This document shows positions 1 through 64,000 of a DNA stretch of 64,000 nucleotides, one piece after another. This DNA is from Amycolatopsis echigonensis. Its GTDB lineage: Bacteria > Actinomycetota > Actinomycetes > Mycobacteriales > Pseudonocardiaceae. Each line of letters starts with the position of its first letter. The first letter of the stretch is position 1. The stretch is from positions 124,001 to 188,000 of the forward strand of contig NZ_JACJHR010000005.1 of NCBI RefSeq assembly GCF_014174495.1, read 5' to 3'. The position numbers and the translations under genes were made by a program. The notes beneath the pieces were generated by a model. That model saw only the letters and a list, made by a program, of their open reading frames with translations. It was not told the origin of the DNA and searched no databases.

Positions 1-82
1 CCTCTCTGCGCGGGTTCGCTCCGGTCCGGTTACCCGGCGCCCGGCCGGGCCATGCCCGCCTGTGCGGCGTCCCACGGCAGCA

Positions 83-120
83 CCTCGGGGTTCCGCGAAA
101 CACCGTGCGGAACCCCGAGG
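83..120. terminator. Rho-independent-type hairpin
   Basis: A perfect 14-bp inverted repeat (83-96 with 107-120, 10-nt loop) lies just past the stop codon of the SRPBCC gene on the minus strand. There is no clear T tract, which is common for actinomycete terminators. It probably ends that transcript. Confidence 0.7.
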
Positions 121-138
121 AGAACGAGGAGAACGCTG

Positions 139-600
139 TCAGCCGGGCCGCTCGACCTCGCCGCGCCACGAACCCGTTTCGCGCCTGCGCTGTTCGATGA
201 ACTGCTTGAACCGCAGCATGTCCCCCTTGACCCGCCGGTCCAGGATGCCGAGCTTGTCGGCGGCGTTCTCCGCGAACCCTTCGGGGTCGATCTCCATCTG
301 CGCGGTGACCCGGGTCTTGGCGTCCGCCAGCCGGTGGAACGTGATCACCCCGGCGTGGTCCGGCCCCGAGTCCGAGCGCCACGCGACCCGTTCGTCCGGA
401 TGCTGTTCGGTGATGGTCGCGTCGAACTCCCGGCCGACGCCGCCGAAACGGGTGACCCAGTGCGTGTGCGTGGCGTCGAGCTGGCGGATCTCCTCCACGC
501 CCTCCATGAATTCGGGGAACGATTCGAACTGCGTCCACTGGTTGTACGCGGTCGACACCGGGACGTCGACGTCCACGATTTCGGTGATCGTGCTGCTCAT
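139..600 (-). CDS. SRPBCC family protein (polyketide cyclase/dehydrase-like)
   Basis: A 153-residue protein with the START-like SRPBCC fold expected from its sequence: an N-terminal strand reading ITEIVDVDVPVSTAYNQW, the FPEFMEGVEEIRQLD stretch and a C-terminal long helix (GDMLRFKQFIEQR). The family binds hydrophobic ligands, and members of this subtype are common in actinobacteria next to stress genes. The ligand is unknown. The ATG at 600 is preceded by a GAGGAGGAG ribosome binding site. It is divergent from the NADH dehydrogenase gene, so the 114-bp gap probably holds both promoters. Confidence 0.85.
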   Translation of the reverse strand: MSSTITEIVDVDVPVSTAYNQWTQFESFPEFMEGVEEIRQLDATHTHWVTRFGGVGREFDATITEQHPDERVAWRSDSGPDHAGVITFHRLADAKTRVTAQMEIDPEGFAENAADKLGILDRRVKGDMLRFKQFIEQRRRETGSWRGEVERPG

Positions 601-714
601 CCGCTCCTCCTCGCAACCGGGTACCGGACCCGGATGCCCGGGACGCGACGGGGCGAAACCGGCGCGATTGCGCGGCCGCGCTCCGGGTACCCGTTCCACG
701 GAAAGGAGGCGCCC

Positions 715-2007
715 ATGCAAGTCGTGATCGTCGGCGGCGGGTTCGCCGGATACCACGCGGCCCAGAAACTGCTGCGGACCCTCGGCGACCGCGCCGAGAT
801 CGTCGTGCTGAACCCCACCGACTATTTCCTGTACCTGCCGTTGCTGCCGGAGGTGGCCAGCGGGATCGTCGACCCCCGGCACGTCGCGGTGTCCATTCCG
901 GACACTCTGCGCGGCGTGCGGCTGGTGCTGGGCACCGCGGAGTCGGTCGACTTCGACGCCCGCACCGTGACCTACACCGACCCGGAGGACCGCGAAGGAA
1001 AGCTGCACTACGACCGGCTGGTCCTCGCGGCGGGCAGCGTCAACAAGCTGCTGCCGATCCCCGGCGTCGCCGAATGCGCACACGGTTTCCGCGGCCTGCC
1101 CGAGGCCCTGTACCTGCGCGACCACGTCACCCGCCAGATCGAACTGGCCGCCGCGACCGACGACCAGGCCGAGCGCGACGCCCGGTGCACGTTCGTTGTC
1201 GTAGGCGCGGGCTACACCGGGACCGAGGTCGCCGCGCAGGGCCCGGAGTTCACCGCGGCTCTGGCGCGCCGCCACCCCGAACTCGAGGGACAGCCGATTC
1301 GCTGGATGCTGCTGGACATCGCCGAACGCGTGCTTCCCGAACTGGATCCCCGGCTCGGCGCCACCGCCGACCGGGTGCTGCGCGGGCGCGGCGTCGAAGT
1401 CCGGATGAAGACGTCGGTGGACCACGCGGACGTCGAAGGCGTAACGCTGACCACCGGAGACGCGGTGCCGACCCACACGCTGGTGTGGTGCGTGGGCGTC
1501 CGCCCCGATCCGCTGGTCTCCGATCTGGGGCTGGAAACCGTGAAGGGCCGGTTGGTCGTCACGCCGGAGCTGAACGTGCCGGGCCGCGACGACGTGTTCG
1601 CCTGCGGCGACGCGGCAGCGGTGCCGGACCTGACCCGTCCCGGCCAGACCACCCCGATGACCGCGCAGCACGCGCAGCGGCAAGGAAAACTGGCCGGGAA
1701 CAACGTCGCCGCGTCCCTCGGTGTCGGCCGGGCGCGCCGCTACCGGCACCACGACCTCGGCTTCGCCGTCGACCTCGGGTCGGGCCAGGGCGCGGCCAAC
1801 CCGCTGCACGTCCCGCTGGCGGGCCTTCCCGCCCGTCTGGTGACCCGCGGCTACCACCTGCTGTCCCTGCCGGGAAACCGCCTGCGCACGGCGTCGGACT
1901 GGGCGCTCGAGAAGGTCGGCCGGCGGCAGACCGTCCAGCTCGGCCTCGTCCGTTCCGGTGCGGTGCCGCTGGACACCGCCTCGCCCGAGCTGCCCCGTAC
2001 CCGGTGA
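715..2007 (+). CDS. Type II NADH dehydrogenase-like FAD oxidoreductase
   Basis: A 430-residue pyridine-nucleotide-disulfide oxidoreductase fold protein. The FAD-binding GGGFAGYHAA motif is at residues 6-15, a second Rossmann motif (VVVGAGYTGTEVA) binds NAD(P)H near residue 163, and the FAD-closing motif VFACGDAA is near residue 300. Family members (NDH-2) oxidise NADH and pass electrons to quinone without pumping protons. A strong GGAAAGGAGG site precedes the ATG at 715. The next gene (baeRF2) begins 33 bp downstream, so the two probably share a transcript. Confidence 0.85.
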   Translation: MQVVIVGGGFAGYHAAQKLLRTLGDRAEIVVLNPTDYFLYLPLLPEVASGIVDPRHVAVSIPDTLRGVRLVLGTAESVDFDARTVTYTDPEDREGKLHYDRLVLAAGSVNKLLPIPGVAECAHGFRGLPEALYLRDHVTRQIELAAATDDQAERDARCTFVVVGAGYTGTEVAAQGPEFTAALARRHPELEGQPIRWMLLDIAERVLPELDPRLGATADRVLRGRGVEVRMKTSVDHADVEGVTLTTGDAVPTHTLVWCVGVRPDPLVSDLGLETVKGRLVVTPELNVPGRDDVFACGDAAAVPDLTRPGQTTPMTAQHAQRQGKLAGNNVAASLGVGRARRYRHHDLGFAVDLGSGQGAANPLHVPLAGLPARLVTRGYHLLSLPGNRLRTASDWALEKVGRRQTVQLGLVRSGAVPLDTASPELPRTR

Positions 2008-2040
2008 GGCCGTCCCGAACGACGGGAGGAAGAATCCGAA

Positions 2041-3132
2041 ATGGACACACGCGAACTGCGCGCACTGCTGACGGACGGGCCGTTCGTCTCGGTGCACTTC
2101 GACGAATCGCACGACACCGAGGACGCGGCCAAGCAGCTGCGGTTGCGGCTCAAGGAGATCGAGGCCGCGCTCGAGGACCAGGGCGCCGACCGGCCGAGCG
2201 TCGAAGCGGTCCTGCGCGCGGTGGAAGAAAGCGCTCCGCCGGTCGGCCGGGCCGGACGCACGATCGTCGCCGCGCACGGCGCCGTCCTGCTCGACCGGCG
2301 GCTCGCGGCTCCGCCGCCCGCGCAGGAGGCTCGTTACTCCGAACTGCCGTATTTCCTGCCGACCGTGAGCCATCTCGAGGAAGCGCCCGCGCACCTGGTG
2401 GTGCTCGTCGACCGGACCGGCGCGGACATCGAGGTGCACCGGCCGGACGGCAGTGTGGAAACCGAAACCGTGCGCGGGCAGGAACATCCGGTGCACAAGG
2501 TCCGCGGCGGCGGACCGGCCCACCGCGACATCCAGTCGCACGCCGAGCAGACGGCGCACCAGAACCTCGCGGAAGTGGCCGACCACGTCGCGAAGGCAGC
2601 AGAACGCGTACGGCCGCGAGCGATCGTCCTGGCCGGTGAGGTCCAGGCCCGCACGGAACTGCACGACCGGCTGCCCGAACCGGCCCGCTCTCTCACCGCG
2701 GAGGTCGACGCGGGCAGCCGCGCCGCTGGCGCGGACCGGGCCGAGCTGGACCGCGCCGTGCACGAACTGCTTACCGGGCAACGGTTGCGCGAGCTCGACG
2801 ACCTGGCCGAACGCTTCCGCGCCGAAGCTTCTCGCGAATCGGCGCTGGCGGTCAGCGGGCTGTCCGCCGTCACCGCGGCGCTCGCGGAGGCGAATGTGGC
2901 GACGCTGCTGGTCGGGGACTCCGGCGAGGCCACCGTGTACACGGGTGCGGAACCGACTCAGATCGGCGCGGCCCCGTCCCGATTGGACGCCCTCGGCGTG
3001 GACGAACCGGCCCGCCGGCGGGCGGACGAGGCCCTGCCGTACGCGGCGGTCGCGGTCGGCGCGGACGTCGTGGTGATGGACGAGCGGCTGGACCTGACGG
3101 ACGGATTCGGGGCGCTGCTGCGGCATCCGTGA
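2041..3132 (+). CDS. Rv2629-like baeRF family 2 protein
   Basis: A 363-residue protein resembling Mycobacterium Rv2629 and the bacterial archaeo-eukaryotic release factor 2 (baeRF2) family: an N-terminal VSVHFDESHDTEDAAKQL region, a central VLVDRTGADIEV strand, HKVRGGG, then a C-terminal half with AHQNLAEVADHVAKAAE and IVLAGEVQARTEL. The family is thought to act on ribosomes under stress or dormancy, and Rv2629 belongs to the hypoxia regulon. The precise role is not established. A GGGAGGAAG site precedes the ATG. It follows the NDH-2 gene closely, consistent with an energy-stress operon. Confidence 0.8.
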   Translation: MDTRELRALLTDGPFVSVHFDESHDTEDAAKQLRLRLKEIEAALEDQGADRPSVEAVLRAVEESAPPVGRAGRTIVAAHGAVLLDRRLAAPPPAQEARYSELPYFLPTVSHLEEAPAHLVVLVDRTGADIEVHRPDGSVETETVRGQEHPVHKVRGGGPAHRDIQSHAEQTAHQNLAEVADHVAKAAERVRPRAIVLAGEVQARTELHDRLPEPARSLTAEVDAGSRAAGADRAELDRAVHELLTGQRLRELDDLAERFRAEASRESALAVSGLSAVTAALAEANVATLLVGDSGEATVYTGAEPTQIGAAPSRLDALGVDEPARRRADEALPYAAVAVGADVVVMDERLDLTDGFGALLRHP

Positions 3133-3146
3133 CCGGGTGAGCACGG

Positions 3147-3178
3147 CTGGGCCCGGGTGCCTCGACACCCGGGCCCAG
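3147..3178. terminator. Bidirectional hairpin terminator
   Basis: A 13-bp perfect stem (3147-3159 with 3166-3178, 6-nt loop) lies between the convergent baeRF2 and F420-oxidoreductase genes and is placed to end both transcripts. Confidence 0.75.
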
Positions 3179-3211
3179 CTTCGTCTCTCCACAGTGGAGG
3201 ACAGCGGAAGC

Positions 3212-4174
3212 TCAGCGCAACGCGGGCAGCAGCTCCTGCTGCGCGAATTTCACGAACTCCGGCTGGTGCTCCGCGCCCCCGATCTGCACCAGCGCCAGAT
3301 CGGTGAATCCAGCCTGCGCGAACTGCTTCGCCGCGTCCACAATGGGTCCCGCGTCCGGACCGCACGGAATCCCCACGGCCACATCGTCCTCGCGCACGTA
3401 CTGCGTCGCCGCGTCGAACGCCTGCGTTCCCGATAGCTCGGCGTTCACCGGCCAGCCCGAGCCGAACCACCGGAACTGCTCGTGCGCCCGCCGGATCGCC
3501 GCCCCGCGGTCCGGGTCCCAGCTGACCGGCAGCTGGCCGATCTTGCGCGTCGGCGGCCCGACCCGCTCGTGGTCCCATTGCGTGCACAGCTCCGATTTCG
3601 GTTCGACCGCGACCATCGCGTCGGCCACCGGCGCGAACCGTTTCACCGATTTCGGGCCGGACACCGCGATCGCGATCGGCACCCGGGTCGGCGAGAGGTC
3701 CCACAGCTTCGCCCCGTCGGCGCGGTAGTGCTGTCCGGTGTAGGTGAACGTGCCGCCGTCGAACAGGCCGCCGATGATCTGGACGGCCTCGGCGAGCCGG
3801 TCGTGCCGTACCGACACCGACGGCCAGCCCCTGCCGACGACGTGCTCGTTCAGGTTCTCCCCCGCCCCGAGCCCGAGGGTGAACCGGCCGTCGGACAGCA
3901 GCTGCACCGTCGAGGCCTTCTGCGCGACCACCACGGGGTGGTACCGCATCGTCGGGCAGGTCACGAGCGTCATGAGTTCGATCTGCTCGGTCGCCTGGGC
4001 CACCGCGCCGAGCACGCTCCACGCGTACGGCGCGTGGCCCTGTTCGGCCAGCCACGGCGAATAGTGGTCGCTGCAGGCCGCGAAGTCGAATCCGGCCTGC
4101 TCCGCGGCAGTCGCGCAGCTGACGAGCTCGCGCGGTCCGGTCTGTTCGGTCATCAAGGTGTAGCCGATGCGCAT
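3212..4174 (-). CDS. LLM class F420-dependent oxidoreductase (F420-G6PD-like)
   Basis: A 320-residue luciferase-like monooxygenase fold protein. Diagnostic stretches are MRIGYTL at the start, the SDHYSPWLAEQGHAPYAWSVLGA block, GRFTLGLGAGENLNEHVVG and the late TDLALVQIG. These match the F420-binding group related to F420-dependent glucose-6-phosphate dehydrogenase (the TIGR03557-type family), so it should reduce or use F420 in a hydride transfer. The substrate is unknown. A GGGGAGAAC site precedes the ATG at 4174. Confidence 0.85.
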   Translation of the reverse strand: MRIGYTLMTEQTGPRELVSCATAAEQAGFDFAACSDHYSPWLAEQGHAPYAWSVLGAVAQATEQIELMTLVTCPTMRYHPVVVAQKASTVQLLSDGRFTLGLGAGENLNEHVVGRGWPSVSVRHDRLAEAVQIIGGLFDGGTFTYTGQHYRADGAKLWDLSPTRVPIAIAVSGPKSVKRFAPVADAMVAVEPKSELCTQWDHERVGPPTRKIGQLPVSWDPDRGAAIRRAHEQFRWFGSGWPVNAELSGTQAFDAATQYVREDDVAVGIPCGPDAGPIVDAAKQFAQAGFTDLALVQIGGAEHQPEFVKFAQQELLPALR

Positions 4175-4305
4175 GTTCTCCCCGTTCGACAGGCGTTCTT
4201 CTCGCGGCGCCAGCGCTGCGGCCGCCCCGGAACTCCTTCCGCCGCCCGGTTACCCGGCCCGGGCCGGGTTCACCCGTGCCGTCCGTCCGGAACAGACCCC
4301 CGAGG

Positions 4306-4677
4306 TCAGGAAGCCGCCAGCGCCGCCTCGACCGTCGGGTACAGCGGCAACGTCCGCTCCAGTCCGGTGAGCTGGATGGGCCGCACGGTCGCCCGTCCGG
4401 AGGCGACGATCCGCAGGCTCGCTCCGGACGTCGGATGCTGGGTCAGGGTCACCAGCGCGGTCAGCCCGGCCGAAGCCAGGAATTCCACCGCGGCGAGGTC
4501 CAGCACCAGCACGGCCGGAGCACCGGCGAGCACCTCGTCGACCGCCGCGGTCAGCAGCGGCGCGGTGACCATGTCGACCTCGCCGTGCACTCTCAGCACC
4601 GCGGCCGGGGGCCGGTCCTCCCGCACGACGCGGAAGTCGGGCACCGGGTCGGGGGTGGGGTCGGTCGGCTCGTCCAT
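4306..4677 (-). CDS. STAS domain anti-sigma factor antagonist
   Basis: A 123-residue single STAS domain. The core reads VLRVHGEVDMVTAPLL, then LVLDLAAVEFLASAGLTALV, where the Ser of FLASAGL is the position phosphorylated in SpoIIAA/RsbV-type antagonists. It probably binds and titrates an anti-sigma kinase elsewhere in the genome; none lies nearby. The start is uncertain: ATG at 4677 fits the domain, while an in-frame ATG at 4743 would add 22 residues that look unrelated to the family. Confidence 0.8.
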   Translation of the reverse strand: MDEPTDPTPDPVPDFRVVREDRPPAAVLRVHGEVDMVTAPLLTAAVDEVLAGAPAVLVLDLAAVEFLASAGLTALVTLTQHPTSGASLRIVASGRATVRPIQLTGLERTLPLYPTVEAALAAS

Positions 4678-5028
4678 CGTCACGGTCCCGTCGTCGGTCG
4701 TCCCTGCCCTGGCCGGACAGAAGGAAGCACGCGGTCGGGGCATCCGGCCACCACCCCATGATGCCTGTCCTGCCGCGCCGACGCAGGCGGGCGGGCATCA
4801 GTCCCCTTCGTCCGGTTTCCCGGCGGGGGTTGCCGCCGCCGCGCTGCCTTACGCCGTTTGCCTGAATTCCTGCCTTCGAACCGACCAATGCGGTGACATA
4901 TTCACAGCGCGCGAGAATGCGCGCCGCGGAATTCCCTCCCGAAGCCATGTTTCACTCGACCGAGTGAGGGTATTCCGGAGAAAGCACGCCTTAGTCCCCA
5001 CCGAGAGAAGAAAGACGAGGTTCTCCCC

Positions 5029-5184
5029 GTGATTGTTCTCGGCGTCATTCTGCTCGTGATCGGGTTCATCACCTCGATCCATATTTTGTGGAGCATCGGG
5101 ATCGCCCTGGTGGTGATCGGCGCGATCCTGGCGGTGCTCGGCGGGACCGGACGCCGCATCGGCGGCCGCGCGCATTGGTACTGA
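5029..5184 (+). CDS. DUF6131-like small membrane peptide
   Basis: A 51-residue peptide starting with GTG, with two hydrophobic helices (about residues 2-15 and 20-42) separated by HILWS and ending in a basic tail GRRIGGRAHWY. Short peptides of this shape (DUF6131) occur widely in actinobacteria and are probably membrane-embedded. Their function is unknown. A purine-rich AGAAGAAAGACGAGG stretch upstream can serve as the ribosome binding site. It stands alone and is closed by a strong terminator. Confidence 0.7.
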   Translation: MIVLGVILLVIGFITSIHILWSIGIALVVIGAILAVLGGTGRRIGGRAHWY

Positions 5185-5206
5185 CCCGCGAAAAACGGGA
5201 AAGGAG

Positions 5207-5240
5207 GCCAGGGCTCCGGGCCGGGACCCGGAGCCCTGGC
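5207..5240. terminator. Bidirectional hairpin terminator
   Basis: A perfect 14-bp stem (5207-5220 with 5227-5240) with a 6-nt loop, followed by a T-rich stretch (5241-5252). It separates the convergent DUF6131 and amino acid dehydrogenase genes. Confidence 0.8.
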
Positions 5241-5252
5241 TTGCGTTTTCCT

Positions 5253-6269
5253 TCAGGCGAGAGCCGCGAGTTCCCGCGCGGCCCGCACTGTCGTCAGCCC
5301 CCGTTCCCGAGCGCGCGACAGCACCGCACGGACCGTATCGCCGATCGCGTCGATCTTCGCGTTCGCCGCCCTCTCGTCCATCCCGAGTTCTTCGCGGCCC
5401 ACCGCGTGGATGATCCCGCCGGCGCTCGCGACGACATCCGGAATCCACGTGATTCCCCGGTCCCGCAACACCGTCGCGACCTCCTCGGCAGCGAGCTGGT
5501 TGTTCGCCGGTCCCACGATCAGCGAGGCACCGCAAGCCGCCGCCGACTCGGCCGTCAGCACTCCGCCCGTCGCGGCGGGCACGAGCACATCCAGCGGCTC
5601 GCGCACCAGATCTTCCGTCGTCCAGATGGCGCCGAGCCGCTCCGCGACCGGCCGGAGCCCGGGGTCGACGTCCGTCACGACAACCTTCGCGCCGCGCTCG
5701 AGCAGCGACTGGCAGACAAGCCGCCCGACGCTTCCGAATCCGATCACGCCGACGCGCAGCCCCGCGACCGAACCCGGCGCGACACCGGCCCGCAGTGCGG
5801 CCACTACGCCCCGCGCGGTCGCCGCGCTCGATGTTCCACTGCCGCCTTGTGCCTCGGGACGGCAGAACGCCCAGCCGTGCGCACGACGGTGGATCTCCGC
5901 CATGTCCTCGGACGTGGAGCCGATGTCCGGGCCCGTGCGGTACCGCCCGCCCAGCGCGGCGATCGCCTCGGCGATGTCGGCGACCACATCGGGCCGTCGC
6001 ACCGGGTCCAGCCCCTCCGCGGGCAGCGCCGCCACGGTTTTGCCGCCGCCGTAAGGAAGTCCGGCCAGCGCGCACTTCATCGTCATCGCCGCCGACAACC
6101 GCAGCGCGTCGTCCATCCCGTCCCGCCACGACGGATACGGCTTGATCCGGCACCCGCCGATCGCCGGACCCCGCGCCGTCGAGTGGATCGCGACGGCGAT
6201 CGGGACCCCCGACCGGGCGCCGCGGACGACCTGCAGCTCTTCGCCAGCGAAACTCTCTGTTCGGTTCAC
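5253..6269 (-). CDS. Leu/Val/Phe-type amino acid dehydrogenase
   Basis: A 338-residue Glu/Leu/Phe/Val dehydrogenase family enzyme that interconverts L-amino acids and 2-oxo acids with NAD(P)+. Visible motifs are the substrate-binding GGCRIKPYPS and LPYGGGKTV (the Lys is the catalytic type), GPDIGSTSEDM, the Rossmann loop GVIGFGSVGRLV followed by DVDPG (an Asp end-cap suggesting NAD+), PAATGGVL and GPANNQLA. The GTG at 6269 has a CGGAGG site upstream. It is divergent from an Lrp/AsnC gene, which likely controls it in response to the amino acid substrate. Confidence 0.85.
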   Translation of the reverse strand: MNRTESFAGEELQVVRGARSGVPIAVAIHSTARGPAIGGCRIKPYPSWRDGMDDALRLSAAMTMKCALAGLPYGGGKTVAALPAEGLDPVRRPDVVADIAEAIAALGGRYRTGPDIGSTSEDMAEIHRRAHGWAFCRPEAQGGSGTSSAATARGVVAALRAGVAPGSVAGLRVGVIGFGSVGRLVCQSLLERGAKVVVTDVDPGLRPVAERLGAIWTTEDLVREPLDVLVPAATGGVLTAESAAACGASLIVGPANNQLAAEEVATVLRDRGITWIPDVVASAGGIIHAVGREELGMDERAANAKIDAIGDTVRAVLSRARERGLTTVRAARELAALA

Positions 6270-6330
6270 AGGCTTCAGCTTGCCTCCGGGAACGCGCTCT
6301 CCGGGCCGAAGACAGTGATATGTTCGGCAG

Positions 6331-6813
6331 ATGCCCGAATTTCCGAACCTGGATCGGATCGACAGCCTCATCGTCCACGAACTCCAGCAGGACGCCCGCA
6401 TCCCGATGCGCGACCTGGCCGACCGCGTCGGCGTCGCGGCGTCGACCTGTTCCGACCGGATCGGCAGGCTGCAGGCCCGCCAGGTGCTGACCGGGTTCCA
6501 CGCCGAGGTCGACCTGCCCGCGCTGGGCAGGTCGGTGCAGGCCATGGTGTTCGCCCAGATCCGCCCGCTCAGCCAGCCGATCATCGACCGGTTCCGCCGC
6601 GACGCCCTCGCCATGCCGGAGGTGATGGCCGTCTTCGTCCTCGCCGGCGGAGACGACTTCCTGCTGCACGTCGCGGTTCCGGACGTCGCCCGGCTGCACA
6701 CGTTCCTCGTCGAGGATCTCAGCAGCCGCAAGGAGGTCGTGCAGTTCCGCAGTTCGATCGTGTTCGACCACAGCCGGAAACGGGCGATCGAGAACCTCGC
6801 CGGGGACCAGTGA
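6331..6813 (+). CDS. Lrp/AsnC family transcriptional regulator
   Basis: A 160-residue regulator. The N-terminal winged helix (residues 7-65) contains DRIDSLIVHELQQDARI and the helix-turn-helix MRDLADRVGVAASTCSDRIGRLQ. The C-terminal RAM domain binds amino acids (VMAVFVLAGGDDFLLHVAVPD). The 61-bp gap to the divergent dehydrogenase gene makes that gene the obvious target, with an amino acid as effector. Confidence 0.88.
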   Translation: MPEFPNLDRIDSLIVHELQQDARIPMRDLADRVGVAASTCSDRIGRLQARQVLTGFHAEVDLPALGRSVQAMVFAQIRPLSQPIIDRFRRDALAMPEVMAVFVLAGGDDFLLHVAVPDVARLHTFLVEDLSSRKEVVQFRSSIVFDHSRKRAIENLAGDQ

Positions 6814-6961
6814 CCGGGACGGGCGCCGGTCACGAGCACTGGAATCCGGCCCCGATCGACCGGCCCGGGCAGGGGCGCTCGGACGACTGCATGCTTTCGC
6901 CGTCGCACCAGCGGCCGGTGAGCCTAAGCGACCCTTCAGTCGCCGGATATCTTCGCCGGTT

Positions 6962-8806
6962 TCAGCCCAGATCTGCCTCCGGACGGATCTCGATCGCGGT
7001 CCCCGGTTGATGCATTTCGAGCACCACCAGTTCGTTCTGCCCCTTCCGCCACAACGACTTCGGCGCGTACAGCGTCTTCTGCGGCCCGATCTTCCAATAC
7101 CGTCCGAGGTTGAAGCCGTTCAGCCACACCACGCCCTTCTCCCAGCCGGGCAGGGCGACGAAACCGTCCGCTGGCTCGGCGATCGCCACGGTCGCGCGGT
7201 GGAAGGCCGGCCCGGGGCCCGGCGAGGCGGACGAAAACCTCAGCCGGGACAGGTCGTCCAGCGGCAAGGGGCGGATCTCCCAGCCGAACAGTTTCTGCTG
7301 GGTGCTCATCGCGACCCAGCCGTCGATGCCCTTGCGATCCGCCAGGTACGGGCCGTAGTTCACCCGGCCCATGGTGTCGACCAGGATGTCCAGCCGCGTC
7401 CGAGGCTTCTCCAGCTTCAGGTCCAGCGTCGCGTCCGGGTGGTTGCGGTCCAGGACGCCCAGGTGCACCCCGTCGACGAACACCAGGGCGCGGTCCGCCA
7501 GGCCGTGAATGCTCAGCGGGCCGGAATGCGGGCCTTGCACGATCGTGCGGTAGTGGATCAGGCCGGCCGCCTGGCCCAGCCGTTCCATGGAAACCGGTTG
7601 CGCCGATTTGACCACCGTGGACAGTGCGGACAGCGAGCCCAAAAGGGACGCCGTGCCGGACGGAGTGACCGTTTGTGCGGGCAAGCGGGGCGAACGAGCA
7701 GGCGGAGCGATGACTGGTTGTTTCGTGTACTTGGTGAGCACAGCCTGCAGTGCGGTGAACTTCGCTCCGACGTCGCCAGCCTCGCCGACCGGGGAATCGT
7801 AGTCGTAGCTGGTCACGGTGGGCTGGTATTGCACACCGGACGTGTTGGCGCCGGCAGTGAAGCCGTAGTTGGTGCCGCCGCAGGCCATGTACAGGTTCAC
7901 GGACGCACCCGTGGCCAGCAATTGGTCGATGTGCGCGGCGGTTTGCTGCGGATCGGTGGTGTGGTGCGGCTCGCCCCAGTGGTCGAACCAGCCGTCCCAG
8001 TATTCGGCCATCATGACCGGTGCCCCGGGACGGAAAGCTTTCAGCGCGGCGATACTCGGGGCGGGATCGCCGTCGCCGGTGCCGACTTCCAGCGTTCCCG
8101 GCAGTTCACCGAAGCGCATGAAGAATTCGGAAGCACCGTCGGCGACGAAAAGAAGGCTGGTTATTCCGCGGGAACGCAGGCTGTCCCGCAAATGTGCGAG
8201 ATAACTGGTGTCGTTGCCATAGCTGCCGTATTCGTTTTCGATCTGCATGGCCACGATCGGCCCGCCGTGCTGTGCTTCGAGCGGGGCGAGCCGCGGGATC
8301 AGCTGGTCGTACCACGCGTCGACGGCCTTGAGGTAAGCCGGATCGGCGCAGCGCAGTTCCATGTTCCGGTCCGCGAGCAGCCAGGCGGGCAGGCCGCCGA
8401 ACTCCCATTCCGCGCAGATGTACGGGCTCGGGCGGACGATCACCTGGAAACCGAGGTCCCCCGCCAGCCGGATGAACGCCGCGAGATCGCGGGGGCCGCG
8501 GAAATCGGCTCGGCCGGGGGTCGACTGGTGGAAATTCCAGGCCACGTAGGTTTCGACGGTGTTGAGACCCAGCGCCTTGAGCCGCGACAGCCGGTCGCGC
8601 CACTGGTCCGGGCGCAGCCGGAAGTAGTGGATCGCGCCGGACACGATCTGGAACGGCTTGCCGTCCAGCAAGAACTGATCGCCGGACACGCTCAGCCCGC
8701 GGCGGCCGGCCGCGCCCGCCGGGCCGGCGAACACCGTGCTCGCGGCGACCGCGGCCGCTCCGCCGAGGAAACTCCTCCTGCTCACGTTCATCTCTCCCCC
8801 GCTCAT
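6962..8806 (-). CDS. GH35 beta-galactosidase, Tat-exported
   Basis: A 614-residue family 35 glycoside hydrolase. A twin-arginine signal (SRRSFLGG followed by an Ala-rich helix) implies export in folded form. The catalytic TIM barrel carries the acid/base Glu in QIENEYGSYG (about E192) and the nucleophile Glu in MMAEYWDGWFDHWG (about E268). C-terminal beta-sandwich regions follow. It should release terminal beta-linked galactose. The ATG at 8806 overlaps the GH84 stop codon (ATGA); an alternative ATG at 8791 has a better-spaced GGGGGAGAG site. It is the third gene of the glycosidase operon. Confidence 0.9.
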   Translation of the reverse strand: MSGGEMNVSRRSFLGGAAAVAASTVFAGPAGAAGRRGLSVSGDQFLLDGKPFQIVSGAIHYFRLRPDQWRDRLSRLKALGLNTVETYVAWNFHQSTPGRADFRGPRDLAAFIRLAGDLGFQVIVRPSPYICAEWEFGGLPAWLLADRNMELRCADPAYLKAVDAWYDQLIPRLAPLEAQHGGPIVAMQIENEYGSYGNDTSYLAHLRDSLRSRGITSLLFVADGASEFFMRFGELPGTLEVGTGDGDPAPSIAALKAFRPGAPVMMAEYWDGWFDHWGEPHHTTDPQQTAAHIDQLLATGASVNLYMACGGTNYGFTAGANTSGVQYQPTVTSYDYDSPVGEAGDVGAKFTALQAVLTKYTKQPVIAPPARSPRLPAQTVTPSGTASLLGSLSALSTVVKSAQPVSMERLGQAAGLIHYRTIVQGPHSGPLSIHGLADRALVFVDGVHLGVLDRNHPDATLDLKLEKPRTRLDILVDTMGRVNYGPYLADRKGIDGWVAMSTQQKLFGWEIRPLPLDDLSRLRFSSASPGPGPAFHRATVAIAEPADGFVALPGWEKGVVWLNGFNLGRYWKIGPQKTLYAPKSLWRKGQNELVVLEMHQPGTAIEIRPEADLG

Positions 8807-10674
8807 CCGACCGTCTCCGCGCGGACCTGGACGAGGAACGCGTCAAGCACGCCGTCGCCGACCAGTGCCTGCCGCACGCCCCACCGGTTGCTGTTGCCCG
8901 TCTTCACCGCTTCCGCCTGCTTGACCAGCGCGTCCGCGGCTGCCGTCAGGCGTTGCGCCGTCGCGTGGTCGCGGCGGGTCGCCGCGGCGAGCGCGTCCAG
9001 CCGGGTCACCATCGCGTCGCCCCACAGCGCGGTCGCGTCCAGCCACGGGCCTGCCTCGCTGACGAAGGCGCTCTGCACCTGCCCGCCCCGGATCACCGCG
9101 GGAGCGTTGCGGATCTGTTCGGCATAGGAGCGCAGTTTGTCCAGAGCCCGGTGGTCACCGGCGTTCCAGTGCTGCCAGAAATCGGCGACCCGGGCCGCGA
9201 GCACCGGCGCTTGGGGCTGCCACGGCGTGGGGCCGAAGACGGGTGCCAGGTGTTCGAGGTCCGCGAAGACCTTCAACGCCGCCGTCGCGCGCGGGTCGCC
9301 GCCCGCGAGCCGGGCCAGTGCCTGCGGCCACGACCGGTCCGGCGAGTAGCCCGCGTCGTTCCAGGAGAAATCGGCGACCCCGAACTCGGCGACCTCGCTG
9401 GCCGCTTCCTGGTTCATCGGATTCGAGACGATCCCGTTGAGATACTTCGACAGCCCTGCTTCGCGATGCGCGTACGGTGCGAGCAGCAGCCGTCCGGCCG
9501 ACTGTTCGTAATCGTTGACCGGGTAGTTGTCCCAGAGGAACACTTTCCGTCCGTACACAGTGGACACCTGCTGCGCTTCGTCGTTCGTCACGCTCGGCGG
9601 CACCACCGCGGTACCGGTCCACTGCACGACCACGGACGGATCGAGATTCTCTCGCAGCTGGGTCTTGTACGGTGAGTCCTTGAGGTCGCTGTATTCCGTC
9701 GGCACAGTCTGCAGCGGACGGACGCCGTCGTGGGTCTTCACGAAGTCCTTGGTGATCTCGTTCAGCAACGAAACCTGCGCCTTGCCCGCGGCCGCCTGGC
9801 CGGGCGCGCCGAACGCCATTTGGTCGCCAGCGCAATTCCATTTGGTGTACGAGATGTCGTCGAACGGCAGCGAGAACGAGCGCACGCCGAGGTCGTACAC
9901 CGCCTGGAATTTCGCTTTCACCGCCGCGACGTCCTGCGGCGACGAGAAGCAGATCGAGACGCCGGGCGACAAGGCGTAGGTGAAGTCGACGTGGTTAGCG
10001 TTCGCCGTGCGCACAAGCTGGCCCAGCGCGTCCAGCTCCTGTTGCGGATACGGATCCCGCCACTGTGCGCGCAAGTACGCGTCGTCTTTCGCGCTGTAGA
10101 TGTACGTGTTCGCCTTGGTTTCGCCAAGGAACTTGATCTGCCGCACGCGGTCGTCGTTCGTCCACGGCGGACCGTAGAAGCCCTCGATCGATCCGCGCAA
10201 CGCCATGTTCGGCCAGTCTCGCACCGCGACGCCGCTCACCGCCCAGCCGTGTCCACTTCGGAGGAACAGCTGCCGCAATGTCTGCACGCCGTAGTATTGT
10301 CCGGCGCCGTCCCGGCCGTTGATTGTCACGCCGTCTCGCCGCACGGCGAGCGAATAGCCTTCTGCCGGGGTCGGCGCGTCCCCGCTGGTGGCGAGCCGGA
10401 TGACGAACCCGCGTTGCGGTGCCGCGCTGATCTTCCTGACTCCGTGCTGTTTCAAGAGGGAAACCAGCAGATCCTTGGCCGGTCCGTCCGTGGTGCCGTC
10501 CGTGACCAGCACCACCGAGGACGGCAACGACACGTCGTCGGCGTCCCGGTTGATCTGTTGCGGCGTCGGCGAAACGACTGGTATCGAACCAGTGCTGGCG
10601 TCAGCCGGCGGGACGACAGCGAGGGCACTCGTCGCGACGACAGCGGCGAGCCAAGCTCTGCGGCGTAGAGTCAT
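8803..10674 (-). CDS. GH84 beta-N-acetylhexosaminidase, secreted
   Basis: A 623-residue family 84 enzyme with a Sec-type signal peptide (residues 1-27). A GH20b-like N-terminal domain comes first, then the catalytic domain with RGSIEGFYGPPW (about 160-171), YIYSAKDDAYLR and the paired catalytic aspartates in SLPFDDIS (about D272 and D273), and finally a helical C-terminal region. The family cleaves terminal beta-GlcNAc by substrate-assisted catalysis. It starts 9 bp after the GH29 stop and is translationally coupled to GH35. Confidence 0.9.
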   Translation of the reverse strand: MTLRRRAWLAAVVATSALAVVPPADASTGSIPVVSPTPQQINRDADDVSLPSSVVLVTDGTTDGPAKDLLVSLLKQHGVRKISAAPQRGFVIRLATSGDAPTPAEGYSLAVRRDGVTINGRDGAGQYYGVQTLRQLFLRSGHGWAVSGVAVRDWPNMALRGSIEGFYGPPWTNDDRVRQIKFLGETKANTYIYSAKDDAYLRAQWRDPYPQQELDALGQLVRTANANHVDFTYALSPGVSICFSSPQDVAAVKAKFQAVYDLGVRSFSLPFDDISYTKWNCAGDQMAFGAPGQAAAGKAQVSLLNEITKDFVKTHDGVRPLQTVPTEYSDLKDSPYKTQLRENLDPSVVVQWTGTAVVPPSVTNDEAQQVSTVYGRKVFLWDNYPVNDYEQSAGRLLLAPYAHREAGLSKYLNGIVSNPMNQEAASEVAEFGVADFSWNDAGYSPDRSWPQALARLAGGDPRATAALKVFADLEHLAPVFGPTPWQPQAPVLAARVADFWQHWNAGDHRALDKLRSYAEQIRNAPAVIRGGQVQSAFVSEAGPWLDATALWGDAMVTRLDALAAATRRDHATAQRLTAAADALVKQAEAVKTGNSNRWGVRQALVGDGVLDAFLVQVRAETVG

Positions 10675-10683
10675 GACTTCCTT

Positions 10684-12537
10684 TCAAGCGGCGGGGACAG
10701 TGCGGTACAACGCGAAGGTAGCCAGGTACGGCGTTGCTCGCGATTGCGTGACGACCACGCGCAGGTGGCCCGCGGTGATCGGCGACGGGAGGGTGACGAG
10801 ACGGTTGGCGCCGATGGTGGTGACCGTTGCGATCGTGCGCCAGGAACCGTCCGCTTCGGCCTGTACGGTCGCGCCTTCGACGTGCTGGCCGCGAGTGATG
10901 TCCTCCCCCAGCCGGATCTGGTCGAAGGTCACCGCCTTCGGCAGCACGACCTCCATCGTCCCGGTTTGCGCGCCGTGCGGCGGAGACCACGACGTCGCGA
11001 GCGAGGAATCCGTGACCGCGCTCAGCCCTCGCGCGCCGGCGGCGAGGTTCTGGGCCTGCGTCCTGGCGATGGCCTGTCCGAAGGAGGCCAACGCGGCGGT
11101 ATCCGCCGGAGCGATCCGGCCGTCCGGGCCGGGCGGAACGTTCAGCAGCAGCGAGGCATTGCGTCCCACCGACGCGCGGTAAAGGTCGACGAGCTGCGCG
11201 GCCGTCTTCGGCTGTTCGTCCGGGTGATAGAACCAGCCCGGCCGGATTGATACATCAGCTTCGGCCGGTGCCCATTCCAGATATCGCACGGACGGATCGG
11301 CGAGCACCTGCCGCGACCCGAGGTCGGCGCCCTCCGCCCCGCCGACGAACAACTCTTCGTTGTGCGCGGTGTTCGGATCGCCGGTGGTCGGCAGCGCGCT
11401 CCATTCCGTCTCGCGGGCCTGGCCCTGCTCGTTGCCGACCCAGCGAACGCCCGCCGGCCCGGCGAACGTGACGGTATCCGGCGACAGGGCGTGGATCATC
11501 CGGAACCAGGTCGTGAAGTCGTAGTTCTCGCTGATTCCGTTGCCGCGCCAGGGGTTCGCCCCGTCCAGCCAGAGCTCGTCGATGGGGCCGTACTGCGTGA
11601 ACAGCTCGTAGATCTGGTTCAGGTAGTAGGTGTTGTAATCGTCCTCGGTGACAGTGAACTTCGGCAGTTTCCCGGCCGCGAGCGCCGCGGCACGGTCGTC
11701 GTTCGGGACCAGCGACGGAATGGTGCGGACCTTCGCCGCGCTGCCAGTGCCGTACCGCCCCTGACCGGCAGGCGTGTTCGCGCGGTCCTCGTAGGTCGCC
11801 TGTTCCTCGATGCTCAACGGCTGCCCGGCGGCGACCTTCGCCTCGACCCGTTTCACCTGGTCCGCGAAGAACTGCGCGGGCAGTTCCGCACCGTCCGCAG
11901 GCGAGAGGTACACCCCGACTTTCAGCCCTGCTTTCCGGGCGGAATCGACGTAGTCGCGCAGGATGTCACCTCGCGGATTCGCACATCCGGCGGCGCGGAC
12001 CTGCCAGTAGGCGGACGGATCCTGCGCCCGGCTGTTCTGCGCGTCCGCGCGGGCCTTCGCCACCGCGCCGTCGGCGCACCCGGGCGCGACCCACCACGGG
12101 CTCGCGACGACGGAGTGGTTCGTGTAGCGCGTCGGATAGAGGACGAACCCGTCATGGTGCTTCGCAGTCAGCATCACCTGCGTCACGCCGGCCGCCTTCA
12201 GCGACCGCATCCACTGGTCGGTGTCGACCGCCGCCGGCGCGAACGTCGACTCCTTTTCCGCGCCGGAGCCCCATTCCCGGTCGGTGAAGGTGTTCATGCC
12301 GAAGTGCGTGAACGCGGTGACCGGCCGCTGCTGCCAAGCGACCTGCCCGGCGCGCGGCACGGTCGCGGCGGCTTTGGCGAGGATCCGGTCCATGCCGTCG
12401 CACGACTGCACAGTCTGGATCGCCGCCGGACGGATCGGTCCGTGGCAAGCGGCTGTTTCCGCGGCAGCGGCCGGCACGGCAGCCGTTCCCCCCGCCGCCA
12501 GCACCGCGGCAAGCACCAAGCTCGCGGGAATCGACAC
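10684..12537 (-). CDS. GH29 alpha-L-fucosidase with C-terminal F5/8-type domain
   Basis: A 617-residue secreted family 29 enzyme, first gene of the operon. A signal peptide spans about residues 1-27. The catalytic domain shows THFGMNTF, TAKHHDGFVLYPT and the likely nucleophile Asp in DELWLDGANPW (about D325). The last 130 residues (from about 490) resemble a discoidin/F5-8 type C sugar-binding module. The GTG at 12537 was chosen for its AGGAGGACC site and because the signal peptide then begins at once. The family removes alpha-linked fucose. Confidence 0.88.
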   Translation of the reverse strand: MSIPASLVLAAVLAAGGTAAVPAAAAETAACHGPIRPAAIQTVQSCDGMDRILAKAAATVPRAGQVAWQQRPVTAFTHFGMNTFTDREWGSGAEKESTFAPAAVDTDQWMRSLKAAGVTQVMLTAKHHDGFVLYPTRYTNHSVVASPWWVAPGCADGAVAKARADAQNSRAQDPSAYWQVRAAGCANPRGDILRDYVDSARKAGLKVGVYLSPADGAELPAQFFADQVKRVEAKVAAGQPLSIEEQATYEDRANTPAGQGRYGTGSAAKVRTIPSLVPNDDRAAALAAGKLPKFTVTEDDYNTYYLNQIYELFTQYGPIDELWLDGANPWRGNGISENYDFTTWFRMIHALSPDTVTFAGPAGVRWVGNEQGQARETEWSALPTTGDPNTAHNEELFVGGAEGADLGSRQVLADPSVRYLEWAPAEADVSIRPGWFYHPDEQPKTAAQLVDLYRASVGRNASLLLNVPPGPDGRIAPADTAALASFGQAIARTQAQNLAAGARGLSAVTDSSLATSWSPPHGAQTGTMEVVLPKAVTFDQIRLGEDITRGQHVEGATVQAEADGSWRTIATVTTIGANRLVTLPSPITAGHLRVVVTQSRATPYLATFALYRTVPAA

Positions 12538-12908
12538 GGCGGTCCTCCTGTCGGATCCGTGACCGAACGGTGACGGCGGGGAGCCTAAGTCGGCCATCCA
12601 TCGGATGTCTAGACCTGATCGGCGGAGGAGGTCTCGCTTTCACCCGAGCGCCGAGGCTTCGATCAGCCCTGTTCCAAGCCGTTTTGCCGACAGTGCGGTG
12701 GCGGCGCAGTGATCTGATGGATCGCCGGGGAGCACCACGTCAGGCAGGAGGGAACGGAAAGTTGCCGTTCCGGCAAGGGAGTGCGCGCGATGCCCGTTCG
12801 ATCAATTCCGGTTAGCCGAACAGGCAAGGGCTGGTTCGCCGCGACCCGGCGAGGGTAGCGACGGTGAAGAGGCGGTCGGCACGATCGCCGGAACCGGAGG
12901 GATCGACC
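12538..12908. other. Intergenic region, divergent promoter area
   Basis: This 371-base gap between the divergent fucosidase gene and the small secreted protein gene has no convincing gene. It contains a short inverted repeat (12751-12757 with 12765-12771) that overlaps a second one (TTGCC/GGCAA). It must hold the promoters of both flanking genes; no clear -35/-10 pair was identified. Confidence 0.4.
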
Positions 12909-13136
12909 ATGCGGAAATTCGTGGCCACCGCTGCTTTCTGCGTCGCCACGAGTGGTGGCGCTCTGCTGCTGAGCGGCACCGCCTTCGCCCGCCATCTCGA
13001 GTACCAAGGGCCTTACGCGACCCCGGACGACTGCGTTCGCGCCCTGCGCGCCCTGCCGCCGGACCCCACGGTCGACGGTGTCGAATGCATTCCCATGAAG
13101 GGCAAGCATTACCTCGAAATCTCGCACCCGAGCTGA
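12909..13136 (+). CDS. Small secreted protein of unknown function
   Basis: A 75-residue protein. Residues 1-27 form a Sec signal peptide (MRKFVATAAFCVATSGGALL, cleavage near TAFA-RH). The mature part is about 48 residues with two Cys (DDCVRAL and GVECIPM), which could form one disulfide. A GGAGGGATC site precedes the ATG. No family was recognised. Confidence 0.65.
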   Translation: MRKFVATAAFCVATSGGALLLSGTAFARHLEYQGPYATPDDCVRALRALPPDPTVDGVECIPMKGKHYLEISHPS

Positions 13137-13292
13137 ATCGCGCCCGGCTTGATCGCGTTTTCCGCGACCGTCCCCCAGAGCACGGCATAAACAGGATGCC
13201 GCGCACTCTCGCCTTGGATTCAGGCTGACGGCCGCTCGGCTCCCCCGCGCCCGAGCCGATCCCGCTTCCCTTGTCCGCCACGGCTCGGCCGG

Positions 13293-13937
13293 TCAGCCCT
13301 CCGCGCGCCCCAGCCCGCGCAGATGCCGCCCGCTCTCCATATGGTCCATCAACAGCGCTTCCACGGTCTCCACGTCCCGCCGCGCGATCGCCTCGTACAG
13401 CTCCCGGTGCTCCCCCGCGACCCGTTCCAGGTCCTCGTGCTGCCCCAGCAGCCACCGCATCCGGCTGCGGAGCGTCAGTTCCAGCTCGTTGAGCAGCTCG
13501 TTCCCCGCCATCGCCGTCACGGCCTCGTGGAAGTCGGCCGCCGCTCGGTGGGCCGCGACGGCGTCGCCGGCAGCGGCAGCGGCCGTTTCCTCGTCCATCG
13601 CGGCGCGGAGCCGCTCCAGGCCGGCGCGCGAATGGCGGATCGTCGCGAGTTTGAACGTCAGGACTTCCAGTGCCGCGCGCACTTCCTGCAGGTCCGCGAT
13701 GTCGCTCGCGGTGAACTCCCGCACCACCGCCCACGTCCGGGGCCGCGGCGTGACCAGTCCTTCGGCGACCAGGGTTTTCAGCGCGTCCCGCACCGGGACC
13801 CGGCTCACGCCCAGGTCCGCGGCGAGGTCCCGTTCGACGAGCTTGCTGCCCGGTGCGCGCACCCCGTCCAGGATCTCGTCCCGGAGCTGCCGGACGACCC
13901 GGTCCGTCTCGGATTCGACGCCCTGTTCCGCTGCCAT
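13293..13937 (-). CDS. GntR (FadR/VanR subfamily) transcriptional regulator
   Basis: A 214-residue regulator with an N-terminal winged helix (VRQLRDEILDGVRAPGSKLVERDLAADLG, then VSRVPVRDAL) and a C-terminal all-helical FCD effector domain containing AADFHEAVTAMAGNELL. By eye it is identical at most positions to the second GntR regulator at 20869, including the recognition helix, so the two are recent paralogues and may see the same operator. ATG 13937 was chosen over an upstream start because the added residues are unlike the family. Its target is unclear because the adjacent epimerase gene is broken. Confidence 0.85.
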   Translation of the reverse strand: MAAEQGVESETDRVVRQLRDEILDGVRAPGSKLVERDLAADLGVSRVPVRDALKTLVAEGLVTPRPRTWAVVREFTASDIADLQEVRAALEVLTFKLATIRHSRAGLERLRAAMDEETAAAAAGDAVAAHRAAADFHEAVTAMAGNELLNELELTLRSRMRWLLGQHEDLERVAGEHRELYEAIARRDVETVEALLMDHMESGRHLRGLGRAEG

Positions 13938-13984
13938 CCGGCCATTCTCGCACCACCGCCCGGACCGTCCACTGTGGCCGGTGC

Positions 13985-14330
13985 GCAACGCGGGTTCGTC
14001 TTCCGCCACGCCGCGCAATCCGCCACCGCCGCCCGCACGTCGAACTCCGGCGCGACGCCCGTTTCCTCCCGGAGCCGCGAAATATCCAGATACGGCCCGG
14101 TCTCCCCGCCCGCCGCGATCTCCGCCAACGCCTCAGCTATCCCCGCGATGCTTCCCGGTCGGTCACGTTGAGCGTTTCCACCGCGACCCGGCCCGCTAGG
14201 AACGACGGGACGTCCGTCCGCCGGCGCCGGTGACCAGGACGTCCTGTCCAAGGTCCGCGAGCGCACGCGCCGTGTGCGCGCCGATCATGCAGGCCGGGCA
14301 CGAGGATCGTCGCGGCCCCCCGCACCGGGC
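13985..14330 (-). pseudogene. Remnant of NAD-dependent epimerase/dehydratase
   Basis: Two fragments of a short-chain epimerase survive in different frames. The N-terminal part shows a Rossmann start (ATILV, then GAHTARALADLGQDVLVT, then DVPSFLAGRVAVETLNVTDRE), and the C-terminal part reads IAEALAEIAAGGETGPYLDI followed by SRLREETGVAPEFDV. At least two frameshifts and a large internal deletion separate them; an intact family member would be near 300 residues. Loss of this gene leaves the neighbouring GntR regulator without an obvious partner. Confidence 0.7.
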
Positions 14331-14398
14331 GGTCGGGAACTGTGTCATGCCGCGAAGCTACGGCCCGGCCGCCCGCGAGTTCTTGAACGAATCGCGCA

Positions 14399-15184
14399 TC
14401 AGAAGTGCGTGCCACCGTCGATGCGGACCTCGGTGCCGGTGATGAACGCGGCGTCCTCGCTGGCGAGCATCGCGACGACCGACGCGACCGTCTCCGGACC
14501 GGCGAAACCCTGGCCCAGCGCGGGAAGCAGCTTGGTGAGCAGGGTGTAGTCGGCGTCCTCGGGGAAGCCGGGGCCGACGCTCTGCTTGCTCTTGCCGCTG
14601 CCGTCGGTCATGCCCGAGGAGATCGAACCGGGCTGCACCGAGGTGAAGCGGATACCGTCCTTCGCGTATTCGGACGCCAGCGCGTGCGTCATCGACTGGA
14701 TGCCGCCCTTGCTCGCCGAGTACGCCGCCATGTACGGGTGCGCGAACATCGCCGACGTCGAGCTGAAGTTCACCACCGCGGGCGCGGAACCCTCGCGCAG
14801 CGCCGGGATCGACTCGCGGATCACCAGGAACGTGCCGACCAGGTTCACGCGCAGCACCTGCTCGAACGCCTCGAGCGGCATCTCGTGCGTGTGCGCCGAC
14901 CGCAGGATGCCCGCGGCGTTGACGAGCGCGTCCAGCCCGCCGAGCTGCTCGACCGCCGACGCGACCCCGGCCTTCACCGAAGCTTCGTCGGCGACGTTCA
15001 CGACCACGGTGCTCAGCCGGTCCGCCGCGTCGCCGGCCTTCTCGGCGGTGTCCGCCAGGCCCGCTTCGCTCACGTCAGCGGCGACGACCCGCCCGCCCTC
15101 GGCCAGCATCCGCAGGACCGTCGCCTGCCCGATGCCCGAGCCCGCTCCGGTGACCAGCACGCGGCGTCCTTCGTAACGGTTCAT
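14399..15184 (-). CDS. SDR family oxidoreductase
   Basis: A 261-residue classical short-chain dehydrogenase. The cofactor loop is TGAGSGIG (residues 12-19), followed by DALVNAAGI, the catalytic Ser in VVNFSSTSA, and YSASKGG with the catalytic Tyr and Lys; GTEVRIDGGTHF closes the domain. A ketoacyl reductase-like or alcohol dehydrogenase activity is likely; the substrate is unknown. It is divergent from a TetR regulator across a 101-bp gap carrying an operator-like palindrome. Confidence 0.88.
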   Translation of the reverse strand: MNRYEGRRVLVTGAGSGIGQATVLRMLAEGGRVVAADVSEAGLADTAEKAGDAADRLSTVVVNVADEASVKAGVASAVEQLGGLDALVNAAGILRSAHTHEMPLEAFEQVLRVNLVGTFLVIRESIPALREGSAPAVVNFSSTSAMFAHPYMAAYSASKGGIQSMTHALASEYAKDGIRFTSVQPGSISSGMTDGSGKSKQSVGPGFPEDADYTLLTKLLPALGQGFAGPETVASVVAMLASEDAAFITGTEVRIDGGTHF

Positions 15185-15221
15185 GGTCCGCTCCTTTCCT
15201 CTGCCGTCACCTTACGCCTTG

Positions 15222-15238
15222 GTGGCAGACTGTGCCAC
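15222..15238. promoter_or_regulatory. Candidate TetR operator
   Basis: Inverted repeat GTGGCA-N5-TGCCAC lies immediately upstream of a TTGACA (15240-15245), 17-nt spacer, AGTAAT (15263-15268) promoter for the TetR gene, and between it and the divergent SDR gene. This is a natural place for TetR to repress both. Confidence 0.5.
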
Positions 15239-15285
15239 TTTGACAAAATATGCACTCTTGGCAGTAATCGGGTAGCGTTGCCGCG

Positions 15286-15900
15286 GTGAGCGGAAAGACC
15301 CCGACCCTGACCGAACGGCGCAAAGCGGCGACGCAACTGGACATCGCCCGTGCCGCCGCGCGACTGTTCACCGAGCATGGCGCACAGGGGACGACCGCGG
15401 AAGCGATCGCCGCCGCGGCGGGCGTCGCCCCGCGGACCTTCTACCGCTACTTCCGCACCAAAGAGGACGCGGTCGCACCGCTGCTGGTCGTCGGCGCCGA
15501 TTCGTGGCGGGAACACCTCGCGTCGACGCCCGAAGGAACGCCGCTGCTGAAGGCGGTCGAGGACGCGATCCGCACAACAATCTCCGCCGCGGACGCCGCC
15601 CCGGAATTCGCCTGGACGCGCGGCTTGCTGCGCGCCGCAAGCGGGGATGATTCGGCGCTTGCGGCCGTATGGCACCGGGTGAACGGCGAATCCGAGACCC
15701 GCCTGCGCCCCGTGCTGGCGCGGTTGGCACCGGAGACGGACCAGGTGACCGTGCATTTGGTCGCGGCCGCGGCGACGGACGCGATCCGGATCTCGCTGGA
15801 GATGTGGGCTGGTACTGAGGAGAAGGCAGCGCCGGTGGAGCTGGCGGTGCGGTGTTTCCGCGGGTTGTCCGGCGGGCTCGCGAGTGCTGAGTCCGGCTAG
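15286..15900 (+). CDS. TetR family transcriptional regulator
   Basis: A 204-residue TetR regulator. The N-terminal helix-turn-helix reads TTAEAIAAAAGVAPRTFYRYF (about residues 37-57), and the C-terminal ligand domain is helical. Translation starts at GTG 15286. It is divergent from the SDR gene, which is its likely target. Confidence 0.88.
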   Translation: MSGKTPTLTERRKAATQLDIARAAARLFTEHGAQGTTAEAIAAAAGVAPRTFYRYFRTKEDAVAPLLVVGADSWREHLASTPEGTPLLKAVEDAIRTTISAADAAPEFAWTRGLLRAASGDDSALAAVWHRVNGESETRLRPVLARLAPETDQVTVHLVAAAATDAIRISLEMWAGTEEKAAPVELAVRCFRGLSGGLASAESG

Positions 15901-15929
15901 CACCGGCACCGCCGCTCACGAGCCGCCGG

Positions 15930-16260
15930 TCAGCGGAACTCATGCACGACCTCGATCTTCCCGACCAGGTGCGTGTTGAACTCGCCCAGTTCCCCGGGAG
16001 GAACCCACAGCTCCCGGTCGAGGAACGCCGTTTCGACGCGGAAGCGGTCACGCAACCCGCCCCGTCGCACCGGGCATTCCGGTATCGCGCGATCTTCACC
16101 GTGTAGTCCTCGTTCAGCACCGGATAGAAGATCGGCTGCTCCGCACTGACACCTCAGCTCCGGTTCGGCCGGAGGCCACCAGCGACCGGTGCGACTCGGC
16201 GAACCAGGCGATCCGGTCTACCAAAGTTCCATCGAACACCCGGTCAAACCCGCCGCGTCC
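15930..16260 (-). pseudogene. Frameshifted remnant of a conserved hypothetical gene
   Basis: On the minus strand three blocks in different frames read as one protein: DGTLVDRIAWFAESHRSLVA, then AEQPIFYPVLNEDYTVKIAR, then RFRVETAFLDRELWVPPGEL followed by NTHLVGKIEVVHEFR and a stop at 15930. The last block resembles the C-terminus of a family of uncharacterised actinobacterial proteins. Frameshifts near 16065 and 16140 break the frame, so the gene is probably dead. The rest of the gap to 16390 shows nothing clear. Confidence 0.55.
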
Positions 16261-16391
16261 ACATCGGACAACCGATCTCCATCGCGCCCAGAGAACCCAG
16301 CACGTCCTATGGGCACCCGCATGGCCGGAATAGTCGCGAGCCCGCATCGTTCCCGCCCGCACTCTTGACAACTCGCCACCAGGCGCGCTTA

Positions 16392-16401
16392 TGGTATACC
16401 A
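16392..16401. promoter_or_regulatory. GntR-type operator, copy 1
   Basis: The perfect palindrome TGGTATACCA followed by AACG lies 20 bp upstream of the DUF3311 start codon. The same core occurs at 20760-20767 and 23035-23046, each in front of another amidohydrolase gene. Confidence 0.65.
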
Positions 16402-16421
16402 AACGATGAAGGGTGTGCGCG

Positions 16422-16637
16422 ATGAAGCGTTCCGCAGTGGTGGCCGCGGTGGCCTTCACTCCCTACGTGGCGATGATCGCCGGCCTGCCCTGGTTCAGCG
16501 GCGGCGGCCGGATCTGGTTCCTGCCCGAGATCGGGTTCTGGATCCTCCTCTGGGTGGCCCTCACGCCCGTGTTCCTCGGCGTCGCCGACCGCATCCGGCG
16601 CCCCGGCGCCGCCGAAACCGAGCAGGAGCAGCGATGA
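16422..16637 (+). CDS. DUF3311 small membrane protein
   Basis: A 71-residue protein with two transmembrane helices (about 5-24 and 34-56), a pattern matching DUF3311 proteins, which typically sit directly before sodium:solute symporter genes and may be an accessory subunit. The stop codon overlaps the start of the symporter gene (ATGA), so translation is coupled. The start at 16422 follows GAAGGG; a GTG nine bases upstream is possible. Confidence 0.8.
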   Translation: MKRSAVVAAVAFTPYVAMIAGLPWFSGGGRIWFLPEIGFWILLWVALTPVFLGVADRIRRPGAAETEQEQR

Positions 16638-18088
16638 ACGCGGGTGCGGCGGTCGCGCTGGCCGTGGTGGCGCTGGCGGTGGTCATCGGCCTCGCCGCGC
16701 GCGGCCGGAAGCAGATGGACCTCGAACAGTGGACGGTCGCCGGCCGGTCCTACGGGACGCTGCTGTTCTGGGTGCTCGCCGCGGGCGAGACCTACTCGAC
16801 CTTCACCTACCTGGGCGCCTCCGGGTTCGCCTACGCCAACGGCGGCGCGGCGTTCTACATCGCCGGCTACGGCACGTGCGCCTTCGTCCTGTCCTACTTC
16901 TTCCTCCCTCCACTGTGGAGGTACGCGAAGAAGCACAACCTCGTCACCCAAGCGGATTTCTTCACCCACCGGTTCCGCAGCCCGTGGTTCGGCGCGCTGA
17001 CCGCGATCGTCGGCGTGGCGTTCATGATCCCCTACATCGAGGCGCAGCTGCTCGGCCTCGGCCAGATCGTCGAGACGACGACCGGCATCAACCGGGTCAC
17101 CAGCATGGTGCTCGCGGTCGTGCTGATCGCGGTGTTCGTCTACGCGTCCGGCATGAAGGCCGCCGCGTGGGTGTCGGTGCTCAAGGACATCCTGCTGATC
17201 GGCACCGTGCTGGTCGTCGGCATCGCGATTCCGGTGCACTACTTCGGCGGTTTCGGGCATCTCATCGACACCGTGCAGGCACAGCACCCCGGCTTCCTCG
17301 GCGTGCCGGCGCCGGGCAGCCCGCTCGGCGTGCCGTGGATGATGTCGACCCTGCTCGTCACCAGCGCGGCGTTCTTCATGTTCCCGCACGCGCTGGCCGC
17401 GATGTACACCGCGAAGTCCGAGCAGACGATCCGGCGCAACGCGATTTACCTTCCGCTGTACCAGATCCTGATCGCGCTGACGCTGTTCGTCGGCTTCGCC
17501 GCGATGCTGGTCGTGCCCGGGCTGAAGGGCAGCGCCACCAACGGCGCGCTGCTGTCGCTGACCTTGAAGACCATGCCGTCGTGGGTGGTCGGCCTCGTCG
17601 GCGGCGCGGGCGCGCTGGCCGCGATCGTGCCGATCAGCCTGCTGCTCCTGCAGTCCGCGACGCTGCTGGCCCGCAACGTCTACCAGGGCGTCCTGCGGCC
17701 GAAGACCACCGAACAGGGTGTGTTCCGCCTGTCGCGCGGCCTGGTCGTCGTGGTGACGGCGGTGGCGCTGCTGTTCGCGATCTTCCAGCCCGCGCTGCTG
17801 GTGAACCTGCTCCTGACCGGGCAGAACGGCGTCTCCCAGTTCTTCCCGGCGATCGTGCTGGGACTCGTGTGGCGGCGGCTGACCAAGGCGGGCGCGGCGA
17901 CCGGGCTCGTGGTCGGCGTGGCGATCGTCGCGTGGACGGTCCTGGCTTCGAAGAACACGTTGTGGGGCCTCAATCCCGGCCTTCTCGCGATCATCGTCAA
18001 CATCGTGCTCACCGTCGGCGTCAGCCTCGCCACCGCTGAGCGCCGCGAGCCGACGGTGCGGGCCGAGGCCGCGGAGGGAGTCGCGTGA
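16634..18088 (+). CDS. Sodium:solute symporter (SSS family)
   Basis: A 484-residue integral membrane protein with about 13 hydrophobic helices. SSS features include WTVAGRSYGTLLFWVLAAGE at the first conserved helix, the GASGFAYANGGAAFY stretch, and a late GLVWRRLTKAGAATGL. It should import a small, probably polar or anionic, solute with Na+. Gene order DUF3311-SSS-amidohydrolase with overlapping stops and starts suggests that the imported compound is the substrate of the hydrolase that follows. Confidence 0.88.
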   Translation: MNAGAAVALAVVALAVVIGLAARGRKQMDLEQWTVAGRSYGTLLFWVLAAGETYSTFTYLGASGFAYANGGAAFYIAGYGTCAFVLSYFFLPPLWRYAKKHNLVTQADFFTHRFRSPWFGALTAIVGVAFMIPYIEAQLLGLGQIVETTTGINRVTSMVLAVVLIAVFVYASGMKAAAWVSVLKDILLIGTVLVVGIAIPVHYFGGFGHLIDTVQAQHPGFLGVPAPGSPLGVPWMMSTLLVTSAAFFMFPHALAAMYTAKSEQTIRRNAIYLPLYQILIALTLFVGFAAMLVVPGLKGSATNGALLSLTLKTMPSWVVGLVGGAGALAAIVPISLLLLQSATLLARNVYQGVLRPKTTEQGVFRLSRGLVVVVTAVALLFAIFQPALLVNLLLTGQNGVSQFFPAIVLGLVWRRLTKAGAATGLVVGVAIVAWTVLASKNTLWGLNPGLLAIIVNIVLTVGVSLATAERREPTVRAEAAEGVA

Positions 18089-19257
18089 ACCTGTTGTTGC
18101 GCAACGTCCGGACCGGCGGTGGCGATCCGACGGACGTGCTGGTGCGCGATGGCCGGATCGCCGGGTTCGGACCGGCCGACGCGGACCTCCCAGCGGATGT
18201 CCCGGTCGAGGACGGCGGCGGAGCGCTGCTGCTTCCGGGCCTCGTCGACGCCCACTGCCACCTCGACAAGACCCTCTGGGGCCTCCCCTGGGTCCCGAAC
18301 ACCTCGGGTTCCGTCCTCGCCGACCGGATCTCGAACGAACAGCGCCGCCGCAAGGAATTCGGGCTCCTCTCGCCCGAAACCGCGGCCTCGCTGCTCGACG
18401 TGATGATCGCGAACGGCACCTCGTTCGTCCGCACGCACACCGATGTAGACCCCGAACTGGGGCTGTCCGGCATCGAGGCGGTGCGGGAAGCGGCGGCGCG
18501 GCATCGCGGCCGGGTCACCGTCGAGCAGGTCGCCTTCCCCCAGGGCGGCCTGCTCACCCGGCCCGGCACGCTGGAGCTGCTGGAGCGCGCCGTGGCGTCC
18601 GGGGTGGAGAACGTCGGCGGCATCGACCCGGCCGGTTACGACCGCGATCCGCGCGGGCACCTCGACGCGATCTTCGACATCGCCGCGCGGCACGGCTGCG
18701 GTGTCGACCTGCACCTGCACGACGAAGGTCCGCTCGGGGCCTGGGAAATCGAGCTCATCATCGAGCGGACGAAGGCGCTCGGCCTGGCCGGGAAGGTCGC
18801 GATCGGGCACGCGTTCGGCATCTGCGGCATCCCGGAGGCGCAGCAGGACCGGCTGATCGAAGGCCTCGCCGAACAGCGGATCACGCTGACCACCGCGGCG
18901 GTGTACGACCGGCCGGTGCCGCCGCTGGCCAAAATGCGGGCAGCGGGCGCGAACGTCGCGTGCGGCAACGACGGCATCCGCGACCTGTGGGGACCGTACG
19001 GCGACGGGGACATGCTCACGCGCACCATGCACCTGGCGTACCGCAGCTCGTTCCGGACCGACCCGGAGATCGAACTCGCACTGCACGCGGCGACGTACGG
19101 CGGCGCGAAAGCGTTACGGCTCAAGGATTACGGCCTGCAGATCGGCGACCACGCTGATTTCTTCCTCGTAGAGGCGGTGTACCCGGCCGAGGCCGTCGTG
19201 TCCCATCCTTCGCGACGGCTGGTGGTGAAGGGCGGGGCTGTCGTCTCGCGGGGATAG
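18085..19257 (+). CDS. Amidohydrolase, cytosine deaminase-like
   Basis: A 390-residue TIM-barrel amidohydrolase of the bacterial cytosine deaminase (CodA-like) type. Metal and catalytic motifs are visible: LPGLVDAHCHLDK (HxH on strand 1), VDLHLHDEG, IGHAFGI and the Asp of GNDGIRDLWGPYGDGD. It hydrolyses a C-N bond in a ring or amide, but the substrate cannot be read from sequence. The GTG start overlaps the symporter stop (GTGA). It ends 10 bp from the convergent second hydrolase gene. Confidence 0.85.
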   Translation: MNLLLRNVRTGGGDPTDVLVRDGRIAGFGPADADLPADVPVEDGGGALLLPGLVDAHCHLDKTLWGLPWVPNTSGSVLADRISNEQRRRKEFGLLSPETAASLLDVMIANGTSFVRTHTDVDPELGLSGIEAVREAAARHRGRVTVEQVAFPQGGLLTRPGTLELLERAVASGVENVGGIDPAGYDRDPRGHLDAIFDIAARHGCGVDLHLHDEGPLGAWEIELIIERTKALGLAGKVAIGHAFGICGIPEAQQDRLIEGLAEQRITLTTAAVYDRPVPPLAKMRAAGANVACGNDGIRDLWGPYGDGDMLTRTMHLAYRSSFRTDPEIELALHAATYGGAKALRLKDYGLQIGDHADFFLVEAVYPAEAVVSHPSRRLVVKGGAVVSRG

Positions 19258-19267
19258 CCCGCCCTTG

Positions 19268-20734
19268 CTACTCCTGGAACGCCGGGAAGGTCGGAGGGAA
19301 CAGCTCCTCCGCCTCCCGGCGTTCGACGTCCCGCTCCGAATACGCGGCGCGCATCTTCTCGAACAACGCCTGCGCGCGGCGGCGAAGATCCTGCTCGTCG
19401 ACACCGGGGACGTGTCCGTCCACCAGCACAGGCTGGCCCGCGACGACGGAATGCGTTGCCTCGCGGGCGGTTCCGCTGAGCAGGAACGTGCGGATCGGGT
19501 CGTCCTGCACGCCGTCGCGGAGGTCGCCGACGTGGAACGCGACGAGGTCCGCCTGCGCCCCTGGCGTCAGCTTGCCGAGGTCGTCGCGACGGAGTGCGCG
19601 GGCGCCGCCCAGCGTCGCCGCTTCGACGTACCACTCCGCTGGAGCCGCGTCGGCGCGGCCGTCCATCACCTTCGCCAAGTGCACGCCGACGTCCATGCCG
19701 CGGACCAGGTCCGGAGGAAAGGAATCCGTGCCCAGACACAGGTTCAGCCCCGCTTCGCGGTAGTCGCGGAACGAGCGCAGGGCGTGGCCGTAGCGGAAGG
19801 ACGTGAGCGGGCAGTGGATCACTGACGCACCAGCCGCGGCCAACGTCGCGACGTCGCCTCGGTCTTCGCCGTGGACGTCGGGATGACGGTCGAGGACTTG
19901 CCCGTGCGGGATCAGCAGGCGGTCGCCGAGCAGGCCGGTGCGCTTGAGCATTTCCAGCGGCGTTACGCCATAACGGTCCAGGATCAGTTCGCGTTCCAGC
20001 ACGCCTTGCAGGCAGTGGAGCCGCACCAGGACGTCACGCTGCCGCGCCGCCTCGGCAGTGGCGCGCATGAGGTCTTCGGTGAGCGTCTCGATGCGGCACG
20101 GCAGCAGAACGCCGTTGACAAGCGGATCGCCCAGTTCCTTTGCGTGGTCGAGAAACCGCAGTGCGTCGGCGAATCCTTCCTCGCCGCGACGTTCATCGAA
20201 GGCAACCGTGCGCTTACCGTCCACAGTGGCCACGTTGACGCCGGAACGGTAAGCGGGGCCTAGATATCCGCGCAGCCCGAGGTTCCGCGAGAAGTCCGCC
20301 GTCGCGACAAGCTCCTCGTACGGCTCGGCCCACGAGGAGTGCACCTCCGACGCGATCGGCATGAACGTCGTGATGCCGTGCAGCGCCAGCTGAACGAGCG
20401 CGTACTCGCGAATGGTCTGCCGTTCCTCTGGAGTGAAGACGTCGCGGCGACGGTGCGCGAAGTAGTCCTCGGACCACTGCAGACCCGCCGCACGGTCTGC
20501 GGGAGCCCAGGAATCGAGGACGAGATGGTCCACATCGGTCAGCGCGTCGAGATCGATCAGGCCCGGGAGGACGAGGGAATCGCCGAGGTCGACGTCCAGG
20601 TCGGCCGTTCCGGCATACCGCGGGCCGACGTAGGTGACGACGTCGTCCTCCCAGACGACCTCGCCGTTTTCCAGCAGAGCGTGCCGACCGTTCTGGTGGG
20701 CAAGCACATGGCGGGCACGCCAGCGAGTGCGCAT
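19268..20734 (-). CDS. Chlorohydrolase-like amidohydrolase lacking the first HxH motif
   Basis: A 488-residue amidohydrolase-superfamily protein related to the AtzB/TrzN/guanine deaminase branch. Metal-site candidates are VRLHCLQG, IPHGQVLDRHPDVHGED and GTDSFPPD. However, the strand-1 position, normally GxxxxHxH, reads GLIDLDALTDVDH. The missing pair may define a subfamily with a different metal centre. The start at 20734 lies just below operator copy 2, so it should be co-regulated with the symporter operon. Confidence 0.75.
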   Translation of the reverse strand: MRTRWRARHVLAHQNGRHALLENGEVVWEDDVVTYVGPRYAGTADLDVDLGDSLVLPGLIDLDALTDVDHLVLDSWAPADRAAGLQWSEDYFAHRRRDVFTPEERQTIREYALVQLALHGITTFMPIASEVHSSWAEPYEELVATADFSRNLGLRGYLGPAYRSGVNVATVDGKRTVAFDERRGEEGFADALRFLDHAKELGDPLVNGVLLPCRIETLTEDLMRATAEAARQRDVLVRLHCLQGVLERELILDRYGVTPLEMLKRTGLLGDRLLIPHGQVLDRHPDVHGEDRGDVATLAAAGASVIHCPLTSFRYGHALRSFRDYREAGLNLCLGTDSFPPDLVRGMDVGVHLAKVMDGRADAAPAEWYVEAATLGGARALRRDDLGKLTPGAQADLVAFHVGDLRDGVQDDPIRTFLLSGTAREATHSVVAGQPVLVDGHVPGVDEQDLRRRAQALFEKMRAAYSERDVERREAEELFPPTFPAFQE

Positions 20735-20759
20735 CGGGTTCCTTCCGCTCGGTGCGTTA

Positions 20760-20767
20760 GGTATACC
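20760..20767. promoter_or_regulatory. GntR-type operator, copy 2
   Basis: Palindrome GGTATACC, extended on the plus strand to AGGTATACCAAACG, which matches copy 1 (ATGGTATACCAAACG) at all but the second base. It lies between the divergent chlorohydrolase-like gene and the GntR gene, so it can serve both. Confidence 0.65.
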
Positions 20768-20868
20768 AAACGGCGCAACCTGGCGGCCAGAGCTTGCCGG
20801 ACAGGGGTTTTTCCGGGAACCTGGGAGGAGGTTCGCCGATACTGTCGGTGACGGCGGGAGGGGATCGG

Positions 20869-21525
20869 ATGGAGCCGGGTTTCGCGTCGGAGTCGGAGCG
20901 CGTCACGGAACGGCTGCGGAACGAAATCCTCGACGGCACCCGGGCTCCCGGCAGCAAACTGGTCGAACGGGATCTGGCCGCGGAGATGGGCGTGAGCCGG
21001 GTGCCGGTGCGGGACGCGTTGCGCGCGCTGGGAAACGAGGGGCTGGTGACGCCGCGGCCGCGGTCGTGGTCAGTGGTGCGGGAGTTCACCGCGTCGGATG
21101 TCGCGGACCTCAACGAGGTGCGCACCGCGTTCGAGGGCCTCACTTTCCGGCTCGCCGCGCAGCGCCGCACGCGCGAGGGCCTGGCGCGGCTGCGGGAAGT
21201 GCTGGACGCCGAACTGCGCGCAGCCCGCGCCGGGGACGCAGTTTCCGCGCGCCGGGCGGCCGCGGACTTCCACGAGGTCGTGACGTCCCTGTCGGCGAAC
21301 GAACTGCTCGGCGAACTGGAGCGGACGCTGCGCAGCCGGATGCGGTGGCTGCTCGGCCAGCACGACGACCTGGAAGCCATGGCGGCGGAGCACGAACTCC
21401 TGTACGAGGCGATCGTGGACCGGGATGTCGAACGGGTGGAACGGCTGGTGCTGGCCCATCTGGCGACCGGCACGAGCGAGGCAGCGCGACGGCATCCGGC
21501 GAGGGAGTCCGCTTCGGCGAGATGA
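20869..21525 (+). CDS. GntR (FadR/VanR subfamily) regulator of the amidohydrolase island
   Basis: A 218-residue regulator with an N-terminal winged helix (RLRNEILDGTRAPGSKLVER, then MGVSRVPVRDALRALGNEG) and a helical FCD domain that in this subfamily binds small carboxylates, often through a metal. The ATG at 20869 follows GGGAGGGG. Its position amid three transcription units that share a GGTATACC palindrome makes it the likely controller of the island and of itself. It is a close paralogue of the regulator at 13293-13937. Confidence 0.88.
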   Translation: MEPGFASESERVTERLRNEILDGTRAPGSKLVERDLAAEMGVSRVPVRDALRALGNEGLVTPRPRSWSVVREFTASDVADLNEVRTAFEGLTFRLAAQRRTREGLARLREVLDAELRAARAGDAVSARRAAADFHEVVTSLSANELLGELERTLRSRMRWLLGQHDDLEAMAAEHELLYEAIVDRDVERVERLVLAHLATGTSEAARRHPARESASAR

Positions 21526-21605
21526 GCCCGCGTCGCACGGCCTGGTCGCGGCCCCCCGGCTGGAGCCGACACGGCGCCTCCGTCGCGGCCTGGGTTCCGG
21601 CAGCG

Positions 21606-21752
21606 TTGAGATCTCAAGATTCGCCGAGTTGACAGCAATATGCTCACGCCCGTCGCGGGTTGATCAACCAGAGCCCGTGACATCTCAGCCGCACTCCCCC
21701 GGACGCCACTGGGATCTCAACGCCGCCCAGCCCGGCAACGTTGAGATCCCAG
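21606..21752. repeat. TTGAGATC palindrome and hairpin between convergent genes
   Basis: The gap between the convergent GntR and amidohydrolase genes holds a 12-bp palindrome TTGAGATCTCAA (21606-21617) and a perfect 14-bp inverted repeat with the same core (21709-21722 and 21739-21752, 16-nt loop). The hairpin is placed as a bidirectional terminator. The shared core suggests a small repeat element rather than chance. Confidence 0.55.
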
Positions 21753-21794
21753 AGTCGGCACCGCACCGCTGAGGCATCGGCTCCGGTGCCCCGG

Positions 21795-23006
21795 TCAGAG
21801 GTCGACGACCGCCAGACCGTCCGCCACCACGACGCCGTCGTGCAGCACCGTCCGGTCCTTGCCGCGGTCCATGACCGCGCTGGTCGGGGTTTCGCCGTCC
21901 ACCAGCACCAGATCCGCGCGATCGCCGACCGCCACGCCGGGCCGGTCGTCGATGCCCGCCAGCCGCGGGACGTCGTGGCTCATGATCGACGCGCCGCCCA
22001 TCGTCGCGACCGCCAGCGCCATCTCGATCAGTTCGTCGCGCCGGAAGCCGTGCGTGAAGGCCAGCTGCCACGTGCGGTCGAGGAGATCGCAGTTGCCGTA
22101 CGGGCTCCAGTAGTCCCGCTGGCCGTCCTCCCCCAGCCCGACGCGCACGCCCGCGGTCGTCAGGTCCGCCAGCGACAACTGCCGGTCGACGGACGGCGCG
22201 ACGGTCGCCATCGCGATGTCCAGCTCCGCGAACGTGTCGATCAGCCGGCGGCTCACCGCTTCCGAAACCGAACCCAGCTCGTACGCGTGCGACAGGGTCA
22301 CCTTGCCGCGCATGTCCAGCGCGCGGACCCGCTCGATCACCAGGTCGGCCGAAAACACGCCGAGATGCCCCGGCTCGTGCAGATGGATGTCGACCTCGAC
22401 GCCGTACTTCTCGGCCAGCCCGAACACGACGTCCAAGTGCCCCTTGGGATCCTTGTCGAGCGCACACGGGTCGATCCCGCCCACCACCGACGCACCCGAA
22501 CGCAGCGCGGCCTCCAGCACGTCCGCCGTGCCGGGTTCGCGCAGGATGCCTGCCTGCGGAAACGCCATCACCTCGACGTCCGCATGCGCGGCGAAGCGCT
22601 CCTTGGCCGCGAGCACGGCGTCGAGCCTCTCAAGCTGACAGTCCACGTCGACCTGCGCATACGTGCGCACCCTGGTGGTGCCGTTCGCGATCATCCGCTC
22701 CAAGGTGCCCGCGACGCGTTCCGGCAGCGGCACTTCGGCCTTCCGCCAGTTCTCGCGGTCGTTCAGCATCATCGCCCACACGCCCGGCGCCCCGGTGTGC
22801 GGCCGAAACGGCAAGCCGATCCGCGTCGAGTCGAGGTGGACGTGCACGTCGCTGAACGACGGGAACAGCAGTCGCCCACGCCCGTCGACCCCGTCCGGGC
22901 CTGCTACTGCTGCCGGGTCATGCGGGCGGACCGCGGCGATCCGGCCGCCGGTCACCTCGACGTCGCAGCGCTGGCCGCCCCAGGGACGGACGTCACGGAT
23001 CAACAC
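21795..23006 (-). CDS. Amidohydrolase, cytosine deaminase-like (second)
   Basis: A 403-residue CodA-type amidohydrolase. The strand-1 metal motif is SDVHVHLDS, followed by GIDPCALDKDPKGHL, VDIHLHEPG, LSHAYELG and a strand-8 region GLGEDGQRDYWSPYGNCD containing the catalytic Asp. It aligns with the 18085 hydrolase along its length but is clearly diverged, so a different but related substrate is likely. The GTG at 23006 has GGGAAAGG upstream, and operator copy 3 lies 29 bp further up. Confidence 0.85.
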   Translation of the reverse strand: MLIRDVRPWGGQRCDVEVTGGRIAAVRPHDPAAVAGPDGVDGRGRLLFPSFSDVHVHLDSTRIGLPFRPHTGAPGVWAMMLNDRENWRKAEVPLPERVAGTLERMIANGTTRVRTYAQVDVDCQLERLDAVLAAKERFAAHADVEVMAFPQAGILREPGTADVLEAALRSGASVVGGIDPCALDKDPKGHLDVVFGLAEKYGVEVDIHLHEPGHLGVFSADLVIERVRALDMRGKVTLSHAYELGSVSEAVSRRLIDTFAELDIAMATVAPSVDRQLSLADLTTAGVRVGLGEDGQRDYWSPYGNCDLLDRTWQLAFTHGFRRDELIEMALAVATMGGASIMSHDVPRLAGIDDRPGVAVGDRADLVLVDGETPTSAVMDRGKDRTVLHDGVVVADGLAVVDL

Positions 23007-23034
23007 GGAGAGCACCTTTCCCGGCGGGAGCACT

Positions 23035-23046
23035 TTGGTATACCAA
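23035..23046. promoter_or_regulatory. GntR-type operator, copy 3
   Basis: A perfect 12-bp palindrome TTGGTATACCAA sits 28 bp upstream of the second CodA-like gene start on the minus strand. It contains the same TGGTATACCA core as copy 1. Confidence 0.65.
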
Positions 23047-23100
23047 GAGTACCGGATGCGCGGCACCCGCCGGGATCGGCAGCGTCGTTCGGCGCTCGGG

Positions 23101-23718
23101 TCACGCCGGGGAGGTCTGGTCGCGGACCGGGAACACCAGGTGGATGACCCGGTCGCCCTGGATGCAGACGGTCGGGTTGCCGAGCAGGACTTCGGGAGCG
23201 GCGAGCTGGCCGAAGAACGGCCGGTTCCCCTCGCCCAGCAGCACCGGAACGAGGTCGACGGCCACCTCGTCGAGCAGCCCGAGGTCCAGGCACTGGCGGG
23301 CGATGGTGCCGCCGGTGACCGCGACGACCCGGTCGCCGGCGAGTTCACGAGCCTTGGCGACCGCGGCCTCGACGCCGTCGGTCACGAAGGTGAACGGCGC
23401 GTCGGGATGGGCGTCGACCCACTCCGTGGGGACCTGGTGGGTCACCACGACGACCGGGACGTCCAAGCTGTGCCTGCCCTGCCAGCCTCGCGCCACCTCG
23501 AACAGCGTCCGGCCGCACACGAGTGCTCCCACCGACGACACCCATCGCCGCCAGTGCTCCGTGCTCGCCGGGGCGAGATGGACGGTGAAGTCGCCCGCCG
23601 GGGCCGGGATGGCGACCTCTCCGTTCTGCAGCCAGTCGAACAACGGGCCGATCGTGTTGTCCTGCTTGGCGACGTAGCCGTCGAGGGACATGATCGCGTT
23701 CGCTACCACTTTGCCCAT
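23101..23718 (-). CDS. Dihydrofolate reductase family protein (RibD C-domain-like)
   Basis: A 205-residue protein of the RibD C-terminal/DHFR-like superfamily: ANAIMSLDGYVA at the start, CGRTLFEVARGW, VVAVTGGTIARQCLDLGLLDEVAVDLVPVLLGEGN and a final hydrophobic strand. The family binds NADPH, but the substrate is unknown. A strong GGAGGAGGCA site precedes the ATG at 23718. It is a tandem relative of the next gene and has a matching upstream promoter sequence. Confidence 0.85.
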   Translation of the reverse strand: MGKVVANAIMSLDGYVAKQDNTIGPLFDWLQNGEVAIPAPAGDFTVHLAPASTEHWRRWVSSVGALVCGRTLFEVARGWQGRHSLDVPVVVVTHQVPTEWVDAHPDAPFTFVTDGVEAAVAKARELAGDRVVAVTGGTIARQCLDLGLLDEVAVDLVPVLLGEGNRPFFGQLAAPEVLLGNPTVCIQGDRVIHLVFPVRDQTSPA

Positions 23719-23774
23719 GGTGCCTGCCTCCTCCTGTGCCGCGGATCTTCGCCGCGAGCGGTCCTTGTCCCTGC

Positions 23775-23801
23775 GTCGAACGGGGTCTCCGGTTTTCGAC
23801 A
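23775..23801 (-). promoter_or_regulatory. ECF42-type promoter
   Basis: On the minus strand, TGTCGA (23801-23796) is followed after 17 nt by CGAC (23778-23775), about 57 bp before the start codon at 23718. This is the bipartite signal reported for ECF42 sigma factors. The neighbouring homologous gene has the same arrangement. Confidence 0.5.
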
Positions 23802-23815
23802 CGACCGGCTCGGGG

Positions 23816-24388
23816 TCACGACACCACTCGGTAGCGCAGATGCGTGACGCCGGGCGCGTCGAGCGCGCGCGCCAGCTCGAGTTCGACCCGGTCGGCGCCG
23901 AACAGCCGCCGGCCCTCGCCGAGCACGATCGGGATCAGGTGGATCTGGACCTCGTCCAGCAGGCCCTCGCGCAGCAGCGACTGCGCGAGGGCGGCTCCGT
24001 GAACCATCACGTCCCGGTCGCCCGCGGCGGCTTTGGCCTCCCTCATCGCAGTGCTGACGTCGGGCACATAGTGGACCCAGCCGCTCTGCGCTGCGGGCGC
24101 GGTCCGGCGCGTGGGCACGAAAATCGGCACGCCGTGGTGGTCGCCGCCCCAGTGGCCGGCGTAGTCGAACGTCTTGCGGCCGACGACCACGGCGCCGGTC
24201 GCCATCGCCTCGGCCAGGACCTGCCCGCTCACCCCCGGCGGGGCGAAATGCCGAAGCTCCGAGCGGGGGCCGCCGAGCCACTCGTGCAGCGCGCCGCCGC
24301 CGTTCCCGAGCCCGTTGCCGGGGCCGTCGTCAGCCCCGGCGATGAACCCGTCGAGCGACATCGACATGTAGAGCACGGACTTGGCCAT
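23816..24388 (-). CDS. Dihydrofolate reductase family protein (RibD C-domain-like), second copy
   Basis: A 190-residue protein: YMSMSLDGFIAGADDGPGNG, VVVGRKTFDYAGHWGG, VMVHGAALAQSLLREGLLDE and VQIHLIPIVLGEGRRLF. It has the same NADPH-binding fold as its neighbour but is only moderately similar, so this is an old tandem duplication rather than a recent one. An ATG at 24388 starts the conserved region. Confidence 0.87.
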   Translation of the reverse strand: MAKSVLYMSMSLDGFIAGADDGPGNGLGNGGGALHEWLGGPRSELRHFAPPGVSGQVLAEAMATGAVVVGRKTFDYAGHWGGDHHGVPIFVPTRRTAPAAQSGWVHYVPDVSTAMREAKAAAGDRDVMVHGAALAQSLLREGLLDEVQIHLIPIVLGEGRRLFGADRVELELARALDAPGVTHLRYRVVS

Positions 24389-24438
24389 CGCGGTCTCCTC
24401 GCGCCGGACGGCCCGGTGCGAGCCGTTCTCACCACTGC

Positions 24439-24465
24439 GTCGCTCGAGCGGGGCCGGATTCGACA
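24439..24465 (-). promoter_or_regulatory. ECF42-type promoter
   Basis: On the minus strand, TGTCGA (24465-24460) and CGAC (24442-24439) are separated by 17 nt, exactly as upstream of the neighbouring DHFR-like gene. The spacing and both elements are conserved although the spacer differs. Confidence 0.5.
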
Positions 24466-24517
24466 GCCGGACCTTCTCCGGCTCACCTGCGAGGCTGAAC
24501 AGGTGCGTGCGGAATCT

Positions 24518-24877
24518 TCAGCCGAGCACGCGGTGCCCGGCCCGGCGCAGCAGCGCGATCGCCGCGTCCGCCTGGTCAGCGGGAATCAGCACGAGGTCGC
24601 CGTCGAAGCTGGCCGCGACCCAGACCGGCACCTCGCCCGCCGCGAGAGGCGCCACGATCGCCGCCAGCATGCCGGTCGCGTCCGGCGGGTGCGCCTCGTC
24701 GCCGTTCCACAGCGCCACCCAAGCGTCGTCGGCCGAGTCCTGGCGTCGCATGCGAGCTCCGCCGTCCGGACCGCGCACGAGCGCGAGCACGTCGCTGTCC
24801 TCTACGCCCGGTGCCGCGCGCTCCAGTACGTATCGACCTTCCAGCACCCGCAACGTCTGATGATCCGCGACCGGCAT
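24518..24877 (-). CDS. ACT domain-containing protein
   Basis: A 119-residue protein resembling short ACT-domain (CASTOR/ACT7-like) proteins: RVLEGRYVLERAAPG at the start, DAWVALWNGDEAHPPDATGM, VPVWVAASFDGDLVLIPADQ and a last helix DAAIALLRRAGH. The fold usually binds amino acids. Two in-frame ATGs (24877 and 24895) are possible; neither has a clear ribosome binding site. Confidence 0.7.
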   Translation of the reverse strand: MPVADHQTLRVLEGRYVLERAAPGVEDSDVLALVRGPDGGARMRRQDSADDAWVALWNGDEAHPPDATGMLAAIVAPLAAGEVPVWVAASFDGDLVLIPADQADAAIALLRRAGHRVLG

Positions 24878-24906
24878 CAGTGCATCGTCGCACACAAATC
24901 GACCGA

Positions 24907-25176
24907 TCAGCCCGCAAGCAACCGCACAAGGCGAGCGGTCTCCGCGGCCACCGCCGTCCTCCCCAGCCGGACGTATTTCCGCGGATCCACCGCATCCGGC
25001 TGCCCCTCCAGGAACTGCCGCACCGACCGCGTGAACAGACCATTCAGATGCGTTGAGATATTCACCTTCGTCATGCCGCTCACCACCGCGCCGCGCAGTT
25101 CCTCATCCGACAGCCCTGACGAGCCGTGCAATACCAACGGGACCGGTACCGCATCTCTCAACCGGGCGACGAGTGA
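24907..25176 (-). pseudogene. C-terminal remnant of class II fructose-bisphosphate aldolase
   Basis: About 85 residues match the C-terminal end of class II aldolases (FbaA/KbaY type): VPVPLVLHGSSGLSDEELRG (zinc-ligand His and phosphate-binding loop), GMTKVNISTHLNGLFTRSVR and a final DPRKYVRLGRTAV helix. The N-terminal two thirds, with the catalytic Asp and other zinc ligands, is absent; the homology stops where the divergent GH4 gene begins. It is a truncated relic of a sugar catabolic locus. Confidence 0.75.
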
Positions 25177-25192
25177 GCGGTACGGAAACCGC

Positions 25193-26497
25193 ATGACCAC
25201 CAAGATCACCTTCATCGGCGCCGGCAGCGTCGTGTTCACTCAGGGCCTGCTCGCGGACCTGTTCGCCTATCCCGAGCTGTCCGAAGTGCACGTCGCGCTG
25301 CACGACATCGACCCGGAACGCCTGCGCACCGCGCACGCGGCGGCCGGGCGCATCGCCGAAACCCGCGGCGCCAAGCCTGTCCTCACCGCCCACGCGGACC
25401 GCCGCGAAGCCCTTGCGGGCGCGGATTTCGTCATCAACATGGTCCAAATCGGAATGGGCGAAGCCGCCCGCGTCGACTTCGACATTCCCGCTCGCTTCGG
25501 AGTGAAGCAGACCATCGGCGACACGCTCGGCGTCGGCGGGATTTTCCGGGCCCTGCGCACGTTCCCGTTCCTCCGCGAACTCGGCGAGGACATCGCGCAG
25601 GTGTGCCCGCAGGCATGGTTGTTGAACTACACCAACCCGATGGCCATGAACGTGCAGTACCTTTCCGAGACGCTCGGCCCGGATCGCGTGGTGGGCCTGT
25701 GCCATTCGGTGTACTGGACTGTGCACGACCTGGCCAAACTGCTGGAAGTGCCGTTGTCCGAAGTCGCCTACCACGCCGCGGGCATCAACCGCCAGGCCTG
25801 GATCCTGCGCCTGGAGCACCAGGGAGCCGACCTGTACCCGCGGCTCGCCGAACTCGCGGAGGACCCGCAACTGCGGCGGCGCGTGCGGTTCGACATGTTC
25901 CGGCGGCTCGGCTACTACCCCACCGAAACCAGCGAGCATTCCTCCGAATACGTGCCCTGGTATCTGGGCCACGAAAGCGAAATCGAACGGCTGCGGCTGC
26001 CGATCGGCGCGTACCTGGACGTCGTTGCGGAGAACGAGGCCGAATACGAGCGCACCCGCCAGGCCGTCGAACGCGACGAACCGCTCGCCGTCGAAGGCAC
26101 CAACGAATACGCACCGCAGATCGTCCACAGTATCGTCACCGGGACGCCGCGCACCGTTTACGGCAACGTCCTCAACCGCGGGCTGATCCCGAATCTGCCC
26201 GCGACCGGCGCCGTCGAAGTGCCGTGTCTCGCTGACGCCACCGGCATCCAGCCGACGCGCGTCGATGCGCTGCCGCCACAGCTGGCCGCGCTCAACCGCA
26301 CCTATCTGAGCACGACCGAACTCGTGGTGCGCGCGGCGATCGAGGACGATCCCCGGCACATTCGCCACGCCGCGATGACCGATCCCGCGACCGCGGCCGC
26401 GCTTCCGGTCGAACGCATCTGGGAACTGTGCGACGAAATGGTGCGCGCGCACGGCGACGCACTCCAGCCGGGATTGCGCGAAACGCTGGGCAGCTAG
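25193..26497 (+). CDS. GH4 family alpha-glycosidase-like protein
   Basis: A 434-residue NAD+- and Mn2+-dependent family 4 glycosidase (MelA/AglA-like). The NAD loop is FIGAGSVVFT (7-16), then INMVQIGMGEA, NYTNPMAMNVQYL, and the metal-site Cys in VGLCHSVYW (about C170). The second metal ligand, normally His in GxNH, reads GINRQAW here (about R200). The family opens glycosidic bonds by oxidation at C3. Sugar specificity is unknown, and activity is uncertain because of the substitution. Confidence 0.85.
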   Translation: MTTKITFIGAGSVVFTQGLLADLFAYPELSEVHVALHDIDPERLRTAHAAAGRIAETRGAKPVLTAHADRREALAGADFVINMVQIGMGEAARVDFDIPARFGVKQTIGDTLGVGGIFRALRTFPFLRELGEDIAQVCPQAWLLNYTNPMAMNVQYLSETLGPDRVVGLCHSVYWTVHDLAKLLEVPLSEVAYHAAGINRQAWILRLEHQGADLYPRLAELAEDPQLRRRVRFDMFRRLGYYPTETSEHSSEYVPWYLGHESEIERLRLPIGAYLDVVAENEAEYERTRQAVERDEPLAVEGTNEYAPQIVHSIVTGTPRTVYGNVLNRGLIPNLPATGAVEVPCLADATGIQPTRVDALPPQLAALNRTYLSTTELVVRAAIEDDPRHIRHAAMTDPATAAALPVERIWELCDEMVRAHGDALQPGLRETLGS

Positions 26498-26501
26498 CCG
26501 G

Positions 26502-26537
26502 GCGTGGCTATGCCGGCGGGAACCGGCATAGCCACGC
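26502..26537. terminator. Hairpin terminator
   Basis: A perfect 15-bp stem (26502-26516 with 26523-26537, 6-nt loop) begins 4 bp after the GH4 stop codon. Confidence 0.8.
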
Positions 26538-26729
26538 ACCAGGCCGCCGCCGCACGTTCTTGACGGTGCGGCGCGGTGATCCGCTAAACTCCTGATGCCT
26601 GCCGGACGGGCAGGCCAGAAGTACGCCCAGCCGGTAATGCGGAGTTCTCCGCGAGCCCGGACCCAGTCGCCAGGATGTCTTCGGCACATCCGAGGCGGGG
26701 CCGTACTCACCCATCGCTGGAGTCACCAG

Positions 26730-27572
26730 ATGCCTTCGCTCCCTGGTCGGATTTCTCGCGGTACTGTGGCGGCCGCCCTGCTGATCGGCAGCTCGGCTTG
26801 CACGTTCGGGGCCGCGGGCCCGGTGGAAAGCGCGCCGCTGCCGTCGCCGCACAGCCAGGTCGCCGACGTTCCCCTGCCGGCCCCGCACGCCGGCTTCGAC
26901 TACCAGATCGGCGGCCCTTACCAGCCGCCGGCGGGCGTCCAGGTCGTCAGCCGCGACCACAGCGCCCCGGCGGCCTCCGGGCTGTACAACATCTGCTACG
27001 TCAACGCTTTCCAGGTACAGCCCGGTGCCGAAAAGGAATGGGGAGACCTGGTTCTGCGCGACGACGACGGCACCGTCGTCATGGATCCCGACTGGAACGA
27101 GGCGCTGCTCGACTCGCGCACCGCCGACAAGCGGAGCCGGATCGCGGACAAGGTCGGCGCATGGATCGACGAATGCGCGGGCAAGGGCTACCAAGCGATC
27201 GAGCCGGACAACTACGACAGCTTCACCCGGTCCCAGGGGCTGCTCAGCGCGCGGAACGCCCAGGACCTCGTGAAGCTGCTTTCCGAGCGCGCGCACGGAA
27301 AAGGTCTCGCGATCGGCCAGAAGAACACCTCGGAACTGGCCTCGTCTCGGGCGGCGAACGGTCTTGACTTCGCGGTCGCCGAGGAATGCGGCCAGCAGGA
27401 CAATTGCGCGGAGTACACCCGGTATTTCGGCGACCGCGTGATCGTCATCGAATACACCGAGGACGGCTTGCGCACCGCATGTGCCAAGTGGGGCAACACC
27501 CTCAGCGTCGTCCGCCGCGACCGGGACGTCACACCGAAGGGCGATTCCGCGTACGTCCGCGAAAGCTGCTGA
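26730..27572 (+). CDS. GH114-type endo-alpha-1,4-polygalactosaminidase, lipoprotein
   Basis: A 280-residue exported protein. Residues 1-24 look like a lipoprotein signal ending in GSSAC. The mature protein contains YQIGGPYQPPAGVQVVSRDH, ICYVNAFQVQPGA, the acidic GYQAIEPDNYDSF and FAVAEECGQQDNCAEY, as in glycoside hydrolase 114 and related TIM-barrel proteins that cut galactosaminogalactan-like polymers. The ATG at 26730 follows GGAG. It would act at the outer face of the membrane. Confidence 0.8.
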   Translation: MPSLPGRISRGTVAAALLIGSSACTFGAAGPVESAPLPSPHSQVADVPLPAPHAGFDYQIGGPYQPPAGVQVVSRDHSAPAASGLYNICYVNAFQVQPGAEKEWGDLVLRDDDGTVVMDPDWNEALLDSRTADKRSRIADKVGAWIDECAGKGYQAIEPDNYDSFTRSQGLLSARNAQDLVKLLSERAHGKGLAIGQKNTSELASSRAANGLDFAVAEECGQQDNCAEYTRYFGDRVIVIEYTEDGLRTACAKWGNTLSVVRRDRDVTPKGDSAYVRESC

Positions 27573-27575
27573 GGG

Positions 27576-27625
27576 TTCCGCCACCCTGCCAGCACCGCCG
27601 CGCGGATGCTGGCAGGGTGGCGGAA
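27576..27625. terminator. 19-bp hairpin ending at the next start codon
   Basis: A perfect 19-bp inverted repeat (27576-27594 with 27607-27625, 12-nt loop) starts 3 bp after the GH114 stop. Its 3' arm contains the ribosome binding site of the methyltransferase gene and ends on the A of its ATG. It may be a terminator, a translational lock on the next gene, or both. Confidence 0.75.
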
Positions 27626-28518
27626 TGGCCGACGAGTACCCGTTCGACAACGCGAGCGCCCCGGCGAGCGACCGGATGTCCGCACTGGAAGCCAGTTACG
27701 ACGCGACGACCGTCCGGCATTTGGGGCAGCTCGGGGTCGGCGCGGGGTGGTCCTGCTGGGAGGTCGGGGCCGGGGGCGGGTCGATCGCCCGGTGGCTGGC
27801 CGGGCGGGCCGGGCACGTGCTGGCCACCGACCTCGACACCCGGCTGCTCGCCGACCTGCCCGCGAACGCTTCGGCGGTGCGCCACGACGTCCGCGCGGAG
27901 GCGGTCCCGGACCGGAAGTTCGACCTGATCCACGCCCGGCTGGTGCTGATCCACTTCCCGGAGCGCGACGAGCTGGTGGCGAAGCTCGCCGGGGCGCTCG
28001 CGCCCGGCGGCTGGCTGGTCCTCGAAGAAATCGAGCCGCGCGGGCAAACCGTGCTGGCCACGCCCGACGAGAAGAGTGCGGAGGTTTTCGCTTCCGTGCA
28101 GGGCCGGATCCTGGACCTCCTCGAACGCGCGGGCAGCGACGTCGAATGGGCCGGGCGGCTGCCGTCGGTGCTCGCCGGGGCCGGGTTGCGCGAGGTCGGC
28201 AGCGCGCGGGTGACGACCCGGTGGCCGGGCGGCGGACCGGAAATCCGGTTGCTGGCCGCGAATTCGGTGGAGCTGGCCGAAAAGCTGGCCGCGGACGGCG
28301 TGCGGCCGGAAGAACTCGAGCAGTTCCGCCGGGTGCTCGCCGATCCGCGGTTCACCGTGTCGTCCTATCCCCTGGTGTCGGCGTGGGGACGCCGTGAGCG
28401 ACGGCGGGAGATGGCCACCCCGGCCAGGCAGAGCGCGCCGCCGACGAGTCCGTATGCGGTCGGGGTTTCCGCCAGCAGCAGCCATGACAGCAGCACGGCC
28501 ACCGCTGGCACGGCGTAG
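27625..28518 (+). CDS. Class I SAM-dependent methyltransferase
   Basis: A 297-residue protein. The SAM-binding motif I reads CWEVGAGGGSIARWLAG (about residues 45-61), followed by ATDLDTRLL, HARLVLIHFPERDEL and GGWLVLEEIEP. The substrate is unknown. The conserved domain ends near residue 258; a low-complexity tail of about 40 residues runs into the convergent EamA gene, overlapping it by 154 bp. The ATG at 27625 is inside the hairpin described above. Confidence 0.82.
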   Translation: MADEYPFDNASAPASDRMSALEASYDATTVRHLGQLGVGAGWSCWEVGAGGGSIARWLAGRAGHVLATDLDTRLLADLPANASAVRHDVRAEAVPDRKFDLIHARLVLIHFPERDELVAKLAGALAPGGWLVLEEIEPRGQTVLATPDEKSAEVFASVQGRILDLLERAGSDVEWAGRLPSVLAGAGLREVGSARVTTRWPGGGPEIRLLAANSVELAEKLAADGVRPEELEQFRRVLADPRFTVSSYPLVSAWGRRERRREMATPARQSAPPTSPYAVGVSASSSHDSSTATAGTA

Positions 28519-29291
28519 GTAACCATCGTCAGGCGACCGGCGTCCGTGCGGCGCAGCGCGTACGCCCACGCGGTGAAGCCGACCGCGGTGGGAAACACTC
28601 CCAAGTAGACACTGCCGAGCACCGCTCCGGTGGGAGCGACTTGCAGTTCGCTGATCAGCTGCGGTGCCCACGGCAGCAGGACCACGGCGCCGACGACGCA
28701 CCCGAGCCAGATCGCGGTCAGCCCGTCGACGTGGCGCAACGTGATCTTCTGGACCATGACGCCGGCCGCGTAGAGCACGGCGGCCAGCAAGCACAGCAGG
28801 ACGCCGACCCAGTCGTTGCTTCCGGTGGCTCCAGTCGCGATCAGCGCGGCCCCGCCCAGCGCGACGAGCGAACCGATGACGAGCGAGCGCGAGAAGCCTT
28901 CGCCGAAGAACTTCCCGGCTGCGGCGGCGACCATCAGCGGTGCCAGGTTGACCAGCAACGCCGCGGTCCCCGCGTCGACATGCCGCTCCCCCGCGTTGAG
29001 GACGACGGTGTACGCGGCCAGCCATAGCACTGCATACGCCGCGACCAGCAGGAACGCTTTCCGCGACAGCCGGACGCGGACCGCGCCCTTGACTACGGCG
29101 AACACGGTGAGCGCGACGGCGGCGACAGCGAGCCGCAGCAATGCCAGCGGTGCCGGGGACAGCGCGTGCCCGACGCTGCGGATGGCGACGAACGACGAGG
29201 CCCACAGCACCACGGCGAGCCCGGCGGCCGCCGCGATCTTGCCGAAGTCGGTCTTGGCGGCGGGGTGAACGGTTTCCACGAGATCGGTCAC
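28365..29291 (-). CDS. EamA family (DMT) transporter
   Basis: A 308-residue membrane protein with ten predicted helices and two EamA repeats, the first around VVLWASSFVAIRSV and the second around GVLLCLLAAVLYAAGVMVQK; each repeat ends with a GGAAL/GGALC motif. It is probably a drug/metabolite exporter. The start is uncertain: GTG 29291 is given, but TTG 29327 and GTG 29279 are possible. It is divergent from a LysR gene, its probable regulator. Confidence 0.8.
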   Translation of the reverse strand: MTDLVETVHPAAKTDFGKIAAAAGLAVVLWASSFVAIRSVGHALSPAPLALLRLAVAAVALTVFAVVKGAVRVRLSRKAFLLVAAYAVLWLAAYTVVLNAGERHVDAGTAALLVNLAPLMVAAAAGKFFGEGFSRSLVIGSLVALGGAALIATGATGSNDWVGVLLCLLAAVLYAAGVMVQKITLRHVDGLTAIWLGCVVGAVVLLPWAPQLISELQVAPTGAVLGSVYLGVFPTAVGFTAWAYALRRTDAGRLTMVTYAVPAVAVLLSWLLLAETPTAYGLVGGALCLAGVAISRRRSRRPHADTRG

Positions 29292-29315
29292 CTGGTCATC
29301 GTCGCCACGCTCCGC

Positions 29316-29365
29316 TGTACAGCACAAGCGATGAGTTCTGTACCTCCGTTAAGGAGTGCTGTACA
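29316..29365. promoter_or_regulatory. Candidate LysR operator
   Basis: Inverted repeat TGTACAGCAC (29316-29325) and GTGCTGTACA (29356-29365) spans the short divergent promoter region between the EamA and LysR genes; a partial copy (TCTGTAC) lies between the arms. The pattern suits LysR binding at both promoters. Confidence 0.55.
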
Positions 29366-29374
29366 TTCGCGGGC

Positions 29375-30268
29375 ATGCTCGACATTCCCCGGCTCCGCGT
29401 GCTGCGCGCGGTCGTCGCGTCCGGGTCGATCCGTGCGAGCGCCGCCGCGCTCGGCTACACGCCGTCCGCGGTGAGCCAGCAAATCACCACGCTGCAACGG
29501 GAGACCGGGTTGCAGCTGTTCGAACGGTCCGGCCGCGGCATCGAGCCCACCGAAGCCGGGCGGACGCTCGCCGCCGAGGCCGAGGCGTTGTTCGCGTCCT
29601 TCAGCCGGGTCGAGCAGGTCGTCAGCGAACTGCGCGCCGGACGGGTCGGCAGGCTGTCGATCGGCTACTTCGGCTCGGCCGGCTCGACCTGGCTGGCCCC
29701 GACGGTCGCCGCGCTGCGCGCCGAGTTCCCCGCCCTGCGGCTGGACCTGATGCTGACCGAGTTCACGCCGGGCGATCCGGACATCGACATCTTCGTGGAG
29801 GAAACCGGGGCCGAACATCCCGGATCGGTCGTCGTGCACCGGCTGGCCGAGGACCCCTACCTAGCGGTCGTCCGCCGCGACGACCCGCTCGCCGGCCTGC
29901 CGGAGGTGCCGCTGGCCGCGCTCGCCGAACGGCACTGGGTCGACAACGACCTGCGCGAGGGCCCGTGCCGGCAGGTGCTCCTGAACGCCTGCACGCAGGC
30001 CGGGTTCTCGCCGAGTTTCGTCGTCGAAACCCACGACTACCGGACCGCGATGTCTTTCGTGGCAACGGGAATCGGGCTGACGGTGGTTCCCGAGCTGGGG
30101 ATCGGCGAACTGCCGGACGGCCTCACCACTGTCGCCCTGTCCTCTCCCGCGCCGGTCCGCCACCTCAGTCTCGCGGTGAAGAAGCCGATCGCGGACCACC
30201 CCGCCGCCCGGCGTGCGGTGGAACTGCTGGAAAGCCTGGTGTGCACGGGGAAAACCCTGGCCAGCTGA
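29375..30268 (+). CDS. LysR family transcriptional regulator
   Basis: A 297-residue LysR regulator. The N-terminal winged helix reads LRAVVASGSIRASAAALGYT followed by PSAVSQQITTLQ; the C-terminal periplasmic-binding-like domain includes GRVGRLSIGYFGSAGSTWL and FVATGIGLTVVPELG. The divergent EamA transporter is the likely target, a common arrangement for export genes. Confidence 0.88.
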   Translation: MLDIPRLRVLRAVVASGSIRASAAALGYTPSAVSQQITTLQRETGLQLFERSGRGIEPTEAGRTLAAEAEALFASFSRVEQVVSELRAGRVGRLSIGYFGSAGSTWLAPTVAALRAEFPALRLDLMLTEFTPGDPDIDIFVEETGAEHPGSVVVHRLAEDPYLAVVRRDDPLAGLPEVPLAALAERHWVDNDLREGPCRQVLLNACTQAGFSPSFVVETHDYRTAMSFVATGIGLTVVPELGIGELPDGLTTVALSSPAPVRHLSLAVKKPIADHPAARRAVELLESLVCTGKTLAS

Positions 30269-30309
30269 CACCTGCGGGTCGTGATGGGTCGCCTGGGGTA
30301 CCGCGGGAG

Positions 30310-30575
30310 TCCGTGAAGGACTCCTTGCGGGAATTAGAGTCCGTGAGGGGCCCCTTCACGGACAGCCGGGCGACAAAGCCTCGAATCGCCGGTATCCGCC
30401 GCGCCGTTCGGAAAGCCCTAAGGGAATCAGAGTCCGTGACGGTTCCCCTCACGGACGGCCAGCCCGCCAGGCCCGGAATCGCCGAGGTTTCGCGCTCGCG
30501 GCTCGGAAACCTGGGCCGGGAAGCCGTGAAGGGCCCTTTGCCGGAACAAGATTCCCGCAAGGGGCCCTTCACGGC
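30310..30575. repeat. GTGAAGGGGCCCCTTCAC palindromic repeat cluster
   Basis: The 716-base gap before the lanthipeptide synthetase (30269-30984) has no gene but several near-palindromic units of about 22 bp built on CCGTGAGGGGCCCCTTCACGG: 30310-30332, 30340-30362, 30433-30455, 30523-30544 and 30553-30575. The same unit recurs at 58034-58105. This is a dispersed intergenic repeat. The rest of the gap must contain the synthetase promoter; none was recognised. Confidence 0.7.
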
Positions 30576-30984
30576 ACGGTCACCGCGGCGCGAATCGACG
30601 GCTGGCCCGTTCTCCGGTAACGAATGCACCACATTCGCGACGCCCGCCCCGAACGGACCAGTCCGCACCGGGTGCGCCCCGGACGGCGCGCGGAAGCCGG
30701 CTCACCGGAACGGGTTGATGGCCTTCCGCCAATTTCTCCCGCTGTTTCCGCGCCGACCTGGGCGGCTGACCGCTAACCGTCTTCGTTACGCCCCGATCGG
30801 GTAGGGACAACTCACGCGCAGTCCGCATTTCCGCCGCCCGAACCCGCGTCCGTCACTCTGACGAGGAGCTTCGAACCCCCGGGTTGGCGGATTGGCCGGG
30901 GCACCTCCTCCGTGCGGGAATGGTGTCACCGTCCGACATCGAAGTCGCCCGGTTTTCCTCAGGGAAAAGGAAGGGTTCGTTTTC

Positions 30985-33522
30985 ATGGACGTCCGGTACG
31001 AGGCTTTTTGCTTCGCCGATCCGCTGTTCTTCGACGAACCGCGGGAAACCCCGGGCGCGGCCGGAGACCTGGCCGCGGGCCTGCCGGGCCCGGGACCGGA
31101 GTGGACGGTCGAAACCCGCGGGATCTGGCGTTCGCTGCGCCCGTCCGGCCGGAAACTTCCCGTCCAGGGCTGGAAAATCCATGTCTCCGCAGGTCTGGAC
31201 AACGCCGAGTCCGTACTGGCGCGGGTGCACCGGTACTGCGTGGAGCACCGGGTCGCGTACAAGCACCTGCGCTCCCGGACGATCCTGGTGAGCCGCAATT
31301 CGAAATACGCGCCGCGGGAAGGAAGCGGCAAGCTGATCACGATTTACCCAGGAGCCGCAGACGAGCTCGCCCGGATACTGCACGACCTTTCCGCCGAGCT
31401 GGAAGGCGAGCACGGTGCGTATATTCTGAGCGATCTCCGCTACCGCGAAGGCCCGCTTTACGTCCGATATGGCGGATTCGTCGAACAGTGGACAGAACAC
31501 GCCGGAACCCGGGTGCTGGCAATCCGCCATCCGGATGGAACTCTCGTGCCCGACCGGCGCGAACCGTCCTTTTCCGTGCCGGACTGGGCACCTATTCCGT
31601 CCTGTTTGTCCGACAGTCTCGCCGCGCGCAAGAACGGCGCCCGATTCCCGTACCGGGTGACCGGTTCCCTGCACTTTTCCAACGGCGGCGGCGTTTATCT
31701 GGCCGAACGAGGGGTCGACCAGAAGACCGTCGTGCTGAAGGAGGCCCGGCCGCACGCCGGGCTCGACCGGGACGGCGCCGACGCGGTCGCCCGGCTCAAC
31801 CACGAGCGCGAGGTGCTCGAACGGCTGGCGGACGTTCCGGGCGTCCCCCGGGTGTACGAGCAGTTCACCGTGTGGGAGCACCACTACCTGGCGATGGAGC
31901 ATCTGCCCGGCATCTCGCTGAGCAGCTGGCTCGCGCGGCATTACCCGCTCACCGGCGGCTCCCGCGCCGAAGGCGAGCTTGCGGCCTACCGCGACCGCGC
32001 TCTGGCCGTGCTGGCCCAAGTCGAACGCATCGTCGCGGACATCCACCGGCACGGCATCGTGTTCGGCGATCTGCACGGGAAGAACATCCTCGTGGACGAC
32101 CAGGACCGGGTGTCGCTGATCGACTTCGAGCTGGCCGTCGACGCCGAGTCCGGCGACCGTCCCGGGCTCGGCGCGCCTGGCTTCCGCGCGCCTGCCGACC
32201 GGCGCGGGTTCGAGATCGACGAGCACGCGCTCGCCGCGCTGCGGCTGTGGCTCTTCCTTCCGCTGGTGATGCTGCTGGAACTCGCGCCGGGCAAGCTGCG
32301 CGGGATCGCGGACTTCGCCCAGCAGCGGTTCGACCTGCCGGACGGATACGCCGACCGGGTGGTCTCCGTGCTCGCCTCGCGCACCACACCGCCCGCCGCG
32401 ACGCACACCGCGCTGGACGAGCCGCGGCCGGACTGGACGCTGGTGCGCAAGCAGATCGCGGAAGCCATCCTCGCGAGCGCCACGCCGGAGCGCACCGACC
32501 GGCTGTTCCCCGGCGACATCGAACAGTTCCGCTCCGGCGGCGCGGGATTCGGCGTCGGCGCCGCGGGCGTGCTGCACTCGCTGCACATCGCCGGAGCCGG
32601 CCGTTATCCGGAATACGAGCAGTGGCTGGTGGCTGCGGCGCGACGGCACCCGCCCACGCGGCCCGGCTTCTTCGACGGCAGCCACGGCATCGCCTACGTC
32701 CTGGAGGAATTCGGCTACTCGGCGGAAGCCGACGAGTTGCTCGCCGCGTCGCGGTCGCTGGCCGACCAGACCACCGACCACGGCCTGGAGAGCGGCCTCG
32801 CCGGGATCGGCCTCACCCGCCTGCACTTCGCGACGACCCGCGGCGACAACGAATTCGGCCGCCAAGCCCTCGACATCGCGGTCAAGCTCGCGACCGCTTT
32901 CGAGACCGCCGACCCGCCCGGACGCTTCGCCAGGGCCGGGCTGCTCAGCGGCTGGTCCGGACCGGCGTTGCTGTTCCTGCGCCTGTACGAACACACCGGG
33001 GAGCCGACCTGGCTCACCCTCGCCGACCGGGTCCTGGCCCGCGACCTGGAGGAATGCGCCCCAGCGGCCGACGGCTCGCTGCAGGTGCGGGACGGCACCC
33101 TACGGACGCTGCCGTACGCCGCGATCGGCAGCGCCGGAATCCTGCTGGTCGCCGAGCAGGTCGCCCGGCACCTCCCGGACTCGGCGACCGCCCGGAGCCT
33201 GCCCGGGTTGCGGGCGGCGTGCCGCGGAGAGTTCGTGATCCACCCCGGCCTGCTCTACGGCCGGTGCGGACTCGCCGCCGCCCTGTCCTTCGCCGACGAA
33301 CCGGACCGGGAAGCCATCGACCTGCATCTGTCCCGGCTGTCCTGGCACGGCGTCCCGTACCGCGGCGGGCTGGCCTTCCCCGGCAACCAGCTGCTTCGCC
33401 TGTCGACCGACGTCAGCACCGGCAGCGCGGGAGTCCTCCGCACGCTCGCCGCACTACTGGACGGCGCGGAACTGCTGCCCTTCCTGGGCTCCGCACCGTC
33501 CCCGCACACCTCCGGCCGATGA
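30985..33522 (+). CDS. Class III lanthipeptide synthetase LanKC (RamC/AmfT-like)
   Basis: An 845-residue three-domain enzyme that dehydrates Ser residues and cyclises the precursor. The N-terminal lyase-like domain (about 1-200) has VAYKHLRSRTILVSRNSKYA and KLITIYPG. The kinase domain (about 220-480) has VVLKEARP (K252), HGIVFGDLHGKNILV (D362, N367) and LIDFELA (D380). The C-terminal LanC-like domain (about 520-845) lacks the zinc-binding Cys-His motifs, as class III enzymes do, and ends with WHGVPYRGGLAFPGNQLLRL, typical of RamC. It lies 32 bp before the precursor gene. Confidence 0.92.
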   Translation: MDVRYEAFCFADPLFFDEPRETPGAAGDLAAGLPGPGPEWTVETRGIWRSLRPSGRKLPVQGWKIHVSAGLDNAESVLARVHRYCVEHRVAYKHLRSRTILVSRNSKYAPREGSGKLITIYPGAADELARILHDLSAELEGEHGAYILSDLRYREGPLYVRYGGFVEQWTEHAGTRVLAIRHPDGTLVPDRREPSFSVPDWAPIPSCLSDSLAARKNGARFPYRVTGSLHFSNGGGVYLAERGVDQKTVVLKEARPHAGLDRDGADAVARLNHEREVLERLADVPGVPRVYEQFTVWEHHYLAMEHLPGISLSSWLARHYPLTGGSRAEGELAAYRDRALAVLAQVERIVADIHRHGIVFGDLHGKNILVDDQDRVSLIDFELAVDAESGDRPGLGAPGFRAPADRRGFEIDEHALAALRLWLFLPLVMLLELAPGKLRGIADFAQQRFDLPDGYADRVVSVLASRTTPPAATHTALDEPRPDWTLVRKQIAEAILASATPERTDRLFPGDIEQFRSGGAGFGVGAAGVLHSLHIAGAGRYPEYEQWLVAAARRHPPTRPGFFDGSHGIAYVLEEFGYSAEADELLAASRSLADQTTDHGLESGLAGIGLTRLHFATTRGDNEFGRQALDIAVKLATAFETADPPGRFARAGLLSGWSGPALLFLRLYEHTGEPTWLTLADRVLARDLEECAPAADGSLQVRDGTLRTLPYAAIGSAGILLVAEQVARHLPDSATARSLPGLRAACRGEFVIHPGLLYGRCGLAAALSFADEPDREAIDLHLSRLSWHGVPYRGGLAFPGNQLLRLSTDVSTGSAGVLRTLAALLDGAELLPFLGSAPSPHTSGR

Positions 33523-33554
33523 GCGCCGGCGGACCCCGAGAGAAGGGAACACCC

Positions 33555-33689
33555 ATGGAACACGTCCTGGAACTGCAGGCGCTGGAGGCCCCGGAAGCCC
33601 TCGAAGGCCAGGGACTGGACCACCACGGCCACAGCCACTACAGCGCGTACTGCGGCGACAGCACGCTCAGCCTGCTTCTCTGCTACTGA
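33555..33689 (+). CDS. Class III lanthipeptide precursor (RamS/AmfS-like)
   Basis: A 44-residue precursor peptide. The leader carries the hydrophobic VLELQALEAPEAL box that class III synthetases recognise. The core has two labionin/lanthionine motifs joined by Gly-Asp: Ser27-x2-Ser30-x2-Cys33, then Ser36-x2-Ser39-x3-Cys43, ending in Tyr44. RamS and AmfS have the same two-ring plan and GDS linker, with SxxSxxxC in both rings; here the first ring is one residue shorter and preceded by His-rich residues (DHHGHSHY). An AGAAGGG site precedes the ATG. Confidence 0.9.
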   Translation: MEHVLELQALEAPEALEGQGLDHHGHSHYSAYCGDSTLSLLLCY

Positions 33690-33697
33690 CCGCGCGG

Positions 33698-33742
33698 GCG
33701 GGGCGGGAACGGCGCAGGCCAAGTGCGCCGTTCCCGCCCCGC
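33698..33742. terminator. 19-bp hairpin after the precursor gene
   Basis: A perfect 19-bp stem (33698-33716 with 33724-33742) with a 7-nt loop begins 9 bp after the precursor stop. No T tract follows. It may stop most transcripts or protect the precursor mRNA 3' end, giving more precursor than transporter. Confidence 0.75.
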
Positions 33743-33899
33743 TCATTCTGCCCCGGCGACCCGCGGTGGTCGCGCCGAGACGGACGGCTCCGGTGCTTCC
33801 GGGTTGAGATCGACGATCCGACGGCGGGGTTCGCCGGGAGTGCAGGCGTTCGCCACGCGAGGGGAACGCCGTCGTCCTGCAGACCTGGCACCCTCGACT

Positions 33900-34287
33900 C
33901 GTCGTGACGTCGCTGATCTCCGCCGACGCCCCGCATGGCGACCTCCGCGCGAAGGGACCGCCATGGCCAGCCACGCCGACTCCCGTTGGCCTGCGCCGCT
34001 CTTCTCGACCGTCCCTACTCGCCGCGACCGCCATGACCTCGCCGACCTCCCCCGCAGGACGACCACCACGCGAGAGGAGCGACCCGCCGACCACCCCTGC
34101 CTCACCGCAGTGCTCATGACCTCGCTGATCTCCGCCGGTGCCGCGCGTACCGACCACCACGCGAAGCGAGCGGCGTGACCGGATCCGCCGACCGCCCGTT
34201 CGCCATCGTCATGACCCCGCCGACCACCGCCAGTGCCCCGCACGGCGACCACCACGCGAGAGGAGCGCCATGGCCAGCCCCGCCGAC
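33900..34287 (+). repeat. Degenerate tandem copies of the transporter 5' end
   Basis: Four imperfect copies (33900-33980, 34020-34091, 34109-34192, 34203-34287) of a 72-85 bp unit occur in a row. Each begins like codons 22-33 of the following ABC gene (VVITSLITAG) and ends with its ribosome binding site, start codon and ASxAD codons. The last copy supplies the real start at 34270. Copy 1 keeps an ATGGCCAGC start at 33963. The stretch codes for no plausible protein. Confidence 0.65.
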
Positions 34288-35922
34288 CGACTGCTGACCA
34301 CGACCGCTCTCCTCGACCGCCCCCGTCTCGTCGCGGTCGTCATCACGTCACTGATCACCGCCGGTGCCGGACTGCTGCTGCCCGGCGCTCTCGCCGCGGC
34401 GACCGACGCGGTGCTCAGCGGGCGAAGCAGTACCGGCGCGGTGGTGTGGCTGCTTGTCGTAGGTGTCGCGGAGATCGCCGCGGACGCCGTCACCATGGTC
34501 CTTCCCGCCCGCCTGACCAGCAACGCGAGCGCTTGGCTCCGCCGCCGGATTACCGACCGGCTGCTCGCTCTCGGCACCGGCTCGCCGTTCGCCCCGGGCG
34601 ACGCGGTCAGCCGGGTGACCGGCGATTGCGCGGCCGCCGGCGGCATCGCCGCGGTCGTGGTGCAGCTGATCGCGACCGGGCTCATGTCCTCCGGCGCGGT
34701 CGTCCTGCTCGCGCTCTTGGACTGGCGGCTGGCGCTGGTCTTCCTCGGCAGCCTCCCCTTCGCGCTGCTGCTGGCCCGTTCCCACCTGCGCGGTACGGCC
34801 AAGGATGTTCTTTCCTACCAACGGGTTTCCGGTGAACTGTCCGCCCGACTGCTCGACGCGGTCGCCGGCCTCCGGACGATCGCCGCGTCCGGCACCGCCG
34901 ATGCCGAAGCCGCCCGGGTGCTGCGCCCGTTGCCGCGGCTGAACCTCGCCGGCCAAGGCATGTGGCGCACCCAAGCGCGGATGGTGTGGCGAGCAGGTCT
35001 CCTGCTCCCGACAGTGGAAATCCTCACCCTCGCCGCCGCCGGTTTCGGCGTGCTGGCCGGACGCTTGACCGCCGGGGACGTCCTCGCCGCCCTCGGCTAC
35101 GTCGCGCTCGGGCTCGGCCTGGTAACACAAATCCCGTTGCTCACCACGCTTTCCCGCATCCGCTCGGCCGCACACCGGATCACCGAAGTCCTCGACACCG
35201 AACCGCCCCCTCGCGGCGCGCTCGGACTGTTGCCCGGAAACGGCACCCTGGAACTCCGCGGCGTCACCGTGCACGGCGCACTCGCCGACATCGATCTCAC
35301 CATTCCCGGTGGCTGTTTCGCCGCGGTGGTAGGAAGTTCCGGGTCGGGAAAGTCCACTGTGGTCTCATTGCTGGCAGGTCTCCGTCGCCCCGACGCCGGT
35401 CACGTCCTGCTGGACGGCCGCGACCTCGCTGTACTGCGTCCTGAGGAACTTCGGGCCGTTATCGGCTACGCCCCCGCCGAGCCCGCGCTACTTGGCGACA
35501 CCGTCGCGGATGCTGTCGCTTACGGTTCCTGGGCCAGCGTTCCGGCCGTCGATGCTGCCTGCCGGACCGCGCGGATCCACGACGTCCTCGTCCGGTTGCC
35601 GCAGGGTTATGACACTCCCCTCGCCGAAACTCCGTTGTCCGGCGGGGAACGCGCCCGGGTCGGCCTCGCTCGTGCGCTCGCGAGAAACCCGCGAGTGCTC
35701 CTGCTCGACGACGCCACCGCCAGCCTCGACACGATCACCGAACGCGCCGTGACAGCTGAACTGGGCCGCCGGACTCGGGTAGTCGTCACGCACCGAGCCG
35801 CGATGGCCGCGCGGGCGGACGTGGTGGTGTGGCTGGCGGCGGGACAGGTCCTGGCGGTCGGGCCGCATGCGCGCTTATGGCAGCTGCCCGGGTATCGCGC
35901 GGTGTTCACGGAGGAAACGTGA
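34270..35922 (+). CDS. ABC exporter half-transporter, lanthipeptide (RamA/AmfB-like)
   Basis: A 550-residue fusion of a six-helix membrane domain (about 10-300) and a nucleotide-binding domain: Walker A GSSGSGKST (355-363), signature LSGGER (about 456), Walker B LLLDDATASLD and H-loop VTHRA. In Walker B the catalytic Glu is replaced by Asp, so this half probably has weak ATPase. It should pair with the next gene as a heterodimeric exporter for the lanthipeptide. A GAGAGGAG site precedes the ATG. Confidence 0.88.
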   Translation: MASPADRLLTTTALLDRPRLVAVVITSLITAGAGLLLPGALAAATDAVLSGRSSTGAVVWLLVVGVAEIAADAVTMVLPARLTSNASAWLRRRITDRLLALGTGSPFAPGDAVSRVTGDCAAAGGIAAVVVQLIATGLMSSGAVVLLALLDWRLALVFLGSLPFALLLARSHLRGTAKDVLSYQRVSGELSARLLDAVAGLRTIAASGTADAEAARVLRPLPRLNLAGQGMWRTQARMVWRAGLLLPTVEILTLAAAGFGVLAGRLTAGDVLAALGYVALGLGLVTQIPLLTTLSRIRSAAHRITEVLDTEPPPRGALGLLPGNGTLELRGVTVHGALADIDLTIPGGCFAAVVGSSGSGKSTVVSLLAGLRRPDAGHVLLDGRDLAVLRPEELRAVIGYAPAEPALLGDTVADAVAYGSWASVPAVDAACRTARIHDVLVRLPQGYDTPLAETPLSGGERARVGLARALARNPRVLLLDDATASLDTITERAVTAELGRRTRVVVTHRAAMAARADVVVWLAAGQVLAVGPHARLWQLPGYRAVFTEET

Positions 35923-35986
35923 ACGCAGCACAGCGAACGACAGAACAATTCCGCCCGCACGAGCGTGCCGTGCGTACGGAGCGGAC

Positions 35987-37708
35987 ATGAGCGTCGGCCG
36001 TCTCTACTGGAACGCCCTCGCCGGGCAATGGCGCGGCGGGTTGGTCCTCCTTGCCTGCTCCGTCCTCGAAGGACTGCCCCCATTCTTCTCCGGACGGCTC
36101 GTCGAACTGGCCGTCAACAGCGGGTTCGCCGCCGGCAAGCCCGGTGTCGGCCTCAGCTGGCTCGGGGTGTTCGGCCTCGCCGCTCTCGCCGGCGCGTTCG
36201 GTTCCCGGCTCGTGTGGCGGCAGCTGGGCAAGGTCGTCGAGCCATTGCGCGACGCGCTGGTGACCGCCGTCGTGCGCGGGGTGCTGCACGATCCCGCGCC
36301 GCCGCGAAGCGGGCCGGACGCTCGCGGCGTCGCGCGGATCACCCAGCACGTCGAGGTCGTGCGCGACGCCACCGGCGGGCTTCTGGTGCAGGCCCGCGGC
36401 ATGGTCGTCACGACCGCGGCGGCGGTCGCCGGACTCGTGACCGTCGCAGGGTCGCTGGCGTTGCCGGTCGTAGTCCCCGTGCTGGTCGCGCTGGCCGGAT
36501 TCGCCGCACTGCTGCCGTCCCTCGCCCGGGGGCAACGCGCGCTCACGCTCGCCGACGAGGGCACCGCGGCGACCACTGGTTCGATCTTCGCCGGGATGCG
36601 GGACGTCGTCGCCTGCGGAGCCGAACCGGTCGCCGCGCTGACCGCCGACCACGCGATGGACCGTCAAGCCGCGGCTGCGGTGCGCGTCGCCAGGTCGGCG
36701 GCGCTGCGGTCAGTGATCGTGGCGCTCGGCGGGTTCGTCCCGCTGGTGCTCGCGCTCGCCCTCGCGCCGTCGATGGTCGCGCGCGGCGAACTGACCGCCG
36801 GGGCCGCGCTGGGCGCGCTCGTCTACCTGGCCACCACCCTGCAACCGGCGCTGCGCGGACTCGCCGCCACCGCGTCCACGGTCGTTCTCCGGTTGCTCGT
36901 CGCGCTGCGCCGGCTCGCCGAAACCACTGCCCCGCCCGAACGTCGCCCGGCGACCGAAAGCCCCGCCGGACTTGGCCTCACCGTCCGCGGCCTGACGTTC
37001 CGCTGGGGCGCGGCACCGGAACCGGTAGTGCGCGGCTTGAATCTGGATCTGCGCCCGGGCGAACACCTCGCCGTGGTCGGCCCGAGCGGCATCGGGAAAT
37101 CGACCCTCGCCGGTCTGCTCACCGGTCTTCTGGCGCCGCAGCACGGCGAAGTCCGGCTGGGCGGCGTACGAGTCGGCCAGCTGGCCGACCGGCCCCGGCA
37201 CTTGGTGCTGGTCCCGCAACAGGCGTACATCTTCGCCGGAACCCTGCGCGAAAACCTTTCCCTGTTCCACCCCGAAGCCTCCGACCGCCGCCTCGTCGCA
37301 GCCGCCGAAGCCGTCGGCGCCGCCCCGCTGCTGGCCCGCCTCGGCGGCCTGGACGCCGAACTCGGCCACGGCGCGGACGGCCTTTCCGCCGGGGAAGCCC
37401 AGCTGCTGGCGCTGGCGAGAGCCTATGCCGCGCCCGCCGGAGTCGTCGTCCTGGACGAGGCAACGTCCACTTTGGACCCAGCAGCGGAGGTCCACGCGGA
37501 ACGCGCCTTCGCCGCCCGAGGAGGCACCCTGGTGGTCATCGCGCATCGGCTGTCGTCCGCGGTCCGGGCGCACCGAGTGCTGCTGATGGACGGGCGGGAA
37601 ACGCTGCTGGGTAGCCACGACGAACTTCTCGCCGCCGCGCCGCGGTATGCCGAGATGATGCGGGCTTGGCTGCCGGAGCAACGGAAATCGCAGCTTGAGG
37701 CCAGTTGA
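35987..37708 (+). CDS. ABC exporter half-transporter, lanthipeptide (RamB/AmfA-like)
   Basis: A 573-residue membrane/ATPase fusion: membrane helices to about residue 310, Walker A GPSGIGKST (365-373), signature LSAGEAQ (466-472; Ala replaces the usual Gly), Walker B VVVLDEATSTLD with the catalytic Glu present, and H-loop IAHRLSS. With its partner the active sites are complementary: each subunit has one non-standard element. It follows the first half-transporter by 64 bp with its own GGAG site. Confidence 0.88.
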   Translation: MSVGRLYWNALAGQWRGGLVLLACSVLEGLPPFFSGRLVELAVNSGFAAGKPGVGLSWLGVFGLAALAGAFGSRLVWRQLGKVVEPLRDALVTAVVRGVLHDPAPPRSGPDARGVARITQHVEVVRDATGGLLVQARGMVVTTAAAVAGLVTVAGSLALPVVVPVLVALAGFAALLPSLARGQRALTLADEGTAATTGSIFAGMRDVVACGAEPVAALTADHAMDRQAAAAVRVARSAALRSVIVALGGFVPLVLALALAPSMVARGELTAGAALGALVYLATTLQPALRGLAATASTVVLRLLVALRRLAETTAPPERRPATESPAGLGLTVRGLTFRWGAAPEPVVRGLNLDLRPGEHLAVVGPSGIGKSTLAGLLTGLLAPQHGEVRLGGVRVGQLADRPRHLVLVPQQAYIFAGTLRENLSLFHPEASDRRLVAAAEAVGAAPLLARLGGLDAELGHGADGLSAGEAQLLALARAYAAPAGVVVLDEATSTLDPAAEVHAERAFAARGGTLVVIAHRLSSAVRAHRVLLMDGRETLLGSHDELLAAAPRYAEMMRAWLPEQRKSQLEAS

Positions 37709-37790
37709 ACGGGGTTCGAGTCCCTTCGCACCATGAGAGGACGCGCTCGGCGTTGGCCGGATAGACGAGGTCCTTTCCGCGGACACCCGC

Positions 37791-38110
37791 TCAGACCTTG
37801 CGCGGTGCCGGGGCGATGAGGATCTTGCTTCCGTTGCGGCCGAGGTAGATGTCGACCTTGCAAAACCGTGGCCGGGCTCGATCCAGCCACGGTCTTCTGG
37901 TCGTCGGAGGCGGTGCGGGTCTGGACGTCGAACAGGGTGCCCGCCTGCCGCAATTCGGCGGTGACCGTGGTGCTGCCCGCCGTCGGGTCGTCGCGGACGA
38001 ATCCGGTGACGCCGACCGCGCGGTTGTACCAGGTCAACGTGCCGCCGGTTCGCCTCCGCTGATGTCCGACGTCGGGTCGCGTTCGTGCTGCCCGGCCGCC
38101 GGGCAGGGCG
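37791..38110 (-). pseudogene. Remnant of a secreted-type protein gene
   Basis: Minus-strand fragments read GGTLTWYNRAVGVTGFVRDD, then AGSTTVTAELRQAGTLFDVQ followed by TRTASDDQK in one frame, and VDIYLGRNGSKILIAPAPRK with a stop at 37791 in another. Together they look like the C-terminal part of a secreted beta-rich protein with at least one frameshift and a lost N-terminus. The remainder of the 640-base gap up to 38349 shows nothing else clear. Confidence 0.5.
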
Positions 38111-38349
38111 AGACCGGTGGCGACGCGTTCCTGCCCCAGGCATGGCCGATTCTGGACGGGATCGTCCTTCGCCGAGGCTCGCGGCGCGGGATTATGCGTG
38201 AGGTGCCGGGTTTGGCTCAGCCATCGTGCGCCGCGTAGATGCCCGTTGGGACAGCGCCAACGCCGTCGCACCCGCCCTCGCTTACCGACGCCTGTCCCTG
38301 TTCAATTCTCCAGCCTGGGCAGTGTCCATTGAGGATAGTGCTCGCGTTC

Positions 38350-38922
38350 TCACTTCGTGCCGTGCCGCAGTCCGTCCAGCAGCAAGGTGATCACGCCGTC
38401 CGCGTCGCCTCGCCAGCCTGGGCGGTCGTGTGCCGCGCTGATCCCGTGCAGGGCCATCAGGACAGAACCCGCGCTTACGTCGTCGCGAATCGCCCCGGCT
38501 TGTGCCGCCGCGGAGACCAGGTCGGTGACCGCTTCCTCGAGAGCTCGGCTGCCCTCGGCGAGCGCCTCCGAACTGGTGGCCATCAGGGTGGCGATCGTCC
38601 GGGCGAGGCCGTGGTGGGCGTCCAGGTAGTCGATCATTCCGCGGAGAAAAGCGGCCAGCGCGTCGGCTCCGGGCAGGGTGGCCTGCGCTTCCCGGGCACG
38701 GGCGCAAAGGGTGGCGACTTCCTCGTGGTAGACCGCCTCGGCGAGCGCCTCGCGGGTGGGGAAATGGCGGTACAGGGTGCCGGTGCCCACCCCGGCCAGG
38801 CTGGCGAAGTCGTCGAAGCGCAGGTCGAAGAAATCGCCCGCGGCGAAGAGTTCCCGGGCCTTGGCGAGCAACGCGTCGCGGTTGCGCCGGGCGTCGGCGC
38901 GCAGTGGTTTGGCGTCGGGCAT
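38350..38922 (-). CDS. TetR family transcriptional regulator
   Basis: A 190-residue TetR regulator with the helix-turn-helix FDDFASLAGVGTGTLYRHFP (about 36-55) and a C-terminal SbtR-like dimerisation region. It is divergent from a ketopantoate-reductase-like gene, and two operator repeats lie in the 91-bp gap, so it probably represses both genes. Confidence 0.88.
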   Translation of the reverse strand: MPDAKPLRADARRNRDALLAKARELFAAGDFFDLRFDDFASLAGVGTGTLYRHFPTREALAEAVYHEEVATLCARAREAQATLPGADALAAFLRGMIDYLDAHHGLARTIATLMATSSEALAEGSRALEEAVTDLVSAAAQAGAIRDDVSAGSVLMALHGISAAHDRPGWRGDADGVITLLLDGLRHGTK

Positions 38923-38935
38923 GCGGGACCTCTCG

Positions 38936-38985
38936 TTGACAACTGGAGATTGTCTCCATATTTTGGCAAGTGGAGATTGTCTCCA
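38936..38985 (+). promoter_or_regulatory. Promoter overlapped by paired TetR operators
   Basis: TTGACA (38936-38941), a 17-nt spacer and TATTTT (38959-38964) form a promoter for the gene at 39014. Two identical 15-bp sites TGGAGATTGTCTCCA (38944-38958 and 38971-38985), each an inverted repeat TGGAGA/TCTCCA, lie in the spacer and just downstream, 27 bp apart. This is a strong candidate for TetR repression. Confidence 0.75.
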
Positions 38986-39013
38986 GTTTCAGGGTAGCCC
39001 ATGAGGTGCGGCT

Positions 39014-39964
39014 GTGAAGATCTTGATGTTCGGACGCGGCGTGATCGCGGCGATGTGCGGCTGGGCCTTGGAGCGGGCGGGGCACGAGGTCGAGTTCTAC
39101 GTCCGTCCGGGCCGGGCGGCGGAGTACGGGAGCTCGATCGATCTCGATCTCCGGGACCTGCGGGCGTGGGGACGGCGAGTCGTCGAGAACTGGCCGGTGC
39201 GTTACCGCGAGGAGCTGGAGCCGGACCACGGGTTCGACCTGATTGTGCTGAGCGTCCAGCACTACCGGCTCGCGGAGGCAGCGGCTTTCCTGGCCCCGCG
39301 CGTCGGGAAAGCCACGGTGCTGGTTTTCGGCAACATCTGGTCCGAACCGCTGGACGCGATCGGCGACCTTCCCGTCGACCAGGTCGCGTGGGGCTTCCCC
39401 CAGGCCGGCGGCGGTTTCGGCGAGGACGGCGTGCTCCGCGGGATGATCCTGCCCTTCGCCGGGTTCGGGGCTCTCGGCGCGCCGCCATCCGAACGAGAGC
39501 GGACGGTACGGCAGGTGTTCCGCGACGCCGGGTTCCGTCTCCGGGAGCAACCAGATTTCCGCGGCTGGCTGTGGGTTCATTTCGCCTCGGACGCGGGTTT
39601 GCACTCGCAGGGCGTGCGGGTGGGCTCGCTGAGTTCGCTGGCAAAGTCGCGGGGTGATTTGCGCGAGGGGTTGCTGGCTGGACGGGAGCTTCTGCCCCTT
39701 CTCGAAGCCCGTGGCGTCGACCTGCGGCGGCACCGAGGCGGAACGCTGCTGTTCCGGGCACCGACTTGGCTGACCGCTCGGGTACTCGTCTGGCTGCTGG
39801 CTCATTTCGCCCCGGCGCGCGTGAGTTTCGCGGCGCACTCCGATCCGGACGCACGCGAGCCGCGCGAGATCTGCCGAGACGCACTGTCGGAAGCTCGACG
39901 GCTGGGCGTCCCAGTCCCCCGGCTGGAGGCGGCTGAGCCGTACTTCGCTGTAGACAGGAACTGA
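39014..39964 (+). CDS. Ketopantoate reductase family (ApbA/PanE-like) oxidoreductase
   Basis: A 316-residue protein with an N-terminal Rossmann fold (MKILMFGRGVIAAMCGWALE; the loop reads GRGVIA rather than GxGxxG) and a PanE-like helical C-terminal domain. Control by an adjacent TetR regulator suggests detoxification or specialised metabolism rather than pantothenate synthesis. Translation begins at GTG 39014. Confidence 0.78.
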   Translation: MKILMFGRGVIAAMCGWALERAGHEVEFYVRPGRAAEYGSSIDLDLRDLRAWGRRVVENWPVRYREELEPDHGFDLIVLSVQHYRLAEAAAFLAPRVGKATVLVFGNIWSEPLDAIGDLPVDQVAWGFPQAGGGFGEDGVLRGMILPFAGFGALGAPPSERERTVRQVFRDAGFRLREQPDFRGWLWVHFASDAGLHSQGVRVGSLSSLAKSRGDLREGLLAGRELLPLLEARGVDLRRHRGGTLLFRAPTWLTARVLVWLLAHFAPARVSFAAHSDPDAREPREICRDALSEARRLGVPVPRLEAAEPYFAVDRN

Positions 39965-40362
39965 GCCGCGGGGCGGGGTTTGGCTGCGCTGTGGATCGCT
40001 CGACGGGTGGGCGAAGCTGTGCAAGCATTCGTCTCGACAGGGGTCTGCTCTGAGTGCCAACGTGAGCTCGGCCGGTTGCGGCGTCCAAACGACCGGGCGC
40101 GCGAACCCCGGCTTAGAGCAACGATCGGCAGCCCCGCGCACGCGACCGCGCCGCTGGTTGCCACCGACCGGCGGTGACCGTTCGTGCGGCCCGACACCTT
40201 GCCGCACCGCCGACGAGCCATTCCAAGCAAAGCCTTGCCGCGCAAGAGACTCTAGGCAGTCCGCCGTACCGAGACAGCACGCCACCGCAGCCCGGCGACT
40301 CGCCTTCCCTCTCCCGGTGGAACGACCTGGCCGCCCGCTGCGGGAAACGCGGCACCCCAGGG
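39965..40362. other. Intergenic region, no gene seen
   Basis: This 398-base gap between the PanE-like gene and the convergent DNA ligase gene contains open frames on both strands, but none has a ribosome binding site with a recognisable protein. No hairpin of note was seen. Confidence 0.4.
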
Positions 40363-42354
40363 TCACACCACTCCAGCCGCGATCAGCTGCTCCCAGATCA
40401 CCCCCTGATCCACGACCTCGACGCCGAGTTTCTCGGCTTTCGTGAGTTTGCTCGCGCCGACGTCGGCGCCGGTGATCAGCAGGTCGGTGCTCGCCGAGAC
40501 TGACGACGCGGTGGTCGCGCCCGCTGTTTCGCACAGGCGCTGGAAGGTGGGGCGCGGCACCTTCTCCCCCGATCGCGGGTCGCTGATCGCTCCGGTGACC
40601 ACCACGGTCTTGCCCTCCAGCGGCGCTCCCGCGACGACCGCCGGCGGGAGGTCTTCCTCCAGGACGTCCAGGGAGACCCCGCGTTCCCGCAGGCGTTCGA
40701 GTTCCGGGCGCAAGCGGGTGAGGTGCTCCACCAGCGAGGCGGCGACCTTCGGCCCGATGTCCTCGACCTCCACGAGCCCGTCGACCCCCGCGTCCAGAAC
40801 CTCTTCCAGCGAACCGAATCCGGCCCGGCACAGCCGTGCGGCGGTGCCTTCCGACGCCATCGGGATCGCGAGCCCGATCAGCGCGCGGCGCAGTCCGACC
40901 CGGCGGCTGGCGTCGATCGACTCGATCATCCGCGTCGCCGAGACCTCGCCGATGCGGTCGAATTCCAGCAGGCGTTCCTTGGTCAGCCGGTAGAAGTCAG
41001 ACGGATGCTCCAAGATCCCGGCCTCGGCCAGCCGTTCGATCCACACGCCGCCGATCGCGTCGATGTCCGCCGCCGCCCTGGACGCCCAGTGGATCAGCCG
41101 CCGCACGGTCTGGGCGGGGCAGGAAACGTTGGTGCAGAACAATTCCCGACTGTTGCCCTGTTCGGTGAGCGGCTGCCCGCACGACGGGCACGTCGACGGC
41201 GGCACGATCTCCCGCTCCGCTCCGGTGCGTTTCGACTCGTCGAGCACCCCGGCGACGAACGGGATCACGTCGCCCGCGCGACGCACCAGCACTGTGTCGC
41301 CGATCTTGATGCCGCGGGCGCGGATGACCTCCTGGTTGGCCAGCGTCGCGCGCGTCACCGTGGTCCCGCCCACGAAGACCGGCTCCAGCCACGCGACCGG
41401 GGCGATCTTGCCGGTCTTGCCGACATCCCAGACCACATCGGACAGTACGGTCGTCTTTTCCTCGGCCGCGAACTTGTACGCCAGCGCCCCGCGCGGCGAA
41501 CTCGAACGGGTGCCCGCGGCGGCGTACGCGGCGCGGTCGGCGAGCCGCAGAACGGCACCGTCGATGTCGTAGTCCAGGTCGTTGCGCTGCTGTTCGATCG
41601 CGGTGATCACGGCCTGCGCGGAGGCCGCGTCGGGGCAGCGACGCATCTCCGCCGCGGTGAACCCGAGCGCCAGCAGGCCGCTGCCCAGGTCGGTTTCCGC
41701 GCTGCCGGGCTCGGTGTCCAAGTCGAAGGCGAAGAACCGCAGCCGCCGCTCGGCCACCGCGGCCGGGTCTTTCGCGCGCAGCGTGCCCGCCGCGGCGTTG
41801 CGGGGGTTGATCAGCGGCTTGTCCGGGTGCGCGGTGTTGTAGGCGGCGAACGTCGAGCGCAGCATCACCGCCTCGCCGCGCACTTCGACCCGGCCCGGGG
41901 CGCTGACCTGGTGCGGAATGCCGTCCGTCAGCGCCCGTACCAGCATGGTCACGTCGTCGCCGGTGGTCCCGTCGCCCCGGGTGACCGCTCGCGCGAGGCG
42001 GCCGTCCTCGTACACCAGCGCCAGCGACAGGCCGTCGAGCTTGGGCATCACGACGACCGGCTGGCCAGGGAACCGGTCGAAGAACGCCTCGACCTGCTCC
42101 GGCTTCGTCGCCTTCTCCAGCGACAGCATCGGCCGCGAATGCCGGATCGGCGCGTGCAGCACCGCCGGCCCGCCCACCTGGTCCAGCGGATTCGGGTCCG
42201 GGGCCAGCTCCGGGCTCGCCTCGATCAACCCGCGCAGCTCGTCCTCGATCGCGTCGTACTCCGCGTCCGCCACCACCGGCGAACCCCGGTAGTACGCGTC
42301 GCGCAGCACGACGATCTGGTCGGCGAGCTCCTGAATACGTTCCCGAACGTCCAC
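40363..42354 (-). CDS. ligA: NAD-dependent DNA ligase
   Basis: A 663-residue LigA. In order: Ia domain with YYRGSPVVADAEYDAIEDEL, adenylation domain with the AMP-accepting Lys in VMPKLDGLSLA (about K105), OB fold around GGTTVTRATLANQEVI, four-Cys zinc finger (CPSCGQPL and FCTNVSCPA), helix-hairpin-helix region and a C-terminal BRCT domain (GKTVVVTGAISDPRSGEKVP). It seals nicks using NAD+. The GTG start at 42354 has no strong ribosome binding site. The KLDGLSL motif differs from the usual K(I/V)DGLA(I/V), so this could be an accessory ligase; the rest of the genome would tell. Confidence 0.9.
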   Translation of the reverse strand: MDVRERIQELADQIVVLRDAYYRGSPVVADAEYDAIEDELRGLIEASPELAPDPNPLDQVGGPAVLHAPIRHSRPMLSLEKATKPEQVEAFFDRFPGQPVVVMPKLDGLSLALVYEDGRLARAVTRGDGTTGDDVTMLVRALTDGIPHQVSAPGRVEVRGEAVMLRSTFAAYNTAHPDKPLINPRNAAAGTLRAKDPAAVAERRLRFFAFDLDTEPGSAETDLGSGLLALGFTAAEMRRCPDAASAQAVITAIEQQRNDLDYDIDGAVLRLADRAAYAAAGTRSSSPRGALAYKFAAEEKTTVLSDVVWDVGKTGKIAPVAWLEPVFVGGTTVTRATLANQEVIRARGIKIGDTVLVRRAGDVIPFVAGVLDESKRTGAEREIVPPSTCPSCGQPLTEQGNSRELFCTNVSCPAQTVRRLIHWASRAAADIDAIGGVWIERLAEAGILEHPSDFYRLTKERLLEFDRIGEVSATRMIESIDASRRVGLRRALIGLAIPMASEGTAARLCRAGFGSLEEVLDAGVDGLVEVEDIGPKVAASLVEHLTRLRPELERLRERGVSLDVLEEDLPPAVVAGAPLEGKTVVVTGAISDPRSGEKVPRPTFQRLCETAGATTASSVSASTDLLITGADVGASKLTKAEKLGVEVVDQGVIWEQLIAAGVV

Positions 42355-42521
42355 GAACCGGAACGCTACCTGGCCCCACCGACAAAACCGGGCTGCGACG
42401 CAACGACAGCCCCGCCTCGACCCGTCGCTCCGGAAGGGCCGCGCGGCGCTGACGCCAGATATTCGGCGGTTGGGGACCGTCCATTTCGGACCGGCTGCCT
42501 GCCGAACTGGCGCGGATCCGG

Positions 42522-43025
42522 TCAGGATGCGGTGTCGAGTTCCTCCAGCGCACGGGCAAGTCGCTTGATCGCCGACCGCCCCTCGTCGACCTGCAGACGG
42601 GCGAATTCGTACCCGAGGACGCCTTCTCCGGTAACGCCGATCTGGCCCTGGAGCGCCTGTGCCACGCCAGAGTTCAACTGGGGTTCCGAGACCCAGGCCA
42701 GCTGGTCGAGCGCCCACGACCGCAGCGGCTTTCCGGGTGCGGCCCGGACGATGCCGCCGACGGTGAACAGCGCAACGCGGTGCGAAGTGAATGCGAAGAC
42801 GAACCGGCCCGGCGTCGAGATCGGCACCTGCGGGACTTCGGCCTGCCCGCGACGAGCGGCGAGCGCCATCCCGGCCGCGCCCGCGAACCCGGCAATGCCC
42901 GCCGCGCCGCCGATCATCGTCTTGCGCACGCCGCCCGCGCGAAACGCGATCAATGCGTTCAGCACGCGCTCCCCCGCCACGAGCTCCCCGGCGAGGCGGC
43001 TCTCCACCTTGTCCCGCAGCGTCAC
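42522..43025 (-). CDS. Conserved hypothetical protein
   Basis: A 167-residue protein not assigned to a family. Residues 1-25 form a helix, a Gly/Ala-rich hydrophobic stretch follows (GGAAGIAGFAGAAGMALAAR, possibly one membrane pass), and residues 70-130 look like beta strands (RFVFAFTSHRVALFTVGG) as in bacterial PH-like domains. The GTG at 43025 follows AAAGG. Confidence 0.6.
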   Translation of the reverse strand: MTLRDKVESRLAGELVAGERVLNALIAFRAGGVRKTMIGGAAGIAGFAGAAGMALAARRGQAEVPQVPISTPGRFVFAFTSHRVALFTVGGIVRAAPGKPLRSWALDQLAWVSEPQLNSGVAQALQGQIGVTGEGVLGYEFARLQVDEGRSAIKRLARALEELDTAS

Positions 43026-43165
43026 GGTTCACGGCCTTTCTTGACTCAGCACTCCGTTCCGCCGTCGCTCGCGACCTGGCGGTTCCAGGAGGTTATGCAT
43101 GCCGGACGTGGCTGGTGACGGGATTTCCTCCGACACCTAGGGCTGTCTCTCAATGTCCCGGAAGT

Positions 43166-43205
43166 TTTTGAGGAACGATCGTTCTTGACTGATCGTTCCT
43201 CAAAA
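43166..43205. promoter_or_regulatory. Autoregulatory TetR operator
   Basis: A perfect 15-bp inverted repeat, TTTTGAGGAACGATC (43166-43180) and its complement (43191-43205), surrounds a TTGACT -35-like sequence 15 bp before the TetR start. It is well placed for autorepression. Confidence 0.7.
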
Positions 43206-43220
43206 GACTACCGTCGAGGC

Positions 43221-43721
43221 ATGGGCAGGCGGAGGGCGTTCGATGAGGAGGAGGTGGTGCGCGCCGCCGTAGGGTTGTTCGGCGGCCGCGCGTACGACGG
43301 GGTGTCGGTCGACGACCTGGTCAACCACCTCGGCGTGCACCGCAACAGCCTGTACAAGACGTTCGGCAGCAAGCGCGGCCTCTACCTGGTCGCCCTGCGC
43401 CGCCACGTCGCGGATGACGTGCAGCCGTTGGCCGAAGCGCTCGCCGCGGCAGCGGATGCCGAGACCGCGCTGCGGCTCGTCACGTCGGCCGACCTCGGAC
43501 TGCTATTGCTCGCGGCGGTCGAACGGGCACCGGCCGACGACGAGGTAGCCGAGGAGGTGGCCGCAGCGTTGGCCACGCTCGACCGTGCGGTCTCCGACGC
43601 GCTCGACATCTCCCCTGCCCTGGCGTCCGCCCTCACCGCTGCCGCACTGGGCATCCGGCTGCGCGGCAATCCCGACGAGGCGCGCATCGCGTTGACCCAA
43701 CGGCTCGATCCTCTTGACTGA
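43221..43721 (+). CDS. TetR family transcriptional regulator
   Basis: A 166-residue regulator: helix-turn-helix GVSVDDLVNHLGVHRNSLYK (about 27-46), followed by a short helical effector domain. ATG 43221 puts MGRRRAFDEEEVV at the N-terminus as in relatives; an upstream in-frame start at 43185 would lie inside the operator. It forms an operon with the PH-like gene 14 bp downstream. Confidence 0.85.
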   Translation: MGRRRAFDEEEVVRAAVGLFGGRAYDGVSVDDLVNHLGVHRNSLYKTFGSKRGLYLVALRRHVADDVQPLAEALAAAADAETALRLVTSADLGLLLLAAVERAPADDEVAEEVAAALATLDRAVSDALDISPALASALTAAALGIRLRGNPDEARIALTQRLDPLD

Positions 43722-43735
43722 CAAGGAACACTGAC

Positions 43736-44086
43736 ATGGCACTGGTCCACATCGACGGCGACGACCTCGTTGTCGTGATCGAAGGTCTCGACAAGCTCTG
43801 GGCCCTCAAGAGCAGCCTGACCATCCCGCTGGCCAACGTCCGCGGCGCGACCGCGGACCCCGGCATCGCCGCCGAGCGCAAGGGGATCCGCGCGCCGGGC
43901 GCCCACCTGCCCGGGGTGATCACGGCCGGCACGTTCCATCTCGACGGCGAAAAGGTCTTCTGGGACGTCAAGGATGCGTCGAAAGCCGTCGTGATCGAGC
44001 TCGCCGACGAACGCTACGCCCGCCTGGTCGTCCAGGTCGACGACCCGCGCGCGACCGTGGAGCTGGTCGAGAACGCCTTGCGGTGA
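43736..44086 (+). CDS. Small PH-like domain protein
   Basis: A 116-residue protein of alternating beta strands and a final helix (VVIEGLDKLWALKSSLTIPL, then GVITAGTFHLDG, VFWDVKDASKAVVIEL, and DDPRATVELVENAL). It resembles uncharacterised bacterial pleckstrin-homology-like proteins in actinobacteria. Function unknown. An AAGGAACAC site precedes the ATG. It shares a transcript with the TetR gene. Confidence 0.7.
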   Translation: MALVHIDGDDLVVVIEGLDKLWALKSSLTIPLANVRGATADPGIAAERKGIRAPGAHLPGVITAGTFHLDGEKVFWDVKDASKAVVIELADERYARLVVQVDDPRATVELVENALR

Positions 44087-44169
44087 ACGATGTTCTCCCG
44101 CTTTTTCAGGGCAGAACAGTCGCCGCGGCCGGGGACCCGGGTGCTGCTGATCTGCGGCACGAACGGCGC

Positions 44170-44535
44170 TCAAGCCCCTTGCCGTGCCGACTGAGCGCGT
44201 ACGCGGGCTTCCAGAATTTCGGGGACATGGCTTTCCGCCCATTCGCGGACCGCGCGCAGCGGCACCAGCAGGGACTGGCCGAGGTCGGTGAGCCCATACT
44301 CGACGCGCGGCGGCTGTTCCGCGTACTCGACCCGGGCGAGCAGGCCGTCCTCCTCCATCGCGCGCAGCGTTTCGGTCAGCACCTTCGGGGTGACGCCCTG
44401 GATTCTCTCCGCCAGCACCGTGAAGCGCAGCGGGCCGTGCTCCAGCGCGTTGACCACGAAGACCGTCCACCGCGCCCCGATCCGGTGCAGCACCACCCGT
44501 GACGGGCAGCTGGCGGACATGACGTTGTAGCCCAC
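44170..44535 (-). CDS. HxlR family transcriptional regulator
   Basis: A 121-residue winged-helix regulator of the HxlR/MarR-like type: CPSRVVLHRIGARWTVFVVN, GPLRFTVLAERIQGVTPKVL, the wing VEYAEQPPRVEYGLTDLG and a C-terminal dimer helix. The HxlR Cys is present (SASCP), so redox or electrophile sensing is possible. The GTG at 44535 has a strong CCGGAGGAA site. It is divergent from an SDR gene, its likely target. Confidence 0.88.
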   Translation of the reverse strand: MGYNVMSASCPSRVVLHRIGARWTVFVVNALEHGPLRFTVLAERIQGVTPKVLTETLRAMEEDGLLARVEYAEQPPRVEYGLTDLGQSLLVPLRAVREWAESHVPEILEARVRAQSARQGA

Positions 44536-44553
44536 GGCGGTTCCTCCGGTTCC

Positions 44554-44579
44554 GGTTACGTTGAAGTACCTGGTTACTT
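44554..44579. promoter_or_regulatory. Candidate HxlR operator
   Basis: Between the divergent HxlR and SDR genes, GGTTAC occurs twice (44554-44559 and 44572-44577), and the second forms an imperfect inverted repeat with AAGTACC. These repeats are the best operator candidate in the gap. Confidence 0.4.
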
Positions 44580-44628
44580 TTCCATAGCCTACTTCGGCCA
44601 CGGCAGACCGACGGAACGGAGAAGGACC

Positions 44629-45285
44629 ATGGGCAACCGGCTGGCCGGACAAACAGTGCTGGTGCTGGGCGGACGGCATCTGGGCGCGGCGATCGCCGAG
44701 GCCGCGGCCGACGAGGGCGCGAAGGTGCACGTCGCGTCGCATCGGCCCGGCGGACTGCACATCGACCTGCGCGACGAGGCCACCATCGCCGCCGCGGCCG
44801 CCGCGCTCGGGCCGGTCGATCATCTCGTCAACACGGCGGCGGCGCCGCACGCGGTGCCGATCCGCGAACTCGACCGCGACAAGACCGTCGACGCCTTCAC
44901 CGCCAAGGTCATCGGCCCCTTACTACTCGCGAAACACTTCACGATCCGGCGGTCGCTGCTGCTGTTCTCCGGGCAGGTCGGCTGGCGCCCGGCGCGCGGA
45001 AGCGTGGTGACCGGCGTGACCAACGGAGCGGCCGCGTTCGCCGCGCAACATCTCGCCGCCGAGCTCGCGCCGGTTCGGGTCAACGCGTTGTCGCCGGGAA
45101 TCATCGACTCCGGAGTCTGGGACGGCAAGGGCGACGGCAAACCGGACTTCCTCGCGAACGCCGCACAGCGGACCCTCGTCGGACGCACCGGCACCGTCAC
45201 CGACGTGACCGACGCGGTACTGTGGTTGCTGCGGGCCGAATTTCTCACCGGTGAAACCATTCACCTCGAAGGCGGCCGCCCCTGA
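44629..45285 (+). CDS. SDR family protein with altered active site
   Basis: A 218-residue short-chain dehydrogenase fold: VLVLGGRHLGAAIAEAAADE, DHLVNTAAAPH, LLLFSGQVGW, VRVNALSPGIIDSG and GETIHLEGG. The catalytic Ser is present (LFSG), but the Tyr-x3-Lys pair is missing; the aligned stretch reads SVVTGVTNGAAA. It may bind NAD(P) without being a standard reductase, or use another mechanism. It is divergent from the HxlR regulator. Confidence 0.8.
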   Translation: MGNRLAGQTVLVLGGRHLGAAIAEAAADEGAKVHVASHRPGGLHIDLRDEATIAAAAAALGPVDHLVNTAAAPHAVPIRELDRDKTVDAFTAKVIGPLLLAKHFTIRRSLLLFSGQVGWRPARGSVVTGVTNGAAAFAAQHLAAELAPVRVNALSPGIIDSGVWDGKGDGKPDFLANAAQRTLVGRTGTVTDVTDAVLWLLRAEFLTGETIHLEGGRP

Positions 45286-45546
45286 CCGGAAGGAACTCAA
45301 CGAGTTGACCGGTGCCGACGGAGGAAAGCCTGTCGGCACCGGCGCTGCACCGATGCTGGGCGAACGGGGTCAGCGGGTTCCAAAGTTCGTCGCAGCGATG
45401 CTGGCTCGGGATCTCGTTGCTGAACTGGCTGTCCCCCGCCGCGGTGAGGGCACGACCGGCGAACATCGAACCGGAGAGAACCCCCGCGAAATTACGCCAT
45501 CCCCCGAACACCCATTCCGCCTTCCGGACGCATTCAAACACCGTAG

Positions 45547-46374
45547 CTATTCCACCTGACGGATGGATTTCGCGCTCCGCCCATCAGCCGCCACCGTTTC
45601 GCGGAGGATTCGCTGCGCCGTCATCCGGGTCGCTTGCAGGGACGAATGCGCTTCCCGCGAATTGAACACCCGGCGCGGGGCGGCCACGCTCAGCGCCGCC
45701 ACCGGTGTCCCGGTCGCGTTGAACACCGGCACCGCCGCGGCGAGCAGCGCGCCGGGGAGGCGCGGGTTGAACGACACCTCGCGCTGCCTGATGTCTCGCA
45801 GTTCCGTGCTCAGCCACGCAGGAAGACCACTGCCGCTCTCGTCCTCTCCACGGTAACCGGCGAACGCGGCGAAGCGCGCGGCGAGACCCGGGTCGAACGC
45901 CATCAGCACTCTTCCCGCCGCGCTTCCGGCCAGTTGCGAATCGTTTTCTATCCGTTCAGCCAGCGAACAATAGCCGCTGCTGTAGATCAAATGCACGAAA
46001 TCGACGACATTGCCGCTGGCGACCCCGAGGCCGACCAGGTAGCCGGTGCGCCAGTGGATGTCGATCAGCGACGGAAGAATGCCTCTTCGCAACCGTTGCA
46101 GTTCCTGGGTCGAATCGGGCCTGGCGAGCCGGCACACCGCTTCCCCGTGCCGGTAATGGTAGCCCGCCCGCACGACCATTCCGTATCCCTGCATCTCGGC
46201 GAGAAGCCGGTGCACCGTGCTTTTCGGCAGCCGGGTCGACCGCGATATCTCGCTCAGAGTTTCGATCCCGCCCGAATCGCGGATAGCACTCAGGATCGAA
46301 AGCGCCCGGGGAATCGGCCTGCGCGGGACCACGCTCGTGCAAGCCCATTGCCCGTTATCCTCACTCATAGTCAC
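45547..46374 (-). CDS. IclR family transcriptional regulator
   Basis: A 275-residue IclR regulator: winged helix with IPRALSILSAIRDSGGIETL and RSTRLPKSTVHRLLAEMQGY, then a GAF-like effector domain containing LAGSAAGRVLMAFDPGLAAR and VPVFNATGTPVAALSVAAP. The GTG at 46374 has GGAGGT at good spacing and was preferred over the ATG two codons downstream. No metabolic operon adjoins it, so the target is unknown. Confidence 0.87.
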   Translation of the reverse strand: MTMSEDNGQWACTSVVPRRPIPRALSILSAIRDSGGIETLSEISRSTRLPKSTVHRLLAEMQGYGMVVRAGYHYRHGEAVCRLARPDSTQELQRLRRGILPSLIDIHWRTGYLVGLGVASGNVVDFVHLIYSSGYCSLAERIENDSQLAGSAAGRVLMAFDPGLAARFAAFAGYRGEDESGSGLPAWLSTELRDIRQREVSFNPRLPGALLAAAVPVFNATGTPVAALSVAAPRRVFNSREAHSSLQATRMTAQRILRETVAADGRSAKSIRQVE

Positions 46375-47082
46375 GGCCGCAACCTCCACCGAATCATCAG
46401 TCCGTCGTGCGCACGCGCCGTCCAGCCGCCGGGAACCTCGTCCCCAGATGCCTCGGCGCGCCTGCGCGACCGCTGCCCATGCGGTCTCGACGCCCTCCGC
46501 CGTTCACGGGCGGCCCGCGCCTCGCCGCCGCCCGATTTGTTCGCCACCCGCGTCTTTCGCGACGCCGCCCTGCTTTCGCGCCTTCATGCTTGCCCAGGAC
46601 CGCGTCCGGCACAACCGGTCGCACCCGTTCACTGAAAGAGATCGCCCCAGTGGCGCAGCGCGTTGGCCTGCACGCCTCGTCGCGCGACAGGTCCGTCCCC
46701 GCAAACGGCCGCGAACGGTCGCTCTGCGTTGCCATCGCGCGCTCACGCGCCGTCGTGGTCGCGGGCCGTGACCATTGCTTCCCCGCTTTTGTCCGCCGCA
46801 GAACCGGGGTGCAACGTCCTGCGAGGTTCCGGCGAAGAATCGTCGCGGCCCGAGAATATTCTGGGCCGTCGCCCCCCCACGACGGCGAGGATGCGCTGTC
46901 CGTGCCAACAACGGGAGGACCGGCGGAAGCCGCTTCCGGCGGCCGCCGCGTCAATGTTCCAGGCCGCGGAACAGCGCCTTGACTTTCGGACGACGAAAGG
47001 ACCGGCGCGACGTCATCAGCGAACTACGCCGTCCATCGCGATTGCGCTGGCACACCGCACGATCCGTTCAAAGCGCGAGCAA
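46375..47082. other. Intergenic region, no gene supported
   Basis: This 708-base stretch upstream of the IclR gene has several overlapping open frames of up to 190 codons. All are Arg/Pro/Ala-rich with no recognisable domain or ribosome binding site, as expected from GC-rich non-coding DNA. No repeat or strong hairpin was noticed. Confidence 0.4.
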
Positions 47083-47841
47083 TCAGCGAAGCAGCGCACC
47101 GTCTTCTCGACGTGAGAGGAGCGTCGGTCGCGCAGCTGCCGTGCGGGCGACCAACCGTGCGCACACTCGGAGGATCGAGCGCCGGTCGGCGACCTGCCAG
47201 CGCTGACCAGCGGCAAGCCGTTTTAACTCGGCATCCGGTTCGAAGGCCACAGCCTTGCCTACGCACGGGAAGATCTCCGCGTCCGAGGCGGAATTCCCGA
47301 TCGCGAGGAAGTTCTCCGTGTCGAACCCGGTCGCTTCGGCGAGGCAGCGCATGAAGGCGAGTTTGCCCCCGGCCGCGCCAGGGGCGGACAACAGACGTCC
47401 GGTGAGCCTGCCGTCGGCCACCTCCACGACGGCACCGTGCCCGCCGGTCAGCCCGAGGTCGATCGCCGCCTCCTGCACCGGGAAATCGGGACTGCCCGAC
47501 AGCAGATAGATCCGGTATCCGCTCCCCCGTAGCAACGAAAGCAGTTCCGGGACAAAGGAAAACAGCTTCCCCCGGCTCGCCCGACAGATTTTCTCCGCCG
47601 CGAACCGGGTCTGCTCGACCGACGCGCCTTTCATCGCGTACCGCCGGTAGATCTCGTCCATCAGCCCGGGCGGCGCTTTCTCGGTGGCCGCGAGCTGTCC
47701 GATGGCCTCCAGGCAGGACAGCCCCGCTTGCCGGTCGCAGGCACCGTCGTCGATCAGAATGTGCACGTAATGCCTCATGGTGTGCCCGGGAAGCAGGGGG
47801 CCGTCCAAGTCCAGAATGGCGTATTTCGTCGCGCGGTTCAT
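47083..47841 (-). CDS. HAD superfamily phosphatase (IB/SerB-like)
   Basis: A 252-residue HAD hydrolase. Motif I is YAILDLDGPLLPG (nucleophile and acid Asp), motif II is YLLSGSPDFP, and motif III is AIGNSASDAEIF preceded by a Lys-bearing GGKLAFM. A helical cap is inserted after motif I. The family dephosphorylates small metabolites; the substrate is unknown. Similar proteins occur beside natural product genes, but no cluster is seen here. Confidence 0.8.
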   Translation of the reverse strand: MNRATKYAILDLDGPLLPGHTMRHYVHILIDDGACDRQAGLSCLEAIGQLAATEKAPPGLMDEIYRRYAMKGASVEQTRFAAEKICRASRGKLFSFVPELLSLLRGSGYRIYLLSGSPDFPVQEAAIDLGLTGGHGAVVEVADGRLTGRLLSAPGAAGGKLAFMRCLAEATGFDTENFLAIGNSASDAEIFPCVGKAVAFEPDAELKRLAAGQRWQVADRRSILRVCARLVARTAAARPTLLSRREDGALLR

Positions 47842-48021
47842 GATTCGCGCTGATTCTTCACAGCCACGAAAAACAGCCCTTCCGTGTGCGCTTCAGGTGA
47901 TCCGGGTTGACGGTACAGCGGCGCGCGTCCGGGTTGAGCAGCTTGTTCCATGTCCCGGCACTCACTCCACTGTCACGTATATTCCGTTGCTCCAGAGCAG
48001 CCACCGGTGGAAGGTGGACTC

Positions 48022-48468
48022 GTGGATACTGGAACGAGACACGCCTGCGTGACATCGCTTCTCGCGTTGGCGAGCAGTCCGGCCTACCAGGACCGGATCG
48101 ACGCCGGGTGGGGCTTGGCACGCTTCGCCGAGGTCGCTGAGGCTCAACCGGTGCTGGTGAGACTCGTGCTGGACAATAAAGACACGGGCGTCACCTACGA
48201 GACCACGGAAGCGTTGCTCCGGCGATTCGATGCCCTTGGCCTCAGTTTGGTGGCGACAGCATTCGCGACGGCTGATGAGAACCACGCGGACTGGATCTAC
48301 TCAGCGATCTCCAAGGTCTTGGGGATCTCGACCGGCGAACGCGACGCGGCGGTCGGGATCTGCGAGCCGCTCACGCACAGCGCGAACGAGGAGCTGCGGC
48401 GCGGAGCGACACGCCTCCTCAAGGAGATCAAGAGTCTTACTCCGATCCTCACCACGATTCGGCGCTGA
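48022..48468 (+). CDS. HEAT repeat-like hypothetical protein
   Basis: A 148-residue all-helical protein. Repeating blocks (LLALASSPAYQDRIDAGWGL, VLVRLVLDNKDTGVTYETTE, ADENHADWIYSAISKVLG) resemble HEAT-like proteins common in actinobacteria, which usually mediate protein contacts. The GTG at 48022 was chosen for the GGAAGGTGG site before it; earlier starts are possible. Function unknown. Confidence 0.65.
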   Translation: MDTGTRHACVTSLLALASSPAYQDRIDAGWGLARFAEVAEAQPVLVRLVLDNKDTGVTYETTEALLRRFDALGLSLVATAFATADENHADWIYSAISKVLGISTGERDAAVGICEPLTHSANEELRRGATRLLKEIKSLTPILTTIRR

Positions 48469-48937
48469 TGGCACGGGCCCGTCCATTCAGCCCGGTGGGT
48501 ACTCGGTGTCCACATCAGACGCCTCCAACCGTCAGACCTCGTCGCCAGCGCGATAAAGTCAGCCTCTCGACGGTCGCCGGAAGCCGCGCCCGGCCAGCAG
48601 CGTGCCGTCCTAACCACGATCGGGCTGTACCGATTACCGTGCGCCGCGACGTACCCGATCGAGGTCTCCCCGACAGACACTAGGGAGAGGGCGCTTACCA
48701 GGAAGCCGCCGACGAGGAACCAGCCGCGTCCGGAGGAGATGAACACCGCCGCGGACGCCACCGAGCTGGAGGTCACGAACCTCAGCCCGCGGATCCGCCG
48801 AGCACCACCACCCAGAGACAGCACCATCCGGCACGCAGGGCGACGACTCGACCGCTCGGCGGAGTGCTTCCTGCGCGCGGAATCCTCTGCCACAGCGGGC
48901 CTTTTCGTGGACACGCCGGGAATCGCGGCACGTCCGG
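48469..48937. other. Intergenic region with a possible membrane-protein relic
   Basis: No intact gene is supported here. On the minus strand, about 48610-48775, a stretch reads SSGRGWFLVGGFLVSALSLV followed by SVGETSIGYVAAHGNRY, a plausible membrane segment with good codon use but no clear start or matching domain. It may be a gene fragment. Confidence 0.3.
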
Positions 48938-49321
48938 CTACCGGCGAGCGTGCTGTCCCTCGGCCGGGGTCCGGAAGAACGACCGCACCGGCAGCAGCAG
49001 TCCCGCCAGCGACAGCACTACGAAGACCACCTGATGCACATGGTCCGTCCCCGGCGGCAACCGGAACACGAGATGCGCCAGCCAGAACAGCGGGTAGAAC
49101 CACAACGCGAACCACGCCCACCGCTCCCCGGCGCGGAACGGGACGACCGCGATGAGCCCGCCGAACAGCCCGAGCCCGGCGGTCGCGAGCGCGTCCGTGC
49201 GGTAGAGAAGGGCGTCCCCGGCGGGCGGCACGATCGCGACCACGATCCCGAACCCGAGGATCCCCGCACTGACCACCGCGAGGCAGATCCAGCCGATCCG
49301 CATCGGCGCGCCACCGTTCAT
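48938..49321 (-). CDS. Four-helix membrane protein, unknown
   Basis: A 127-residue membrane protein with four hydrophobic helices (about 8-31, 44-62, 68-86, 95-112) and few charged residues between them. It was not assigned to a family. The ATG at 49321 or the one six codons later could be used. It stands alone. Confidence 0.65.
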   Translation of the reverse strand: MNGGAPMRIGWICLAVVSAGILGFGIVVAIVPPAGDALLYRTDALATAGLGLFGGLIAVVPFRAGERWAWFALWFYPLFWLAHLVFRLPPGTDHVHQVVFVVLSLAGLLLPVRSFFRTPAEGQHARR

Positions 49322-50343
49322 CCGGCGAATTTACTCCGCTTCCGCCGGTTTCCGCACGAGCAAACTCGGCCTGATGGCAGGGAGTAAGCGCACCGCTCCG
49401 GATCGGGACGTCGCCGCACGCCCGGCGAACTCACCCCGCCACCGCCAGTTCCAGCACATCCACCCTGGCAGCAGGACGCAAGCACGCCACTCCACCTCGA
49501 GACGCCGCTACTCACCCGGCTGACTCGCCCCGGCCAGCACACCTACCCCACGGCCCGGCGTAAGCACGCCACTCCGCATCCGCACGCCACCGCCCACCCA
49601 TCCTGACGGCAGGACATACGGACGCCACTCCACACCGACACGCCACCATTCACCCGGCGGACGCACCCCCGGAACCAGCACACCCACCCCCACGGCAGGA
49701 CGCAAGCACGCCGCTCCGCACCAGCGCCCTGCCACCCACCCGGCGCACTTCCCCGACACCACCGGCCCAGGCATCAACGCGCCAACCCGCACGGCCCGGC
49801 TTAAGCACGCCGCTCCGCACCAGTGGCCCGCCACGACCGGCCCCCGGCACGTTCGATCGCCACCAGCGCGACACAACCCGGCCGAACCGCGTCAGCGCAC
49901 CGCCGTCCACCCGCCAGACTCGCCGACCGCCCCAATCCCAGCCCTCGGCCGCCCACGCATCTGGACGGCCCTTTGCCACCCGCCCGCAGCGGTGCGGCGC
50001 CCCCGCCCGCCACCGCTGGCCCCACCAGGCGTCACCCGTCTGCCAGGATCGCGCACGGGCTGTCGCCCGCCGTCATCCGCCCGTGTCCGCGGCGGCATCG
50101 AACGTGGCCCGGCGGCCGGCGTGCGACCACCCCGCAGGAGCCGCTTTCTAGGCCAGAAGAGGCACGCCGCACGACTCCCGCCAGCCCGCGAGTGAATTAC
50201 CGCGAATCGTCTTGTCCGCGGAAAAGAATTCTCGCTAGCCTCGGGCCCGGAGGGAGAAAAGCCGACCGCTTCCGCCAGGCCGGAAGCGCGCCGTCGCAGT
50301 TCGCCGCGCGCCGACCGGAAATCGCGTTCCGAAAAGGGAGTAC
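49322..50343. other. Long non-coding gap with repeats
   Basis: About 1 kb without a supported gene lies between the membrane protein and the MIB operon. The first half is a degenerate repeat array (listed separately). The second half (49870-50340) shows no repeat and must carry the MIB operon promoter; no -35/-10 pair was recognised. Confidence 0.5.
49382..49860. repeat. Degenerate tandem repeat array
   Basis: Six diverged copies share the core AAGCACGCC(A/G)CTCC(A/G)C, often preceded by GGCAGGACGC or GGCCCGGC and followed by an ACCCGGCG stretch. The cores start near 49386, 49489, 49563, 49617, 49707 and 49802. Spacing varies from 54 to 103 bp. No coding function is evident. Confidence 0.6.
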
Positions 50344-51198
50344 ATGATGACGTCTGTTGCCCGTCCGGTTGCCCGCACCGCGTATCAGCAGTCGGTCGCC
50401 GACTACTGGAATGCCGAAAAGGATCCGGTCAACCTGCGCCTCGGCGACGTCGACGGGCTTTACCACCACCACTACGGCATCGGCGACTACGATCCGTCCG
50501 TCCTGGACGGACGCGGGGAAAAGCGCGACAAGGCGATCATCGCCGAGCTGCACCGCCTGGAGACGGCGCAGTCGCAGTTTTTGCTGGGGCACCTCGGAGA
50601 CATCGATCCCACGGCCCGGCTCCTCGACGCCGGATGCGGACGCGGCGGCACGAGCGTGCAGGCGCACCAGCGGTTCGGCTGCCGGGTGGACGGCATCTCC
50701 ATTTCCGAGCAGCAGGTCGATTTCGCCAATGAACAGGCCCGGCTGCGCGGAATCGACGGCGCGGTGCGATTCCACCTCCGCAACATGCTCGACACCGGAT
50801 TCGAAAGCGGCGATTTCGCCGGGATCTGGAACAACGAAAGCACGATGTACGTCGATCTGCACGAGCTCTTCGCCGAACACGCGCGGCAGCTCGCCCCGGG
50901 CGGGCGATTCGTGACCATCACCGGATGCTACAACGACCTGACCGGCGGGCGTTCGCGCGCGGTGAGCCAGATCGACCAGCATTACATCTGCAATATCCAC
51001 GCGCGCGGCGACTATTTCAAAGCCCTGGCCGCGAACGGATTCGTCCCGATCAACGTGGTGGACCTGACCGAGGCGACGATCCCGTACTGGGAGCTGCGCG
51101 AGCAGTCCTCCGTCGCGACCAGCATCGAAAAGCCGTTCCTGACCGCCTATCGCGAGGGCAGCTTCCACTACCTGCTCATCGCCGCCGACCGCGTCTGA
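50344..51198 (+). CDS. Geranyl diphosphate 2-C-methyltransferase
   Basis: A 284-residue SAM-dependent methyltransferase of the type that adds a methyl to C2 of geranyl diphosphate, the first step to 2-methylisoborneol. Motifs: VNLRLGDVDGLYHHHYGIGD, motif I RLLDAGCGRGGTSVQAH, ISISEQQVDFANEQA, GIWNNESTMYVDL and GGRFVTITGCYNDLTGG. The ATG at 50344 follows AAAAGGGAG. Fourteen bases separate it from the cyclase gene. Confidence 0.9.
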   Translation: MMTSVARPVARTAYQQSVADYWNAEKDPVNLRLGDVDGLYHHHYGIGDYDPSVLDGRGEKRDKAIIAELHRLETAQSQFLLGHLGDIDPTARLLDAGCGRGGTSVQAHQRFGCRVDGISISEQQVDFANEQARLRGIDGAVRFHLRNMLDTGFESGDFAGIWNNESTMYVDLHELFAEHARQLAPGGRFVTITGCYNDLTGGRSRAVSQIDQHYICNIHARGDYFKALAANGFVPINVVDLTEATIPYWELREQSSVATSIEKPFLTAYREGSFHYLLIAADRV

Positions 51199-51212
51199 GC
51201 GGGAGGGACAAC

Positions 51213-52310
51213 ATGTCCGGAATCGCAGCGGTCCGCCCGGACTTCGCGTGGGCGGGTCCGGTCGGGCTCGGGACCTCGGCGGCGCGGATCGCGGAGCAGT
51301 TCGCGCCGGCGCGCGGGCAGGATCCGGCGTACGCGGAGCGGGAATGGGGCGACGGCAGCGCGTCGCCGCTGTACTGCCCGGTCGTGCGGCGGGTGGACGA
51401 GCCGCTCGCCGAGGAGGTGGACCGGCGGCTCGTCGCGTGGGCGCAGGACTGCGGGTTCGAGGGCGAGGGACTGGACCAGATCGCGCGCGCCACGTTCGGC
51501 AGGCTCGTGATGCTCGCCCACCCGGACTGCGACGATCCCGACCGGCTGCTGCTCGCCGCGCAGCTCAACGCGGTGTGGTGGGCGGCCGACGACTACTACG
51601 CCGACGACAGTTCCCTCGGCGCCTCGCCGACCGAACTCCCGCCGCGGCTGGCGCTGGTCATGGCCGCGATGGACCCGGTCGCGCCCGCCGGCGAGTTCTC
51701 CGCGCCGCTGGAAGAGGCGCTGCGCGCGGATCCGATCCGGGTCGGGTTCCGCTCGGCGGTCGACCATCTCGGCAGGCACGGTTCGCCGGTGCTGGTCCAG
51801 CGGGTCTGCTACTCGACGTTCGCGATGTTCGTGAGCTGGGACGCCTACGCGGCGTGGCGCCACACCGGCCGCTATCCCCCGGCTTGGGAGTACCTGGCGG
51901 CCCGCCAGCACGACAGCTTCTACACCTCGATGACCCTCATCGACGCCGTCGGCGGGTACGAACTGCCCGCGCCGTTCTGCTACGACCCGCGCGTGCGGGA
52001 GGCGATGATGCGCGCGGGCACCGCGACGGTCCTGGTCAACGACCTCCATTCGGTGGCCAAGGACGCGGCCGACGAGAACCCGGTCTGCAACATGGTGCTC
52101 CAGATCGCCGCCGACCGGAACTGCCCGGTCTCCGAGGCGGTCGAGACCACCGTCGCGCTGCACAACCGGATCGTGCGCGAGTTCGAGGAGGGCCATCGCG
52201 CGCTGCTCGCGATCCCGTCGCCGGAACTGCAGCGCTTCCTCGCCGGCGTCCGCGACTGGATGGGCGGCGGCTTCGAATGGCACGCGACGAACCCTCGCTA
52301 CCGATCCTGA
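51213..52310 (+). CDS. 2-Methylisoborneol synthase
   Basis: A 365-residue class I terpene cyclase that turns 2-methyl-GPP into 2-methylisoborneol. The Mg-binding Asp-rich motif is DDYYADD (126-132), and the second site reads NDLHSVAKD (276-284), with Asp where Glu is usual. GPVGLGTSA (15-23) is the short conserved motif found before the catalytic domain. Streptomyces enzymes of this family carry a longer proline-rich N-terminal extension, which is missing here. A GGGAGGG site precedes the ATG. Confidence 0.9.
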   Translation: MSGIAAVRPDFAWAGPVGLGTSAARIAEQFAPARGQDPAYAEREWGDGSASPLYCPVVRRVDEPLAEEVDRRLVAWAQDCGFEGEGLDQIARATFGRLVMLAHPDCDDPDRLLLAAQLNAVWWAADDYYADDSSLGASPTELPPRLALVMAAMDPVAPAGEFSAPLEEALRADPIRVGFRSAVDHLGRHGSPVLVQRVCYSTFAMFVSWDAYAAWRHTGRYPPAWEYLAARQHDSFYTSMTLIDAVGGYELPAPFCYDPRVREAMMRAGTATVLVNDLHSVAKDAADENPVCNMVLQIAADRNCPVSEAVETTVALHNRIVREFEEGHRALLAIPSPELQRFLAGVRDWMGGGFEWHATNPRYRS

Positions 52311-52361
52311 TCCCAGACCCCTGATGCCAGGCTTCGCAACCGAAGACAAGGTGGTTTCGCT

Positions 52362-53777
52362 GTGACTGTCACCGATCCGGTCGACTCCGCGGACGTGGAA
52401 GACCAGGAACCCTTGAGCCTAGGCCGCGCGGCGGCGCGGCAGCTGGCCACGACCACGAAGTCCGTGCCGCAGATGCAGAGCATCAGCTCGCGGTGGCTGC
52501 TGAAGGTGCTGCCGTGGGTCGAGGTGTCGGCGGGGACGTACCGCGTCAACCGGCGGCTGAGCTACACCGTCGGCGACGGCCGGGTCACCTTCGTGACGAG
52601 CGGCTCCGAGTGCCGGGTCATCCCGCCCGAGCTCGGGGAGCTCGCGCCGCTGCGCGGATTCGACGACGAGGCGGTGCTGGAGGAGCTCGCCGGGAGGTTC
52701 CAGCAGCGGGAATACCAGCCGGGCGACGTGCTGGCCGAATTCGGCAGCCCCGCCGACCAGGTGTTCCTCGTCGCGCACGGCAAGATCACGAAAGCGGGTG
52801 TCGGGCACTTCGGCGACCAGACCGTGCTCGGCACGCTCCTGGACGGCAGTTACTTCGGCGAGAACGTACTCACCACTCCGGACGGGATCTGGGAGTTCAC
52901 CGCCAAGGCGGTCACCTCCGCGACCGTGCTGACGTTGTCGCGCCAGGAGTTCGAAGGAGTGCTGAACCGCTCGGAAACGCTGCGCGCGCACCTGGACGCC
53001 TTCGTCGCGAGCGGAGACACGGCCCGCAACGAACACGGCGAGGCCGAGATCGCTCTCGCCGCCGGGCACGACGGCGAACCGCGGCTGCCGGGAACCTTCG
53101 TCGACTACGACACTTCCCCGCGCGAGTACGAGCTGAGCGTCGCGCAGACCGTGCTTCGGGTCCACAGCCGGGTCGCCGACCTCTACAGCGAGCCGATGAA
53201 CCAGACCGAGCAGCAGTTGCGGCTCACCGTCGAGGCGCTGCGGGAACGGCAAGAGCACGAGCTGGTCAACAACCCCGATTTCGGCCTGCTGAACAACGCC
53301 GACTTCGACCAGCGGGTGCCCACCCGCACCGGCCCGCCGACGCCGGACGATTTCGACGAGCTGCTCTCGCTGGTGTGGAAGGACCCCGCGTTCTTCCTCG
53401 CGCACCCGAAGACGATCGCCGCGTTCGGACGGGAATGCAGCAAGGCCGGGATCTACCCCGGTTCGGTCGACCTCGGCGGCCACCAGGTGCCCTCGTGGCG
53501 CGGGGTGCCGATCCTGCCGTGCAACAAGATCCCGGTCACCGAGACCCGCACCAGCTCGGTGCTGCTGATGCGGACCGGCGAGGAATCCCAGGGCGTCGTC
53601 GGGCTGCACCAGACCGGACTGCCCGACGAATACCAGCCCGGCCTCAACGTGCGGTTCATGGGCATCAACGAGCAGGCCATCCTGTCCTACCTGGTGTCGG
53701 CCTACTATTCCGCCGCCGTCCTCGTGCCCGACGCGCTCGCCGTGCTGGAAGCCGCCGAAATCGGCCGGGAGGGCTGA
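52362..53777 (+). CDS. Family 2B encapsulin shell protein 1
   Basis: A 471-residue protein with an HK97-like encapsulin fold interrupted by a cyclic-nucleotide-binding-like insertion (about residues 85-220, with GSYFGENVL). Conserved shell blocks are [56 protein letters not shown] and [14 protein letters not shown]. In Streptomyces, proteins of this family form the shell around MIB synthase. Older annotations call them EshA-like. GTG start at 52362 after AAGGTGG. Confidence 0.88.
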
Positions 53778-53782
53778 GCCCG

Positions 53783-55168
53783 GTGCCGGTCACGGAACAA
53801 CAGGAGCAGCTTTCCCTCGGAGTCAGGGCGGCCCGCACCCTCGCCACGACCACCAAATCGCTGCCCCAGATGCGCTCGATCACCCCGCGGTGGCTGCTGT
53901 CGCAGCTGCCGTGGGTCGAGGTGCCCGGCGGCAGCTACCGGGTCAACCGGCGGCTCACCTACACCGTCGGCGACGGCAAAGTGAGTTTCTTCCAGACCGG
54001 AACGCGGGTCCAGGCCGTCCCTCTGGAACTCACCGAAATCGAACTGCTGCGCGGGTTCTCCGACGAAGCGGCGCTCGGCGCGCTGGCCGACGCATTCGAA
54101 CAGCGCGAGTACGAGAAGGGCAGCACGCTCGTCACCGCCGGCGAACCCCTGGACCAGCTCGTGCTCGTCGTGCACGGCAAGGTCACCCGGCACGCCCAGG
54201 GGCACTACTGCGCGGAAACTCACCTGGGCACCTCCACGGACGGCGATCATTTCGGCGGCGAACTCCTCTCCCGGGACGACGCCACCTGGGGTTTCACCGC
54301 GCGCGCCGCGACCAGGGTGGTCGCGCTCGTGCTGCCCGCCGGCTCGTACGCCCGGCTCAACGGCAGGATCGATTCCCTGCGCGCGCACGTCGCGCAGGCC
54401 GCTTCCCGGCCGCGGAAACCACAGAACCGCAAGGGCGAAGCGAACATCGAACTGTCCGCGGGCCACGACGGCGAACCGGTCATCGCCGGAACGTACGTCG
54501 ACTACGAACCCTCGCCGCGCGAGTACGACCTCGCGGTGGCGCAAACGGTCCTGCGGGTGCACAACCGCGTCACCGATCTGTACAACGACCCGATGAACCA
54601 GTTCGAGCAGCAATTGCGGCTCACCGTGGAAGCGCTGCGGGAACGGCAGGAACACGAGCTGGTCAACAACCCGGATTTCGGCCTGCTGCACAATGCCGAT
54701 CTCAAATCCCGGATCACCACGCGCACCGGTCCTCCGACGCCGGGCGATCTGGACGAACTGCTCTCCCGACGGCGCAAAACGCGCTTGTTCCTCGCGCATC
54801 CGCGGGCCATCGCCGCGATCGGCCGCGAATGCACGAAGGCGGGCATTTATCCGGAGCCGGTCGTGGTGGACGGGAAACGCGTCACCGCGTGGCGCGGGGT
54901 CCCGATCCTGCCGTGCGACAAAATCCCGGTCACCGAGGCGGGCACCACCTCGGTGCTCGCGATGCGCACCGGGGAGGACGACGCGGGCGTCATCGGATTG
55001 CGGCCGAAATCCCTCGCCGACGAATACCGGCCGGGGCTGAATGTTCGGTTCATGGGCATCAACGACCGCGCTGTGTCGTCCTATGTGGTCAGTGCCTATC
55101 ACTCCGTCGCGGTTCTCGTGCCGGACGCGCTCGGGATCCTCGACCACGTCGAGGTCGCCCGCGCGTGA
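53783..55168 (+). CDS. Family 2B encapsulin shell protein 2
   Basis: A 461-residue homologue of the preceding shell protein, colinear throughout: [19 protein letters not shown], a cyclic-nucleotide-binding-like insertion (with GDHFGGELL), [40 protein letters not shown] and [14 protein letters not shown]. The insertion is more diverged than the shell parts. It starts 5 bp after shell gene 1 stops, so both are translated from one message and probably co-assemble. Confidence 0.88.
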
Positions 55169-55175
55169 GCGACGC

Positions 55176-55216
55176 CCGACGTTCGCCGGAAGCCGTGCGC
55201 TTCCGGCGAACGTCGG
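55176..55216. terminator. Bidirectional hairpin terminator
   Basis: A 17-bp perfect stem (55176-55192 with 55200-55216, 7-nt loop) lies 7 bp after the MIB/encapsulin operon and next to the convergent snapalysin stop codon. Confidence 0.8.
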
Positions 55217-55220
55217 CGTC

Positions 55221-55757
55221 TCAACGATAGATGTGCTTGTCAGGCAAGCGAACCGTCGCGAAGCCGTTGGCGAAGTTCGCGTCCACCTGTGCGGCTTCCT
55301 GAGCGTCGGGCATCGCGTTCTTGCACGTGATCCCCGGGCCGTGGCCGGACATCAGCTCCGAGCAGGGACCCTCGTAGTGGTCGGGCAGGCCGAGGTTGTG
55401 GCCGATCTCGTGGGCGATGATCCGCGTCGGGTCGTTGCCCTCGGCGACCTGCTGGGTGTCGATGTAGATGTCTCCGGTCCCGTGCCCGTCGGTCTGCGTG
55501 TAGGAACCGCCGCCGGTGGTTTCGTGCATGATGATGGTCGCGGCGCCGCCGCTGTTGAGGTGCACGTTGTGCACCGAACTGTTCCAGTTCGCCGCGGCCT
55601 GGGTGGCCTCGGCCTGATAGTCGGGCAAACCGCTGGCGTCGTAGTACAGCTCGACCGCGTCCAGCGGTGCGGCCGACGCCGTGCCGGCTCCGGTCAGCGG
55701 CAGCGTCAACGCGACGGCAGCGCCCGCGGCCAGTCGCCCAAAGCGTTGCAGGATCAT
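55221..55757 (-). CDS. Snapalysin-type zinc metalloprotease (M7), secreted
   Basis: A 178-residue preprotease: signal peptide (1-29, ending ASA), short N-terminal strand VELYYDASGLPDYQAEATQA and the metzincin zinc motif HEIGHNLGLPDHYEG (HExxHxxGxxD). The two Cys (GPCSELM and ITCKNAM) form the expected disulfide. It is the small extracellular neutral protease of streptomycetes and relatives. An exported protease operon is suggested by the next gene 37 bp upstream. Confidence 0.9.
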   Translation of the reverse strand: MILQRFGRLAAGAAVALTLPLTGAGTASAAPLDAVELYYDASGLPDYQAEATQAAANWNSSVHNVHLNSGGAATIIMHETTGGGSYTQTDGHGTGDIYIDTQQVAEGNDPTRIIAHEIGHNLGLPDHYEGPCSELMSGHGPGITCKNAMPDAQEAAQVDANFANGFATVRLPDKHIYR

Positions 55758-55794
55758 GGTTTTTCCTCTCCGCGCGAGGTTTTCCGGACAGGGG

Positions 55795-56490
55795 TCAGCT
55801 TCCGATCTGCTGCTGGATCCACGACTGGTACTGGGCGATGCCGGTGTAGAGGGTGGTGGTCGCGCATTCGCCGCCGTTGTCGCCGGGGCCGTGGGTTTCG
55901 CCTACCAGCGTCCAGTTCCCGGTGGTGCCGACGATCGCCGGGCCGCCCGAATCGCCGTGGCACGCCGAATGCGCGTAGTCGCCGGAGATGCAGACGTCGC
56001 CCGCACCGCCGCCGCCCTCCGCGCACGCGCTGCTGTCGAGCACCTGAAGATCGATCTGCTGCAGGGTTTGCGGCGTTTGGCAGTTCGGCCAGCTCGTGCA
56101 TCCCCAGCCGAGCAGCCGCGCGCTCGTTCCCGGAGCCGGGTTGCTCTGCGCCATCGCGACCGGTGCGGACTGCGCGGGCTGGCTCAGGTGCATCATGGTG
56201 AGATCGGTGCCCGGGTTGGTGATCACGTTGTCGATCTGGCCGACCTCGCCCGAGTTGATGTCGGTGGACCCGATCCGCGCCTGCGAGGCCTCACCGCAGT
56301 GGTGCGCGGTGATGATCCACTGGGGCGCGACGAGACTTCCGCCGCAGCCGTTGTCCAGGGACACCATGAACGAGTAGGTTTCGGTGGCGTCGCTGCCGCC
56401 GATGATGGCCGGCTGCGCCGCGACCGCCGGTGCGGCGGCCCCGAACAGCAGGGCGGCCGCGCCCATCAGCACCAGCATTGTTTTCCGCAT
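55795..56490 (-). CDS. Trypsin-like serine protease (S1), secreted
   Basis: A 231-residue chymotrypsin-fold protease with signal peptide (1-24) and a short or absent propeptide; the mature N-terminus IIGGSDATETYSF is typical. Catalytic triad: His in ITAHHCGE, Asp in GTDLTMMHL, Ser in CHGDSGGPA. The ATG at 56490 follows GGAAGGGAAA. It lies upstream of the snapalysin gene in the same direction. Confidence 0.9.
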   Translation of the reverse strand: MRKTMLVLMGAAALLFGAAAPAVAAQPAIIGGSDATETYSFMVSLDNGCGGSLVAPQWIITAHHCGEASQARIGSTDINSGEVGQIDNVITNPGTDLTMMHLSQPAQSAPVAMAQSNPAPGTSARLLGWGCTSWPNCQTPQTLQQIDLQVLDSSACAEGGGGAGDVCISGDYAHSACHGDSGGPAIVGTTGNWTLVGETHGPGDNGGECATTTLYTGIAQYQSWIQQQIGS

Positions 56491-56924
56491 CGCTTTCCCT
56501 TCCATAGCAGCCAATCCCGCGAATCGCGGGAGGGGAGTTCGGCCGGGGATACGGCCGGGACGGCTTCGCGGGCGCCGGGCCCGCGACGGAAACCACAGAG
56601 TCCCAGGGCCGCCGGAGTCCGAACACCGTCGAAAGGAGGGACACGTCCGGACGCCGAACCGTGCGAGGCGGCACGAACTTCGATTACCGGGATGAACCGA
56701 ACGCGGAATGAGCGTCCGCACGGTTCACCTGGCAGCCAACGGATCCGGTGCGGGAGAACGACTTCCGTTCAGCGGACGGAAGTCGCCGCTGAACAGCGAA
56801 ACCGAACGGGATTCGCGACTTTCGTGGGTATAGGAGGGCGACCGGCGTCCCTAAACTGCGAATTGCGCCCGCATTCGCTGACCGCGGCGCGCCATCGTCC
56901 TATTCGCAAGAAACGGAGATGTGC
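56491..56924. other. Divergent promoter region of the protease genes
   Basis: This 434-base gap lies between the divergent trypsin-like and alpha-lytic-type protease genes and has no gene of its own. Its main feature is a pair of interleaved inverted repeats at 56759-56794, listed separately. Promoters of both genes must be here. Confidence 0.5.
56759..56794. promoter_or_regulatory. Interleaved inverted repeats upstream of a protease gene
   Basis: Arm pair A (56759-56768 with 56776-56785, 10 bp) and arm pair B (56767-56775 with 56786-56794, 9 bp) are both perfect and interleaved, so only one can form as a simple hairpin. They could be overlapping operators or a switching leader RNA. Confidence 0.5.
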
Positions 56925-57995
56925 ATGATCTCAGCACTCAGTCAAAGACACGGCGGGCGCGGCGGTATCGCCTTCGCCGCGGCGGTTCTGGCCGCTGGAT
57001 CAGTTTTCGCCGCCTCGGGCGTCGCGGCTGCCCAGCCCTCGACGGCGCCGCTGAACGCGCGAGCCGCGACCGCCGTGTCCGCCAGCCTCGCGAAATCGCT
57101 CGGCGACCGCACCGTCGGCTCGTTCTACGACCAGTCCGGTTCGCGGCTGACAGTCACCGTCACCGACCAGGCCGCCGCCGACCAGGTCCGCGCGGCCGGC
57201 GCGACGCCGAAGTTCGTGAAATACCGCGCGTCCCAACTGAAAGCCGTCACCGCGGAACTGGCCCGCACGGCCAGCGTCCCCGGCACCGCCTGGCGCGTCG
57301 ACCCGCGGACCGGACAGGTCCTCGTCACCGCCGATTCGACGGTCACCGGCGCCAAACTCTCCCAGGTGACCAACGCCGTGCACCGCTTCGGCGACAAAGC
57401 CCGTTTCGCCCGGACGAAAGGCAAACTGCGCCCGTTGATCAGCGGCGGCGACGCGATCTGGGGCCAGGGACTGCGCTGCTCGCTGGGCTTCAACGTGCAC
57501 ACCTCGAGCGGCCAGGCCGCGATCCTGACCGCCGGCCACTGCGGCGTCGCCACCAACGACTGGTGGGCCGACCAGAGCAACTCGCAGCACATCGCCACCA
57601 CGTCCGCCGCTGACTTCCCCGGCACTGACTACTCGTACGCCACCTACGACGCCGGCGTCGACGCCCCGAGCGCCATCAACACCGGCCAGCAGATCACCGC
57701 CGCGGGCGACGCCACCGTCGGCGAAACCGTCACCCGCAGCGGCTCGACGACCGGCGTGCACGACGGCCAGGTCACCGCGCTCAACGCCACGGTGAACTAC
57801 CAGGAAGGCGCAGTGAACGGCCTGATCGACACCACAGTCTGCGCAGAACCCGGCGACAGCGGCGGCTCGCTGTTCGACGGATCCACCGCACTGGGCCTCA
57901 CCTCGGGCGGCAGCGGAGACTGCACGTCCGGCGGAGAAACGTTCTTCCAGCCGGTTCCCGCCGCATTGAGCGCTTACGGGCTGGTTCTGCCGTAA
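56925..57995 (+). CDS. Alpha-lytic/streptogrisin-type serine protease (S1) with pro-region
   Basis: A 356-residue preproprotease: signal peptide (to about residue 36), pro-region of about 130 residues with VTVTDQAAADQVRAAGATPK and VPGTAWRVDPRTGQVLVTAD, then a mature domain from about 168. Triad: His in LTAGHCG, Asp in DYSYATYD and Ser in EPGDSGGSLF. The pro-region folds and inhibits the protease until cleaved. ATG 56925 after GGAG was chosen over the ATG two codons earlier. Confidence 0.9.
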   Translation: MISALSQRHGGRGGIAFAAAVLAAGSVFAASGVAAAQPSTAPLNARAATAVSASLAKSLGDRTVGSFYDQSGSRLTVTVTDQAAADQVRAAGATPKFVKYRASQLKAVTAELARTASVPGTAWRVDPRTGQVLVTADSTVTGAKLSQVTNAVHRFGDKARFARTKGKLRPLISGGDAIWGQGLRCSLGFNVHTSSGQAAILTAGHCGVATNDWWADQSNSQHIATTSAADFPGTDYSYATYDAGVDAPSAINTGQQITAAGDATVGETVTRSGSTTGVHDGQVTALNATVNYQEGAVNGLIDTTVCAEPGDSGGSLFDGSTALGLTSGGSGDCTSGGETFFQPVPAALSAYGLVLP

Positions 57996-58467
57996 ATCCC
58001 CGCGTTCCGCGGTCCATTTCGCCATCCCGCAGCGGTGAAGGGGCCCCTCACGGATCCTCGGATCGCGAGGGGCCCCTTCCCGGATTCAGACTCCCTCAAC
58101 GAGCCCTTCACGGACCGATTCCCGCCGCGCCGCGAGGCCCGGGCGCAATGTCGCCGCCAAGCGGAAAAGAACAGATTCAGACCGACCACGCCCAACACTG
58201 TCACCCGCAATGACCGCCGGGGCCGCACGCACCGAAGCCGTCGATCATGGCCGGTCTCGGTTCCCAGGACGCGTCGAACGCCAGCGACGCGATGAGCGCC
58301 GCCCGTTCGCGCCCTAGGCCGAGAAAGACCGCGCGGTGCGCGACCCAGCAGATTCACCAGCACACGTTGCTCCACGGCGACGTCCAACCGGGGGTAGATG
58401 ACATCCGCGGCAGTGCCCGCATCCGGCGCGGCCCGCCCTTGTGTCCACTAAGGACAGTCATTCCGGG
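57996..58467. other. Intergenic region with GGGGCCCC repeats
   Basis: The first part (58034-58105) holds copies of the same near-palindromic GTGAAGGGGCCCCTCAC unit found at 30310-30575 (58034-58054, 58065-58084 and a weaker one ending at 58105). The remainder shows no supported gene. Confidence 0.6.
58034..58105. repeat. GTGAAGGGGCCCCTTCAC palindromic repeat cluster
   Basis: Two clear units and one degenerate unit of the 22-bp near-palindrome lie just after the alpha-lytic-type protease gene, 28 kb from the first cluster. The shared core is GTGAAGGGGCCCCTCACGGA. Confidence 0.7.
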
Positions 58468-59682
58468 TCACTCCGCGGACCTCCTGGCGCGCATCGCGGA
58501 AAGAAGCACGGGCAGCGCGGCGGCCAACGCGATCCCCCGCACCGCACCAGCCACCGGATACGCCGCCCGGATGCCGAACGCGTCCGCGACCAGCCCGCCG
58601 GCCAGCGATCCCAGCGGCATCAATCCCCAGCCCAGCATCCGGTAGACGCTGTGCACCCGCCCGCGCAGTTCCGTCGGCACCGCCTGCTGCCGCAGGCTGA
58701 CCGTGACGACGCTCCACAGCGTGGTGGCGAATCCGTTCAACCCCAGCAGGAGCCCAAGAACGACCGCGTTCGGACTGGCGCCGATGAGCACGAAGATCAC
58801 CACGTTGGCGATCAACGCGGTCAGCAACGCCCGCAGCGCCCCGATTTTCGCCACGACCCGCGCGTTGACCATCCCACCGAGCACACTGCCGACCGCGGCC
58901 CCCGCGAGCAGCACGCCGTAACCGCGCTCGCTGACATGCAGGGTCTGCGTCGCGAGCAGCACGACCGTGACGTTGCCGAGCTGATAGCAGAACGTGTTCA
59001 CTGCCAGGAGCCCGGCCAACGTGCGCAACAGCCGGTGCCGCCCGAGCCAGCGCACCCCTTCCGCCACCGCGACCCGAATCGGCGGGTGCGCGATCTGCGG
59101 CAACGGACGACGAGGCAGCGTCGCGAGCAATGCGGCGGACACCACGAACGAGGTGGCGTCCACCCCGAACGGCAAAGCCGCCGCCACGGCGAAGAGCAGG
59201 CTGCCGATCGGCGGCCCGACGAACAACTGCCCAGCGTTGGCGATCGCGTATTGACTGCCGTTCGCCCGGTGCAGGTGCGTCTCGGAAACGAGGTCCGGCA
59301 AGACCGCGAGCGACGCGTTGGCGAACACGACCTCGCACGCGCTGAGCCCGAATCCCATGAGCGCCAGCGCCGCGATGTCGATCCGCCCCAGCCCGATCAG
59401 CACCGCCGCCGCCGCGACGATCGCCGCCTGAAGAGCCTGCGACCGCCACAGCAGACCGACCCGGTCGCGCCGGTCCACGACCGCGCCCGCGGGCAAGGAG
59501 AGCAGCAGCCACGGAAGGTAGGTCGCCGCCGAGACGACGGAGACCAGCACCGGATCACGGGTGAGGGTGACGGTCAGCAGGGGCACAGCGGCCGAGAAGA
59601 CCCCGTCGCCCACGTTGTCCACCGCCGATGCCCACCACAACCGCCAGTACGCGGCCGGGAGTTTGGCGTCGCGTCGTTTCAT
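58468..59682 (-). CDS. MFS transporter (MDR-type)
   Basis: A 404-residue major facilitator with 12 predicted helices. The loop 2-3 motif reads GAVVDRRDRVGLLWRSQ and the N-terminus WRLWWASAVDNVGDGVFSAA resembles the enterobactin/macrolide exporter-like (MFS_3) group. It is probably a drug or metabolite exporter. The upstream palindrome at 59722-59740 may control it. It is divergent from a rifampicin-monooxygenase-like gene, so the pair could form a resistance unit. Confidence 0.83.
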   Translation of the reverse strand: MKRRDAKLPAAYWRLWWASAVDNVGDGVFSAAVPLLTVTLTRDPVLVSVVSAATYLPWLLLSLPAGAVVDRRDRVGLLWRSQALQAAIVAAAAVLIGLGRIDIAALALMGFGLSACEVVFANASLAVLPDLVSETHLHRANGSQYAIANAGQLFVGPPIGSLLFAVAAALPFGVDATSFVVSAALLATLPRRPLPQIAHPPIRVAVAEGVRWLGRHRLLRTLAGLLAVNTFCYQLGNVTVVLLATQTLHVSERGYGVLLAGAAVGSVLGGMVNARVVAKIGALRALLTALIANVVIFVLIGASPNAVVLGLLLGLNGFATTLWSVVTVSLRQQAVPTELRGRVHSVYRMLGWGLMPLGSLAGGLVADAFGIRAAYPVAGAVRGIALAAALPVLLSAMRARRSAE

Positions 59683-59721
59683 GCCCGGAAGCGTTCCCGA
59701 CTCGAACAGGTGTTCGCTACC

Positions 59722-59740
59722 ATGTAGACTGGAGCTACAT
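59722..59740. promoter_or_regulatory. Candidate operator upstream of MFS gene
   Basis: Inverted repeat ATGTAG-N7-CTACAT lies about 40 bp upstream of the MFS start codon, in the gap shared with the divergent flavoprotein gene. Its cognate regulator is not obvious; the ArsR-like gene at 61676 is a candidate. Confidence 0.45.
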
Positions 59741-59815
59741 CGAAGGTTTCGCCAGGGTCGTGGCCGAGCTGTCCGGTATTTCGCTTGCCGCACCGTGCCG
59801 GGTGCCGCAGACTGA

Positions 59816-61366
<1,551 letters not shown>

Positions 61367-61675
61367 GCGAGAACCACCACCTCGCCCCGCGGAAGGCCGC
61401 TCCCCGCCGCACAACAGGCTCATAACCACGGCAACCACTCGTCTGGCCTGCCCGCCGCTTCCACCGCCCCCATCCGCTGCGCACCAGGCACCGGAGGAGT
61501 GATCAGCCGCGGGACGCGGTGCCGATGGTCGCCCGTTTTCCTTGCGGCAAAAAGCGTTCGACTTGATTCACGACCAGCCCGCACCCGCGTCCGACGAAGG
61601 CAAGCAGCCGCCATCCGCCCCTCCGGCAAGCCCGCCAACTCCCTAGACCCCCGTCCGCTGCCGCATAATCGCGAG
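61367..61675. other. Intergenic region, no gene seen
   Basis: This 309-base gap between the monooxygenase and the ArsR-like regulator has no supported gene, repeat or strong hairpin. Confidence 0.4.
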
Positions 61676-62662
61676 GTGCCGCTGACCCTCCGACTGAGCA
61701 CCAGCGACCTGGCCGGCACCAGGCTCGCCGTCTCGCCGCTGTCCGAAACCGTCTCCGGCCTGCAGACCCTGGCCGGATGCTGGGGCCGGACGCGCCACGG
61801 ACGCTGGACCCGCTGGGCCGAGCACGAACTCGCCGTCCGTCCGGTGGACCTGTCGTGGACCTGGCCGTTGCTCGTCACCGGCCGGACCAGCTGGCCGCAG
61901 TTCCTGCTGCCCGCCCCGGCCCGCGCGGCGAGCACGATCGACGAGGCGCTCGCCGCGATGTGCCGGACCACCGCGAGCGAGATCCGGCGCAGCCTGCGCG
62001 GCGTGTTCGGCGACCGCCTCCCCGCACCGGCCCGGGCGCTCGCCGCCGACCCCGAGGCCGGGCTCCGCGCCGTCGCCGCCGAACTCCGTCAGGCGCACGA
62101 CCGTCTGATCGCCCCGCACTGGAGCCGGTTACGCGCCGTCCTCGACGCCGACATCGCCTACCGCGCCAAACAATGGGCCGACGGCGGCGCCGGCCACCTG
62201 TTCGCCGACCTGCACCCCGGAATGAACTGGCAGGACGGCCGCCTCACCCTCGACGGCGATCACCGTCGCTCGCCCGGGCGGCCCGCCGGCGGGCTGGTGC
62301 TCTCCCCGGTCGTGCTGGGCCCGCCGTGGGTGATGATCAAGCTGCACACCACCACCCAGACCACGATCCGCTACCCGGCCCGAGGCAGCGGTGCATTGTG
62401 GACCGTCGCGGAGCGCCGCCCGGTCGAACACGCGGTCCGCCTCCTGGGCCGACGTCGCGCCGAACTGCTGGAGACGCTGCGCTCCCCCGCCACGACCACC
62501 GACCTCGCCGAAGCCCTGGACGTTTCGCCGAGCGCGGTTTCGCAACACCTCCGGGTCCTGCGCGACAGCGGCCTGGTCGCCGGACGACGGTCCGGCCGCG
62601 CGGTCCTCTACCGCACCACCGCACAAGGAATCCGCCTCCTCCGTCCCGACTCGCCGAGCTGA
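61676..62662 (+). CDS. ArsR-type winged-helix regulator with DUF5937-like N-domain
   Basis: A 328-residue protein. The N-terminal 230 residues resemble a DUF5937-type domain found before winged helices in actinobacteria (LRLSTSDLAGTRLAVSPLSE, then HPGMNWQDGRLTLDG). The C-terminal ArsR-like helix-turn-helix reads TTDLAEALDVSPSAVSQHLR with wing SGLVAGRRSGRAVLYRTT. GTG start at 61676, preceded by CGAG. It may sense a small molecule and control nearby export or monooxygenase genes. Confidence 0.8.
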   Translation: MPLTLRLSTSDLAGTRLAVSPLSETVSGLQTLAGCWGRTRHGRWTRWAEHELAVRPVDLSWTWPLLVTGRTSWPQFLLPAPARAASTIDEALAAMCRTTASEIRRSLRGVFGDRLPAPARALAADPEAGLRAVAAELRQAHDRLIAPHWSRLRAVLDADIAYRAKQWADGGAGHLFADLHPGMNWQDGRLTLDGDHRRSPGRPAGGLVLSPVVLGPPWVMIKLHTTTQTTIRYPARGSGALWTVAERRPVEHAVRLLGRRRAELLETLRSPATTTDLAEALDVSPSAVSQHLRVLRDSGLVAGRRSGRAVLYRTTAQGIRLLRPDSPS

Positions 62663-62859
62663 TCCGCCCGCTGACGAGATATCTCCGAGGGGCACTGATT
62701 CCCATGCCGGAACTCAAGCGGCGCGGCCCTTCTGACCGTCCACAAAGGACGAAAGTTCCGTCGAAATGACCGAGCGATCCTCAGCTGACCGAGTCCACAA
62801 GCCGGTGAGGACGACAACCCAGCCCCGGGCCGCCGGACTGACCCGCGATCAAACCTGAG

Positions 62860-63861
62860 TCACACCGCGGTCAGGCCCAGCAGCCGGTCGGCATTGCCGT
62901 GGGCGATCTTTTCCTGGTCCTCGGCGGAAAGATGCGATTCGGTGAGGAACGCCGCGGCGCCCTCGTTGCTCAGCATCGGGAAATCCACGGAATGGATGAT
63001 CCGGTCGGCGCCGACGGTGTCCACGCAGTACCGCAGCTGGGCTTGGCTGAACATGCCGCTGGGAGTGATGAACACGTTGTCGCGGAAGTATTCGCGGAAG
63101 GTCCGGTCGAGCCCGGTCATCCGCCGCGGCATCGTCTCGTCCAGCCGGTCGAGGTAGAACGGGACGAACTCGCCCCAGTGGCCGAGGACGAACTGCAGTT
63201 CCGGGTAGCGGTCGAGCACCCCGGTGAGCACCAGGTGCAGGAAGTGCACGGCCGTTTCCTGGTGCCACCCCCACGCGGCGAGCCGCATGGCCCCCGACAC
63301 CGCGGGCGACAGCCCGGCGGCGTAGTTGGCGTCGCTCACCGGTGCCGGCGGCGGGCCCGGGTGCAGGTAGATCGGCACGGACAGGTCGCTCGCGGCGCGC
63401 AGGATCGGATCGAAGCGCGGCTGGTCGAGGAATTCGTCGTCGGTGCGCCCCATGATCATGGTGCCGACGAAGCCCAGTTCGCGGACACACCGGCGCAATT
63501 CGCCGGCAGCGGCGCCGGGCACGGCCGTCGGGAGGGCGGCGAACGCGGCGAACCGGCCAGGAAACGCCTTGACCGCCTCGAACATGGCGTCGTTGGCCGA
63601 GGCGGTCAGTTCCGGCGCGACGTCCGCGGGCAGAAAGGTGTTGATCAGAGAGAGGACCTGGGTGGTGATGCCGTTGCGGTCCATGTCGGCGATCCGGGCG
63701 GAACCGAGGTCCTCCAGCAGTTCCGGGCGTTGCGGGTAGGGCATTCCGGTGCTCTGGTCGAACGCAGCCGCGTAGCCGGGCACGTGGTCGAGCATGCTCG
63801 GCATACCGGCAGCGGTCACCGCCGGATCGGACCAGTGTTCCTCGAGCGTGACAATCCGCAT
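62860..63861 (-). CDS. Amidohydrolase family 2 protein (ACMSD/resorcylate decarboxylase-like)
   Basis: A 333-residue metal-dependent TIM barrel of the amidohydrolase_2 group. Motifs: MRIVTLEEHW at strand 1 (the EEH form seen in gamma-resorcylate decarboxylases), GTMIMGRTDDEFLDQPRFDP, VPIYLHPGPPP, FVLGHWGEFVPFYLDRLD and HSVDFPMLSNE with the catalytic Asp. It probably decarboxylates an aromatic or unsaturated acid. ATG 63861 follows GAAGAGGAG. It is divergent from a LysR gene. Confidence 0.85.
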   Translation of the reverse strand: MRIVTLEEHWSDPAVTAAGMPSMLDHVPGYAAAFDQSTGMPYPQRPELLEDLGSARIADMDRNGITTQVLSLINTFLPADVAPELTASANDAMFEAVKAFPGRFAAFAALPTAVPGAAAGELRRCVRELGFVGTMIMGRTDDEFLDQPRFDPILRAASDLSVPIYLHPGPPPAPVSDANYAAGLSPAVSGAMRLAAWGWHQETAVHFLHLVLTGVLDRYPELQFVLGHWGEFVPFYLDRLDETMPRRMTGLDRTFREYFRDNVFITPSGMFSQAQLRYCVDTVGADRIIHSVDFPMLSNEGAAAFLTESHLSAEDQEKIAHGNADRLLGLTAV

Positions 63862-63930
63862 CGCTGCTCCTCTTCGTGGGTCTGCACCTCCACAGTGGCC
63901 CCGGGCAGCGATAGGCTCAAGGCATCGTTT

Positions 63931-63946
63931 CTGATCCAACGATCAG
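63931..63946. promoter_or_regulatory. Candidate LysR operator
   Basis: Inverted repeat CTGATC-CAAC-GATCAG lies midway between the divergent amidohydrolase and LysR genes; a further partial copy (CTGATAG) follows at 63952. It suits LysR control of both. Confidence 0.5.
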
Positions 63947-63966
63947 TACTGCTGATAGGAGCCGGG

Positions 63967-64000
63967 ATGGAACTGCGGCACCTGCGCTACTTCGTCGCGG
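63967..64000 (+). CDS. LysR family regulator, 5' end only
   Basis: Only the first 11 codons are in the window. MELRHLRYFVA is the canonical LysR N-terminus. A TAGGAG site lies just upstream. The divergent decarboxylase-like gene is its probable target. Confidence 0.7.
   Translation, partial: MELRHLRYFVA

Follow-up and report, generated by a model that had tools for sequence, protein, structure and literature searches.

A SapB/AmfS-like class III lanthipeptide locus with a short first ring in Amycolatopsis echigonensis

A 64,000-nucleotide stretch of the Amycolatopsis echigonensis genome (hereafter the window) carries a small lanthipeptide locus whose precursor contains two Ser/Ser/Cys motifs of unequal size, Ser27-x2-Ser30-x2-Cys33 (ring 1) and Ser36-x2-Ser39-x3-Cys43 (ring 2). 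SapB and AmfS have three-residue spacing in both rings, a feature that is absent here, where x2 in ring 1 is combined with x3 in ring 2. As ring 1 has x2 instead of x3, the locus was filed as a SapB/AmfS variant.

Genes of the locus and their family

Open reading frame coordinates and domain matches confirmed that the class III lanthipeptide synthetase LanKC (30985..33522, plus strand, ATG start at 30985, 845 aa), a 44-residue precursor, LanA (33555..33689, plus strand; MEHVLELQALEAPEALEGQGLDHHGHSHYSAYCGDSTLSLLLCY), and two ABC half-transporters follow each other in tandem, as a first-pass annotation had proposed. LanT1 (34270..35922) and LanT2 (about 35987..37708, its start being an internal ATG chosen inside an ORF that opens at 35867), both on the plus strand, each matched ABC_membrane and ABC_tran, and LanT1 would have a RamA/RamB-like role. 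The precursor possesses both the LxLQ leader motif, in the form LELQ, and the S-x2-S-x2-5-C core motif, its core reading SHYSAYC-GD-STLSLLLC-Y. The two Ser/Ser/Cys motifs occupy exactly the residues previously assigned to them, and the His-rich stretch noted before ring 1 is real (HHGHSH).

The precursor scored 57.9 bits against NF038159 lanthi_III_b (cut-off 30), which was its best match, 47.3 bits against NF033212 SapB_AmfS (cut-off 25) and 45.7 bits against Pfam RamS (cut-off 24.3), whilst LanKC scored 1016.5 bits against NF038151 (cut-off 575). Since all these curated-model scores exceed their cut-offs, the precursor and LanKC are not chance resemblances, and the proposed RamS/SapB-like class III lanthipeptide is supported by three curated models for the precursor and by one for the enzyme. 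We know of no product from the NF038159 family. The order of LanKC, small precursor and two linked ABC half-transporters is shared with SapB/RamS (ramCSAB) and AmfS of Streptomyces, as are the LxLQ leader and the two Ser/Ser/Cys motifs, whereas the Amycolatopsis locus differs from them in its x2 ring 1, its His-rich linker and the lack of an adjacent LuxR-type ramR. No LuxR-type regulator was found among the 10 neighbouring ORFs scanned, with a LysR upstream and a TetR downstream, which bears out what had been said of the flanks; this absence is expected, because ramR is reported from streptomycetes only (excerpt of PMC4255298).

LanKC unites lyase, kinase and metal-independent cyclase domains in one protein, with matches to RamC_N (256 bits), Pkinase and LANC_like, and its structural model resembles ThurKC (8sao/8sam, TM 0.8). 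With the catalytic residues of ThurKC given in an excerpt of PMC10604976 as reference, LanKC keeps each of the 13 lyase and kinase residues compared (K64, H66, K93, K107, K116, D150, R161, R192, K252, E274, D362, N367 and D380). The cyclase has no zinc ligands, ThurKC S726, F770 and D771 being aligned to A713, L757 and Y758; these positions were read by hand from the alignment with an inferred chain offset, and the ThurKC data come from the same paper (PMC10604976). The tree's 63 LanKCs that have a precursor, the 11 x2-clade enzymes included, likewise all keep the 13 residues; this set omits the split LanKC genes of two genomes (G030 and G055).

Ring spacing in the genus and the lanA-lanT gap

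Among 80 Amycolatopsis genomes, an orthologous LanKC was present in 77 and a precursor in 65, which makes the cluster commonplace in Amycolatopsis; no precursor was found in the other 15 species, and the peptide is therefore dispensable to the genus. The ring spacing of the precursor-bearing genomes is 4/3 in 54 and 2/3 in 11, the window genome included. Because 11 of the 65 have the x2 ring, it is neither a reading nor an assembly error, and asymmetric spacing, found as 4/3 or 2/3 in all of them, is the genus norm. The description of the first ring as unusual thus holds in part: its x2 spacing is real and is a minority form in the genus, but the asymmetry is genus-wide and x2 lies within the published class III range of 2-5, the core motif being printed as S-x2-S-x2-5-C in the excerpt of PMC8960859. 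That the x2 ring is unique to the window genome is ruled out by 10 further species of the genus and by two of the 41 outside-genus loci read (L117 and L147, from two other genera). In all, 44 loci were read, comprising 41 of the 65 listed outside-genus places and three genus loci.

The x4/x3 precursors of the genus (SNLSLLASC-xx-STISLLTCH) share an orthologous LanKC, the hairpin described below and the transporters with the window locus, and have a ring 1 that is two residues longer and hydrophobic. The Kyte-Doolittle mean of ring 1 in the window precursor is -0.44, compared to 1.09 for the x4 ring found most often in the genus, and that of ring 2 is 1.92. The x2 spacing is a local contraction of ring 1 within the genus. 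The 11 x2 genomes, which also supply the 11 top NF038159 matches when 390 genomes from the taxonomic family are ranked, form a monophyletic clade in LanKC trees (FastTree full, 0.986; IQ-TREE cyclase, 100), with weaker values in the lyase-only tree (0.552) and in the full IQ-TREE including the dead paralogue (UFboot 77). A. rubida and A. orientalis DSM 43388 are examples of x2 strains. In 24 aligned precursors, a selection from a larger set of loci, leader residues M1, V4, L5, L7 and Q8 and ring residues S27, S30, C33, S36, S39 and C43 were invariant (24/24). No paper uniting class III lanthipeptide, SapB and Amycolatopsis was found in the open-access PMC papers searched, where LanKC together with Amycolatopsis matched one review.

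The 580-bp gap before lanT1 contains a hairpin together with degenerate repeats of the lanT1 start, both missing from the first-pass annotation. The hairpin (33698..33742, no strand assigned) consists of a 19-bp perfect stem and a 7-nt loop, GGCCAAG, that is nearly invariant across precursor genomes; its stem covaries, each of the 65 precursor loci has it 17-218 nt past the stop codon of lanA, and it is absent from all 15 genus genomes devoid of a precursor. The stretch 30500-34400 matched no Rfam family at an E-value threshold of 1, and the hairpin is a probable attenuator or processing element between lanA and lanT. The tandem repeats of the 5' end of lanT1 (33876..34269, plus strand), upstream of the start of that gene, gave local scores of 71, 52, 44, 44 and 34, where 40 shuffles reached at most 28. 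A second precursor in the gap was rejected, as none of its 11 ORFs has an LxLQ-type leader by eye. An integration site was also rejected: a string downstream of lanT2 that resembles a tRNA 3' end occurs nowhere else in the genome with up to 2 mismatches. ARAGORN detected no tRNA gene in the 64-kb window, and a search for the tRNA-like copy with a shorter pattern in 15 loci of relatives found none.

Predicted product and competing explanations

We consider it highly probable that this is the SapB/AmfS-type class III cluster in the form it takes in Amycolatopsis, making a head-and-tail amphiphile. According to this explanation, LanKC would bind the LxLQ leader helix, phosphorylate and then eliminate Ser27, 30, 36 and 39, and close two Cys rings, after which an unlinked protease would remove the leader and the two half-ABC proteins would export the peptide. 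Ring 1 has lost two residues in this lineage (SNLSLLASC to SHYSAYC), and the product would join a small polar, His/aromatic ring 1 to a hydrophobic ring 2 (STLSLLLC). With four waters lost (-4 H2O), the computed monoisotopic masses [M] of the peptide would be 2676.16 if it begins at Gly20, 2619.14 at Leu21, 2506.06 at Asp22 and 1922.83 at Ser27. Such an amphiphile may contribute to aerial growth either on the surface of the hyphae or by signalling self-recognition.

Family membership makes a role in aerial growth, as a surfactant or as a signal, plausible. Aerial hyphae are induced by related SapB-type peptides; durhapeptin and rochsin A, two-labionin peptides from Streptomyces, serve here as the functional model (excerpt of PMC13380574). 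Durhapeptin has two tandem SxxSxxxC motifs, like the paired motifs of the window precursor, but spaced x3/x3 rather than x2/x3, and in the same excerpt one SapB-type peptide is inactive once a hydrophobic residue is replaced (PMC13380574). The polar ring 1 of the window peptide would fit a surfactant less well than the genus-norm ring does. To our knowledge, x2 in ring 1 departs from every morphogen of tested function.

Across the 11 x2 cores ring 2 differs at its second residue only (STLSLLLC or SGLSLLLC), whereas ring 1 takes several forms (SHYSAYC, SHYSAWC, SHCSTDC, SHFSLHC, SHLSIDC and SHLSLHC). This pattern would also suit a signal, kin marker or antimicrobial in place of a surface-active morphogen, with the fast-changing ring 1 as the recognition part, and kin recognition has been proposed for durhapeptin (excerpt of PMC13380574). 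We regard this alternative as possible but rather unlikely, given that family, gene order and hydrophobic ring 2 match SapB-type clusters and that a scan of 14 proteins from the cluster and its surroundings brought no recognisable immunity gene to light. Equally doubtful is that ring 1, two residues below the genus norm, might be too short for a labionin and carry a plain lanthionine or a disulfide, or stay open, leaving a product with at most one labionin. Class III products can indeed be lanthionine-only, labionin or mixed (excerpt of PMC13380574), but S27, S30 and C33 are kept in all 24 aligned precursors though other ring-1 residues drift, they occur in the 11 x2 cores, where the core search itself requires them, and the motif as printed allows x2 (excerpt of PMC8960859). 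A His-rich metal-binding peptide, brought to mind by HHGHSH and by the copper-binding noursin, is very improbable, as linkers rich in Gly and His are widespread among Amycolatopsis precursors, those with the x4 ring included, and noursin, class III and His-containing as well, has one labionin plus histidinobutyrine, a single Cys, an S9 peptidase in its cluster and a separate LanKC subgroup, LanKC_Hbt (excerpt of PMC10206099), whereas the window precursor has two Cys and two SapB-like motifs.

Within one genus the cluster offers a natural ring series (4/3, 2/3 and lost) with an otherwise orthologous enzyme, and with it a means to test the effect of ring size in morphogens of the SapB type.

Stripped LanKC copies

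The genome from which the window comes carries, at the ancestral locus, a second LanKC in which the lyase and kinase residues are lost and the cyclase is conserved. Such a paralogue is also present in nine other species; its reading frame is open in all copies but one, which is frameshifted, and it occupies the ancestral locus in all five copies compared for gene order. Twelve other species, which belong to another branch and include A. rifamycinica, have a LanKC without the lyase residues and have lost the adjacent precursor and both transporters. One ancient origin of both groups was rejected by trees, in which the paralogues join the x2 clade and the orphan LanKCs join L022/L027; placed with different relatives, the two groups are independent in origin.

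The partly disabled second LanKC may have taken on another job. That a LanKC freed from lanthipeptide making can persist as a protein that no longer dehydrates and is organised around the cyclase, with a precursor-independent job, is a proposal for and against which we lean equally; candidate jobs would include adding thiols to dehydrated proteins, by analogy with eukaryotic LanC-like proteins, or scaffolding. If functional, the stripped LanKCs would show that neither a dehydratase nor a linked substrate is needed for a lanthipeptide cyclase domain to be of use. Nothing on a LanKC with a pseudokinase was found in the open-access PMC papers searched, and among the PMC matches listed there was no paper on orphan or catalytically inactive class III lanthionine synthetases. 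One stripped LanKC without a recognisable kinase domain, in which Pfam gave no kinase match, scored 642.6 bits against the class III lanthionine synthetase model (cut-off 575); because the curated name can land on such a protein, counting LanKCs can give too high a figure for lanthipeptide clusters.

The cluster in the window and its contracted first ring

Spanning G000:C248:124001-188000 in a 9.66-Mb genome, the window carries a class III lanthipeptide cluster in which the synthetase LanKC (lyase, kinase and cyclase domains; 30985-33522), the 44-residue precursor LanA (33555-33689) and two ABC half-transporters (lanT1, 34270-35922; lanT2, about 35987-37708) follow one another, as the first-pass annotation had laid out. 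LanA passed the NF038159, NF033212 and Pfam RamS cut-offs, and the predicted model of LanKC (mean pLDDT 83.4) matched ThurKC crystal structures at a TM of about 0.8. LanKC relatives at 91-92% identity were found in the named strains Amycolatopsis circi, A. dendrobii, A. orientalis DSM 43388, A. rubida and A. nivea. The cluster is real and ordinary, and its ring contraction is specific to the lineage. None of its genes was recognised as encoding a protease, and most characterised class III clusters are likewise reported without one in the available text of PMC8960859. In 10 of the 25 loci compared, a gene near LanKC (upstream in L059, a locus without precursor, and L082, that of a second LanKC in the genome containing the window) was named by eye as a trypsin-like protease whose start resembles a signal sequence; it is a possible leader protease. 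Just 3' of lanT2 (37713-37733), a string resembling a tRNA 3' end, GGTTCGAGTCCCTTCGCACCA, was observed; no second copy was found in the genome with up to 2 mismatches allowed.

Among 80 genomes of the genus, a LanKC orthologue was present in 77 (all except G005, G020 and G036) and a precursor in 65, using a profile built from 24 precursors. Pattern reading of the core adjoining LanKC in the 77 loci gave S-x2-S-x4-C in ring 1 with x3 in ring 2 in 54, x2 with x3 in 11, as in the window, and none in 12. The asymmetric plan described in the first-pass annotation is thus present but not exceptional: asymmetry is the norm of the genus, and x2 represents a two-residue contraction on one branch. In LanKC FastTree trees the 11 x2 genomes were monophyletic (full length 0.986, kinase 0.995, cyclase 0.936, lyase 0.552), as they were in IQ-TREE trees that included 38 of the 63 LanKCs accompanied by a precursor (cyclase 100, full length 77). 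Outside the genus, where 41 of 65 listed places were read, an x2 first ring was found in two loci from two genera, SRASKGC (L117) and SHNSGWC (L147); L147 is His-rich too. Two of the 54 x4 precursor genes look broken, by a frameshift between leader and core in G010 (L019) and by loss of the ATG in G055 (L076), which could be assembly errors. A further, distant class III LanKC (44-46% identity) was observed in three x2 genomes (L093 in G048, G012:C271 and G073:C1), each adjoined by a weak precursor match; that of G048 ends in STLTVLGCASHTPSNVSLLLCH.

Catalytic residues of ThurKC, taken from the available text of PMC10604976, were mapped onto the LanKCs by alignment. All 13 tested residues were kept in the 63 precursor-bearing LanKCs of the tree, that of the window among them (the split genes of G030 and G055 were excluded), and the x2 clade has lost few otherwise invariant residues (lyase 0/64, kinase 1/70, cyclase 3/96), which points to a normal class III enzyme that would act on a ring 1 shortened by two residues. 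Mean hydropathy of ring 1 changes from 1.09 (hydrophobic) to -0.44 (polar-aromatic) while ring 2 is still hydrophobic (1.92), which suggests that the x2 product would be a head-and-tail amphiphile.

LanKC copies without a precursor

A second LanKC-like gene of this genome lies outside the window (L082 7001-9445, corresponding to G000:C13:47482-49926). This paralogue occurs in 10 genomes of the genus: 9 of the 11 with an x2 ring, plus G020, where the orthologous cluster is missing. No precursor with a leader was seen in its vicinity, and for 9 of the 10 copies the surrounding 12-16 kb contain no match to either ABC protein. All 8 copies tested have lost, by replacement or deletion, lyase residues K64, H66, K93, K107, K116 and D150 as well as kinase residues K252, E274, D362 and the DFE motif; the G012 copy shows the same losses by eye, and the G035 copy is frameshifted. 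Pfam found no kinase domain in this stripped paralogue, which nonetheless scored above the LanKC model cut-off. It is adjoined by two divergent genes that look by eye like membrane proteins. The same pair flanks LanKC in 18 of the 25 loci compared. It is present at the active cluster in G021 and G073 but absent there in the window and in five other compared loci of its nine-genome subclade. We therefore infer that the active cluster reached its present place by relocation or copying and that the LanKC left at the old site was stripped. In trees, the paralogue is sister to the x2 clade, whereas the simplest form of this scenario would put it next to the moved subclade; given its long branch, the placement is uncertain.

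The 12 species with LanKC but without a precursor (L059, L060, L063, L065, L066, L070-L075 and L077) are a second case, independent of the paralogue, in which LanKC has outlived the precursor and both ABC genes. Profile search and core pattern revealed no precursor in any of the 12 loci, and the ABC genes were absent from all of them within the 14.5 kb examined; 34 precursor-bearing loci of similar length show the first ABC gene in 33 and the second in 34. LanKC is at the ancestral site in the six whose gene order was compared. K116 is lost in all 12, D150 in 11 and K64 in 10, while D362 remains in 7 and D380 in 8, so that, from the sequences, the lyase looks dead and the kinase eroding but not gone; K107, R161 and E274 are retained throughout. 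For six of the 12 a second collection supplies names: A. rifamycinica, A. bullii, A. kentuckyensis and three strains that lack a species name (named copies L189, L190, L191, L203, L219 and L231). No other among the 56 named loci has several catalytic losses. The A. rifamycinica copy has a predicted fold (pLDDT 83.1) that matches ThurKC at a TM of about 0.78.

Constraint on the stripped enzymes

Taking as invariant those residues at least 98% conserved across precursor-bearing and outgroup enzymes, the paralogue has lost 23/62 in the lyase, 32/67 in the kinase and 5/92 in the cyclase, and the LanKC of the 12 species 8, 6 and 0, respectively (Fisher test, lyase plus kinase versus cyclase, p 9e-11 and 5e-4). 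Of the five residues lost from the cyclase, three (L709, P710 and Y711) were mapped by hand to the end of the peptide-guiding loop that the available text of PMC10604976 describes in ThurKC. Median pairwise dN/dS of the cyclase was 0.175 in the paralogue and 0.164 in the 12 species versus 0.172 and 0.189 in active relatives, and that of lyase and kinase 0.27-0.37 in stripped enzymes versus 0.17-0.28, in counts that share branches. Judged by these ratios, every domain is still constrained, the cyclase as in working enzymes. Two points count against a new function of the stripped LanKCs: dN/dS can still be low when decay is recent, and the pairwise counts have branches in common. The stripped enzymes are the part of these findings that merits laboratory study.

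Regulators and a hairpin downstream of lanA

The 10 neighbouring ORFs scanned include a LysR on the upstream side of the cluster and a TetR on the downstream side; no LuxR was found, in agreement with the first-pass annotation. Directly 3' of lanA lies a 19-bp hairpin (33698-33742). Its 20-mer GGCRCAGGMCAAGTGCGCCG was found in 63 of the 80 genomes, once in each except for two contig-end matches in G035, and in none of the 15 without a precursor; the reversed pattern matched none of the 80. G001 and G011, the remaining precursor genomes, have a variant in which one altered base of the stem restores the pair, and with this variant permitted the hairpin is located 17-218 nt 3' of the lanA stop in all 65 precursor loci. 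In the Lentzea and several further named loci no copy of the pattern turned up, and the hairpin matches no Rfam family. Across 53 distinct hairpins, including those of a Saccharopolyspora and an Actinokineospora, stem pairs covary at several positions. In 37 of them one inner position of the stem is occupied by an A-C mismatch, and 49 share the 7-nt loop GGCCAAG. Because a clear T-run is absent, our guess is an attenuator or a processing site.

The stretch between the hairpin and lanT1 contains, at 33876-34269, degenerate copies of the 5' end of lanT1 in tandem. Within the moved subclade the lanKC-lanT1 gap varies between 338 and 833 bp, and such copies exceed the shuffle level clearly in the window and G048 and weakly in G045.
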